A stretch of DNA of 47,041 nucleotides, taken from contig CAMDEE010000008.1 of NCBI GenBank assembly GCA_945895375.1, positions 1 to 47,041 of the forward strand, read 5' to 3'. Position numbers and translations under genes: made by a program. Shown one piece after another: positions 1 through 47,041 of this stretch (position 1 is its first letter; the number at the start of each line of letters is the position of its first letter). Source of the stretch: Auritidibacter sp. Marseille-P8566 (GTDB lineage Bacteria > Actinomycetota > Actinomycetes > Actinomycetales > Microbacteriaceae). A model generated the notes under the pieces. It did no database searches. It had not been told where the DNA came from and saw only the letters and a program-made list of their open reading frames with translations.

Positions 1-184
1 GCATGGATTCAATCCAGGCAGCTTCGACTTGATCTTCTTGAGCCCTAAGAACCTCTTGAGCAACCAAAAGCTCCATAACAGACTCAACACCTGAGTGTGA
101 GGTCATAGCTTGGTTGACTCGAGCTTCGAGTTCCTCGTTGGAAAGGGAACGTCGAACGGGTGGCTGAAAATTGCTGGATTCCAT
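1..184 (-). CDS. Unknown protein, N-terminal 61 residues (cut by window edge)
   Basis: An open frame starts at ATG 184 and runs off the left edge without a stop. The visible residues begin MESSNFQPPVRRSLSNEELE and are polar, acidic and probably helical, with no signal peptide or membrane segment. I do not recognise a family. The Shine-Dalgarno match is weak (GGTAAGA). It lies downstream of tRNA-Val on the same strand. The reading frame and codon use look genuine, but with only 61 residues no function can be given. Confidence 0.55.
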   Translation of the reverse strand, partial: MESSNFQPPVRRSLSNEELEARVNQAMTSHSGVESVMELLVAQEVLRAQEDQVEAAWIESM

Positions 185-241
185 AGGCAAATCTTACCGT
201 TGAGTCTTAACTCGTGCCTCTAGGCGGAGGTAGTCGAAAAG

Positions 242-314
242 TGGGCCCTACCGGGCTCGAACCGATGACATCCACGGTGTAAGCGTGGCGCTCTACCAAC
301 TGAGCTAAAGGCCC
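242..314 (-). tRNA. tRNA-Val (anticodon UAC)
   Basis: Read on the minus strand, the segment folds as a full cloverleaf. The acceptor GGGCCTT pairs with AGGGCCC (one G-U), the D-arm has AGCTCAGTTGGTAGAGC, and the anticodon stem CCACG/CGTGG encloses loop CTTACAC, giving anticodon TAC. The T-arm carries TTCGAGC and the discriminator is A. CCA is not encoded; the gene is followed directly by CTTTT. Confidence 0.97.
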
Positions 315-362
315 GACTCTTGACTGCAGCGCCATGTGGCGCTTGTAAAACTATACAACAGG

Positions 363-827
363 CTAGGAGGTCAAAGATGCCAAAGCGCGAGTATATTCGT
401 CCAAGGATCTAGCTTGACCAGGTGCAGTCACGAATTTAGAGACCAAAATGCCCTCTTTATCGATAACAAAGGTGCCTCGGTTAGCGATTCCGTGCTCTTC
501 TAGGAACACTCCATAATCCTGAGCAACCTGCCCATGAGGCCAGAAATCAGCCAAAACCGAGAACTTATAGCCCTCGTGCTCAGCAAATACCTTCTGAACG
601 TACTTGCTGTCCACAGATATGGCCATTAGCTCAACATCACTTGAGGCAAAGGTGTCGAAATTGTCTCTAATCTCGCATAGCTCTCCTGTGCAGACGCCAG
701 AGAAGGAAAGAGGATAAAAAACCAAGACAACTGGCTTCTTGCCCCTAAAATCGGACAATGTGACGTTCTCGCCGAACTGGTTGGCCAGGGTGAAATCTGG
801 TGCTAGATCTCCGATAATCAATGACAT
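363..827 (-). CDS. AhpE-like peroxiredoxin with an extra PrxQ-type cysteine
   Basis: A 154-residue thioredoxin-fold peroxidase that should reduce hydrogen peroxide and organic hydroperoxides in the cytoplasm. The peroxidatic Cys46 sits in FYPLSFSGVC, where Ser replaces the usual Thr of the PxxxTxxC loop. Downstream FWPHG and GIANRGTFVID closely resemble mycobacterial AhpE. Unlike AhpE, which works as a 1-Cys enzyme, a second cysteine (Cys51, CTGELC) lies five residues after the first, the spacing seen in 2-Cys PrxQ/Bcp enzymes. The ATG start at 827 has a strong AAGGAG six bases upstream. It is monocistronic and divergent from aceE across about 150 bp. The family call is secure; the mechanism and reductant are inferred. 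Confidence 0.93.
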   Translation of the reverse strand: MSLIIGDLAPDFTLANQFGENVTLSDFRGKKPVVLVFYPLSFSGVCTGELCEIRDNFDTFASSDVELMAISVDSKYVQKVFAEHEGYKFSVLADFWPHGQVAQDYGVFLEEHGIANRGTFVIDKEGILVSKFVTAPGQARSLDEYTRALASLTS

Positions 828-978
828 TGAAACTCCTTAATTTGGACTTGGCTCTAATCCTATAAAGCCTTCTGAACAAAGCCTAAACTTATAGAGGACC
901 TAAACGGTCTCCCCTAACTACTTTTGACACGTGGCACCACAATTGCCCCGCGTTAGCTAGAGCCGAAACGAGGATTCT

Positions 979-3705
979 TTGTCCATCAACAATCAGGATG
1001 TCTTTAAGAGCAACACTCCAGATCAAGATCCAGAAGAAACCCGTGAGTGGCTTGAGTCACTTGACGCAGTAGCCAGAGTGCACGGCCCTCAGCGTGCCCG
1101 TGAAATCATGTTGAACCTTCTAAAGCGTTCACGTGAGTTACAACTGAACGTTCCTATGGTGCAGAGCACCGATTACATCAACACCATTGCAACAACCGAT
1201 GAGCCAACCTTCCCAGGCGATGAAGCAATCGAAAGAACCTATCGTGCATGGATGAGATGGAACGCAGCTGTTCTAGTTCACAGAGCACAGCGTCCAGGTG
1301 TTTCAGTGGGTGGACACATTTCAACTTACGCTTCCTCTGCATCACTTTACGAAGTTGGTTTCAACCACTTCTTCAAAGGTCAAGACCATGTTTCAGGTGG
1401 AGACCAGATTTTCATTCAGGGTCACGCAAGCCCTGGTCCTTACGCGAGAGCATTCCTGGAGGGAAGACTTAGCGAAGATCAGCTAAACGGTTTCCGTCAG
1501 GAAAAGTCTCACGCTGGTGGTGGACTGTCTTCCTATCCTCACCCACGTCTTATGCCGGACTTCTGGCAGTTCCCAACAGTTTCTATGGGTCTCGGTCCAA
1601 TCAACGCTATTTACCAAGCACAGGCAAACAGATACCTTGCTGGTAGAAACTTCAAGGACACTTCAGAGCAGCACGTCTGGGCATTCCTAGGCGATGGTGA
1701 AATGGATGAGGTTGAATCACGCGGTGCTCTTCAACTTGCAGCTAACGATGGATTAGATAACCTGACCTTTGTTGTGAACTGTAACCTGCAGAGACTAGAT
1801 GGCCCTGTTCGTGGTAACGGAAAAATAATTCAGGAACTTGAATCATTCTTCCGTGGTGCTGGTTGGAACGTAATCAAAGTTGTTTGGGGACGTGAATGGG
1901 ATTCACTTCTACAAGCTGACACCGATGGTGCACTGGTTAATCTAATGAACTCAACTCCTGATGGCGATTTCCAAACATACAAAACTATGGATGGTGGATT
2001 CATTAGAGAGAACTTCTTCGGACGAGATCCACGCACCGCAAAGCTCGTTGAGTCAATGACTGACCAGCAAATCTGGGGACTAAAGCGCGGTGGTCACGAC
2101 TACCGAAAGATTTACGCAGCATACGCAGCAGCCCTTGCCCACAAAGGTCAACCAACAGTTATTCTTGCGAAGACAATCAAGGGCTATGGTCTTGGTAAAG
2201 CGTTCGAAGGTAGAAACGCTACTCACCAGATGAAGAAACTTACTTTGGAAAACTTGAAGTCATTCAGAGATGACATGAGCATTCCGATTACCGATGCTCA
2301 ACTTGAAGTTGATCCTTACCAACCCCCTTACTACCGTCCTGCTCCAGGAACTCCTGAAATTGATTACATGCATGAGCGTCGTCGTGCTCTTGGTGGATAC
2401 CTTCCAGAGAGACGAAGCAAGTATGTTTCATTTCAACTTCCAGAGGACAAGGCCTACGAAGTTTCGAAAGGTGGATCAGGTACTCAAGAAATCGCAACAA
2501 CCATGGCGTTCGTTCGTCTACTGAAGGATCTTCTAAAGACTCCTGAACTAGGTCCAAGAATTGTTCCGATCATTCCTGATGAAGCTAGAACTTTCGGTAT
2601 GGATGCTTTCTTCCCTACCGCAAAGATTTACAACCCTCGTGGTCAGCACTACATCTCCGTAGACCGTGAACTTCTTCTTTCATACAAGGAAAGCGATGCG
2701 GGCCAGATTCTTCACACTGGAATCAACGAAGCAGGTTCGATGGCTGCCTTCACTGCGATTGCAACCTCATACGCAACTCAGGGTCAGCCACTGATCCCGT
2801 TCTACGTCTTCTACTCAATGTTCGGTTTCCAGAGAACAGCAGATGCAATCTGGGCTGCTACCGATCAGCTATCTAGAGGATTCATGATCGGTGCTACCGC
2901 TGGTAGAACAACTCTTACAGGTGAAGGTCTTCAGCACGCTGACGGCCACTCGCCGATCATTGCTGCTACCAATACGGGTGTCATCAGTTATGACCCTGCG
3001 TACGGTTACGAGATTGGCCACATCATCAAGGCTGGTATCGAGCGCATGTATGGTGGCGTTCACCAAGATCCAAACGTCGTCTTCTACATCACTGTTTATA
3101 ACGAGCCAGTAGGTCAGCCTGCTGAACCTGAGAACGTTGATGTTGATGGAATCATCCGAGGTATTCACCGAATCAGCGTTGGATCTGGAGCAGGTAAGAA
3201 AGCTCAGATCCTTGCTTCGGGTGTTGCTGTCCCATGGGCTTACGAAGCACAGAGACTACTTCAGGACGACTGGAACATTTCTGCAGACATTTGGTCTGTT
3301 ACTTCTTGGACAGAACTTCGTCGCGATGCACTTGCTTGCGATGAAAAGAAGTTCCTATACCCAAGCGAAGTAAGTCCACTTCCATACATCACCAACAAAC
3401 TTGCTGGTGCTCCTGGTCCATTCCTAGGTGTTACTGATTACATGCACCAAGTTCCAGATCAGGTACGTAAATGGATTCCAGGTGAGTACGCAACTCTAGG
3501 TGCTGATGGTTTCGGATTCTCTGACACCAGAGCAGCAGCTAGAAGAGCATTCAAGATTGATGGCCCTTCAATCGTTGTTCGAGTTCTTGAACAACTTGCA
3601 TCAAGAGGAGATGTTGCAGCACACATTCCTCAACTTGCAATCGACAAGTACCGTCTGTTGGACGTAACAGCAGGAACATCTGGTAATGCTGGTGGTGACG
3701 CCTAA
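979..3705 (+). CDS. aceE: Pyruvate dehydrogenase E1 component, homodimeric type
   Basis: A 908-residue thiamine-diphosphate enzyme that decarboxylates pyruvate and acetylates the lipoyl arm of E2, feeding acetyl-CoA to the fatty-acid genes just downstream. The length matches actinobacterial and proteobacterial single-chain E1 (about 890-930). The ThDP/Mg site is GDGEMDE at residues 238-244, followed by [15 protein letters not shown]. The C-terminal transketolase half contains [11 protein letters not shown]. The start is TTG at 979 with AGGA six bases upstream; the N-terminus from there matches the family ([13 protein letters not shown]). It is first in an apparent aceE-fabD-fabH-acpP-fabF operon, with only 2 bp before fabD. 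The E2 and E3 genes are not in the window. Confidence 0.97.
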
Positions 3706-3707
3706 TC

Positions 3708-4628
3708 ATGTTGGTCATTCTCGCTCCAGGTCAAGGCTCACAAAAGCCTGGCTTCATGTCGAGTTGGCTAGAGCTGCCCGTATTTAGATCAAAGCTAGAA
3801 GAGTTCTCAGATGCTATCTCGCTTGATCTCATCACACACGGAACGGTTAGTGATGAAGCAACTATTCGTGACACCGCTATTGCTCAACCTCTAATTGTTA
3901 GTGCAAGCGTCGCAACAGCAGCTCTACTTGACACAGCGAATCTTTCCGGGGTTGCAGGTCACTCTGTTGGAGAAGTATCTGCCGCAGCAATTGCGAATGT
4001 GTTAACTGATACACAAGCAATGCAATTGGTAAACGTTCGAGCAAAAGCAATGGCTCACGCTGCAGCATCTAGTGAAACAACTAGCATGGCCGCTGTTCTT
4101 GGTGGAGAAGTTGAAACCGTTATCGAAAGGCTCAATGAACTTGGGCTATCCGCAGCTAACTACAACGGAGCAGGACAGATTGTTGCGGCTGGTTCAAAAG
4201 CGGGAATCGACAAGCTCGTTGCTGAAGGTCCTCGGGGAAGCAAAGTAATTCCACTTAGCGTTGCTGGAGCCTTCCACACTTCTTACATGCTCCCTGCAGT
4301 TAGTGAACTTGAATCATTTACTTCCTCTCTAGAAATCACTGACCCTGAAATCAACTTATGGTCTAACCAAAATGGCCAGCTCGTTACAGACGGTAATAAA
4401 TTCGTAAGTCTTCTAGTAGGTCAAGTTGCGAACTCTGTGCGCTGGGATCTCTGCATGGATGCGATGGTCAAAGCGGGTGTCACTGCTGTTATTGAAGTCT
4501 CCCCTGCTGGTACATTGGCAGGGCTTGCTAAACGAGGTATGCCTGGAGTTGAAATAGTTGCACTAAAAGAACCTAAGGACCTAGAAGCAGCTCAAGATCT
4601 ACTGAACCGCTCAACAAAGAAGGCGTAA
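3708..4628 (+). CDS. fabD: Malonyl-CoA:ACP S-malonyltransferase
   Basis: A 306-residue cytosolic enzyme that moves malonyl from CoA to acyl carrier protein, supplying extender units for type II fatty-acid synthesis. The N-terminal APGQGSQ loop and the nucleophile motif GHSVG (Ser86) are intact, and the second catalytic His lies in GAFHT. The start codon is 2 bp after the aceE stop, and fabH begins 2 bp after its own stop, so the three genes are almost certainly cotranscribed and translationally coupled. The order fabD-fabH-acpP-fabF is the usual Microbacteriaceae FAS-II cluster. Confidence 0.96.
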   Translation: MLVILAPGQGSQKPGFMSSWLELPVFRSKLEEFSDAISLDLITHGTVSDEATIRDTAIAQPLIVSASVATAALLDTANLSGVAGHSVGEVSAAAIANVLTDTQAMQLVNVRAKAMAHAAASSETTSMAAVLGGEVETVIERLNELGLSAANYNGAGQIVAAGSKAGIDKLVAEGPRGSKVIPLSVAGAFHTSYMLPAVSELESFTSSLEITDPEINLWSNQNGQLVTDGNKFVSLLVGQVANSVRWDLCMDAMVKAGVTAVIEVSPAGTLAGLAKRGMPGVEIVALKEPKDLEAAQDLLNRSTKKA

Positions 4629-4630
4629 AG

Positions 4631-5632
4631 ATGCAACCAACACTGAATCAATACAAAACAACACAGTTCAGTCGCATCTACTCCATTGGAGCATCGCGCG
4701 GAGATTTAGTTGTCACAAACGATGATGTTGCGGGACCAATTGATTCAAGTGATGAGTGGATTCGTCAACGCACCGGAATCATCACCAGAAGAAGAGCTAG
4801 CAAAGACCAGTCGCTTATGGACATGGCAGTTGAAGCATCTACTCAAGCCATCAAACGAGCTGGCATTGACCCTCAAGAAATTGGTGCCGTAATCTTCAGC
4901 ACTATTTCTCACCCGTATCAAACTCCATCGGCGGCAACGATGTTGGCTGAAAAGATTGGTGCCAACCCAGCACCTGCTTTTGACATTTCAGCTGCGTGTG
5001 CTGGTTACTGCTACGGCATTGCTCAAGCTGATGCGCTTGTGCGATCAGGAGTAGCAAAGTACGTCTTAGTTGTTGGTGGCGAAAAATTGAGTGACTTTAT
5101 TGACCCAACAGACCGCTCAATCTCATTCCTTCTTGCCGATGGTGCAGGAGCGGCTATTGTTGGCCCATCAGACACCCCAGGTATTTCCCCTACAGTTTGG
5201 GGCTCAGATGGCTCTAAGTGGGAGTCAGTCAGCATGACCGACTCTTTACTCGATTTCAGGGACGGGTTAGTCAGTTGGCCTACCCTGCGCCAAGATGGCC
5301 TAACAGTGTTCAAGTGGGCTGTCTGGGAGATGGTAAAGGTTGCCAAGGAGGCCCTTGAGGTTGCTGGCGTAAAAGCTGAAGACCTCTCTGCTCTAGTTAC
5401 CCACCAGGCAAACATTCGCATTATCGATGAGCTCGTCAAACAGCTCCAATTGCCAGACAACGTTGTGGTGGCCAGGGACATCATCAACACCGGAAACACC
5501 TCTGCAGCGAGTGTTCCATTGGCTATGGATCAAATACTGCAAGATGGATTGGTCAAATCTGGTGGTTTAGCCTTACAGATTGGCTTTGGAGCAGGCCTTG
5601 CCTTCGCGGCTCAGGTCGTAGTTCTGCCCTAA
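4631..5632 (+). CDS. fabH: Beta-ketoacyl-ACP synthase III
   Basis: A 333-residue initiating condensing enzyme that joins an acyl-CoA primer to malonyl-ACP. The Cys-His-Asn triad is visible: Cys123 in DISAACAGYCYG, His258 in THQAN and Asn289 in INTGN. A roughly 17-residue N-terminal extension precedes the core and resembles that of related actinobacterial FabH proteins, so the ATG at 4631 is kept. It sits 2 bp after fabD. Actinobacterial FabH often prefers branched short-chain primers; that preference is family knowledge and cannot be read from this sequence. Confidence 0.96.
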   Translation: MQPTLNQYKTTQFSRIYSIGASRGDLVVTNDDVAGPIDSSDEWIRQRTGIITRRRASKDQSLMDMAVEASTQAIKRAGIDPQEIGAVIFSTISHPYQTPSAATMLAEKIGANPAPAFDISAACAGYCYGIAQADALVRSGVAKYVLVVGGEKLSDFIDPTDRSISFLLADGAGAAIVGPSDTPGISPTVWGSDGSKWESVSMTDSLLDFRDGLVSWPTLRQDGLTVFKWAVWEMVKVAKEALEVAGVKAEDLSALVTHQANIRIIDELVKQLQLPDNVVVARDIINTGNTSAASVPLAMDQILQDGLVKSGGLALQIGFGAGLAFAAQVVVLP

Positions 5633-5669
5633 ACTTTACCTAGTAAATCAAACAACCAAGGAGTAACAC

Positions 5670-5918
5670 ATGGCACTATCACAGAACGAAGTTCTAACAG
5701 GATTGGCAGAGATCGTTAACGAAGAGACTGGTATCGACACTGAATCAGTAAAGATGGAAAAGTCTTTCGTAGACGACCTGGACATTGACTCAATCTCAAT
5801 GATGACCATCGTCGTCAATGCAGAAGAGAAGTTCAGCGTAAAGATTCCAGATGATGAGGTAAAGAACCTTATTACTGTTGGTGATGCTGTTAACTTCATC
5901 ACCCAAGCACAGGGCTAA
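5670..5918 (+). CDS. acpP: Acyl carrier protein
   Basis: An 82-residue acidic four-helix protein that carries growing acyl chains on a 4'-phosphopantetheine arm. The attachment serine is Ser41 in DLDIDSIS, the ACP signature. A strong AAGGAG lies about 8 bases before the ATG, fitting the high expression expected of ACP within the cluster. The 37-bp gap after fabH is the largest within the fab genes. fabF follows 6 bp after its stop. Confidence 0.97.
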   Translation: MALSQNEVLTGLAEIVNEETGIDTESVKMEKSFVDDLDIDSISMMTIVVNAEEKFSVKIPDDEVKNLITVGDAVNFITQAQG

Positions 5919-5924
5919 TCTCTC

Positions 5925-7163
5925 TTGAGCGGCAAAATCGTTGTCACCGGGATAGGCGCTACCACGCCTCTCGGTGGTGACGCGCAATCGACTTGGAAAG
6001 CTCTGCTAGCCGGTGAATCTGGCATTAGCACCATGGAGCAAGAGTGGGTTGCACGCTATGAACTGCCCGTCACATTCGCAGGTCAAGCCAAGATTAATGC
6101 TGCCGACATACTGACTCTTCAGGAAATCAAGAGACTGGATCCATCCAGCCAATTCGCCCTAATCTCTGCTAGAGAGGCTTGGGCGGATGCTGGCATTACG
6201 GAATTTGATCCTGAAAGACTTTCAGTTGAGTTTGCTACTGGTATCGGTGGCGTTTGGACTCTACTTGATGCTTTTGAGACTCTAAATGAAAAGGGTCCTC
6301 GCAGAGTTCTACCGATGACAGTTCCAATGCTGATGCCTAACGGGCCAGCAGCTGCCATCGGCATGGACATCTCTGCTAGAGGCGGAGTGAGAACCTCAGT
6401 ATCTGCTTGTGCTTCAGGAACCGAAGCGATCGCTAATGCAATCACTAGGTTGCGTTCTGGCGAGATTGACATTGTTGTGGCAGGTGGTTGTGAAGCCGCC
6501 ATGCATCCACTACCTATTGCAGCTTTCGCTTCGATGCACGCTCTATCAAGACGCAATGACGAGCCAGCTAAAGCAAGCCGTCCATACGACATAAATCGTG
6601 ACGGTTTCGTCATGGGTGAAGGTGCCGGAGCACTTGTACTTGAAACTGAAGAACACGCCCTTGCTCGTGGAGCAAAGATTTACGCTGAACTAGCTGGTGG
6701 ATATGTAACCAGCGATGCTCATCACATCACTGCACCAGATCCTGAAGGTGCTGCTGCTGCAAGAGCGGTCATTGGCGCTCTAAAGATGGCCAACGCAGAA
6801 GTTACAGATGTAAACCACATCAACGCTCACGCAACCAGCACACCTGTTGGTGACATTGCTGAATACATTGCTCTGAAGCGAGTATTCGGTGATCACCTAA
6901 AAAACATCGCGGTTTCTGCCACCAAGTCTTCTACAGGACATCTACTAGGTGGTGCAGGTGCAATTGAAGCTATCTTCACTGTGCTTGCTGTTCAGACTAG
7001 AACTGCTCCTCCAACAATCAACCTAGATGATCCAGATCCAGCAATCGAACTTGATGTTGTAACCTCACCTAGGGATTTAGGTGAAAACATTCTTGCTATC
7101 TCAAACTCATTTGGTTTTGGTGGACACAACGCCGTTGTAGCCTTCCGCTCATACAACAAATAA
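5925..7163 (+). CDS. fabF: Beta-ketoacyl-ACP synthase II
   Basis: A 412-residue elongating condensing enzyme of FAS-II. The catalytic triad is complete: Cys162 in SACASGTEA, His302 in NAHATSTPVGD and His339 in STGHLLGGAG, with Lys334 just before the last. The start is TTG at 5925, only 6 bp after acpP and without a good Shine-Dalgarno sequence, so translation is probably coupled to acpP. The N-terminus SGKIVVTGIGATTPLGG fits the family exactly. It ends the plus-strand operon and abuts the convergent DUF3145 gene with no spacer and no visible hairpin terminator. Confidence 0.97.
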   Translation: MSGKIVVTGIGATTPLGGDAQSTWKALLAGESGISTMEQEWVARYELPVTFAGQAKINAADILTLQEIKRLDPSSQFALISAREAWADAGITEFDPERLSVEFATGIGGVWTLLDAFETLNEKGPRRVLPMTVPMLMPNGPAAAIGMDISARGGVRTSVSACASGTEAIANAITRLRSGEIDIVVAGGCEAAMHPLPIAAFASMHALSRRNDEPAKASRPYDINRDGFVMGEGAGALVLETEEHALARGAKIYAELAGGYVTSDAHHITAPDPEGAAAARAVIGALKMANAEVTDVNHINAHATSTPVGDIAEYIALKRVFGDHLKNIAVSATKSSTGHLLGGAGAIEAIFTVLAVQTRTAPPTINLDDPDPAIELDVVTSPRDLGENILAISNSFGFGGHNAVVAFRSYNK

Positions 7164-7652
7164 CTAACCTGCTCTGGTAAGCAACACCACGTTGTTGCTG
7201 AGCTTCGCTCCCCTAAATGGCTCCATGACGTCATCCCATGATTGACCCAGACTGACCCTCAGTAGTCTCATGAATTCTCTGTGATTACCCCCAGCGTTAT
7301 CAACCAGCAGGTTGATTCTGTCCTCGCTGAGCATGATCGATCCCGACTCGTTGAGTTCTCCTCGATAAACACCTAATCCAGGAACTCCCATGAAGAGAAC
7401 ACCCGTCCTACCAACCCTCTGGTTCATTTCAAAGTAAACAGGACCCAAGGCACAAAGATTGGAGGCTAGTTCGGCAGCCTCGTCTTCGGTTAGCTTGAAT
7501 GAGAAGTCAGCAGAGAGATTATCTGGAATAAGGTCTTGCTCAAGCCAACTTGAAGTGAGCGACAGCGAGGCTAAGAGAGCGTCTATTTGAGCCACCAAGC
7601 CCCTCGGGCAGGCGTGAACAGACAGGGTCAAGCCAAACTGACCTCTACGCAT
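7164..7652 (-). CDS. DUF3145 family protein
   Basis: A 162-residue cytosolic protein of unknown biochemical role, restricted to Actinobacteria and commonly found beside fabF, as here. The family pattern is recognisable: an N-terminal VHACPRGL segment, a central YFEMNQ strand, GVPGLGVYRGEL, and SEDRIN near residue 117. There is no membrane segment, signal peptide or cysteine cluster. The ATG at 7652 has GGAGG seven bases upstream. It is convergent with fabF (stop codons adjacent). A role linked to lipid synthesis is suggested only by neighbourhood. Confidence 0.85.
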   Translation of the reverse strand: MRRGQFGLTLSVHACPRGLVAQIDALLASLSLTSSWLEQDLIPDNLSADFSFKLTEDEAAELASNLCALGPVYFEMNQRVGRTGVLFMGVPGLGVYRGELNESGSIMLSEDRINLLVDNAGGNHREFMRLLRVSLGQSWDDVMEPFRGAKLSNNVVLLTRAG

Positions 7653-7804
7653 AGCAAACCTCCGAATCTAAAGCTAGGTGCGTCTTCCCCAACGTCCTGG
7701 CGATTCAGAGAGTTCTAGATTACGACTGCGAGCCAATTAGCGCAATTCCTAGGCACTCGCTGGCTAGCATTGTTATAGATATGTGAACCTCAGAAAGGTC
7801 GAAA

Positions 7805-8401
7805 ATGGCTAAGTTGTATTTCCGTTACGGGGCGATGAACAGCGGCAAAAGCACTGCCCTACTGCAGGTTGCCCACAACTACGAAGAGCGAAGCCAACAG
7901 ATTCTGATTGCTAAACCAGCGGTCGATACTAAGGGCGATTCAACTATAGTTTCAAGGCTTGGTGTTGATAGACACGTCGATTTCCTAGTAACGCCTAATC
8001 AAAATCTTCGAGAACTTGCTCACGAATACGCCAACAACGGCCTAATCATTCCTGGTATCAAGAACCTAGCTTGTCTGCTAATCGATGAGGCACAGTTCCT
8101 AACTCGCGACCAAGTAGATCAAGCCTTTGAACTTGCTGTCCTAGATGGGGTCCCAGTACTTGCATATGGAATCAGAACTGATTTTCTAACTGTTGGTTTC
8201 CCAGGTTCAATCAGACTGATGGAACTAGCCCACTCACTTGAAGAACTAAAGACAATCTGTCGCTGTGGACGTAAGGCTATGTTCAATGGTCGAAAGTTCG
8301 ACGGTGAGTTCATATTCGAAGGTGACCAAGTTGCCATTGACGGCGTAGAGGTTACCTACGAGTCACTCTGCGGAGTTTGTTATCTAAACGAACGTGGCTA
8401 A
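7805..8401 (+). CDS. tdk: Thymidine kinase
   Basis: A 198-residue type II (tetrameric, zinc-containing) thymidine kinase that salvages thymidine to dTMP. The P-loop is GAMNSGKST (9-17), the catalytic carboxylate pair is in LLIDEAQF (Asp94, Glu95), and the zinc ligands are Cys152/Cys154 and Cys189/Cys192. It starts at ATG 7805 with AGAAAGG upstream. It stands alone between the divergent DUF3145 gene (about 150 bp away) and the convergent malG (14 bp between stop codons). No unusual residues were seen. Confidence 0.95.
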   Translation: MAKLYFRYGAMNSGKSTALLQVAHNYEERSQQILIAKPAVDTKGDSTIVSRLGVDRHVDFLVTPNQNLRELAHEYANNGLIIPGIKNLACLLIDEAQFLTRDQVDQAFELAVLDGVPVLAYGIRTDFLTVGFPGSIRLMELAHSLEELKTICRCGRKAMFNGRKFDGEFIFEGDQVAIDGVEVTYESLCGVCYLNERG

Positions 8402-8415
8402 CAGAATCTAGAGTA

Positions 8416-9306
8416 TTAGCCCTTTACTGCTCCACCAGTAAGACCTGAAGTGATGTACTTCTGTAAAGCCAAGAACAATGCAACGCTAGGAAGCGCAGAG
8501 AGAACAGCACCAGCAGCAAACATTGACCAGTCCTTCGAATAGGGATCGCTAATGAATTGTTGAAGACCAGTTGCCAGAGTCAAGCTGTTCGGATCGCTCA
8601 GCAGGATAGAAGCAAGAATGAAGTCGCTTGTCACACCGATGTAGCTAAGTAGCATCTGTACGGCAAGAATAGGGGCTACCAACCTCAAGATAATTGAGAA
8701 GAAGATGCGCGCATGGCTCGCACCGTCAATTGTTGCTGCCTCATCAATTTCCTTAGGAACAGTGTTGAAGAATCCATACATTAGATACGTTCCAGCACCC
8801 AATGATCCTCCCAAGTAGACCATCATTAGACCAATCTGGCTGTTTAGACCAAGGATTGGGAATACGCGACCTACATCAGATAGCAAGCTGTAGATAGCTA
8901 CGAGACCCAAGATTGAAGGAAACATTTGCATCAAGATCAAAGATAAAAGACCTGGTCTGCGACCCTTGAATCTAAGTCTTGAGAATGCGAATGCAGCAAG
9001 CGCGCTCAGGAACACCGAACCAACCGAGGTCACGATACCGATGTAAACAGTGTTCAGGTACCAGCGACCGAAAGGTCTGGACTCTTGATCAAACAATGAG
9101 ATGTAGTTAGCTGGCGAGATGTCTGCAAACAGCGCTGTGGTGTTGTTGATGTCGTTGTTCGGGTAGAGCGAGGTCGACAGGATGTACAGAATTGGGAAAA
9201 TCGCGAATGTACACACTGCTAAACCGACTAGGTGTCTCCAACCAGTGGAGAAGAACCATCTAAAGATGTTGAAAGGTCTCTTGTTGTTCTTAACTGCAAC
9301 GCTCAT
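8416..9306 (-). CDS. malG: Maltose/maltodextrin ABC transporter permease, MalG type
   Basis: A 296-residue inner permease subunit of a CUT1 sugar importer, with about six membrane spans. The cytoplasmic coupling helix carries the EAA motif (DEAATIDGASHARIF) that docks on the ATPase. Its ATG overlaps the malF stop by one base (TAATG), so the two subunits are translationally coupled. It is the last gene of the apparent pulA-malE-malF-malG transcript and has no obvious hairpin terminator before tdk. No ATPase gene follows; a shared MsmK/MsmX-type ATPase elsewhere is the likely partner. Confidence 0.93.
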   Translation of the reverse strand: MSVAVKNNKRPFNIFRWFFSTGWRHLVGLAVCTFAIFPILYILSTSLYPNNDINNTTALFADISPANYISLFDQESRPFGRWYLNTVYIGIVTSVGSVFLSALAAFAFSRLRFKGRRPGLLSLILMQMFPSILGLVAIYSLLSDVGRVFPILGLNSQIGLMMVYLGGSLGAGTYLMYGFFNTVPKEIDEAATIDGASHARIFFSIILRLVAPILAVQMLLSYIGVTSDFILASILLSDPNSLTLATGLQQFISDPYSKDWSMFAAGAVLSALPSVALFLALQKYITSGLTGGAVKG

Positions 9307-10979
9307 TAGACGATCTCCTCAAACTTCTTAGTTCTTCTAAAGCTGATTAGCGAAATTGTTGCAACAACAATAAAGATCAAGATTGAGAATGCGCTCGCCA
9401 AACCAAAGTTCTGACCCGTGCCAGAGAACGCAATCTTGTAGACGAAGGTAATCAGAATGTCTGTACCACCTACGTCATAATCGGTGATTCCCGAATCTGC
9501 GGGACCACCTTTCGTGAGCAGATAAATTATCGTGAAGTTATTAAAGTTGAATGCGAATGATGCAATCAGCAGAGGTGCAATTGAGATCAATAGCAACGGC
9601 AACTTGATTAGCCTAAAGTTTTGCCAACCCGTTGCTCCGTCGATTTCCGCCGCTTCATTCAGCTCTGAAGGAATTGACTGAAGAGCACCTGTTGTGATCA
9701 AGAACATGTAAGGGAATCCAAGCCATAGGTTAACTAAGAGCACAGCCAAGCGGGCTGGCCCCTCTTCCAAGAGCCAAGGGAAATTAGCTTCCGAGCCTGG
9801 ATCTTGGCCAAAAATCACCGTATTTATGAAACCGTTCTCACGGTTCAAAAGACCAACCCAAACATATGCCGAAAGGAAGCCTGGGAACGCATAAGGCAAA
9901 ATCATTATGACTCGGTAGAACTTCTTACCGCGCAACTTATCGTGGTTGAAGACAAGGGCTATGAACAAACCGAGAATGAATGTGGTGAGAACTGTTGAGA
10001 TAGCAAAAACAAAGGTCCAAGTGATTACCTTGACCAGAGGGTCTCTTAGCTGAACATCCGCAAAGATAGTTTCAAAGTTCTTGAGCCCTACCTCAACGCG
10101 CCAACCACCATCTAGTTTCGCGTTCTCTAATACGCCGTCGAGTCTGTAAAAGCCGTCCTCAGCTGGTTTGAAGACATCGCCCGCGTAGTAGACACCATAA
10201 TCGTCGTCTACTAAAGCTGTGAAAGTGTCGGCAGTCTCGTCGTAAACCAAAGTTGATTCTGATGGCAAAGCAATCGTGAATTCAGATGTTCTTAGCCCAA
10301 CATTTGGGTTAGCCGGGTCGGTGATTACACGAATATCTAAATACTTTGCTTTATCGACGAAAGACAAATTGTTTGGATCCTGTGTAGTGTATCCAACAGC
10401 TCTAAGTGCAGCCTTTGCACAGGTTTCAGTGTCTTCAGCGTATTTATCAGCGCACTCTTCACTGAGCGTGTACATGTTTTGTGAAACAGGAAGAGGAAGT
10501 TCTCCATCTTTACCAATAAAAACTTTTCCATCAATGTTGTTGGTCATCAGAAACGCTCTGGAACCATCTGCATCGTCCTTTACTAGGTTGATGGTGTAAT
10601 CAGGTCCGTCCACGATTCGATACGCTGCGTTTTTGATTGTTTGAATAGCAAGAGCCTTGTCACCATTGTGAGCAGAGCCGTAGTTAGTGAAAGCAGTGTA
10701 ACCGCTGAAAAGTAGGACGTAAATTTGGAAAACGATGAGAAACAAAACACCTGGAGTTAGATACTTAGCTGGCAATCCACCTTTTCTCAGGTAAACCCAG
10801 TTAACAAAGATGAGCACGGCAATGCTAATAGCTGCCTGCATCATGAGCTCTTGAGCAAGCAGAACCATGATCATGGTTACTGCGATGGCGTCTACAGTAC
10901 CCAGAACACCAAGCTTCCATAGTGTCCCGCTTACGCTTGGGCCAGCTTCGCCCCAGCTTCTGATCTTCTTGCCAGCCAT
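9306..10979 (-). CDS. malF: Maltose/maltodextrin ABC transporter permease, MalF type, with large extracytoplasmic loop
   Basis: A 557-residue permease. Three N-terminal spans (to about residue 120) are followed by a roughly 200-residue hydrophilic insertion (about 125-315) at the position of the P2 loop of E. coli MalF, then by the permease core with EAA motif NEAAEIDGATG. In the Mal system P2 contacts the binding protein. Two cysteines in the loop (ECADKY, ETCAK) could form a disulfide. The ATG at 10979 has AAAAGG upstream. It lies between malE and malG. The maltodextrin substrate is inferred from the MalF architecture and the adjoining pullulanase. Confidence 0.92.
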   Translation of the reverse strand: MAGKKIRSWGEAGPSVSGTLWKLGVLGTVDAIAVTMIMVLLAQELMMQAAISIAVLIFVNWVYLRKGGLPAKYLTPGVLFLIVFQIYVLLFSGYTAFTNYGSAHNGDKALAIQTIKNAAYRIVDGPDYTINLVKDDADGSRAFLMTNNIDGKVFIGKDGELPLPVSQNMYTLSEECADKYAEDTETCAKAALRAVGYTTQDPNNLSFVDKAKYLDIRVITDPANPNVGLRTSEFTIALPSESTLVYDETADTFTALVDDDYGVYYAGDVFKPAEDGFYRLDGVLENAKLDGGWRVEVGLKNFETIFADVQLRDPLVKVITWTFVFAISTVLTTFILGLFIALVFNHDKLRGKKFYRVIMILPYAFPGFLSAYVWVGLLNRENGFINTVIFGQDPGSEANFPWLLEEGPARLAVLLVNLWLGFPYMFLITTGALQSIPSELNEAAEIDGATGWQNFRLIKLPLLLISIAPLLIASFAFNFNNFTIIYLLTKGGPADSGITDYDVGGTDILITFVYKIAFSGTGQNFGLASAFSILIFIVVATISLISFRRTKKFEEIV

Positions 10980-11028
10980 CTGATTACCTTTTCCTAATTC
11001 GAAGATGTTGCCTCAAAACACGGCGGAA

Positions 11029-11064
11029 GGGTGGGCGCTTTCCTTTTAGAGAAATCACCCACCC
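11029..11064 (-). other. Inverted repeat between malE and malF
   Basis: GGGTGGG (11029-11035) is the reverse complement of CCCACCC (11058-11064); neighbouring GGCGCT/AGCGCC segments offer an alternative, mutually exclusive pairing. There is no T-run, so it is not a good terminator. In binding-protein transporter operons a hairpin at this point commonly stabilises the upstream malE message and lowers permease output. That role here is inferred from position. Confidence 0.45.
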
Positions 11065-11076
11065 AGCGCCTAAATA

Positions 11077-12369
11077 CTACTTAGTACCTTTATCGATTGT
11101 TGTTTGCAGAGCCTTAACCATCGCAGCCCAAGCTACATCTGGCTTTGCCTCTTTACCCTGGATGATGCGGGTCTGAGCTTTACCCCAGATGGTCCACGCA
11201 GCTGCCATAGCAGGTGAGTTAGGCATAGGCACTGTGTTGGCAGCGTTAGCAAAACCGGCAATAACTGGGTTGTCCTTAGCGCGGTTTAGCGCAGCCTTGT
11301 TGGCAGGTGTCTTGTTGAAGTTGTCATACAGGTTGAACTGAACGTTTTCAGAAGACATCCAACGCATTAGGTCCACAGCAGCAGGAACGTTGGTTGCGTT
11401 TCCTGGCTTAGAAGCCATCATTACGTAGCCACGAATACCGAGGAACTGCTTGGCCTTTAGCTTTGCAGAAGTTGGACCAGTTGGGAATGGATCAATGGCA
11501 TAACCAGTGCCTACCTTTAGACCATTCTTACAACCACCAGCACCTGATTCAATAGCGTTGATGTTCCAAGCGCCAGTCACCCAGTACTTAATCGCTCCGG
11601 TTGTGACCTTCTTACCCTTAACTGTGGTTGTCTTAGTTGGGTTCAAGAAGTCACAAAGAATCTTTGCGTTTGATGGCGGGCCAAAGAACTTGGTTCCCTT
11701 GAGTTTTAGCCACTTAGCAAATGCTGCACCGTTAGCTCCACCCATTCCTACCTTGTTAGTCCAGTCGCCCTTGCTGTCAACTGAGAAAACAGGAGCATTG
11801 AACATGCTCTGGAATGGATACATGTGATATGGGTCTGAGTTTGTTGCATCATAGTTAATTCCAAGTTCGCCATCCTTGATGTCGTTTACAGACTTCAGTG
11901 GCTTAGACGCTTTACTGACGTTACGAAGGATTGCAATGTTCTCAGTCCAACCAGGAGTTCCATAGTACTTTCCGTTGTACTTCATGGCCTGCAAAGCTCC
12001 AGGAACGAAGTCGTCCTTGAAGTTCGCTGGAAGGTACTGGTCAATAGGAGTTAGCACGTTAGCAGCAGCTAGGTTACCGATCCAGTCGTGAGCTGCTCCA
12101 GCCAAAATGTCTGGTCCAGTTCCACCAGGGACTGCTGTCTTTAGAACTTCACGAACAGTACCGAAGTCCTTCTCAACAAGCTTCGCTGTGTATTCAGCGT
12201 TTGCTGTGTCCCAAGCTGCTACACGACCCTTGATTGTGTCAAGTGTCCCCTTGTCAGCCCAGATTACAAGCTCCGATGCTGCGGAAGCTGGTGATGCGAT
12301 GGTTAGTCCTCCGCCAAGTACGGTGAGTGCTGTGAATAAACCAACCATTTTTCTAGTTGTTGTCTTCAT
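11077..12369 (-). CDS. malE: Extracellular maltose/maltodextrin-binding protein without lipobox
   Basis: A solute-binding protein (family 1) that should capture malto-oligosaccharides for MalFG. The start chosen is ATG 12369 (430 residues): MKTTTRKMVGLFTALTVLGG gives a typical signal peptide and AAGGAAG lies just upstream, whereas the longer frame from 12438 adds 23 residues before the signal and overlaps pulA. The signal ends in SPASA-ASEL, a type I cleavage site. No cysteine follows it, so there is no lipid anchor, unlike most binding proteins of one-membrane bacteria. The mature protein has only two cysteines (ILCDF, GGCKNG). It follows pulA by 59 bp. Confidence 0.92.
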   Translation of the reverse strand: MKTTTRKMVGLFTALTVLGGGLTIASPASAASELVIWADKGTLDTIKGRVAAWDTANAEYTAKLVEKDFGTVREVLKTAVPGGTGPDILAGAAHDWIGNLAAANVLTPIDQYLPANFKDDFVPGALQAMKYNGKYYGTPGWTENIAILRNVSKASKPLKSVNDIKDGELGINYDATNSDPYHMYPFQSMFNAPVFSVDSKGDWTNKVGMGGANGAAFAKWLKLKGTKFFGPPSNAKILCDFLNPTKTTTVKGKKVTTGAIKYWVTGAWNINAIESGAGGCKNGLKVGTGYAIDPFPTGPTSAKLKAKQFLGIRGYVMMASKPGNATNVPAAVDLMRWMSSENVQFNLYDNFNKTPANKAALNRAKDNPVIAGFANAANTVPMPNSPAMAAAWTIWGKAQTRIIQGKEAKPDVAWAAMVKALQTTIDKGTK

Positions 12370-12428
12370 TTCCTTTATCTTCCTTCTTGTTTTCAATTTT
12401 GCTACCCCGAATGAGGCAGTTCTGAAAC

Positions 12429-15101
12429 TTACTTCCACACCACTAGTGTGCTGTTTGGTGCAACGGTAGCCACCTTTGTCTTCTTTAGTACTGAAAGTGT
12501 TGTTACGCCAGCCTTATCGCCATTGACAACTACATTCCAGTTACCAGTGGCAGGAAGAGTTACCTTCTTTGACACTGAGTATGGGTTTGACATGACGACG
12601 ATTGTTGACCACTTGTCCTTCACAGCTTTACCGTTCAATGAATAGGCAAGAACATCATCAGGTGCGCTCAAGAACTTCAAGTTGGCTGAGATCTTTGCAG
12701 GCTCGCTCATTCTGAAAGCAGGGTGCGCTTTACGAAGTGCGATCAGACCCTTGTGATAGTCAACGGTTGCCTTGTGCTTCGCTCTCTCAGGCCACTTCAA
12801 ACTGTTAACTGCGTCTGATGAACGGTAGCTGTTGTGATCTCCACCCTTGCTTCTCAGGAATTCCTGACCTGCCTGGATGAATGGTGTTCCCTGTGCAAGG
12901 AGGATCAACGTACCAATTTGTCTTTGCTGCTTAGTAACGGCAGACATTGACTGCTGGTTGTTAACCGCCCACAGCTTGTCGAACAAAGTCATGTTGTCGT
13001 GCGCCTCCGCATAATTAACAGATTGACCTGCATCAGAAACGAGCCAAGGTACCAATATCTTGTCAGCACTAGTGTGACCGATAGTTCCAGCCTTCACTGC
13101 GTTGATAGCACCTGGGTTTCCATTTACGTAACCGCCATCTGATGTGCCATCAGGTGAACCCTTAACTCCGTTACGAATTCCGTCGTTGAATGCACCAATC
13201 TTAGGCATGCTTAGAAGCTGGCTCTGGTTGCCCTGAGGAAGACCGCTGTCTCCACCCATGCTCCAAGCTTCACCAAGGATTGTTGCCGCTGGCTCAATAG
13301 CGCGAATAGCCGCAGCTGAGTCGTTGACAGTCTTTACATCCCAAAGACCCATCTGGTCAATTCTGTATCCGTCGAGCTTGTACTCTCTGGTCCAGTACTT
13401 GAATGAGTCAACGATGAACTTTCTCACCATCGGACGCTCAGTTGCAGTGTCATTTCCACAACCAGATCTGTTGGTTAGGTTTCCATTTGCGTCTTTTCTG
13501 AACCAGTAGCCTGGAACAATAATTGACTGGCTGAATTCAGTCGCGCTTGCGACGTGGCCGTGAACAACGTCCATGGTTACACGCATTCCATTTGTGTGGA
13601 ATGCCTGAATGGCTTCCTTTAGCTCACGAATTCTAGCTATCGGGTTAGTTGGGTCGCTTGAATACTGACCTTCAGGAACGTTGAAGTGCTCTGGGTCATA
13701 ACCCCAGTTGAATGTTGGGCTGCTCTCAAGACCACCTGAAGCGTAGTCATACATCGGAAGCAACTGAACGTGAGTAACACCCATCTCCTTGAAGAAAGAT
13801 AGACCAGTGCTGACCTTGCTCTTACCTGTTCCTATGGTTGTCCCTAGCTGAGCAAGACCGCGGAACTTTCCTCTGTTCTCAGCCTTAACACCGCTGTTGG
13901 CGTCAATAGTTGCGTCTCTTACGTGCAGCTCATACATCACTGCATCAACCGAACGACCTGAGAAAGCAGGCTTCTTGTGAGTTAGCCAACCAGTCGGGTT
14001 AGTCTTCGCAAGGTCAACTACAACACCTCTGACGCCATCGATTGTGACCGAACGAACGTAAGGGTCAACAGCGTCATCAGTGTTACCACCGACAGTTACT
14101 CGATACATGTAAACCTGGCCATGTCTGTCACCTGAAAGCGAAGCGGTCCAAGTCCCCTTGTCGCTTGAGGTCATCGGTGTAACGGTGCCTTCATTCTTAG
14201 GAGTTGTTGCGCTCGCGTAGGTGACAAGTGAAACTGCGCTTGCTGTTGGAGCCCAAACTCTAAAGTCGGTCTTGGCAGCTGAATAAGTGTTACCGAGGTC
14301 ATCACCTGTGTATGTGAATGCATCTACGAATGCTGAAGAGGTGAATACACCAGCTGCAACGAGTTGTCTCGAACCAAATACTCTCGTTGGATCAGAATCG
14401 GTATGTTCAACCCGTAGAGTTGCACCTAACGGAATGTCTGCAGTTGTTGTGATTAGCCACTGCTTGTTAGTTGAAGTAGTCCCTCCGTTAGCATCCTTTA
14501 TTTTTTCTGCTGAAAGAATTGCAGGAGCACCTTCGCCGGTCAGGCTGAATCCAGGTCCTGCTGTTCCATTAGCTCTGCTCAGTGTCACCTTGATGGTTCT
14601 AAGGGTTTCAATAGAAGCACCCCAGATTTCAGGAGGGATGATAAACGAGTCATTTGTGTAGATGTATCCGTCGCCCTGCTGAATCCAGATCTCAGCGAAG
14701 TTGTTTTCGTCTAGGTTGACCATACGGTCAAGGTCAACGTCTTTAGTCCAACCAGTCTTGAGACGAGGAATAAGACCCAACTGGGTTACTCCGTCGCTGA
14801 TTGGAACCTGTGTGTTGATCAATGCGTAGCCCTTGTTGTCAACAACGTTCGAGAAGAATGGAGTGACCTGTGACTCCGGAAGTCCTGTGCCTTTGAAGGC
14901 CCAGAGCCATAGACCCCAGTCTCCATAGCTTGGTGGGTTGCTGGTTCTCTTGTAGTGAACGATCAAATTCGCGCATTTGGCAGTTGGGCAAGACCCCGCA
15001 GCACTAGCGCTAGATGTAATCGCTGGCACAGGAGCTACCAAAGCGAACGCTAGAAGGATAGGAAGGATTGACTTTTTGATAACAGTTGCGAATTTGGACA
15101 A
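12429..15101 (-). CDS. pulA: Secreted type I pullulanase (CBM41-CBM48-GH13)
   Basis: An 890-residue debranching enzyme cleaving alpha-1,6 bonds in pullulan, starch or glycogen outside the cell. Order: signal peptide (1-35), CBM41-like module (46 to about 150, DWGLWLW at 61-67), a beta-rich spacer, CBM48 (about 262-365, DFRVWAPTAS), then the GH13 barrel. The pullulanase hallmark FNWGYDP is at 464-470. Catalytic residues are Asp582 (GYRIDQMG), Glu611 (ILGEAW) and His701-Asp702 (EAHDN). Region I reads DVVHGH (511-516) instead of the usual DVVYNH. The start is TTG 15101 with AAAGG upstream. It heads the malEFG run and has LacI-type operator-like sites in its promoter region. No LPXTG anchor is present. 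Confidence 0.95.
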   Translation of the reverse strand: MSKFATVIKKSILPILLAFALVAPVPAITSSASAAGSCPTAKCANLIVHYKRTSNPPSYGDWGLWLWAFKGTGLPESQVTPFFSNVVDNKGYALINTQVPISDGVTQLGLIPRLKTGWTKDVDLDRMVNLDENNFAEIWIQQGDGYIYTNDSFIIPPEIWGASIETLRTIKVTLSRANGTAGPGFSLTGEGAPAILSAEKIKDANGGTTSTNKQWLITTTADIPLGATLRVEHTDSDPTRVFGSRQLVAAGVFTSSAFVDAFTYTGDDLGNTYSAAKTDFRVWAPTASAVSLVTYASATTPKNEGTVTPMTSSDKGTWTASLSGDRHGQVYMYRVTVGGNTDDAVDPYVRSVTIDGVRGVVVDLAKTNPTGWLTHKKPAFSGRSVDAVMYELHVRDATIDANSGVKAENRGKFRGLAQLGTTIGTGKSKVSTGLSFFKEMGVTHVQLLPMYDYASGGLESSPTFNWGYDPEHFNVPEGQYSSDPTNPIARIRELKEAIQAFHTNGMRVTMDVVHGHVASATEFSQSIIVPGYWFRKDANGNLTNRSGCGNDTATERPMVRKFIVDSFKYWTREYKLDGYRIDQMGLWDVKTVNDSAAAIRAIEPAATILGEAWSMGGDSGLPQGNQSQLLSMPKIGAFNDGIRNGVKGSPDGTSDGGYVNGNPGAINAVKAGTIGHTSADKILVPWLVSDAGQSVNYAEAHDNMTLFDKLWAVNNQQSMSAVTKQQRQIGTLILLAQGTPFIQAGQEFLRSKGGDHNSYRSSDAVNSLKWPERAKHKATVDYHKGLIALRKAHPAFRMSEPAKISANLKFLSAPDDVLAYSLNGKAVKDKWSTIVVMSNPYSVSKKVTLPATGNWNVVVNGDKAGVTTLSVLKKTKVATVAPNSTLVVWK

Positions 15102-15140
15102 CGTAGAGCCTTTCTGTGACTTGAAATAAGCCTAATTTGG

Positions 15141-15154
15141 CGGAAACGGTTCAA
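15141..15154 (+). promoter_or_regulatory. Operator-like site 2 upstream of pulA (LacI family)
   Basis: CGGAAACGGTTCAA matches the LacI/CcpA-type consensus TGNAANCGNTNNCA with two mismatches. It lies 40 bp before the pulA TTG start, with its central CG 37 bp from that of the better site at 15178-15191. It may be an auxiliary operator. No binding evidence is available. Confidence 0.4.
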
Positions 15155-15177
15155 CTGCTAGGTAACAAGAGTCGTTA

Positions 15178-15191
15178 TGTAATCGTTTCCA
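15178..15191 (-). promoter_or_regulatory. Operator-like site 1 upstream of pulA (LacI family)
   Basis: On the minus strand TGGAAACGATTACA fits TGNAANCGNTNNCA at every fixed position. It lies 77 bp before the pulA start and just downstream of the terminator of the preceding gene, the expected place for control of a maltodextrin operon by a MalR-like repressor. The regulator gene is not in the window. Confidence 0.6.
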
Positions 15192-15211
15192 TTCTTTGGC
15201 TAATTTAACAG

Positions 15212-15247
15212 AAAACTGGGCCCTGACCTAAGCCAGGACCCAGTTTT
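15212..15247 (-). terminator. Rho-independent terminator of the double-CBM41 gene
   Basis: AAAACTGGGTCCTG and its partner form a 14-bp stem with one mismatch and an eight-base loop, 20 bp after the stop codon at 15268. Read on the minus strand, the stem ends in TTTT. It separates the CBM41 gene from the pulA promoter region, so pulA-malEFG should be a separate transcript. Confidence 0.85.
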
Positions 15248-15267
15248 GCTTGTGTTTCGCGAGCTAT

Positions 15268-16620
15268 TTAGCTAGCAGGAGGAGAAACGACCTGCTTCTT
15301 TGCTGGGCTTGGGCCCAACAATGCCTTGCCGATACTTGACTCGGCCTGGACGAAGATCTCCCATGTCTGTGGGTCTTCACCCGCAGCAGGAGCAGCAACA
15401 TCCATGTCACAGCTTGAAGCTAGACTCCAGTTTGCACCTTCAAGCGCAGTCTGTGTGACTGTGTTTGCAATGGTACAAGTCTTGGTTGTAGCACCCTTCT
15501 TAGCGGTAACAACGATCTTTGAAGGGAACATACCCTTCATTGTTGCGTGTGCCGGGCGAACAGGAGTCACAGTCAGAGTGCTTCCTGAGTGGGTAGCTGT
15601 AGCGCCGTAGCGACCAACGAATGTAGGCGCTGAGTAGTGAGCCTCGTTAGAACCAAGGCTCAACCACATGTCAGTACCTGACTTAGGTAGACCATTTGTG
15701 AAACCATCGGTCCACTTGTAGTCGCCTGACTGCTTAGACCATTCGTTACCTACAACTGATCTACGAAGTACTAGACCAGTGCTGCCTGAGTAAACGCCCA
15801 TGGTCTGAACGATTGCGTAAGCACCGTACTTGTCTTCACCAACGAATGGCCAACCAGTTGTACCTGCATCAGTCTTGCCCTTGTATGGGTAAGTCTTGGT
15901 AACAACAGTCTTCTTGACTGGCTTCTTCTTGACGATAGTGGTAACAACCTTGCTGGTTGAAACTACGTAGTCAGCAAGCTTCTTAGGAGCAACAGAGGTG
16001 TTCCAGCTGTATAGGTTCCAGCCTTGAGCCTGTGCGGTCTTTAGAGGCATGTTTACGTGAACCTTGTAGCTGGTGACAGCAGGGTATTCACGCTTCTGAG
16101 TGTGAACGTTCCACCAAGACTCACCTGCAGGGAAGATGTTGTCCCCACCGAAAGGCTTGTCAGCAGCGCCAATGGCTGGCTTTGCAGCTACGCTCTCGTC
16201 TACATCGACGGTGCTTGGGTTATCTAGAACTGCAGGAGTTTCTGCCTGGCCATCCCATGACTCTGTGGTGCGCATAACGTTGTTCAACGCAGTCAAGGTC
16301 ACTGGAAGAGTGAACTCAGCGTAAGCTCCGTAAGCATCTTCACCAACAAAGTTTGGAGTCCAGTCCTGAGTGACCTGCTCACCAGCGATGGTCTTAGTTA
16401 GGGTACCAATTGTGTTATCTGATGGCCCAACTGCGTCGTTCCCTGTGTTCCAGTACCAAAGGTTCCAGTCCTGAGCAACTTCCTTAGGAACGTTTAGGTG
16501 GATCTTGAATGATGTGCTTGGAAGAGCTGCCTGTGCAGGAGCCGCAACTCCTACTAGACCAGCTAGACCCAGCGATAGTGCTGCTGCGGTGCCTAATGCC
16601 CGCTTGATTTGACGATTCAT
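15268..16620 (-). CDS. Secreted protein with two CBM41-like (pullulanase-associated) modules
   Basis: A 450-residue protein with a clear type I signal peptide (to about AQA-31) and no enzyme domain. Two repeats resemble the pullulanase-associated domain: residues 36 to about 180 (DWNLWYWNTG, FVGEDAYGAYAEF, ending ESWWNVHTQKREYPA) and about 184 to 333 (GWNLYSWNTS, FVGEDKYGAYA, ending MWLSLGSNEAHYSAP). The paired aromatic residues (Trp52/55/57; Trp201/Tyr204/Trp206) correspond to the glucan-binding aromatics of CBM41. A Lys-rich linker (230-248) interrupts repeat 2. Residues 340-450 look like a small beta domain with one cysteine pair (382, 404). GGAGG precedes ATG 16620. It has its own terminator and an operator-like site upstream. 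Binding of starch or glycogen is inferred; the role of the protein is not known. Confidence 0.8.
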   Translation of the reverse strand: MNRQIKRALGTAAALSLGLAGLVGVAAPAQAALPSTSFKIHLNVPKEVAQDWNLWYWNTGNDAVGPSDNTIGTLTKTIAGEQVTQDWTPNFVGEDAYGAYAEFTLPVTLTALNNVMRTTESWDGQAETPAVLDNPSTVDVDESVAAKPAIGAADKPFGGDNIFPAGESWWNVHTQKREYPAVTSYKVHVNMPLKTAQAQGWNLYSWNTSVAPKKLADYVVSTSKVVTTIVKKKPVKKTVVTKTYPYKGKTDAGTTGWPFVGEDKYGAYAIVQTMGVYSGSTGLVLRRSVVGNEWSKQSGDYKWTDGFTNGLPKSGTDMWLSLGSNEAHYSAPTFVGRYGATATHSGSTLTVTPVRPAHATMKGMFPSKIVVTAKKGATTKTCTIANTVTQTALEGANWSLASSCDMDVAAPAAGEDPQTWEIFVQAESSIGKALLGPSPAKKQVVSPPAS

Positions 16621-16739
16621 TTTTCAATGCCTCCGGTTAGTTTTAGATTCTCTGTCACCAACGGCAATCAGATTAACTAAGAAACTAACACTTAGGGACA
16701 TTGCTTGGATGAGTTTTTAGACCAGAAAAGGTCAATTTA

Positions 16740-16753
16740 TGATAACGATTACA
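16740..16753 (+). promoter_or_regulatory. Operator-like site upstream of the double-CBM41 gene
   Basis: TGATAACGATTACA fits TGNAANCGNTNNCA with one mismatch and shares the AACGATTACA core with the best site upstream of pulA. It lies 120 bp before ATG 16620. The shared core suggests common control of the two secreted glucan genes. Confidence 0.5.
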
Positions 16754-16942
16754 TACGCACTTGAATTGGCCGCTCTATTTGCCTAATCCAGGATCCCTAG
16801 GTGGTTTGTCTAGTTTGGCTTGAACTTGGGCCTTGATACGTCAGCTAAAAGACCATATTCATGTAAAAGGTTCAATTTCTGAACCTTCCTGGACGAAAAA
16901 GCACTAAAGAACAAGTAAAAGGTGTTGCAAAATGCAAAGCGT

Positions 16943-17053
16943 TTACAGAAGGTTAGGGATCTTCTGTTCCTCAGCCACATTTGCTCGTCTGAACCAGAAG
17001 GTAACAAAGGTTGAAATGATAACAATGAACAATGTGTAAAGGGCTGGAACCAC
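16943..17053 (-). CDS. Possible 36-residue single-span membrane peptide, or remnant of a membrane-protein gene
   Basis: Immediately after the CCA end of the CAU tRNA, a frame opens with GTG (17051-17053) and ends in TAA (16943-16945). It encodes a hydrophobic run (LYTLFIVIISTFVTFWF), then a basic pair (RR) and a short polar tail (ANVAEEQKIPNLL), the layout of a one-span membrane protein with a charged end. There is no Shine-Dalgarno sequence, since the upstream bases are the tRNA acceptor. It could be translated from a processed tRNA-mRNA transcript, could begin at the internal TTG, or could be the C-terminal remnant of a larger gene. Function unknown. Confidence 0.3.
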   Translation of the reverse strand: MVPALYTLFIVIISTFVTFWFRRANVAEEQKIPNLL

Positions 17054-17130
17054 TGGTGGGGAGTGCGGGACTTGAACCCGCGACCGACGGATTATGAGTC
17101 CGCTGCTCTAACCGGCTGAGCTAACTCCCC
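17054..17130 (-). tRNA. tRNA with CAU anticodon, probably tRNA-Ile2 (lysidine type)
   Basis: The cloverleaf is complete. Acceptor GGGGAGT pairs fully with ACTCCCC, the anticodon loop CTCATAA gives CAT, the T-arm is GCGGG-TTCAAGT-CCCGC, the discriminator is A, and CCA is encoded (17054-17056). The segment from anticodon to T-loop (CTCATAATC, GGTCGC, TTCAAGTCC) resembles bacterial tRNA-Ile2, read as AUA after lysidine modification, more than elongator Met. Sequence alone does not settle this; it is not an initiator tRNA. Confidence 0.9.
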
Positions 17131-17147
17131 CAACCTACAAACAAAGT

Positions 17148-18605
17148 CTATTCGTCAGTTCTCTTTAATCTGTTCTTCGCCTTATTGACGGTCTTCTTGA
17201 CACGCTTTCGGACTTTCTTGTCAACTTCCTTAGCCTGCTTGAGAACATCTGCACGAAGCTCATCAAGTCCTTCCTTGATGTCGTCTCCTAGGTCAGTGAT
17301 CTTCCCGAGTGCTACCAGTGCTTGTCTTCTAACCTTTAGTTCTGCTCTTCTAACCGCCTCATTCAGACGACCAATTGGGTTGTTGTAATCCTCGAGGTTG
17401 TCATCACTCTCACGTCTAGCATCCTGGTCTCCCCTGTACAGGCCTTCAAATATAGCCAAGGTCTTCTTGATGTCGTGAGATTGAATAAGGTGGATTGAGT
17501 TTTCAGAAAGCCTGTTTAGTTCTTCTTGATCTGCAGTTGCAATCCTAAGAAGCTTCTCTGAGAATCCATCAACATCATCAGGTTCAAACAGGTACCCATT
17601 ATCCCCATCGTGAACTAGGTGCGGCAGCGCCATAGCGTTAGCAGCAATCACTGGACGACCAGATGCCATAGCCTCCATGGTTGCAATTGACTGAAGCTCA
17701 GCAATCGAAGGCATAGCAAACACTGTTGCACGTTCGTAAGCTAGCGGAAGTTCTTCTTCTGAAATGTGACCTAAGAAATTTACTTTGTCTGCAATCTTAA
17801 GCTCAGACGCAAGTTCAGTGAGATATTTGCGCTGATTACCATCGCCGGCAATCTCTACCCGAACATCAATTTCTTGAGGAAGCTTGGCAACCGCTCTAAG
17901 CAAGTTGTGAATATGCTTTTCCCAGTCCAACCGACCAAGGAACAAAACTCTGAATGGCTTGTTTGTAGTGGGTGTTGTGTTGGTGAAGTTGGTTGCGTCA
18001 ATTCCGCAAGAGATTGCAAGAACATTCTCCAGCCCAGCAGCGCTTTCCAAAAGTTGGGCCGCTCTTCTAGTCGGTGTAGTGACATGATCAAACAGTGCTA
18101 GGACCTTACCCGCATCTTTCCAGAGTCTCTGCTTGAACTTATTCTCCAAAAACTTAGGCAGAGGCAGATACCTCAAGATGTTTTCAGGCATGATGTGGTT
18201 GGTTGCCACCAAGCGAATGTTTCGCTGAGAACCACTCTTCATACAAATACGTCCAAGAATCAGATGAGACTGAGAGTGAATAGCGTCTGGTTGAAAGCCA
18301 TCGAGAATCAGATCCACTTTCTTTCTCAGAGTAAAAGGATTTACGTATCTCAGGGTCTTGTGGAAAGGAACCTTGTAGCTACGAATACGGTGCACAGTCA
18401 TTGGCACTGAGTCGATAATTTCTGTTGAAGTTCCCCAGGTCTTGTTAGATGAAGGCACAATCGCATGGACATCATTCCCGTTACGCACAAGACCGCCCGC
18501 TAGGCGTTCAGTGAATCTTGCACATCCGTTGATATCTGGTGGGAAAGTATCCGAGGCGATAAGCACCCTAAGTGGGTGTCCGGGATGTCTGGTTGATTCC
18601 GCCAA
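17148..18605 (-). CDS. GT4-family glycosyltransferase with basic coiled-coil tail
   Basis: A 485-residue GT-B glycosyltransferase, probably transferring a nucleotide-activated sugar (mannose or glucose) to a lipid or envelope acceptor on the cytoplasmic face. The N-terminal acceptor domain has SDTFPPDINGCARF. The C-terminal donor domain has LFLGRLDWEKH and the EX7E pair Glu303/Glu311 (ELQSIATME). It resembles actinobacterial mannosyltransferases of the MgtA/PimB class, but the acceptor cannot be read from sequence. After the catalytic fold (about residue 385) comes an unusual tail of about 100 residues, acidic then strongly Lys/Arg-rich and helical (KKVRKRVKKTVNKAKNRLKR), possibly for membrane association. 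The start is TTG 18605 with a weak SD. The DMT gene lies 58 bp upstream on the same strand. Confidence 0.85.
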   Translation of the reverse strand: MAESTRHPGHPLRVLIASDTFPPDINGCARFTERLAGGLVRNGNDVHAIVPSSNKTWGTSTEIIDSVPMTVHRIRSYKVPFHKTLRYVNPFTLRKKVDLILDGFQPDAIHSQSHLILGRICMKSGSQRNIRLVATNHIMPENILRYLPLPKFLENKFKQRLWKDAGKVLALFDHVTTPTRRAAQLLESAAGLENVLAISCGIDATNFTNTTPTTNKPFRVLFLGRLDWEKHIHNLLRAVAKLPQEIDVRVEIAGDGNQRKYLTELASELKIADKVNFLGHISEEELPLAYERATVFAMPSIAELQSIATMEAMASGRPVIAANAMALPHLVHDGDNGYLFEPDDVDGFSEKLLRIATADQEELNRLSENSIHLIQSHDIKKTLAIFEGLYRGDQDARRESDDNLEDYNNPIGRLNEAVRRAELKVRRQALVALGKITDLGDDIKEGLDELRADVLKQAKEVDKKVRKRVKKTVNKAKNRLKRTDE

Positions 18606-18663
18606 GGCTTGATACCTGTCTGTGTTGGTTTAAAGATTCAGCCAAAACTGGCCTGACGCTAGT

Positions 18664-19590
18664 TTACCCCACTGGCTTTTGAGTGTCCCTAATTATCTCA
18701 GGATGAACCTTAGACAGCAGGAATACGCCGACCACGCTTATTGCACCGCTGGCAACGAAGCCCAGCATCACAGGCCAAGGGGCGTTCATAGCCTCGTTCA
18801 GAAGGACGACACCAATGCTTACGGCCACAAGTGGGTCAATTACTGTGAGCCCAGCTACAACTAGATCTGGAGGGCCTGAAGCATAGGCATTCTGTACAAA
18901 CCAAGCCCCTAGAAGACCTGCTGCGAGCATGCAGAGAAGAGCTAACAGGGTTAGTCCGTCGGTGACAAACTCGCCTTGGAAACTAATTAGCCTGTTGAAG
19001 CCGTCTTGCTGGAAAAGTCTTTTGACAACCACCTTGGTAAGTGTCGCTACGAAGCCAAAAAGAGCGCCTGCACCAAGAATGAAGGTAATCGGGCTAAATC
19101 TTTCGGCACCTTTGAAGAAGATGAAGGCAAAGGTCGCAATCAAGGCTATAGCCATGGTCAAAATCAACATGAGAGCGTTGTTATCAATGTCAGGTTCAAC
19201 GGCGACCTCATGGGCCATAACAACGAAAGCACCAAGACCTGTGGTGCAGAGAATAATTGCAAGTACTGATGCCTTATTTAGCCTCGTCTTTGTGATCTTG
19301 GCATTAAGTAGCGAGGTTATAACAAGTGCTATAGCACCGATAGGTTGCACCAAGATAAGTGGAGCTAGCAAGAGCGCAGTGAACTGAAGCGCAAGAGCAG
19401 CAATAGTCAGGACAAGACCGGTTACCCATTGAGGCCTTCTAATGAGGTGAATAAGTTGATTGAGCTTTAGGTGAGAACGCCCAGAGAGCGCAGCCTTTTT
19501 CTGATCTCCAACCGCACCGTTTTGCAACTGAGTACCAATAGCGAGCAACACTGCAGATAGCAGCGCTAGGCAAATGGCTAAGATTCTCAA
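18664..19590 (-). CDS. DMT-superfamily membrane protein (EamA/NIPA-like)
   Basis: A 308-residue integral membrane protein with about nine to ten hydrophobic helices and little else. The first helix (LLSAVLLAIGTQLQN), a Pro-containing LAPLILVQPIGAIALV segment and a later repeat (GLTVIDPLVAVSIGVVLLNEAM) match the internal duplication of drug/metabolite transporters. The two halves are joined by a loop around residues 125-140. The substrate is not predictable. The start is TTG 19590 behind GAGGAG/GGGGA. It is divergent from def and is followed by the GT4 gene, so an envelope-precursor or lipid-linked role is possible but only by neighbourhood. Confidence 0.75.
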   Translation of the reverse strand: MRILAICLALLSAVLLAIGTQLQNGAVGDQKKAALSGRSHLKLNQLIHLIRRPQWVTGLVLTIAALALQFTALLLAPLILVQPIGAIALVITSLLNAKITKTRLNKASVLAIILCTTGLGAFVVMAHEVAVEPDIDNNALMLILTMAIALIATFAFIFFKGAERFSPITFILGAGALFGFVATLTKVVVKRLFQQDGFNRLISFQGEFVTDGLTLLALLCMLAAGLLGAWFVQNAYASGPPDLVVAGLTVIDPLVAVSIGVVLLNEAMNAPWPVMLGFVASGAISVVGVFLLSKVHPEIIRDTQKPVG

Positions 19591-19668
19591 ATTGGTCCCC
19601 GACTCCTCAGGTTTAGTTCTTATCTAGCCTACCCATCAAGCACAAACCTCTTAGGGTAAATTTGAGAA

Positions 19669-20235
19669 ATGACCATAAGACCCATCTGCATCACTGGAAA
19701 TCCAGTCCTCCATACGAAGGCTCTAGAAGTCACAGTCTTTGACGAAGGCCTAAGAACCTTGGTCCAGGACATGTATGAAACCATGGATGAAGCCCCTGGA
19801 GTGGGGCTTGCAGCCCCTCAGATAGGCGTTAACTTGAGAGTCTTTGTCTATGACTGGGACGCCGAAGACGGCTCAGAGCAGCGCGGCGTGGTTATCAACC
19901 CAACCCTAGAGATATCAGAGATACCTGAAGGTGAACCTGATTGGGAAGCTGAATCTGAAGGCTGCCTGAGCGTTCCTGGCGAAAGATTCCCTCTAAAACG
20001 CGCTGACCGAGCGACCCTTAGGGGTGTCGATCTAGAGCAGAACCCAGTTCACATTGAAGCAACTGGCTGGTTTGCCAGAATCTTTCAGCACGAGTTCGAC
20101 CACTTAGAGGGAATTCTTTACGTGGACCGATTGATTGAGAAATACAACGCAGAAGCTAAAGAGATTATCCAAGAACGTGGTTGGGGTAAAGACGATATCT
20201 CTTGGCTGCCGGGTGAAGAAAAGCTAGAGGGCTAG
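19669..20235 (+). CDS. def: Peptide deformylase
   Basis: A 188-residue metalloenzyme that removes the N-formyl group from nascent proteins at the ribosome exit. All three motifs are present: GVGLAAPQIG (44-53), EGCLS with metal ligand Cys99, and QHEFDHL with ligands His141 and His145 and catalytic Glu142. The start is ATG 19669; the Shine-Dalgarno sequence is poor (TTAGGG). Its last 12 bp overlap the 3' end of the convergent regulator gene, leaving no room for a terminator. Confidence 0.97.
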   Translation: MTIRPICITGNPVLHTKALEVTVFDEGLRTLVQDMYETMDEAPGVGLAAPQIGVNLRVFVYDWDAEDGSEQRGVVINPTLEISEIPEGEPDWEAESEGCLSVPGERFPLKRADRATLRGVDLEQNPVHIEATGWFARIFQHEFDHLEGILYVDRLIEKYNAEAKEIIQERGWGKDDISWLPGEEKLEG

Positions 20236-20895
20236 CGCTCCAAGTCGATACATACGTAACAGCAATTGCGACCGGGTAAACAACATAAGAAGTGTCTGCA
20301 CCTTAGTCAGAGTGTTGTTCACTCTCACTATTGATAAACCCGCAACTGTCGAAATTTCAGGGAGGCTTTTTAGTTCACAGTATGCCTTAACAACTTTGGT
20401 TTCGCTCTTACTTAAAGTGTCAAGAGCAATTGCAGCACTTTGAAATCCTTCTTGGCTAATAGTTAGATCTCCAAGTTTCGGAAGGATTTCTCTGATTGCA
20501 AAATCAACATGAACATCAGCACAAGCTCCAACTTTTTCAATCAAGGAATCAAAACCTTCGCTTACAAACACACAGTCCACAGCGCCTGCTTCAATTGCAG
20601 TAAGTCTTAGTTGAGTTTCATGAAACTGGCTTGAAACCAAAATTCGTCCAACTTTCTCTTGTCGGACAATGGCAAGTGATTGAAGGGCTCTTATGTAATC
20701 AAAGGCCGATTGATTACCGAGCCTTTGCTCGATAATTGCAACATCAAAAGTCACCGCAAGAAAATCCTGTGGTAGTAAACCATAGCCATCAGAATCGAAA
20801 ACGATCTGATTCTCATTTGAAGTCTCTAGAACTGCTCGCTTGGCCGCTCTGATCGTATCCGATCCACCCAATAGAGCGATTCGCAATCCGCTCAA
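20224..20895 (-). CDS. Atypical response regulator: pseudo-receiver plus LuxR-like HTH
   Basis: A 223-residue protein paired with the kinase-like gene upstream; its TTG start directly follows the kinase TAG, with GAGGGG as SD. The C-terminal region from LSKSETKVVKAYCEL to about residue 218 has the spacing of a LuxR/GerE helix-turn-helix, though it is diverged. The N-terminal 120 residues have the receiver layout, but the phospho-acceptor position reads FDVAIIEQRLG, Glu56 in place of Asp (codon GAG). The usual acidic pair after strand 1 is GGS (10-12), and the conserved Lys near strand 5 is missing (FVSEGF). The domain therefore should not be phosphorylated in the normal way; Glu56 could mimic the active state. 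Target genes are unknown. Confidence 0.75.
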   Translation of the reverse strand: MSGLRIALLGGSDTIRAAKRAVLETSNENQIVFDSDGYGLLPQDFLAVTFDVAIIEQRLGNQSAFDYIRALQSLAIVRQEKVGRILVSSQFHETQLRLTAIEAGAVDCVFVSEGFDSLIEKVGACADVHVDFAIREILPKLGDLTISQEGFQSAAIALDTLSKSETKVVKAYCELKSLPEISTVAGLSIVRVNNTLTKVQTLLMLFTRSQLLLRMYRLGALAL

Positions 20896-22149
20896 CTACT
20901 TCCCCTCAACGTAGTTAGAGATTAGCGGGAAAGCAACTGAGACGGTGAAGCCAACTCCAGGCACTCGAACAAAGTCCATAGTTCCCTGATACAGGGAAGC
21001 TCTCTCCTGCATAGCTGTCAGCCCTGCCCCTTCAGGTCTTTCTACTAGTGCCTTCTGATCGTCTTGAACTGAATAGCCGCTGCTGACCTGTTCCTGGGTT
21101 CTACTAGTTTCTTCACCGTTGTCTTTGATGACCACCTGCATGGCATTACCCTGCCACATAAAATCGACGTCAACTTCAGTGCCAACGGGGGTATGTTTTC
21201 TGATGTTGTCTAAAGATTCAAAAACGATGCGATAGATAACCAGATCAGCACCAGTTACTAGCTTGAGTCGTTCACCCTGTTCTTTGAATGTGACACGATA
21301 GCCATACTCACGAAAGGTAACAAACAGATTGTTCAGGTCTCGAAGACCGGGTAGAGCTAGCGCTTTTTCTCTCTGCAAACCAAGTAGGTCACTCAGTCTT
21401 CTAATTTCAGCGTGTGACCTGCGAACTCCTTCAAGTAGATTCTCTAGAAGTCTTGGAGCGACAGATGGATCCGCCTTAGAGGCATAGATACCAGCTTCAG
21501 CTGAAGACAGCGTGGCGCTGACTTGTTCAAGCAAAAGATCATTCACATCTCGCGCGATACCAAAGCGACGATCTTGTTCCGCTAGAGCCAACTGGCCTGA
21601 CACAATCTGTTGAGTCAGTAATGCTTGGTCAAAATCAGTTCCCACGTGTGTAATGCGAGTGTGCAAAAGTCTTCCGATGAACCAAGCATTTGCGTTGAAG
21701 GCAATAATGGCAACAAATCCTGCAATAGCGAGAACTGCCTTAGCCTCATCGGATGGCAGAATAACACCGTAGAGAGTTCCTTGCTCAGGGCTAACGAACA
21801 ACTCCCAGAAATACGCGATTGCGCCAAGCACAATGTTCAGTGAAAAGCCAACCCAACGAGCCTTTGTTGAAGCAAAGGAAGCGAGGATCAAGAGAGTGAC
21901 CGTAATAGAAATCTGTGAAAGCTGTGGCTCAAGACTGAGGAGAGTGGGGATGAAAATTCCGACCGAAAACAGCGCAATCGAAATCATTGGTTTAGCTCTG
22001 GACAGGGCAACTGAAGCGGCCAAAACTATCGATGCTGGAATTGTTTCAACCCCCTGGATCAGAAGATCTAGACCTCCAAATACAAGAAGGCACATGACAG
22101 CAAGGGAACTAGTTGGGAGCCATAACTGGTCGCGAATCCAAAGAAACAT
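20896..22149 (-). CDS. NarL-type sensor histidine kinase homologue lacking the phospho-acceptor His
   Basis: A 417-residue membrane protein with about six hydrophobic segments in residues 10-165, no recognised input domain, then a HisKA_3-like helix pair and an HATPase domain. The H-box reads FGIARDVNDLLLEQVSA (197-213): Asn203 (codon AAT) stands where the family has His in ELHD. The ATP-binding half is better kept: N-box ESLDNIRKH, G1 region KDNGEE (the second Gly is lost), and G2-like EGAGLTAMQERA. It may bind ATP but cannot autophosphorylate at the usual residue. ATG 22149 has AGGAG five bases before it. It is cotranscribed with the atypical regulator that follows and lies downstream of tRNA-Asn. 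Confidence 0.82.
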   Translation of the reverse strand: MFLWIRDQLWLPTSSLAVMCLLVFGGLDLLIQGVETIPASIVLAASVALSRAKPMISIALFSVGIFIPTLLSLEPQLSQISITVTLLILASFASTKARWVGFSLNIVLGAIAYFWELFVSPEQGTLYGVILPSDEAKAVLAIAGFVAIIAFNANAWFIGRLLHTRITHVGTDFDQALLTQQIVSGQLALAEQDRRFGIARDVNDLLLEQVSATLSSAEAGIYASKADPSVAPRLLENLLEGVRRSHAEIRRLSDLLGLQREKALALPGLRDLNNLFVTFREYGYRVTFKEQGERLKLVTGADLVIYRIVFESLDNIRKHTPVGTEVDVDFMWQGNAMQVVIKDNGEETSRTQEQVSSGYSVQDDQKALVERPEGAGLTAMQERASLYQGTMDFVRVPGVGFTVSVAFPLISNYVEGK

Positions 22150-22175
22150 CTGGTCTCCTGAAGGGCTTCATGTAA

Positions 22176-22251
22176 TGGCTCCCCGGCTTGGACTCGAACC
22201 AAGAACCTATCGGTTAACAGCCGATTGCTCTGCCAATTGAGCTACCGAGGA
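22176..22251 (-). tRNA. tRNA-Asn (anticodon GUU)
   Basis: Acceptor TCCTCGG pairs with CCGGGGA (one T-G). The anticodon stem ATCGG/CCGAT encloses CTGTTAA, giving GTT. The T-arm is CTTGG-TTCGAGT-CCAAG, the discriminator is G, and CCA is encoded (22176-22178). Confidence 0.97.
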
Positions 22252-22313
22252 ATGCTGCCTAAGCAACTTTCATACTTTACCAAAAACTTAGGAATTTTTC
22301 TTACCAAGACCAA

Positions 22314-23234
22314 TTAGTAGCCAAGTTCAGGGTCAACTAGGCCCACCCAGTCACCTTGACCCTTGTATGCGGCCAGATTTTCCTTGATACGGACCGAGAA
22401 TAGCCTGACCACCTGAGCATTGGTATCTGCAGTGTGCGGGGTAACAATGACGTTTTGAGCGCTCCAAAGCGGGTGACCATCAGGTAGCGGTTCAGGTTCC
22501 GTGACATCAACCCCAGCTCCTGCAATAAGGCCCTCGTTCAGCGCTTGAACCAGGTCCATCGTGTTCACAACCGCACCTCTGGCAACGTTCACTAGGTATC
22601 CAGTTTCTTTCATCTTCCTAAAGCGTTCCAGATCGAAAAGGTTTCTCGTGCTATCGGTCAGTGAACAGGCAAGAAATACCCAGTCAGCGATTGGAAGATG
22701 AGCATCAAGATCGGCTAGCTGAACTGTTGTTGTTGCTCCTGTCAAGGCTTCAGGCTTGTTTCTGACTACTGTGATGTTGCACCTAAATGGGGTTAGTTGC
22801 TTGATGAGTTCTTCGGTGATGCCGCCCGCCCCAACAATCAAGATGTTGGCGTCATACAAAGAAGCTGCAAACTTTCTTCCCCAGCTAGTTGCTCTGACTC
22901 TTTCAGGAATAACTCGGCCAAGAGCCATAGCTAACATCAGTGCGTGTTCGGCAACTGGTTCACGGTAAGAACCCTTCGCACAAGCAAAGCGAACAGGAGC
23001 ATTTAAGACATTCTGGAAAGCATCCACTCCCGCAAATGGAAGTTGAACAAACTCAAGTTGAGGGTTCTCAGCCAAAGTCTTTTCTAATCCTTTTGGATCA
23101 GAGTAGTCAGTCCAAATCAAAGCCCCAACTGTTTCATCCAATGGTGACAGCACAGAGCCGCTCTCAATCACTGCCTGTTCATAGGCAGGGAAACTCTTAG
23201 GAGCGATAGTTACCTTCTGCTTATCGACACTCAT
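22314..23234 (-). CDS. D-isomer-specific 2-hydroxyacid dehydrogenase
   Basis: A 306-residue NAD(P)-dependent oxidoreductase interconverting a 2-oxoacid and a D-2-hydroxyacid; the substrate is not predictable. The Rossmann loop is VGAGGITEEL, and the catalytic residues are Arg in NVARGA, Glu in DVTEPEPLPDGHPLW and His in TPHTAD. The N-terminal half of the substrate domain is short, as in the glyoxylate/hydroxypyruvate reductase-like subgroup. Its ATG overlaps the dnaG stop by 4 bp (ATGA), so it is translated with dnaG, although no functional link is evident. It is the last gene of the long minus-strand run before tRNA-Asn. Confidence 0.9.
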   Translation of the reverse strand: MSVDKQKVTIAPKSFPAYEQAVIESGSVLSPLDETVGALIWTDYSDPKGLEKTLAENPQLEFVQLPFAGVDAFQNVLNAPVRFACAKGSYREPVAEHALMLAMALGRVIPERVRATSWGRKFAASLYDANILIVGAGGITEELIKQLTPFRCNITVVRNKPEALTGATTTVQLADLDAHLPIADWVFLACSLTDSTRNLFDLERFRKMKETGYLVNVARGAVVNTMDLVQALNEGLIAGAGVDVTEPEPLPDGHPLWSAQNVIVTPHTADTNAQVVRLFSVRIKENLAAYKGQGDWVGLVDPELGY

Positions 23235-25114
23235 CGCAGTTCCCTAATCTGTGCTTCGATAGCCATTAGCTGACGCTGTACTTGAGTGTGTTCCTCAGGG
23301 TTCGTTTCTGGACTGATGAGTGAAAGATTGGCACGCATAGAATCTCGCTGTCTAGTGAGCATCTTTCTTTGAGCACTAGCAATAACCCCGACTGCATAGG
23401 CCTGTATCTCTTCAGCCGTTCTAACTGGAAGTTCCTTGCTGCCTAGTTGACGAACCAGGCCATGTAAAACCTCTGGTGTTTTAGAACCAATTTGGTTGAA
23501 CCAGTCTGGCTGATGAATAGATGAAATTGATTTCGCAGCCGATTGAGCAATAACAACATAGGCAGGGGTTCCAAACATTTGCTCACAGATCTGCAAGGCA
23601 GCTTCAGGACTCCAAGCTGTTGGCACCTGTAACAGCACAGCAAGAACTTCTTGCTCTAGTCGAGTGTTGGCGTCTTGAAGATTTGGCATTGGAAACTCAG
23701 GACCATCTTCAGGCGGTGGTGGATCTCCTGGGTTTAGTTCTGGTGGTAGGTAAGTTGCTTCCCCACGTCTAGCATTCGACACTGCAGCTGCTCTTTGCTT
23801 AGTGAGTTCCGTACTTAGCAAGCGATTGATTTCATCGCTTCCCAGTTGCACCTTAGTTGCTAACGAGCGCACATACTCTTCTCTAGCACCAAGGTCATTA
23901 ATCCTTACTAGAACGGAAACTGCAGCAGTCGCCGCTGATAGACGACCTGGGTAAGAAGAAAGGTCATGTCCCTGAATCTTTTGATCTAGGGCAAACTCAT
24001 AGATAGGTTTCTTACTTGCAATCATTGCAGCAACAGCAGCATCGCCTTTTTGAATACGAAGATCACATGGATCTAAACCTTCTGGTCCAACTGCAACGAA
24101 TGTTGAGGCAATGAACTTACCTGATGACTCGAAAGCACGCATGGCTGCTTTTTGACCGGCTGCATCTGGGTCGAATGTGAAGATAACTTCGGCTGATTCT
24201 CCACCGGTTCCAAAGATTTGATTGATCCTTCTGATGTGATCATCACCGAATGCTGTTCCACATGTTGCAACCGCCGTTGTGATACCAGCAAGATGGCAAG
24301 CCATGACGTCCGTGTAACCCTCAACAACAACCACCTGGCGGTTCTTCGCAATGTCCTTTTTAGCTAGATTCAACCCGTAAAGAACCTGAGACTTGTGATA
24401 CACCGGTGTCTCACCGGTGTTGATGTATTTAGCTAGTGGGTCATCCTCATAAATCTTGCGGGCACCAAAACCAATGACTGCATTAGTTGCATCTCTAATT
24501 GGCCAGACCAGTCTGCCTCTGAACTTGTCATAGGTTCTACCCTCTTTAGCAACAAGAAGGTCAACCTTGACTAGCTCTTCTTCAGTGAAGCCCTCTTTCT
24601 TGAGAGCATCTCCTAGACCGTTCCAACCCTTAGGTGCGTAACCAATACCGAAGTATTCGGCTGCTTCCCTATCGAACTTACGCTGGGTTAGAAAATCCCT
24701 AGCTGTTTGAGCTTCTGGAGTAGTCAGCGATGCAGCAAAGAACTTTGCTGCAGCTTCGTTAGCAGCAAGCAATCTAGCTCGGTTCACTCCATCATCACGA
24801 GCGCCACCGGCCTCGTAAGTGATCTCATAAGAAATCTTTGATGCACACTTCTCAACTGCTTCATAGAAGGTGATGTTTTCAATCTTCTGCAAGAACTTAT
24901 AAACATCGCCACCCTCACTACAACCAAAGCAGTGATAGAAGCCTTGATCTGGTCTTACGTTAAACGAAGGCGACTTCTCATCATGAAAAGGACAAAGACC
25001 TTTCAAGGAACCAACACTTGCTCCTTTGAGCTGCACGTACTCACCAACAATGTCAGCGATGTTAACCCTTTGCTTTATAGCCTCGATGTCACGAGTTGGA
25101 ATGCGGCCTGCCAT
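23231..25114 (-). CDS. dnaG: DNA primase
   Basis: A 627-residue primase that lays RNA primers at the replication fork. The N-terminal CHC2 zinc finger uses Cys41, His44, Cys62 and Cys65 (CPFHDEKSPSF, YHCFGC). The Toprim catalytic core has Glu265 in VVVEGYTD and the acidic pair Asp315/Asp317 in FDPDAAG. The C-terminal part (about 440 onward) is the DnaB-helicase interaction region and ends in a long helix. The gene is coupled on both sides: its ATG shares one base with the dgt stop (TGATG), and its stop overlaps the dehydrogenase start. Confidence 0.97.
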   Translation of the reverse strand: MAGRIPTRDIEAIKQRVNIADIVGEYVQLKGASVGSLKGLCPFHDEKSPSFNVRPDQGFYHCFGCSEGGDVYKFLQKIENITFYEAVEKCASKISYEITYEAGGARDDGVNRARLLAANEAAAKFFAASLTTPEAQTARDFLTQRKFDREAAEYFGIGYAPKGWNGLGDALKKEGFTEEELVKVDLLVAKEGRTYDKFRGRLVWPIRDATNAVIGFGARKIYEDDPLAKYINTGETPVYHKSQVLYGLNLAKKDIAKNRQVVVVEGYTDVMACHLAGITTAVATCGTAFGDDHIRRINQIFGTGGESAEVIFTFDPDAAGQKAAMRAFESSGKFIASTFVAVGPEGLDPCDLRIQKGDAAVAAMIASKKPIYEFALDQKIQGHDLSSYPGRLSAATAAVSVLVRINDLGAREEYVRSLATKVQLGSDEINRLLSTELTKQRAAAVSNARRGEATYLPPELNPGDPPPPEDGPEFPMPNLQDANTRLEQEVLAVLLQVPTAWSPEAALQICEQMFGTPAYVVIAQSAAKSISSIHQPDWFNQIGSKTPEVLHGLVRQLGSKELPVRTAEEIQAYAVGVIASAQRKMLTRQRDSMRANLSLISPETNPEEHTQVQRQLMAIEAQIRELR

Positions 25115-26382
25115 CAGTTCTTACCCTTTTTGGCAACTAATACTTCGTGCATCTTTTCGGCTGCACCATCAGATAGGACCGCAATCTGATCAACAATTAC
25201 TCTGTGCTTCTCGATGTCAGTCTTGGCTTTGTTCCAGGCTTCAAGAGAGTAACCATCAAGGTGCTTGCCATTAGAAGCCAAAAGGAAGTCTGCAAGTTCT
25301 TTTAGTAACTGTCTTTGATCCTCATAGAAGCCAACTCTGTCATTATGTGACATTAGGAAATATGACGCTAAACCTTTGAAGATGGCAATCTCTGCCTCAA
25401 CTTCCACCGGCACTATTACATCCGCTGCGTATCTAGCGAAGAGTGAATCAGCGTTTGCTTGGAAGGTTGCCTGAGTTGTTCTTGAAACAAATGAGCCGAT
25501 AACAGAAGATGTAAGGTTCTTTAGCTGCCCTGCTTCACGAGGTGTTCCAGTGTAACCATTTAGCCAAAACTGATTGCTCTGCAATCTATCCAGAGCAGCA
25601 GCTAGATCATCAGCGGAAATGGTCTCGCCATTCCAACGAGAGATTTCTTTGACGATGGCTTCTTCTTGCTTTGAGCCACGTATCTGTTCAAGCTTGATGA
25701 AATTCTCAACAACAGCATCTTCAAAGTCGTGAACTGAGTAAGCAACGTCATCGCTGAAGTCCATGATCTGAGCTTCAAAGCATTTCACTCGCTCAGTTGC
25801 ACCTTGTCTTAGCCATTCAAAGACTGGAACATCATCTTCATAGACACCGAACTTGATTGATCTGTCAGCACCGGAATCATGAACAGCAAATTCTCTAGTC
25901 CATGGATACTTACAGCTTGCATCAAGGCTTGCTCTAGTTAGGTTCAAACCAAACGCAACGCCATCTTTGCTATAAACCTTTTGTTCGATACGAGTGAGAA
26001 TTCTTAGTGTTTGAGCGTTACCTTCGAATCCACCAAAGTCTTTGGCCCATTCGTTCAAACCTTTTTCACCGTTGTGACCAAAAGGTGGATGGCCTAGATC
26101 GTGAGCAAGACAAGCTGTGTCAACTATGTCTGGATCAATGCCAAACTCAACCGCCATCTCACGACCAACTTGAGCAACCTCTAGTGAGTGAGTTAGACGT
26201 GTTCTAGCAAAGTCATTTGTACCAGGTTGTAGTACTTGCGTCTTTGCACCAAGTCTTCTAAGCGCTGACGAGTGAGTAACTCTGGCTCTGTCTCTAGCGA
26301 ACTCTGTCCTAGCGCTTCGTCCAGGACCTTCTTCGGTAAGGAATCTTTCCCTATCGACATCGGTGTATTTGTCTGTACTCAT
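25114..26382 (-). CDS. dgt: Deoxyguanosinetriphosphate triphosphohydrolase-like protein
   Basis: A 422-residue HD-domain dNTPase that hydrolyses a dNTP to the nucleoside and tripolyphosphate, controlling nucleotide pools. The metal motif is complete: His65 in RLTHSLEVAQ and His94-Asp95 in CLAHDLGHPPFGHNGE. The length and N-terminus (GRSARTEFARDRARV) match actinobacterial Dgt. ATG 26382 overlaps the dus stop (ATGA), and the stop overlaps the dnaG start. The dus-dgt-dnaG order is conserved in Actinobacteria. Confidence 0.95.
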   Translation of the reverse strand: MSTDKYTDVDRERFLTEEGPGRSARTEFARDRARVTHSSALRRLGAKTQVLQPGTNDFARTRLTHSLEVAQVGREMAVEFGIDPDIVDTACLAHDLGHPPFGHNGEKGLNEWAKDFGGFEGNAQTLRILTRIEQKVYSKDGVAFGLNLTRASLDASCKYPWTREFAVHDSGADRSIKFGVYEDDVPVFEWLRQGATERVKCFEAQIMDFSDDVAYSVHDFEDAVVENFIKLEQIRGSKQEEAIVKEISRWNGETISADDLAAALDRLQSNQFWLNGYTGTPREAGQLKNLTSSVIGSFVSRTTQATFQANADSLFARYAADVIVPVEVEAEIAIFKGLASYFLMSHNDRVGFYEDQRQLLKELADFLLASNGKHLDGYSLEAWNKAKTDIEKHRVIVDQIAVLSDGAAEKMHEVLVAKKGKN

Positions 26383-27551
26383 CCGCCTGAAACTCCCAGT
26401 TCTGCCTCTAGCAGTACCTTACGCTGGTCGCCAACAAGTTCGCGTGAATCAAGCCAGTTTTCTGGCAGAGCACATGTCTTTGCTCCACCCAAACGGCCTC
26501 TAGGGCCTTCAGCAAGTTCACCAGGGTATGGAGCAGCCCAGTCAATGGTTCCTAAAATGTCATCCATCTGCTGGAGGGATTCGACCTGAGCAAGAGCTGC
26601 TCTGAACTCTCCACCAACTGGATAGCCCTTGAAATACCAAGCGACATGCTTTCTAATGTCTCGGCAAGCACGCTCTTCTGATTCAAAGAACTCAACCAAT
26701 AGAACAGCATGCTTCTTGAATGCTTCTGCTACCTGACCAAGAGTTGGTTGAACAGGATCAATTGCTGCATCTGAGTTCGGATTGATTGCATACTCTTCGA
26801 ATGCTGCTTGAAGGTCAGCAAAAAGCCAAGGTCTTCCAAGGCAGCCTCTTCCAACTACAACACCATCGCAACCTGTTTCACGCATCATGCGAATAGCGTC
26901 AGCTGCTGACCAAATGTCGCCGTTACCTAGAACTTGAACATCTCTTAGTTGATCTTTAAGTTCGTGAATAGCGTTCCAGTCTGAATGCCCTGAGTAATAC
27001 TCGGAAGCAGTTCTCGCATGGAGTGCAACTGCTGCTACCCCTGCATCTCTAGCAGACTTACCTGCATCTATGAAGGTCAGGTGATCTGCATCAATACCTT
27101 TACGCATCTTGACTGTCACAGGAATATCTCCTGCAGCTTTAACAGCACTGTTCACAATTGCAGTAAAAAGATCTTGCTTATAAGGAAGTGCTGCTCCGCC
27201 ACCTTTTCTAGTTACCTTAGGAACTGGGCAACCAAAGTTGAGGTCAATGTGATCTGCTCTATTTTCTGATACCAACATGGTGATGGCTTCTGAGATTGTC
27301 TTTGGGTCAACACCGTATAGCTGAACTGAGCGAATATCTTCACTCTCGTGATGACCAATAAGCCTCATCGACTCTTCAGTTCTTTCAACTAGAGCACGCG
27401 AGGTAACCATCTCACTTACGTAAAGACCACCACCATATTCACGGCATAGTCTTCTAAACGCTGTGTTGGTAATTCCAGCCATTGGCGCTAACACAACAGG
27501 CGTGGCGATAGTGATACCGCCGTATTGAAGTGCCTGTCCTGTTGTATTCAC
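26379..27551 (-). CDS. dusB: tRNA-dihydrouridine synthase
   Basis: A 390-residue FMN enzyme that reduces specific uridines in tRNA D-loops. The TIM-barrel N-terminus VVLAPMAGITNTAFRRLC, the conserved Cys108 in NFGCPVPKV, and the flavin-contacting GNGDIW and GVVVGRGCLGRPW segments are all present. It is long for DusB (about 320-340) because of a C-terminal extension, which is common in Actinobacteria. The start is GTG 27551, 9 bp after the glyS stop, with a poor SD; coupling to glyS is likely. Confidence 0.95.
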   Translation of the reverse strand: MNTTGQALQYGGITIATPVVLAPMAGITNTAFRRLCREYGGGLYVSEMVTSRALVERTEESMRLIGHHESEDIRSVQLYGVDPKTISEAITMLVSENRADHIDLNFGCPVPKVTRKGGGAALPYKQDLFTAIVNSAVKAAGDIPVTVKMRKGIDADHLTFIDAGKSARDAGVAAVALHARTASEYYSGHSDWNAIHELKDQLRDVQVLGNGDIWSAADAIRMMRETGCDGVVVGRGCLGRPWLFADLQAAFEEYAINPNSDAAIDPVQPTLGQVAEAFKKHAVLLVEFFESEERACRDIRKHVAWYFKGYPVGGEFRAALAQVESLQQMDDILGTIDWAAPYPGELAEGPRGRLGGAKTCALPENWLDSRELVGDQRKVLLEAELGVSGG

Positions 27552-27560
27552 TTGTCTGAT

Positions 27561-28937
27561 TTAGATGAGCTTCTCAGCTAGGTAACCACGAAGCTTGTCT
27601 AGGGATACACGCTCTTGAGCCATAGTGTCACGCTCACGAACAGTCACTGCTTGGTCTTCAAGTGAATCAAAGTCCACAGTCACACAGAACGGGGTTCCGA
27701 TCTCATCCTGACGTCGATATCTTCTACCAATCGCACCAGAATCATCGAAGTCAATGTTCCAGTGACCACGTAGCTCTTGAGCAAGGTTCTTAGCAACTGG
27801 TGAAAGATCTTCGTTTCTAGACAAAGGAAGAACTGCAGCTTTCACAGGAGCTAGTCGATAGTCCAAACGAAGAACTGTTCTAACATCAACTCCACCCTTA
27901 GTGTTAGGAGCTTCATCTTCTGCATAAGCATCAACTAGGAATGCCATTAGTGATCTAGTTAGACCAGCAGCTGGTTCAATAACGTAAGGAGTCCAACGCT
28001 CACCAAGACCTTGATCGAAGTATGAAAGATCAATACCTGATTCACGTGAGTGAGTGGTGAGATCAAAATCTCCTCGGTTAGCAATACCTTCTAGCTCACC
28101 ATACTCAGATCCTTGGAAACCGAACTTGTATTCGATGTCCACGGTGCGCTTTGAGTAGTGTGAAAGCTTTTCCTTTGGGTGTTCAAATAGACGAAGGTTG
28201 TCTTTGTTGATACCAAGGTCGATATACCAATTCAGTCTCTGCTCAATCCAGTAGTCATGCCACTGCTCGTCAGTTCCAGGCTCAACAAAGAATTCCATTT
28301 CCATCTGTTCAAACTCACGAGTTCTGAAGATGAAGTTTCCAGGTGTGATTTCGTTACGGAATGACTTACCAATCTGGCCAATACCAAACGGTGGTTTCAT
28401 TCTCGCTGCACCAAGCACGTTGTTAAAGTTCACGAAGATACCCTGAGCAGTTTCAGGTCTTAGGTAGTGAAGACCAGACTCATCCTCAACTGGACCTAGA
28501 TATGTTTTTAGTAGACCGTTGAATAACTTCGGCTCTGTCCAAGCATCTCTTGTTCCACAGTTAGGACAAGCAATCTCAGCCATAGAAGCTGGAGCTCTGC
28601 CCTTCTTCTCTTCGAAGGCTTCTTCAAGGTGGTCTGCTCTAAATCTCTTGTGACAAGATGTGCATTCAATCAGAGGATCGGTGAACTCTTTTACGTGACC
28701 TGAGCTTTCCCAAACCTTACGAGGCAGGATAACTGAGCTATCAAGACCTACGATGTCTTCACGAGAGTTGACGATCGCACGCCACCACTGGCGCTTGATG
28801 TTCTCTTTGAGTTCTACTCCAAGTGGTCCGTAATCCCACGCTGAGCGTGTACCACCGTAAATTTCACCTGCAGGAAAGACGAATCCACGTCTCTTGGCTA
28901 GTGAGATAACTGAATCTAGGCGAGTTGGGGCTGCCAT
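27561..28937 (-). CDS. glyS: Glycyl-tRNA synthetase, homodimeric class II
   Basis: A 458-residue synthetase charging tRNA-Gly, of the single-chain type found in Actinobacteria and eukaryotes. The N-terminus [18 protein letters not shown] and motif 2 ([22 protein letters not shown]) are clear, and the anticodon-binding domain occupies the last 100 residues. Two Cys pairs ([16 protein letters not shown]) in the insertion probably bind zinc. The ATG has AAGGGAG six bases upstream. The 51-bp gap after uppS contains a small hairpin (28956-28974). Confidence 0.97.
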
Positions 28938-28988
28938 TATTGCTCCCTTGGTAAGGCACCGTTGGCTGCGGTGCTTGAAACACTTAGT

Positions 28989-29735
28989 TTAGTTGCGCTT
29001 AGCCTTCTTTGGCTTATCTACTGCCCCACCAAAGCGTCTATTGCGCTTGGAATACTGGCTAATGGCCTCCCAAAGGTCTTTTCTTGAGAAATCTGGCCAT
29101 AGTACATCAAGGAAGACAAACTCTGCATAGGCCGACTGCCAGAGCAAGAAGTTACTTACCCTGGTCTCACCGCTAGATCTAATAAACAGGTCAACATCCG
29201 GTAGATCCTTGGTTAGAAGATACTTCTGCATCTTCTTCTCAGTCATTGCTCCATTGAGCTTGCCTGATTTAGCATCTTCAACAATCTGGTTGATGGCATC
29301 AACAATCTCAATACGAGAGCCATAGTTGACACACATGGTGAAGGTAAGGCCCTTATTTCTAGCTGTCTGCTTTTCAGCAATCAAAAGCTCATCAATAACG
29401 GTTGGCCATAACTTAGGACGTCTGCCTGCCCATTTGATTCTGACGTTCCAGCCATCAAGTTCGTCTCTTCTTCTGCGAAGGACTTCCCTGTTGTAATTCA
29501 TTAGGAACTTCACTTCATCGGGGGATCTCTTCCAGTTCTCGGTTGAGAAAGCAAACACTGTGAGGTACTTAACACCTGCCTGGATAGCACCTTCAATAAC
29601 ATCCATGAGAGCAGCTTCACCGGCACGGTGACCTTCAACTCTGGTTAGTCCCCTAGCGTTAGCCCAGCGACCGTTACCATCCATAACGATGGCTACGTGC
29701 TGAGGAACTGCTCCGTCAAACTTTGGCACCTTCAT
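28989..29735 (-). CDS. uppS: Isoprenyl (undecaprenyl-type) diphosphate synthase
   Basis: A 248-residue cis-prenyltransferase that adds isopentenyl units to make the polyprenyl diphosphate lipid carrier for cell-wall synthesis. The catalytic Asp19 lies in [12 protein letters not shown], followed by GHRAGE and the C-terminal [15 protein letters not shown] signature. The last 12 residues are basic. The ATG overlaps the recO stop by 4 bp. Chain length cannot be read from the sequence; decaprenyl or undecaprenyl are the likely products. Confidence 0.95.
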
Positions 29736-30457
29736 GTTCTCTCCAAATGGTTAAAGGACTTCAATCCACGATCGATATGCCACTGACTATACGCACTGAC
29801 GATAGCCGAGGCAGAGACTTTTGTCTGTTCAGAAGAAGCTTCCACAATCTCCCATTCTCCAGCTAGCAAGGCTCCTAGAAGGTTAGAAACCTCAAAACTA
29901 ATGATGGCAGCAGTTGGTGGCATACAAGCAGCACAAACAACACCTCCAGTTTGAATGACGAAACCAGCATGCTTACCTTCAGCGTTGCAACCTGTGCAGT
30001 TAGCAAAGTTTGCAGCCCAACCGGCTACCGCCAATGCGCGAAGTAGATAGCTATCGAGAATCTGAGCAGGAGCATGTTCTTTGTTTGCTAAAGAACGAAG
30101 TGCTCCAATAAGCAATAAGTACTGCTGAGTCGCTCTTTCTTCACCAGTGAGTCGCATAGCTGTTTCAGCCATGACATTAGCAACTGTGAAAGATGAGTAA
30201 TCATCAGAGATCATGCTGCCGTATGCACCGAGTGTCTCAGCTTGGGTAACCGTATCTAGATTCTTACCCTCATAGAACTGAATGTCAGCAACCATGAATG
30301 GTTCAAGTCTGGCTCCCATTTTGGAAGAGGTTCTTCTTACGCCTTTAGCAACTGCCCTAACTTGACCGTGATACCTAGTCAGCAGTGTGACAATACGATC
30401 TGCTTCACCCAGCTTGTGGGTGCGCAAGACAATTGCTTCATCTCGATAGGTAGGCAC
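29732..30457 (-). CDS. recO: DNA repair protein RecO
   Basis: A 241-residue recombination mediator that loads RecA on SSB-coated DNA with RecR. The N-terminal OB-fold begins [21 protein letters not shown] four-Cys zinc site is present (Cys154, Cys157, Cys175, Cys178). The start is GTG 30457, 10 bp after the leuA stop. uppS follows with a 4-bp overlap, the usual actinobacterial recO-uppS pair. Confidence 0.95.
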
Positions 30458-30467
30458 TATTCAAGTA

Positions 30468-32300
<1,833 letters not shown>

Positions 32301-32317
<17 letters not shown>

Positions 32318-32342
32318 AACTAAGCAGGAGAATCGTGAACAT
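32301..32342 (-). CDS. Leucine leader peptide upstream of leuA
   Basis: A 13-codon frame, MFTILLLSYRGEA, ending TAA at 32301-32303. It carries Ile followed by three consecutive leucine codons (CTC CTG CTT), the mark of a leucine attenuation peptide. It lies 105 bp before leuA on the same strand and its 3' end enters the hairpin at 32279-32317. There is no Shine-Dalgarno sequence, but a TAGCCT -10-like hexamer ends 7 bases before the A of the ATG, as in leaderless actinobacterial transcripts. Ribosome stalling at the Leu codons when leucyl-tRNA is scarce would change leader folding and raise leuA expression; that mechanism is inferred. Confidence 0.78.
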
Positions 32343-32349
32343 GGGTTTT

Positions 32350-32355
32350 AGGCTA
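32350..32355 (-). promoter_or_regulatory. Extended -10-like element for the leuA leader transcript
   Basis: TGT-TAGCCT on the minus strand fits an extended TGnTANNNT box. It is placed so that transcription would begin at the ATG of the leader peptide, giving a leaderless message. It lies in the 21 bp between the era stop and the leader start. No convincing -35 is present. Confidence 0.5.
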
Positions 32356-32363
32356 ACACAGCC

Positions 32364-33254
32364 TTACATACCTAGACGACCCAATTGTTTTGGATCTCTC
32401 TGCCAGTCAGGAGCGACCTTCACGTGAATCTTGAGCATGACCTTGGAACCAATCAGTTTCTCGATCTCAGCTCTGGCCTCCGTACCGATCTGCTTGAGTC
32501 TTGAACCACCCTTACCAATGATGATTGCTTTTTGGCTATCTCTTTCAACCCATAGATTGGCATGGATATCAAAGATATTGGAATCCTTACGAGGACCCAT
32601 TTCATCAATGGTTACAGCCAATGAGTGAGGAAGCTCTTCCCTAGAACCTTCAAGAGATGCTTCACGAATGAGCTCACAGACTCTATCTTCTAGGGACTCT
32701 TCGGTTGCCATGTCAGTTGGATAGAGAGCCTGTGATTTAGGAAGGAGGGAACCTAGGACAGTCTTTAGTTCCTCTAGCTGCTCACCTGATACAGCACTAA
32801 CAGGAATAACCGCATCCCAGTTACGCATCTGGCTTATGGCCACCAACTGTTGAGCTAATGCATCTCGACTCACAGTTTCACTCTTGGTAACAAGAGCTAC
32901 GAACTTTGCCCTGCGATACTCACCAACTTGCTCATTGATGAAGTTATCTCCTGGTCCAATCTTTTCATTAGCTGGAACACAGAAACCAATGACATCTACT
33001 TGACCTAATGTGTTTTCAACAAGGTTGTTGAGTCTTTGACCTAGCAGGGTTCTTGGCCTGTGAAGTCCTGGAGTATCAACCAAGATGATCTGAGCTGCTT
33101 CGGTGTTTACAATTCCACGAATAGCTCTTCTGGTGGTTTGTGGCTTAGATGAAGTGATCGCAATCTTCTCACCGACTAGTGCGTTAGTAAGTGTTGATTT
33201 ACCAACGTTAGGTCGTCCGACGAAGGATACGAAACCTGACCTAAATTCACTCAT
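32364..33254 (-). CDS. era: GTPase Era
   Basis: A 296-residue GTPase that binds 16S rRNA during 30S assembly. G1 is GRPNVGKS (13-20), the effector region includes SKPQTTRRAIRG, G3 is DTPG (60-63), and the C-terminal KH domain has GKGGSRLKQIG. G4, normally NKxD or TKxD, reads TKSE (123-126), with Glu (codon GAA) for the Asp that recognises guanine. The ATG overlaps the stop of the upstream CBS protein (ATGA). The ybeY-CBS protein-era order is the standard ribosome-maturation cluster. Confidence 0.96.
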   Translation of the reverse strand: MSEFRSGFVSFVGRPNVGKSTLTNALVGEKIAITSSKPQTTRRAIRGIVNTEAAQIILVDTPGLHRPRTLLGQRLNNLVENTLGQVDVIGFCVPANEKIGPGDNFINEQVGEYRRAKFVALVTKSETVSRDALAQQLVAISQMRNWDAVIPVSAVSGEQLEELKTVLGSLLPKSQALYPTDMATEESLEDRVCELIREASLEGSREELPHSLAVTIDEMGPRKDSNIFDIHANLWVERDSQKAIIIGKGGSRLKQIGTEARAEIEKLIGSKVMLKIHVKVAPDWQRDPKQLGRLGM

Positions 33255-34378
33255 TCGTTCTCTTCTTCTAATGCTGCACGGGATGAAATAAGTTCTTGTG
33301 TCATGCGCACTTGAGCGGTAATGACTCGCTTACGACGGCCTTCAATGCGCTCAACCTTTATCTCGAGTCCTGAAAACTCAATACGGTCTGCTCGACCAGG
33401 TAGTCGACCAAGCTGCTTGGCAAGTAGACCGCCAACACTGTCAACATCTTCATCCTCTAACTCAAGGTCAAAGTGTTCACCTAGTTCAAATAGTGGCAGC
33501 TTGGCACTTACTCGAACCCAACCATCTTCTAGTTCTTCAATGTCAGGAAGGTCATTGTCAAACTCGTCGCTAATGTTTCCAACGATTTCCTCAATCACGT
33601 TTTCCATGGTGGCAAGACCTGCAACACCACCATATTCATCAACGATTAGGGCGATGTGTGTTGAAGAGCGCTGCATCTCCTGAAGGAGATCATCAACCGG
33701 TTTGCTTTCAGGGATGAAGATAGCTTTTCTAGCTAGGTCAACTGCAGTTACGCTAGCTGCCTTGGAAGGGTTCTCATGAATCAGCCTTGCAACATCTTTG
33801 ATGTATAGAACACCCCTAATGTCATCTAGGTTCTTGCCAATAACCGGAAGTCTTGAGAATCCATGTCTAAAGAACACAGTCATTGACTCATCAAGTGTCT
33901 CTTCAGCGCTGACCGTTGCCATGTCAATTCTTGGAACCATGATCTCTCGGGCAATAGTTTCAGAGAGCTCTTCAACAGATTCGATAAGTTCTGCCTCGAA
34001 CTCCTCTGTTTCCTCAGTTGGCAAACTAAGTGGGGTGAAGAGAATGTTGATGGACTTGATTACTGGAGCAAGTAACTTCAAGACCTTTTTACCGAAGTTG
34101 CTCTTTCCAATCTTTCTACCTACTAGTTGTAGTGAAAAGACAAGTCCGGTGACAATCAATACAGAGAGGATTGCCACCACCCACCAATGGAATCTTCCCG
34201 GTGTGAATGATTGGCTCACTACGATTCCGAAGAGCCCAACGAAAACTAGACGAGCGAAGGCAATACCGTCAGTTGATCTACTGTCTTCATCGTTTAGCCT
34301 GATCGCTGTCTCAGCAATAGCCAGCACGTATGCACATAGCGCAAAGACGATAGCAATAAAGATAGCTACGAACAGCAT
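33251..34378 (-). CDS. CNNM/CorC-family membrane protein with CBS domains
   Basis: A 375-residue protein of the hemolysin C/CorC group. Residues 1-100 contain three to four hydrophobic helices, less than a full DUF21 domain. A CBS pair follows (about 140-265; IMVPRIDMATV, FSRLPVIGKNLDDIRGVLYIKD, IALIVDEYGGVAGLAT) and then the CorC_HlyC domain (about 280-360). Proteins of this family bind Mg-ATP and are linked to magnesium or cobalt efflux. It starts with an ATG directly after the ybeY TAA and overlaps era by 4 bp, the usual context in Actinobacteria. Confidence 0.92.
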   Translation of the reverse strand: MLFVAIFIAIVFALCAYVLAIAETAIRLNDEDSRSTDGIAFARLVFVGLFGIVVSQSFTPGRFHWWVVAILSVLIVTGLVFSLQLVGRKIGKSNFGKKVLKLLAPVIKSINILFTPLSLPTEETEEFEAELIESVEELSETIAREIMVPRIDMATVSAEETLDESMTVFFRHGFSRLPVIGKNLDDIRGVLYIKDVARLIHENPSKAASVTAVDLARKAIFIPESKPVDDLLQEMQRSSTHIALIVDEYGGVAGLATMENVIEEIVGNISDEFDNDLPDIEELEDGWVRVSAKLPLFELGEHFDLELEDEDVDSVGGLLAKQLGRLPGRADRIEFSGLEIKVERIEGRRKRVITAQVRMTQELISSRAALEEENE

Positions 34379-34837
34379 TTACTTTCCAACACTTTCTAGA
34401 TACTCGGCAACCATTTCTTGCTGCAGGGCAAACATTTCTTTCTCATCGTCTTTTTCAGCGTGGTCATATCCCAATAGGTGCAGGATTGAGTGAGCAATAA
34501 GAATGAGTGTCTCTTGAAGCTCTGAGTGACCAGCAGTCACAGCTTGTCGTTGCGCGACCTGAGGGCACAGCACAATCATGCCTAGATGCCCTGCTGGAGT
34601 CTTCTCGTTTGGTTTACCGGGTCTAAGTCCATCTATCGGCTGGGAGAGCACATCGGTTGAGCCACTCTCTTGCATCCAGTCGAGGTGATAAGCCTCCATC
34701 ACAACTTCATTGACCAGAAGAATTTCGATATCTGCTGATGAATCAATGTGCATCTTATTTATTGCAAATTCAGCTAAAGCAAGGATATCTTCAAGGGGGG
34801 AATCTGCTCCAGACTCATTCTCTATTTCAATGCTCAT
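34379..34837 (-). CDS. ybeY: Endoribonuclease YbeY (rRNA maturation)
   Basis: A 152-residue zinc metalloprotein needed for 16S rRNA 3' maturation and ribosome quality control. The metal motif is His116, His120 and His126 in HSILHLLGYDH. Arg and Asp of the LSQPIDG region are also typical. The ATG overlaps the phoH stop by 4 bp, and its TAA is followed directly by the next start codon. Confidence 0.96.
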   Translation of the reverse strand: MSIEIENESGADSPLEDILALAEFAINKMHIDSSADIEILLVNEVVMEAYHLDWMQESGSTDVLSQPIDGLRPGKPNEKTPAGHLGMIVLCPQVAQRQAVTAGHSELQETLILIAHSILHLLGYDHAEKDDEKEMFALQQEMVAEYLESVGK

Positions 34838-35835
34838 CGGCTCTTACCCGTTGTTCCCCTTGACTTAGCTTGCTTCTCTTCAAACTTGGAGTAAGCATCA
34901 ACGATCTTTCCAACCAATGAGTGCCTGACCACATCAGATGAGTCCAATACACAGAACTGCATGTCATCAACATCCTTGAGGATGTTCGTGGCAACCTTAA
35001 GTCCTGAAGTTCCAACGGGTAGGTCAATTTGGGTCACGTCTCCAGTAACAATCATCTTTGAATTGAAACCGAGACGAGTAAGGAACATTTTCATCTGCTC
35101 AGGTGTTGTGTTTTGAGCTTCATCCAAGATGATGAAAGAGTCATTCAAGGTTCTTCCACGCATGTAAGCAAGAGGGGCTACTTCAATTGCTCCAGTTGCC
35201 ATCAACTTAGGAACTGTTTCAGCATCCATCATGTCGTGCAGTGCATCAAATAGCGGTCTTAGGTAAGGATCAATCTTGTCGCTAAGTGTTCCTGGCAGAA
35301 AACCAAGACGCTCTCCTGCTTCAACGGCAGGTCTAGTCAAGATGATTCGACTCACTTCTTTTCTGTTAAGCGCTTGAACAGCCTTAGCCATGGCTAGATA
35401 GGTTTTACCAGTACCAGCAGGCCCAATACCAAAGACAATCGTGTTCTGATCGATGGCATCAACATAGTTCTTTTGGTTGACCGTCTTCGGTCTAATGTTC
35501 TTACCCCTACTTGAAATAATGCTTTGACTTAGCATTTGTGCTGGGGAAACTTGGTTGTCAATCATTTTGGCCGATCTTGCTATGTCTGCTGGTGCAATAA
35601 CGTGTCCTGCTTCAACAAGCTTGATTGCTTCATCAATAAGCTTCTTAGCCGCAAAGCAAGCAGCTTGTTGACCAGTGATGCTCACAACGTTTCCACGAAC
35701 CATGACTGATACTTCTGGATGCAGTGCTTCAATAGATTTCAGAAGTTCATCTTCAGGACCAAACACCGAAATGGGGTTGGGAAGATTGATTGAGAACTCT
35801 AGCTTGGTGTCTTGAGGTTTAGCTTCGTTAGACAC
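34834..35835 (-). CDS. phoH: PhoH-like ATPase
   Basis: A 333-residue P-loop ATPase of the PhoH/YbeZ type, a likely RNA helicase partner of YbeY encoded next door. Walker A is GPAGTGKT (138-145), Walker B is FIILDEAQN, and the later FLTRLGFNSKMIVTGD segment is well kept. An N-terminal KH-like region (about 25-85) precedes the ATPase. The start is GTG 35835, overlapping the hinT stop by one base (TAGTG). Confidence 0.94.
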   Translation of the reverse strand: MSNEAKPQDTKLEFSINLPNPISVFGPEDELLKSIEALHPEVSVMVRGNVVSITGQQAACFAAKKLIDEAIKLVEAGHVIAPADIARSAKMIDNQVSPAQMLSQSIISSRGKNIRPKTVNQKNYVDAIDQNTIVFGIGPAGTGKTYLAMAKAVQALNRKEVSRIILTRPAVEAGERLGFLPGTLSDKIDPYLRPLFDALHDMMDAETVPKLMATGAIEVAPLAYMRGRTLNDSFIILDEAQNTTPEQMKMFLTRLGFNSKMIVTGDVTQIDLPVGTSGLKVATNILKDVDDMQFCVLDSSDVVRHSLVGKIVDAYSKFEEKQAKSRGTTGKSR

Positions 35836-36158
35836 TAAGACCTCGGAGTCCTGCTGGTGATGTGACCGTGAGCGTGGAATACGGTTTGACCCGCCTCTGC
35901 TCCGGTGTTGAACTGCAATCTAAAAGATCCAGTTGAAGTCATTTCAGCAACCTTAACTCCTAATTGAATTAGATCTGCTAGAGCTTCAGTATCTGACACA
36001 GCTAGGTGAGCAACATCTGTGTAGTGAACTCTAGGAACGACTAACACGTGAACTGGCTGGGTTGGGTTGATGTCGTTGAACGCAACTGCGTGCTCTGATT
36101 CAGCTACGAACGTTGCGGGGATTTCTCCCGAGGTAATCTTGCAGAAAATGCAATCCAA
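35835..36158 (-). CDS. hinT: HIT-family nucleotide hydrolase/transferase (HinT-like)
   Basis: A 107-residue purine nucleoside phosphoramidase-like protein. The start chosen is TTG 36158: AAGGAG lies five bases upstream and the product then begins with the family-typical DCIFCKITSGEIPA; the longer frame from 36221 would overlap rsmE. Cys residues CIFC with His in the early loop suggest zinc binding. The catalytic HIT triad is HAHGH near the C-terminus. It lies between rsmE (34 bp away) and phoH (1-bp overlap). Confidence 0.93.
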   Translation of the reverse strand: MDCIFCKITSGEIPATFVAESEHAVAFNDINPTQPVHVLVVPRVHYTDVAHLAVSDTEALADLIQLGVKVAEMTSTGSFRLQFNTGAEAGQTVFHAHGHITSRTPRS

Positions 36159-36192
36159 TGAAACTCCTTGTTTGTCTAATTCTAGGGTTGAC

Positions 36193-36921
36193 CTATAGAT
36201 TGCCCAACAAAAGGGCAGCAATAACAGCCGGTCCTGCTGTTGAAGTCCTCAAAACATTGCTACCTAGGCTAACTAGCTTCGCTCCTGCTGCCTCTAGTAA
36301 ATCAAGCTCACTTTGCTCAATTCCACCTTCAGGCCCAACAACTACGGCTATCTTCCCAGCCTCTGGAACGGTTGTCTCTGACAGAGTCTTGGTGGCAGTT
36401 GTGTCTAAGACCCACACCAGATCGAAGTCTTTGAGAATGCTGCAAAGTTGCTTAGTGTCCGAGATGCTTACTACCTCTGGTGTGAAGGCTCTCAAGCTTT
36501 GCTTGGCAGCCTCGCTAACTATCTGTTGCCAACGCAGCATGCCTTTAGCAACCTTTGCTCCATCCCATCGAGAGATAGAACGACTTGCCTGCCAAGGAAT
36601 TATCCCAGTAGCACCCAGTTCGGTTGCTGCCTGAATAGCCATCTCATCACGATCACCTTTAGCAAGAGCCTGAACCAGAGTGATTTGTCTTGAAGGTCGC
36701 TCCTCATGAATAACTTCTTCAACTAGGAGTTGAAGAGTTGAACCAGAGATGGATGAAACAGTTCCTCTAACTCTTTGACCCTTGCCATCGCATAGCTGAA
36801 TTGCCTCGCCTTCACGCATTCTTCTGACCTGAACAGCATGTTTGCCTTCAGGGCCATCAAGTTCGACAACTACACCAACTGCAGCAGTTAGGTTCTCTTT
36901 ATGAAAAAGTGGCTCAACCAT
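36193..36921 (-). CDS. rsmE: 16S rRNA (uracil-1498-N3)-methyltransferase
   Basis: A 242-residue SPOUT methyltransferase that methylates U1498 of 16S rRNA with S-adenosylmethionine. The knot motifs are VVVGPEGGIEQSE (near 191-203) and SLGSNVLRTSTAGP (near 218-231), preceded by a PUA-like RNA-binding domain (about 18-75). The ATG shares one base with the dnaJ stop (TAATG). The hrcA-dnaJ-rsmE order is conserved in Actinobacteria and places it in the HrcA transcript. Confidence 0.95.
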   Translation of the reverse strand: MVEPLFHKENLTAAVGVVVELDGPEGKHAVQVRRMREGEAIQLCDGKGQRVRGTVSSISGSTLQLLVEEVIHEERPSRQITLVQALAKGDRDEMAIQAATELGATGIIPWQASRSISRWDGAKVAKGMLRWQQIVSEAAKQSLRAFTPEVVSISDTKQLCSILKDFDLVWVLDTTATKTLSETTVPEAGKIAVVVGPEGGIEQSELDLLEAAGAKLVSLGSNVLRTSTAGPAVIAALLLGNL

Positions 36922-38003
36922 TACCTGCGTGACCTACGCCCGAAGTTAGATTGGTTGACTTTCGCCAAGCCTGGCTTATCAGATTTGCGCAGCTCAGCAA
37001 GCTTTTTGAAGAGTTCTTTTTCTTTGGTATCAAGCTTTGAAGGAGTTAGAACCTGGATACGAACGTGCAGGTCTCCTCTTCCGTTATGTCTGAGGTGTTT
37101 TATTCCCTTTGCTTTGAGTGTGACAACATCGCCGGTTTGTGCACCTGCTTTGATTTCAACATCAACTTTTCCATCAAATGTTTCAATCGGAACGATTGTT
37201 CCAAGAGCAGCATCGTGCAGGGGAACTTCTAGATTGGCAACTAGGTCATCGCCATCACGTTCAAAGAACTGATCGGCACGAACGCTAATCTCAACGTAAA
37301 TATCTCCTGAAGGTCCACCTGCGAAACCAACTTCTCCCTGACCTGATAGCTGAAGACGTAATCCATGTTCAACTCCACCTGGGATATTTAGATCCAGTGT
37401 TCTTCTTGCTCTGGTTCTACCCTGTCCACGACAGTCAAGACAAGGCTCTGGAACAGTCTGCCCATATCCACGACAGCTACCGCAAGGAGCAGAAGTCATA
37501 ACGTTACCCAGAATTGATCTGACCTGTCTTTGAATCTGACCTGAACCTCTACAGATGTCACACACCATTGGCGATGTTCCAGGTCTACAGGTTGTTCCAT
37601 GGCAGGTTTCACAGATAACAGCGGTGTCAATCTCAATCTGTTTCTCAACACCAAAGACAACTTCAGCCAGAGTTAGTTCAACTCGAAGAAGTGCATCCTG
37701 ACCTCGCTCAGCCATCTGCCTAGGTCCTCTTTGACCGCCACCGAAGAAGTTCTCGAAGATATCTCCAAAACCAAAGCCGGCGCTGTCACCGAAAGGTGAA
37801 GATCCGCCCATGTCGTATTGCTGACGAGAAGATTCGTCACTTAGCACTTCATATGCATGGGTAACTAACTTGAAGCGCTCTTGCTCTTTCTCCCCTGGGT
37901 TCATATCAGGGTGCAATTTGCGAGCTAGCTTTCTGTAAGCCTTCTTGATCTCTTCTTGACTAGCATCTCGAGAGACACCCAGCACTTCGTAATGATCAGC
38001 CAA
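36921..38003 (-). CDS. dnaJ: Chaperone DnaJ (second actinobacterial type)
   Basis: A 360-residue co-chaperone that stimulates DnaK. The J domain is at 1-65 with HPD at 31-33, a Gly/Phe-rich linker (about 70-95) follows, and four CxxCxGxG-like zinc repeats ([30 protein letters not shown]) lie between about 133 and 200. The C-terminal substrate domains end in a basic tail. In the first repeat the final Gly is replaced (CHGTT). The start is TTG 38003, immediately after the hrcA TAA with AGAGGA as SD, so the two are coupled and share CIRCE control. Confidence 0.95.
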
Positions 38004-39041
38004 TTAGTCCTCTTGATTCTTTGATAAAAGTTGTGACAAAGCTAGAACAGCTGCAAGGTTCCTCGCGTAGTTCATGCGTGTTGGACCAAGCACTGCAATC
38101 TTTGCCAAATCTGTTCCGTGGTTACTGTATCCAGAGAGCACGAGTGAACTAGTTGAGAATTCAAAAACGCTGTTCTCTGAACCTATAATCGCCTTTGGCG
38201 TTTCAGCCTCTATTTTCCACAGGTTCAAAACTTTCCAAATGTCTGTCCCCTCATCGAATGTTTCAAGTAAAGATGACAGACCTCCAGCAAACTCTTGTTC
38301 AGCACGAACAAGGTTCGATGCTCCAGCAAGAGCAACCTTGTCTTGCTTATTGGCTTTGATAAGAACAAGCAGACCTTCAGAAAGAGCTTTTACGTGAGCC
38401 AATGACTCTGGCGAAGTCTTGGAAATCAAATCGTTTAGCTTCTCTGGCAAGGATTCAATTGAAGAACCTTGGCAAACCTGGCTGAATGATTTCTTCAAAT
38501 CAGATAACTGGTCTTCTGTTATCTCATTACTCAATACCACTATGTGTTGAGCAATACGGTCAGCTTGGGTAATCAGAAGAACTAGAACTCTGCTATCTGA
38601 AACCTTCACGAATTCAATAGACCGAACGAAAGTGCTCTGCAGGTTTGGGTACTGAACTACTGCTGCTTCACCGGTTGCTTTAGCCAGCAACTGCGCAGAA
38701 GTCTGCAACTTCTCATCAAGGTCGGTTAGTTGATCAAGGGTGTTTGAAAACAATCTGTTTAGTTCAACCAGGTTCTTCTTGAGTTCCGCTGTTGCCTCAG
38801 CGTTGATCATCTGGTCAACAAATACTCGATAGCCCTTATCGGTTGGCACTCGACCACTAGAGGTGTGTGGGGCTTGAATGTACCCTTCTTCTTCAAGAAC
38901 TGCCATGTCGTTTCTAATTGTTGCGCTAGAGACACCAAACTGGTGACGTTCAAGAAGGGCTTTTGAGCTGACAGGCTCATTAGTCAAAATGAAGTCTTCA
39001 ATAATTGAACGCAGAACTGCAGCATTGCGCTCTGAAATCAT
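38004..39041 (-). CDS. hrcA: Heat-inducible transcription repressor HrcA
   Basis: A 345-residue repressor that binds CIRCE and is released on heat shock when GroEL is titrated away. The N-terminal winged helix has KALLERHQFGVSSATIRNDMAVLEE-type recognition residues (about 24-50), then the HrcA GAF-like dimerisation domain follows. ATG 39041 has AAGGAG about 6 bases upstream, and a perfect CIRCE lies 42 bp before the start, so autoregulation is expected. dnaJ follows with no spacer. Confidence 0.97.
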   Translation of the reverse strand: MISERNAAVLRSIIEDFILTNEPVSSKALLERHQFGVSSATIRNDMAVLEEEGYIQAPHTSSGRVPTDKGYRVFVDQMINAEATAELKKNLVELNRLFSNTLDQLTDLDEKLQTSAQLLAKATGEAAVVQYPNLQSTFVRSIEFVKVSDSRVLVLLITQADRIAQHIVVLSNEITEDQLSDLKKSFSQVCQGSSIESLPEKLNDLISKTSPESLAHVKALSEGLLVLIKANKQDKVALAGASNLVRAEQEFAGGLSSLLETFDEGTDIWKVLNLWKIEAETPKAIIGSENSVFEFSTSSLVLSGYSNHGTDLAKIAVLGPTRMNYARNLAAVLALSQLLSKNQED

Positions 39042-39083
39042 CTCAACTCCTTATTCCTATAGGTTTCCTAGGAATTGGGATTA

Positions 39084-39110
39084 TTGGCACTCTAACTCCT
39101 AGAGTGCCAA
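39084..39110 (-). promoter_or_regulatory. CIRCE operator
   Basis: TTGGCACTC (39084-39092), nine bases, then GAGTGCCAA (39102-39110): a perfect 9-bp inverted repeat of the HrcA operator class. It lies in the hrcA promoter region, 2 bp after the stop codon of the upstream DUF4870 gene, separating that gene from the heat-shock transcript. Confidence 0.96.
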
Positions 39111-39112
39111 TA

Positions 39113-39613
39113 TTACTTCACGAAGCGGATAGTTAGTGGGTATCTGTATTCCCTGCCATCACCAGCAGCGACTGCACCCATGATCATGAAGATCAACGCC
39201 GCGATACCCAGCGCGATACCAGCTGGAACGACAATGAGTAATCCGATACCAAGTGTGACGATGCTAAAGATGGTGGCGGCAATAGAAAAGACCAACATCG
39301 TGAGTTGGAAGTTCATTGACTCAGTTGCGTGACGCTTATCGAAGTCGGTAGCTGTAGCTGAGTTTCTGACCAGTAGTCCAGGAAGCCAAAGCAGGAACAA
39401 TGAAACTATCAGGAAGATTGCCACGACGGCTGCAATCAGCGGTGCGAGATGAACCCATAGAGCAAGATTGCTTTTACTTTTCACAGGCTCGGAAACTTTG
39501 TCCGCAGCGCTGACTTCGGACTTGAGTTCCTGTGTAGTCAGTAGCTGACGACCACAGGTAGGACAGAACTTACCTGCCTTGACATCCTTTGCACATGAAA
39601 CACAGTAACCCAT
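39113..39613 (-). CDS. Zinc-ribbon plus DUF4870 membrane protein
   Basis: A 166-residue protein with an N-terminal zinc ribbon (CVSCAKDV, CPTCG; residues 4-20), a polar linker, and a DUF4870 (Tic20-like) membrane domain from about 50. HLAPLIA, RHATESMNFQLT and the closing YRYPLTIRFVK are its recognisable blocks, and there are three to four hydrophobic helices. The molecular role of the family is unknown. ATG 39613 has AAAGGAG upstream. It lies between hemW and hrcA. Confidence 0.8.
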   Translation of the reverse strand: MGYCVSCAKDVKAGKFCPTCGRQLLTTQELKSEVSAADKVSEPVKSKSNLALWVHLAPLIAAVVAIFLIVSLFLLWLPGLLVRNSATATDFDKRHATESMNFQLTMLVFSIAATIFSIVTLGIGLLIVVPAGIALGIAALIFMIMGAVAAGDGREYRYPLTIRFVK

Positions 39614-39649
39614 TTGAAGCTCCTTTTCTATTGCTTGTTCAATTATCTG

Positions 39650-40879
39650 CTAGCCAAGAAGCTTTAGTACGACAAAATCGGCTAAAAGCCTCCCTTTTGC
39701 TGTGAGAATGATGTGTCCCCGCATGGCTTCTATGGGTTCAACCAACTGATCAGCGATTAGACCTGCAACCACATTTGATTCAGCAAAGCCCTTAGATTTC
39801 ATCCATTCCAAAGAAATGCCATCGCTAATTCTTGTTTCCAGCATGACCTTCTCAATGTCTCTGTTCTCTTGGTCAATGATTTCTCGTTCTAGTGCTGGAG
39901 ACAATCCTGCACTCATACGATCTGAGTAAGCAGCTGGGTTCTTCACATTCCACCAGCGAACTCCCCCAACGTGTGAGTGAGCACCAGGACCGAAACCCCA
40001 CCAGTCCATAGATTTCCAATAAGCCATGTTGTGACCTGAACGCTCTGAAATGTTCTTAGACCAGTTACTAACCTCGTAGTTCAGAAAACCTGCTTGAGAG
40101 AGTAACTGTTCAGTTAGTTCATACATATCAGCGTGAATATCGTCATTAGGTGCTTCAACCTCGCCAATCTTCACCTGTCTAGCCAGCTTTGTACCTGGTT
40201 CAACAATTAGTGAATAAGCGCTGATGTGATCAGTGTCTAACGCGATTGCTGCTTCTAGAGTTTGCTGCCAGTCAGCCAAGGACTCACCTGGTGCTCCATA
40301 GATAAGGTCAACACTTGTAGCAAGTCCTGCCGCTTTAGCAAAGCCAACAACCTTTCCAACGTTCTCAGGCTTGTGTGTTCTCTCCAACACTTTGAGTACA
40401 TGAGGAACAGCAGACTGCATTCCGAAGGAAATACGGTTGAAGCCACCTGCTTTTAGGTCCTTGATGTATTGCTCATCTACTGAGTCAGGATTGGCTTCTG
40501 TCGTGATGTCAGCGGTTGCTTTGATACCAAAGGTGTTCTTTAGTTTCCCTAGCATCGCAATTAGATCTGTAGCCGGCAGCATGGTTGGGGTTCCCCCACC
40601 AAAGAACACTGATGTGAACTCACGCTTAACAAAACCTGACTTTTCCAGTGCTACCTCAGCGAAATCTATTTCGCTGATTAGAGTATTAGCGAAGGTCCCT
40701 TGCGTTGATGTTCCAATTTCATCTGCTGTGTATGTGTTGAAGTCACAGTAACCACACTTTACCTCACAGTAAGGAACGTGAACATAGGCGTGAAAAGTTC
40801 TTGATTCAACATCAACTAAAGCTGACTCAGGTATTAGGCCATCGACAGGTGCTTTTTCCCCTTTAGGAAACTGAGGCAT
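39650..40879 (-). CDS. hemW: Radical-SAM haem chaperone HemW
   Basis: A 409-residue coproporphyrinogen-III-oxidase-like protein. The [4Fe-4S] motif is Cys38, Cys42, Cys45 in VPYCEVKCGYCDF; Phe instead of a fourth Cys after the motif marks HemW rather than HemN, so a haem-delivery role is more likely than the oxidase reaction. SVFFGGGTPT and the C-terminal HemN domain are present. The ATG shares one base with the lepA stop (TAATG); the lepA-hemW-hrcA order is conserved in Gram-positive bacteria. Confidence 0.94.
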   Translation of the reverse strand: MPQFPKGEKAPVDGLIPESALVDVESRTFHAYVHVPYCEVKCGYCDFNTYTADEIGTSTQGTFANTLISEIDFAEVALEKSGFVKREFTSVFFGGGTPTMLPATDLIAMLGKLKNTFGIKATADITTEANPDSVDEQYIKDLKAGGFNRISFGMQSAVPHVLKVLERTHKPENVGKVVGFAKAAGLATSVDLIYGAPGESLADWQQTLEAAIALDTDHISAYSLIVEPGTKLARQVKIGEVEAPNDDIHADMYELTEQLLSQAGFLNYEVSNWSKNISERSGHNMAYWKSMDWWGFGPGAHSHVGGVRWWNVKNPAAYSDRMSAGLSPALEREIIDQENRDIEKVMLETRISDGISLEWMKSKGFAESNVVAGLIADQLVEPIEAMRGHIILTAKGRLLADFVVLKLLG

Positions 40880-42738
40880 TATTTAGCCTTCTTCTCGCCT
40901 TTTTTCTCAGCTGAAGAAGATAGCGCTGCGATGAAAGCTTCTTGAGGAACTTCGACTCGCCCCACCATCTTCATGCGCTTCTTACCTTCTTTTTGCTTCT
41001 CAAGTAGTTTGCGCTTACGGCTGATGTCACCACCGTAACACTTGGCCAAAACGTCCTTACGAAAAGCACGAATAGATTCACGAGCGATGATACGAGCACC
41101 GATAGCTGCTTGGATAGGAACTTCGAATGCCTGTCTAGGAATAAGTTCACGTAGCTTGGTAGTCATCATCACACCGTAGGCATAGGCCTTGTCTTTGTGA
41201 ACAATCGCACTAAAAGCATCGACCTGTTCACCCTGAAGAAGAATGTCAACCTTTACTAGGTCTCCCTGCTCCATACCTGACTCTTCATAGTCCAAAGAGC
41301 CATAACCTTGAGTTCTTGATTTCAGGTTGTCAAAGAAGTCAAAGACGATTTCAGCAAGCGGCATTGTGTAACGAAGTTGAACACGGTCAGTTCCGAAGTA
41401 CTGCATGTCAACAAGAGTTCCTCTTCTTGACTGACATAGTTCCATGATTGTTCCGACATAATCCTTCGGAGAAAGAAGTGTCGCCTTCACCATTGGCTCT
41501 AGAACCTTAGAGATCTTGCCAACTGGATATTCACTTGGGTTAGTAACAGTTACCTGTCTCTTATCTTCAAGTGTGACTTCATAAACTACAGAAGGAGCAG
41601 TTGCGATTAGATCTAGATTGAATTCACGCTCTAGTCGTTCGGTAATGATTTCTAGGTGCAATAGACCTAGGAATCCACATCTAAATCCGAAACCAAGAGC
41701 CACAGATGTTTCTGGTTCATAAACCAAAGAAGCATCGCTTAGCTTCAACTTATCTAAAGCCTCACGAAGAACCGGGTAATCAGATCCATCAATCGGATAG
41801 ATACCTGAGTAAACCATTGGTTTAGGTTCTGAATAACCCTTAAGAGCTTGCGTTGCTGGCTTCATCGCTGATGTGACAGTGTCACCAACTTTAGATTGAC
41901 GAACATCTTTCACACCGGTGATGAGATATCCAACTTCACCAACACCTAAACCTTTAGTTGGTTCTGGTTCTGGAGATGAAACACCAATCTCAAGACATTC
42001 GTGAACAGCTTTAGTTGACATCATGGTGATGCGCTCACGAGGAGTCATCGAACCATCAACCATACGCACGTATGTAACAACACCACGGTATGAGTCATAG
42101 ACAGAGTCAAAGATCATCGCTCGTGCAGGAGCGTTAGGGTCTCCTACTGGAGCTGGAATCTTTCTAACGATTTGATCTAGAAGTTCTGAAACGCCAACAC
42201 CTGTTTTACCTGAAACACGAAGACAATCAGCTGGGTCTCCACCGATTAGGTTGGCAAGTTCTTCTGCATACTTCTCAGGTTGAGCCGCAGGTAGGTCAAT
42301 CTTGTTTAGAACAGGAATGATTTCAAGATCATTCTCAATAGCTAGGTATAGGTTCGCTAGGGTCTGAGCTTCGATACCCTGAGCTGCATCAACTAGCAAG
42401 ATTGCACCTTCACAGGCAGCTAGAGATCTGCTCACCTCATATGTGAAGTCAACGTGCCCTGGAGTATCAATCATGTTCATGGCGAAGGTCTTACCTTCAA
42501 ACTCCCAAGGCATTCTTACTGCCTGAGACTTGATGGTGATGCCGCGCTCACGCTCAATGTCCATGCGATCTAGGTACTGAGCTCTCATAGAGCGATCATC
42601 AACAACACCGGTTAGCTGAAGCATGCGGTCAGCAAGGGTTGATTTGCCGTGGTCAATGTGGGCAATAATGCAGAAATTGCGGATAAATTCAGGGTTGGTC
42701 TTACCTGGCACTAGTGAAGTGGTAGCACGTGGCGACAA
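40879..42738 (-). CDS. lepA: Elongation factor 4 (LepA)
   Basis: A 619-residue translational GTPase acting on stalled or maturing ribosomes. G1 is AHIDHGKST (residues 25-33), G3 is DTPGH and G4 is NKID. The unique C-terminal domain ends with [24 protein letters not shown]-type residues typical of LepA. The start is TTG 42738 with AGAGG upstream, giving [21 protein letters not shown]. It heads the lepA-hemW run, divergent from rpsT over about 240 bp. Confidence 0.96.
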
Positions 42739-42806
42739 AGGAGACCTCTTGATTTAGCTAAAAGAGCGAACTGACGGCGATTGCCGTCTCCTTATTCTCG
42801 CATAAA

Positions 42807-42822
42807 CCCTAGGAATCTAGGG
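42807..42822. repeat. Perfect 6+4+6 palindrome between lepA and rpsT
   Basis: CCCTAG-GAAT-CTAGGG lies between the two divergent genes, 69 bp before the lepA start and 160 bp before rpsT. A second small hairpin, GACGGC-GATT-GCCGTC (42773-42788), is in the presumed lepA leader. The palindrome could be an operator or a transcript hairpin; no regulator is assigned. Confidence 0.4.
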
Positions 42823-42895
42823 CAGTTTGAAGATACTCATAGCCTGTATGGGTTGCCCAATTGCCTAGAACGCTGGTAGTCTTTTAGGGATTTAG

Positions 42896-43027
42896 ATGAC
42901 CAGTTCCTCCAAATCCACAAACCTCAAGAATTTTGAAGATGTTCTGCGTGAGCGGGACAAAGCCCCTCAAGAAAGTGAAACATGGCAAATATCAAGTCGC
43001 AGATCAAGCGTATCGGCACAAACCTGA
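42896..43027 (+). CDS. Possible 43-residue peptide overlapping the start of rpsT
   Basis: ATG 42896 opens a frame of 43 codons ([20 protein letters not shown]...) ending TGA at 43025-43027, overlapping the first 46 bp of rpsT in another frame. The first 28 codons lie in the otherwise untranslated rpsT leader. There is no Shine-Dalgarno sequence before it. It could be a short upstream frame affecting S20 translation or chance; no family is recognised. Confidence 0.25.
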
Positions 43028-43242
43028 AGGCTCAAGAGCGCAACAAGGCTGTACGTAGCGAAGTTAGAACTGCTGTTCGTGCAGTTCGTGAAGCAGCAGC
43101 AGCTGGAGACAAGGCTCTTGCAACAGAGGCACTAAAGGTTGCTAGCAAGAAGCTAGACAAGGCTGTTTCAAAGGGTGTATTCCACAAGAACGCAGCAGCT
43201 AACAAGAAGTCAGCTATTGCCAAGAAGGTTTCAGCTCTATAA
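42982..43242 (+). CDS. rpsT: 30S ribosomal protein S20
   Basis: An 86-residue, highly basic helical protein that binds 16S rRNA early in 30S assembly. [14 protein letters not shown] and the Lys/Ala-rich C-terminus ([19 protein letters not shown]) are diagnostic. ATG 42982 has GAAAGTGA upstream, a modest SD. It is a single-gene transcript ending in a strong hairpin terminator 11 bp after the stop. The position next to lepA and holA is conserved. Confidence 0.98.
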
Positions 43243-43253
43243 ACCAAACTTCT

Positions 43254-43279
43254 AAAAGACCCGCTTCGGCGGGTCTTTT
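43254..43279. terminator. Strong rho-independent terminator after rpsT, probably bidirectional
   Basis: AAAAGACCCGC and GCGGGTCTTTT form a perfect 11-bp stem around a TTCG tetraloop. T-runs occur on both strands, so it should also stop the convergent MFS transcript, whose stop codon lies 3 bp beyond. Confidence 0.95.
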
Positions 43280-43282
43280 ACT

Positions 43283-44461
43283 TTAAGCGGCAGGTATCCG
43301 CTTATCTCTTCCAGCCACTGCACCGGCGAAGAGTTGGATGAATGTCAGAACAGAAACCAAAACCAAGCTTGCATCCCAGGTACCGGTTACTTCTCTTAGG
43401 AAACCAAACCCGAAAGTTCCAGCAGCAGAGATTAGATAACCCCAACCTTGAGCAAGTGCAGATAACTGTGTTGTCTGAGTGCTAGTGCTTGCTCTAGATC
43501 CAATCAAAGTCAAAGACAGAGGGAATGTCGCAGCAAAACCAAAACCAGTAATCACACAGGCAAGAACAAGTAGCTCTGGTGTCAACCAAATCATCAGAAG
43601 ACCTGCAAGGGTCAAGGTAGTCATAACAACAGCAATAAGTGAAAGTGACTTGAACTTTCTAAACAACAGAGAAGCAAGGAATCCAGAAGGTACACCTACG
43701 AAAGTGGTTAGTCCTAAAAGACTTCCAGCGTCAACAGCTGACATTCCCCTATCGATTAGTAGCGATGGTAGCCAATTCAGAATTGAATAGAAGCCACCTG
43801 ACTGCAACCCAAAGAAGAAAACTATGCCCCAGGTCAAAGAAGATCTAACAACCGCTTTACGCTCTTCAGCGTGAGTAGCAACAGAAGTAATCTTGCCAAC
43901 CGATTTAGACCTAAACAGTGGAACCCAGAAGACAATTGCCAAGACGGCTGGAATAATCCAAACAGCAAGTGCTCCTCGCCAACCACCCAACAAATCAGAA
44001 GACGGAACAGCAATAGCAGCAGCGAAGCTAGCTGAGATGGCAAGCAGTGTCACATAAACGCCAGTAATAAGTTCTATGCGATCAGGGAACTGTTCCCTCA
44101 CAATTGTCGGAATCAATACGTTAGCAATAGCAATTGCCAAACCAATGATTATGGTGCTTGTCATCAGGGCAGGGAATCCCCCGATAAGCCTTGTTGCCAT
44201 AGCAACGCTGAGCACAAAAAGCACATACATCATTGCTTTGTTTAGTGTGAATCTCTTCACTAGAGCTGGGCTAAGGAAAGCTCCAAGACCGAAGCAAACG
44301 ATCGGCAATGAGGTCATCAAGCTGACCTGGAATAAAGTCAGAAACTCAGTACGAACAAGTTCTTCGACCAACGGACCGATAGAGGCAACAGGCGGTCTGA
44401 TAGCTAAGGAAATGAAAACCAAAGACAGCAGAGCCCAAACGGAATACTTAGCAGCCTTCAT
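43283..44461 (-). CDS. MFS transporter, CynX/NimT-like
   Basis: A 392-residue permease with about 12 membrane helices in two halves. The opening LSLVFISLAIRPPVASIGPL is the family mark of the cyanate/2-nitroimidazole transporter group (CynX/NimT/YeaN). The central loop (about 190-210) is charged. The substrate is unknown, and no cyanase or other tell-tale enzyme is nearby. ATG 44461 overlaps the holA stop by one base (TAATG), so it is translated after holA despite having no evident link to replication. Confidence 0.85.
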   Translation of the reverse strand: MKAAKYSVWALLSLVFISLAIRPPVASIGPLVEELVRTEFLTLFQVSLMTSLPIVCFGLGAFLSPALVKRFTLNKAMMYVLFVLSVAMATRLIGGFPALMTSTIIIGLAIAIANVLIPTIVREQFPDRIELITGVYVTLLAISASFAAAIAVPSSDLLGGWRGALAVWIIPAVLAIVFWVPLFRSKSVGKITSVATHAEERKAVVRSSLTWGIVFFFGLQSGGFYSILNWLPSLLIDRGMSAVDAGSLLGLTTFVGVPSGFLASLLFRKFKSLSLIAVVMTTLTLAGLLMIWLTPELLVLACVITGFGFAATFPLSLTLIGSRASTSTQTTQLSALAQGWGYLISAAGTFGFGFLREVTGTWDASLVLVSVLTFIQLFAGAVAGRDKRIPAA

Positions 44462-45441
44462 TAACTTCTTCCCCTGTTAACCACAAGGCTAACAAGTCTC
44501 TCTAGAGCGAACTGCGAGTCTTTCTCTCCACCCTTTACTGCATAATCTGTTTCAGCAATCGCATGAATGACTCTCGCTAGACCATCTTCTGTCCAGCCAG
44601 ATGTTGCTTGACGGACTTTAGTAAACAGCCAATCGGGAATACCCATATTGGCAGCGGTTGCCCTAGGGTTTCCGTAGATCTTCGCAAGCTGATTGATTTT
44701 TCTACTGAAGGCATTAACCATCACTACTGGCTCTAAGCCTTGATCAAGAGCGTGTCTCAGTAAGAGAAGTGCTTGAGCTCCCTGTCCGTCGAAAGCTGCG
44801 TCAGCAACTTTGTAAACAGTGGTCTCTAGCCTTCCACCAAAATACTTCTCAACAAGTTCAGGTGTGATGTCTCCTGCATCGTCCAACTGAAGTTGCGATG
44901 CCGCAGCTGCAAGTTCTTCATAGTCAGTACTGAAGATGTCGACCAACGCTTGAGCCGCAGCCTTTTGAATCTTTCTACCCTTGGCTATGAACTCATTCTC
45001 AACAAAAGTGATCTTGTCTGCTTCTTTGTTTGTGTCAGTGCAGGTGGCTTCAATAAACGCATCGTTTGCGCGCAAGCTCTCGAGTAACTTCTTGCCACGG
45101 ACAGATTTGCCATTGTGCCTAAAGATAACTACCGCATCCTCAAAAGGCTGGTTTAGGTACTCAACGCCATCTGTGATGAGTGCGTCTGTGCAACGCTCAA
45201 CTCCGTCAATGACAACAAGCTTGGAATCTCCAAACAATCCAGCGCTAGCCAAATCAAAGATCTGTCCCGTAACATAATCAGCACCGCTCACCTCAACAAC
45301 TTCAAGGTCCTGGTTTTTAGTTTTTAGCTCTGCCTTTACCGCCTTTATGGCTCTATCGGCAAAGAAGTCTTGAGGGCCAGATACAAGAATCACCGGTGCC
45401 GGTTTCACTGCACGCCAAGGGACTACTCTTGCTGGACTCAC
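44461..45441 (-). CDS. holA: DNA polymerase III subunit delta
   Basis: A 326-residue clamp-loader subunit that opens the beta clamp. The N-terminal domain begins PAPVILVSGPQDFFADRAIKAV, with the family patterns AGLFGDSKLVVIDGVE and, near the end, FALERLVSLVVNRG. There is no functional Walker motif, as expected for delta. The start is GTG 45441, 9 bp after the comEC stop; the comEC-holA-rpsT neighbourhood is typical of Actinobacteria. Confidence 0.94.
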   Translation of the reverse strand: MSPARVVPWRAVKPAPVILVSGPQDFFADRAIKAVKAELKTKNQDLEVVEVSGADYVTGQIFDLASAGLFGDSKLVVIDGVERCTDALITDGVEYLNQPFEDAVVIFRHNGKSVRGKKLLESLRANDAFIEATCTDTNKEADKITFVENEFIAKGRKIQKAAAQALVDIFSTDYEELAAAASQLQLDDAGDITPELVEKYFGGRLETTVYKVADAAFDGQGAQALLLLRHALDQGLEPVVMVNAFSRKINQLAKIYGNPRATAANMGIPDWLFTKVRQATSGWTEDGLARVIHAIAETDYAVKGGEKDSQFALERLVSLVVNRGRS

Positions 45442-45450
45442 CTGTAAAGC

Positions 45451-47041
45451 CTAACTTCTACCAGCGATAGACACCTCTAGCCCAGAACTGGACTCCGAAA
45501 TGCCTATTGCCCCCATTTCATCAGTTCTAAGCACTTGTGTTCCACTGAAGTTCAGCAGGTCGAGAGTTCTTCTTGTTGGATGCCCATAGGAGTTATCTTT
45601 ACCCACAGAGATAAGAGCAATGTCTGCTGAAATTGCTTCATAAACTTCAGGTGCTTGATCTCCTGAGCCATGATGAGCAACCTTGACAATGACCATTCTC
45701 GACCCGAAACCCGATTCAAACAGATTCCGATAGTCAGAACCCATTCGCAGTTGCGCTCTTTCACCAGAATCCGCCAATGCGAATAGAGACACGTTCTCAC
45801 TCTCCCAATACATAGAGGTGCTGGCGTCATTGCTATCTTCAGCATCCATCGCACCTCTACTAGGAGCAAGAACTAGCCACTTATATTCACCTAGTTGCCC
45901 ACTCATACCTTTTTCGGCCTTCACCATCGGCACTTTCCTAGCTTCAAGGATGTCCTGAGTAATGTTTGCTCCTGGTCGGTCATCAGCAAACGGGGTGATG
46001 AGTGCCGTAACTACTTCTCTTCCCGTGATTGCACCTAGCACTCCGCCAACGTGATCCATGTCGTAGTGAGTTAGTACTAGAAGATCTATCCTGTTTATTC
46101 CCAATCCACTTAGACACTCATCTATTGCAGGATCTTCACGACCAACATCAATCAGAGCAACTTTTCCCTGCGATCTAATCACCAGAGCATCGCCTTGCCC
46201 CACATCGCAATTCACTATTGAGTAGTCATTTCTATAGAAATCACCGCGCTGGATGGCAATCGAAGAGCTTTGTGCAAAGAATGACAACAGGATCAACGCA
46301 ACGATTAGTCCAGAAATTCTCTTTATAACTACCTTCTTACTGCTCACATACACCCAAATAGCAAGAACTAAGACGATTGCTAACCCAATTCCAAATACAC
46401 CTTCAACCCAACTGATGCTTGCCGAAGGAGCATTTGCGAATCTCTCAGCAACAAACAGAATGACAGCAGCTGGATAGGAAGCGATAAGACACAGTCCAGC
46501 AGAGAGAAGTGGAAATACCGGAGCTGCCAGACAAGAAAGTAAGCCAATAACTGTGATTGGTGCAACCAGTGGCTCGGCCAGCACGTTGGCAACAATCGAA
46601 TAGAGAGGTATGGATGGCTGAAGCAACAACAGAACAGGAAGACATGCAATCTGAGCCGAGAGCGATACAGAAACCACTATCGCCAACCAAAGCGGCATTC
46701 TTCTTTGAAGAATCTCAACTAGCTTTGGTGCAAGCACTAAAAGACCCAGAGTTGCTAGAGCAGAAAGAGCAAAGCCAAAGTCCATGGATAGCTTTGGCTC
46801 ATACATCAACAGAATCACTACTGCTAAAGAAAGCGCTTCGAGTGGAGGAACTCTTCTTCCAAGTAAGAAACCAACAAGCACCGCACCTACCATCACGCTT
46901 GCTCTCAAAACACTGGGCTCAGGGCCAACAAGACCTAGATAGGCAAAGATAACAGCGAAACTCAGAGAAAGCCTTATCGATCTCCTTATAGGTAGAAGAT
47001 TTAGAAGTAAAGCAGCTCCGGCTAGAACAATTGCGCAGTTA
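45451..47041 (-). CDS. comEC: ComEC/Rec2 DNA-uptake channel, C-terminal part (cut by window edge)
   Basis: The frame is open from the right edge to TAG at 45451 (about 530 residues seen). An apparent start at 46908 is an internal TTG; codons before it continue in frame (LVGPEPSVLRASVM), so the true N-terminus, with its OB-like domain, is outside the window. The competence domain (membrane helices, GFALSALATLGLL) is followed by a metallo-beta-lactamase domain with LTHYDMDHVGG. ComEC forms the inner-membrane channel for transforming DNA. The comEA gene, expected just beyond, is not visible. Confidence 0.93.
   Translation of the reverse strand, partial: NCAIVLAGAALLLNLLPIRRSIRLSLSFAVIFAYLGLVGPEPSVLRASVMVGAVLVGFLLGRRVPPLEALSLAVVILLMYEPKLSMDFGFALSALATLGLLVLAPKLVEILQRRMPLWLAIVVSVSLSAQIACLPVLLLLQPSIPLYSIVANVLAEPLVAPITVIGLLSCLAAPVFPLLSAGLCLIASYPAAVILFVAERFANAPSASISWVEGVFGIGLAIVLVLAIWVYVSSKKVVIKRISGLIVALILLSFFAQSSSIAIQRGDFYRNDYSIVNCDVGQGDALVIRSQGKVALIDVGREDPAIDECLSGLGINRIDLLVLTHYDMDHVGGVLGAITGREVVTALITPFADDRPGANITQDILEARKVPMVKAEKGMSGQLGEYKWLVLAPSRGAMDAEDSNDASTSMYWESENVSLFALADSGERAQLRMGSDYRNLFESGFGSRMVIVKVAHHGSGDQAPEVYEAISADIALISVGKDNSYGHPTRRTLDLLNFSGTQVLRTDEMGAIGISESSSGLEVSIAGRS

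Follow-up and report, generated by a model that had tools for sequence, protein, structure and literature searches.

A membrane kinase and an adjoining response regulator that lack the residues of phosphotransfer, at the tRNA-Asn-def locus of Rhodoluna

The genes considered here occupy a small part of the window, the whole stretch of 47,041 nucleotides that was analysed. A gene for tRNA-Asn(gtt) (22176-22251, minus strand) lies 26 nt upstream of one encoding a membrane pseudo-histidine kinase (20896-22149, minus strand; 417 aa, ATG start), identified from its open reading frame, a family scan, its orthologues and a tree. The stop codon of the kinase gene, TAG, directly abuts the TTG start of a NarL-type pseudo-response regulator (20224-20895, minus strand; 223 aa), identified from its reading frame, AlphaFold, Foldseek and a profile of the genus. 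The end of the regulator gene is overlapped by 12 nt by a convergent neighbour, def (19669-20235, plus strand), which I take from its motifs to encode peptide deformylase and which served as an anchor of synteny. No terminator- or promoter-like site was found between tRNA-Asn and the kinase gene, and the two are likely to be co-transcribed.

The kinase begins with six predicted transmembrane helices (residues 11-167; 21649-22119, minus strand), placed by AlphaFold helices and hydropathy. There follow a DHp-like two-helix region with an H-box (residues 172-263; 21361-21636, minus strand), which rests on an AlphaFold model of low to moderate confidence and a sub-threshold match to HisKA_3 (E 0.0019, 19.2 bits against a cut-off of 24), and a catalytic/ATP-binding domain (residues 269-407; 20929-21345, minus strand), supported by AlphaFold and by HATPase_c PF02518 (E 2.6e-9, 37.9 bits against a cut-off of 26.4). 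HisKA_3 is matched by 18 of 20 members of the genus at E values up to 0.01, and DUF7134 falls below its cut-off in the window kinase (E 0.00036). The model, of moderate confidence overall (pLDDT 75, pTM 0.42, with pLDDT about 50 around residues 171-200), depicts a six-TM, DesK-like protein. DesK is its best fold match, the acceptor mutants H188E and H188V being among the matched entries, and is the best solved match by sequence too.

Codon 203 of the kinase, AAT (21541-21543, minus strand), puts asparagine at the position of the phospho-acceptor histidine, within RDVND. The protein has the HATPase_c domain of a HisKA_3 or DesK/NarX sensor kinase, with N-box (Asn315), Asp343 and G2 box (GAGLTAM), and lacks the acceptor histidine; it is a pseudo-histidine kinase in that the fold is kept and the histidine is gone. 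The G1 box (KDNGEE) has no second glycine, which is no sign of decay, since that glycine is also missing in all 79 of the related kinases described below, those with histidine included. Because the residues of the ATP site are conserved, ATP may be a co-ligand of the kinase.

The regulator, modelled with a pLDDT of 88.6, consists of a receiver and a DNA-binding domain, and its fold neighbours are full-length EvgA, LiaR and NarL-type regulators. The pseudo-receiver (about residues 1-125; 20521-20895, minus strand) has a pLDDT of about 90 and Foldseek matches to NarL-type receivers. The LuxR-type four-helix HTH (about residues 161-217; 20245-20415, minus strand) was recognized from AlphaFold helices and by comparing the genus profile with GerE and DevR structures. 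DevR leads the solved sequence matches (E 6.6e-22 against the genus profile). In the Pfam scan, Response_reg fell below its cut-off (E 0.013) and GerE gave no match to the window regulator alone; GerE was matched in just 3 of 24 regulators of the genus. Residues 10-12 are GGS where the acidic pair is expected (20860-20868, minus strand), codon 56, GAG, specifies glutamate at the position of the acceptor aspartate (20728-20730, minus strand), and Val111 occupies the lysine column. The protein thus has the receiver fold and HTH of the NarL/LuxR family and none of the catalytic residues, which makes its first domain a pseudo-receiver. An initial annotation had read all these replacements in both proteins, the retained N-box and G2 box, the intact frames and the TAG-TTG junction, and inspection of the codons bears it out.

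The kinase is present in 58 of the 67 Rhodoluna genomes, most of which are incomplete assemblies, and in 21 of the 22 of good quality. Fifty-six kinases were examined (the 58 matches minus G371 and G380, which are partial) and 55 regulators were counted, the contig of L196 ending before any regulator. L042, a 17-residue fragment, was dropped before the counts, and the duplicates L031, L033, L034, L035 and L040 were dropped in the tree. The acceptor column of the 56 kinases holds asparagine (26), serine (17), threonine (12) or alanine (1) and never histidine; Asn203 is therefore not a matter of chance, and decay confined to a single strain is ruled out. No alternative histidine occurs at residues 196-215 of the 39 aligned Rhodoluna kinases, the window's included. 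The initial annotation had named histidine in close orthologues, or a substitute in the H-box, as grounds for abandoning its view, and neither was found. The columns of the ATP site are nearly invariant (N315 in 55/56, D343 in 56/56, G345 in 55/56). A regulator follows the kinase directly at all 55 loci where one was found, and tRNA-Asn was detected at 53 of the 56 loci.

The receivers are less uniform. Lysine is absent from all 55, both acidic residues (10 and 12) are kept in 27, and the acceptor column holds aspartate in 41, glutamate in 9 and other residues in 5, so that 14 lack aspartate. GGS is found in 11 (five with glutamate, six with aspartate), and the close relatives L003 and L005 are GGS regulators that still have aspartate. 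The matching loss in both partners that was claimed at the outset therefore stands insofar as both lack residues of phosphotransfer and form a pair throughout the genus, but the two losses do not coincide, because aspartate survives in 41 of 55 regulators while histidine is gone from the whole genus. Judged from these columns, the change from aspartate to glutamate is younger and patchier than the loss of histidine.

The ancestry of the kinase can be traced through its position. By tree, synteny and a shared lid motif, the window kinase is orthologous and syntenic to a kinase of Microbacteriaceae, here called KIN, that lies between tRNA-Asn and def. The Rhodoluna kinases form a single clade (support 99) that groups with KIN apart from a neighbouring kinase, HK1 (support 100), contradicting orthology to the latter. 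The lid motif, Y...DD..AL, occurs in 37 of 39 Rhodoluna kinases, 63 of 79 KINs and none of 32 HK1s. The 79 KIN loci (L081-L159) were chosen among the matches listed, near congeners being partly left out; def is convergent at 74, tRNA-Asn upstream at 66, and both hold at 63. In an order-level search of 248 genomes, with nine candidates scored in each, the best match outside the family reached 170 bits, as against 394-400 for family KINs. Alignment columns after about 350 are offset from the window numbering and were not used, motifs in that region being taken from separate motif scans. The N-terminal TM domain of Rhodoluna gives an hhalign probability of 13.9% against HK1, and DUF7134 is found in 4 of 20 members. 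Of 97 pattern matches in a scan of viral contigs, none was confirmed as a relative.

Loss of the histidine extends across the orthologous family, an observation absent from the initial annotation: outside Rhodoluna the residue is missing at 30 of the 79 KIN loci, which is no unbiased rate, because the loci were chosen and near congeners partly omitted. HK1 keeps it in 32 of 32. The KIN tree requires 11 changes of the histidine, at least 5 of them on well-supported branches, and this recurrence suggests that the acceptor was lost repeatedly and that the fold already served a purpose without phosphotransfer by the time the partner changed.

KIN itself is a protein of about 300 aa; of 10 checked, 8 have one TM segment and 2 have two that overlap. 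At 17 of the 79 loci it is accompanied by RR2, a single-domain receiver of 129-151 aa whose active-site residues are intact by eye. Counts of KINs with and without histidine are 16 and 1 beside RR2 as against 33 and 29 without it (Fisher p 0.0017 on raw counts); phylogenetically independent pairs give a median p of 1, and the pairs on supported branches number 5, too few for significance. Of 36 Rhodoluna receivers, 24 score better with RR2 and 12 with RR1, the clade near the window scoring poorly with both, and the receiver tree is built on few columns and its branches are long.

The reading I favour, with somewhat more confidence than doubt, is that the pair is functional although dead in phosphotransfer, and that the membrane pseudo-kinase controls the DNA-binding pseudo-response regulator by direct contact, as gene order and ancestry suggest. 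Where such proteins ordinarily relay phosphate from a histidine to an aspartate, this pair would probably signal by shape and binding. Tree and synteny indicate that a kinase of the DesK/NarX-like family, in some genera followed by an intact RR2, lost its histidine in the Rhodoluna lineage ahead of the diversification of the genomes sampled. There it adjoins a full regulator, with receiver and LuxR-type HTH but no receiver lysine, whose aspartate and acidic pocket then eroded stepwise. The six-TM sensor may set the conformation of the DHp-ATPase module, which would bind and release the regulator at the surfaces where kinase and receiver formerly met; the regulator might then toggle between membrane-held and DNA-bound states, or between monomer and dimer, with no phosphorylation. 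Transcription of the pair with tRNA-Asn could tie its dose to growth. The broader proposition, that throughout the genus this is a two-component system without phosphorylation, in which a dead membrane kinase, by binding that nucleotide or signal drives, gates a transcription factor with a dead receiver, as one outcome of a kinase family given to losing its histidine, I put forward tentatively, at slightly less than even weight.

It is unlikely, though worth considering, that the two proteins are uncoupled, the kinase acting on a membrane process or on other kinases, as DivL modulates CckA (PMC12189002), and the regulator being constitutive and controlled by its expression. Outside Rhodoluna, no RR2 was detected beside 29 of the 30 His-less KINs, so such a kinase may serve without a receiver, and possible read-through from tRNA-Asn would fit control by dose. 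The invariable adjacency of kinase and regulator across the genus, however, argues for joint function.

I consider it rather improbable that the module acts only as a phosphatase, the His-less kinase stripping the regulator of phosphate that it had received from acetyl-phosphate or another kinase. The phosphatase motif of HisKA_3 kinases is DxxxQ/H, and [DE]xxxQ at 204/208 is kept in 44 of the 56 genus kinases, all His-less; aspartate is retained in most of the regulators. The histidine apparently plays no part in HisKA_3 phosphatase activity, according to PMC12632262, but the same source finds HisKA domains to lack it more often than HisKA_3 domains do, which speaks against a phosphatase role in general. 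Further arguments against this reading are the lysine missing from every receiver of the genus and the window pair itself, where the kinase keeps D204 but has glutamate at 208, and the regulator, with Glu56 and GGS, therefore offers no aspartate to dephosphorylate.

That the pair is decaying into pseudogenes is very improbable. The stepwise loss of receiver residues would fit decay, as would the faster change of the regulator (dN of 0.31, as against 0.18 for the kinase, between the window and L002), but no internal stop interrupts any of the 30 orthologous frames listed for the genus, the ATP site is conserved, and the pair is kept in small genomes. A dN/dS check, as the initial annotation advised, gave 0.041 and 0.018 in the sole usable pair of congeners, far from the values of decay; selection is purifying in that one measurable pair, which stands apart from the window lineage, where dS is saturated. 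For KINs of other genera, the values were 0-0.09 in ten comparisons of five Q-type genomes, all near relatives, and 0.13-0.22 in the four His-type pairs, of 15 shown, whose dN did not exceed 0.11. The NG86 medians over KINs, 0.46 for 992 His pairs and 0.39 for 547 non-His pairs, carry little meaning, since large dN goes with saturated dS in these GC-rich genes, and only near pairs were used for the reading. These results support the view that the pair is retained under selection in the freshwater genus Rhodoluna. A phosphorelay through a new residue, such as His246 in the second DHp helix (24 of 39 Rhodoluna kinases and none of 79 KINs) or a phosphorylated serine or threonine, would be most surprising, as His246 is not universal (Q in 8, F in 4, Y in 3 of the 39) and lies outside the H-box, and the receiver of the window pair lacks an acceptor aspartate.

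The pair may be compared with known systems. DesK-DesR of Bacillus subtilis and NarX/NarL have the same multi-TM sensor, HisKA_3-type DHp and HATPase, and the same receiver with LuxR HTH; the window pair differs in having no acceptor histidine, aspartate, acidic pair or lysine, for which reason phosphotransfer by the known route is impossible. Caulobacter DivL likewise keeps a kinase fold, without a working phospho-acceptor, integrated in signalling, but its target is another kinase, the active CckA (PMC12189002), whereas the window pseudo-kinase, a member of the HisKA_3 group, adjoins a single pseudo-response regulator; in that group a missing histidine is rarest (0.3% of domains in a published survey; PMC12632262). 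BldM/WhiI, ChxR, HP1043 and NblR are described as receiver folds with DNA-binding domains that work without phosphorylation (PMC12632262, PMC4395418). The atypical regulators described there are orphans or have a normal kinase (CmrRST), whereas the window regulator stands beside a kinase that is itself dead. The KIN-RR2 locus shares genomic position, lid motif and clade with the window kinase and differs in its shorter kinase with one TM segment and its single, intact receiver.

The same 2025 review (PMC12632262) calls the switching of bacterial pseudo-receivers a mystery, and in examples it gives, the regulator's partner is either an unidentified kinase or an ordinary one; here gene order reveals the likely partner, which is dead as well. 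There is moreover a graded series, from KIN with histidine and an intact RR2, through His-less KIN without RR2 and His-less KIN with an Asp-bearing regulator, to the window pair, which makes roles of histidine kinases beyond phosphorylating a regulator directly testable. The KIN family would be a hotspot of histidine loss, its 30 of 79 chosen loci being set against the 0.3% of the HisKA_3 survey, although the two samples differ in kind. Surveys based on Pfam may miss some of these losses, because the H-box of the window kinase itself falls below the HisKA_3 cut-off.

The membrane kinase (417 aa; positions 20896-22149, minus strand, in contig 8 of the 1.43 Mb genome) and the regulator (223 aa; 20224-20895, minus strand), whose TTG start directly abuts the TAG stop of the kinase, do lack phospho-acceptor residues. 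As read in the initial annotation, Asn203 (AAT) stands in the acceptor His column of the kinase, and the regulator has Glu56 (GAG) in the acceptor Asp column and GGS at positions 10-12. Pfam finds HATPase_c above its cut-off and HisKA_3 and DUF7134 below theirs. The receiver match of the regulator has an E-value of 0.013, and six other receiver matches, elsewhere in the genome, are above the Pfam cut-off.

The kinase was matched (E up to 1e-20) in 58 of 67 Rhodoluna genomes, including 21 of the 22 of good quality. Residues were counted in kinases from 56 of these 58 matched genomes. None of the 56 has His in the acceptor column, which the initial annotation had proposed to score in relatives (Asn 26, Ser 17, Thr 12, Ala 1), and ATP-site residues are kept: N315 in 55, D343 in 56 and G345 in 55. 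The regulator follows directly on the same strand in all 55 loci in which one was detected; in the remaining locus the contig stops short. The claim that the receiver Lys is missing extends to the genus (0/55 at the expected column). The acceptor column of these regulators holds Asp in 41, Glu in 9, Gly in 3, Asn in 1 and Ala in 1, and Asp occupies both positions 10 and 12 in 27. GGS at 10-12 is found in 11, five with Glu at the acceptor (the window, L002, L004, L182 and L200) and six with Asp (L003 and L005 among them); the remaining four Glu regulators (L021, L022, L028 and L189) do not have GGS. On these counts, the simplest reading would be that the kinase His and the regulator Lys were lost before the sampled genus diversified, and the regulator Asp later and more than once. 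The proposal of a phosphorylation-independent pair, matched in its losses and under selection, is thus supported in part: the missing His and Lys hold in every genus member examined, the missing Asp does not.

Purifying selection on pairs of this type is shown by one comparison, G017 against G149, the sole genus pair with unsaturated dS: dN/dS is 0.041 for the kinase (dS 0.29) and 0.018 for the regulator (dS 0.57). When the window is compared with its near relatives (six of them), dS comes out infinite or exceeds 2, and the ratios against L032 (0.23/2.6 and 0.29/3.0) are rough.

A search with a profile built from the Rhodoluna kinases gave matches in 249 of the 299 Microbacteriaceae genomes, genus members counted in; the best matches outside the genus, among those listed, are proteins of about 300 aa. 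From the best matches listed, 79 regions were chosen and fetched, and I refer to these kinases as KIN. With gene labels assigned in this analysis, their loci follow a recurrent order, pieces missing: dgt-dnaG-dhdh-tRNA-Asn-[HK1-RR1]-KIN-[RR2]-[azlC]-def(convergent)-nipa-tRNA-Met, where HK1 is a neighbouring kinase and RR1 and RR2 are receivers. Of the 79 loci, 74 have a convergent def downstream, 66 have tRNA-Asn upstream in the orientation of the kinase, with HK1-RR1 between or not, and 63 have both; some contigs or regions end earlier. The window kinase holds the place of KIN. A quick tree of 150 catalytic regions, with the His column excluded, gathers all 39 Rhodoluna sequences in one clade (support 99) that groups with KIN (100) and not with the 32 HK1, the split between KIN and Rhodoluna having support of 77 only. 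The lid motif Y...DD..AL occurs in 37 of the 39 Rhodoluna sequences, 63 of the 79 KIN and none of the 32 HK1.

Two further features of the alignment may be mentioned. In the G1 box (kinase residues 343-347), all 79 KIN sequences, His-bearing ones too, have another residue for the second Gly (Arg in 74), and Rhodoluna mostly has Glu there; the absence of this Gly is a family-wide peculiarity of the KIN ATP site. His246 (window 21412-21414), in the second DHp helix and outside the H-box, is present in 24 of 39 Rhodoluna sequences and in no KIN.

The acceptor His is kept in 49 of 79 KIN (otherwise Gln 17, Gly 5, Asp 3, Leu 2, Asn 2, Phe 1), as against 32 of 32 HK1, neighbours in many of the same genomes (Fisher p 8e-6, uncorrected for relatedness). 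On the tree, the His state must have changed 11 times across the full set of sequences, 10 times within KIN plus Rhodoluna, and at least five of the changes fall on well-supported branches; since the tree is a quick one, five is the safer number. In a published survey, 56 of 16,025 HisKA_3 domains (0.3%) were without His (PMC12632262). Near KIN with Gln give dN/dS of 0 to 0.09 (ten comparisons, five kinases) and near pairs with His 0.13 to 0.22 (four pairs), all outside the genus and among the first 15 pairs of either list; in these few data, near pairs show no sign of relaxed selection on KIN without phosphotransfer residues. Sixteen KIN with Gln or Gly form a clade (L088-L092, L096, L102, L105, L110, L112, L113, L116, L118, L120, L123 and L133), with no receiver gene detected behind any of them and low dN/dS among five near relatives. 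This is apparently a second lineage incapable of phosphotransfer.

RR2 is a receiver of 129-151 aa that has no HTH and in which, judged by eye, the acidic residues, the Asp and the Lys are intact. It was detected behind 17 of the 79 KIN, 16 of them with His and one (L104) with Gly; of the 62 other loci, 29 have lost His and 33 have kept it. In raw counts His loss accompanies RR2 absence (p 0.0017), an association that a test on independent pairs did not confirm. L104, the only one of 30 His-less KIN still followed by an intact RR2, possibly lost its His recently. In Rhodoluna, by contrast, the His-less kinase adjoins a regulator, and one with an HTH.

The predicted structures show that the folds of a DesK/NarL-type pair are kept. 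The regulator model (mean pLDDT 88.6) consists of five strand-helix units followed by linker helices and an HTH of four helices, and best matches full-length EvgA, LiaR and NarL-type regulators; the genus regulator profile matches DevR (E 6.6e-22) and the GerE HTH (3.5e-7). The kinase model (pLDDT 75, pTM 0.42) shows six TM helices followed by a DHp-like hairpin and then a catalytic domain, and best matches DesK, including entries for the acceptor mutants H188E and H188V.

The pair thus lacks the acceptor His and the receiver Lys and retains ATP-site residues, folds and adjacency. The favoured reading is a conformational, contact-based switch in place of phosphotransfer, in which the sensor-driven DHp-ATPase module would hold or release the regulator. 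One main rival is that kinase and regulator have uncoupled roles. The other gives the kinase a phosphatase role only, for which the motif [DE]xxxQ, kept in 44 of 56 genus kinases, would speak; the window kinase, however, does not have it. The sections of PMC12632262 consulted handle pseudo-kinases and pseudo-receivers separately and contain no pair with both partners inactive, nor does one appear by title or abstract start among the best-ranking literature matches, a search mostly outside the subscription literature. For Rhodoluna, the part of PMC12422013 consulted mentions MtrAB alone.

A tRNA-Asn gene (22176-22251, same strand) lies 26 nt upstream of the window kinase. Of the 56 genus loci, 53 have such a gene upstream of the kinase in the same orientation, at a distance of 16-103 nt, and the other three include less than 150 nt of upstream sequence. 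A consensus scan of 22100-22420 (few sites expected by chance; weak evidence) found no promoter- or terminator-like site. Transcription of the pair together with tRNA-Asn would be the simplest reading of this arrangement. At another locus (L202:514-1476, minus strand), a membrane protein of 320 aa, which has a coiled, sensor-like stretch but shows no ATPase motifs by eye, is encoded next to a kinase that has its His and a regulator, both from that genome.
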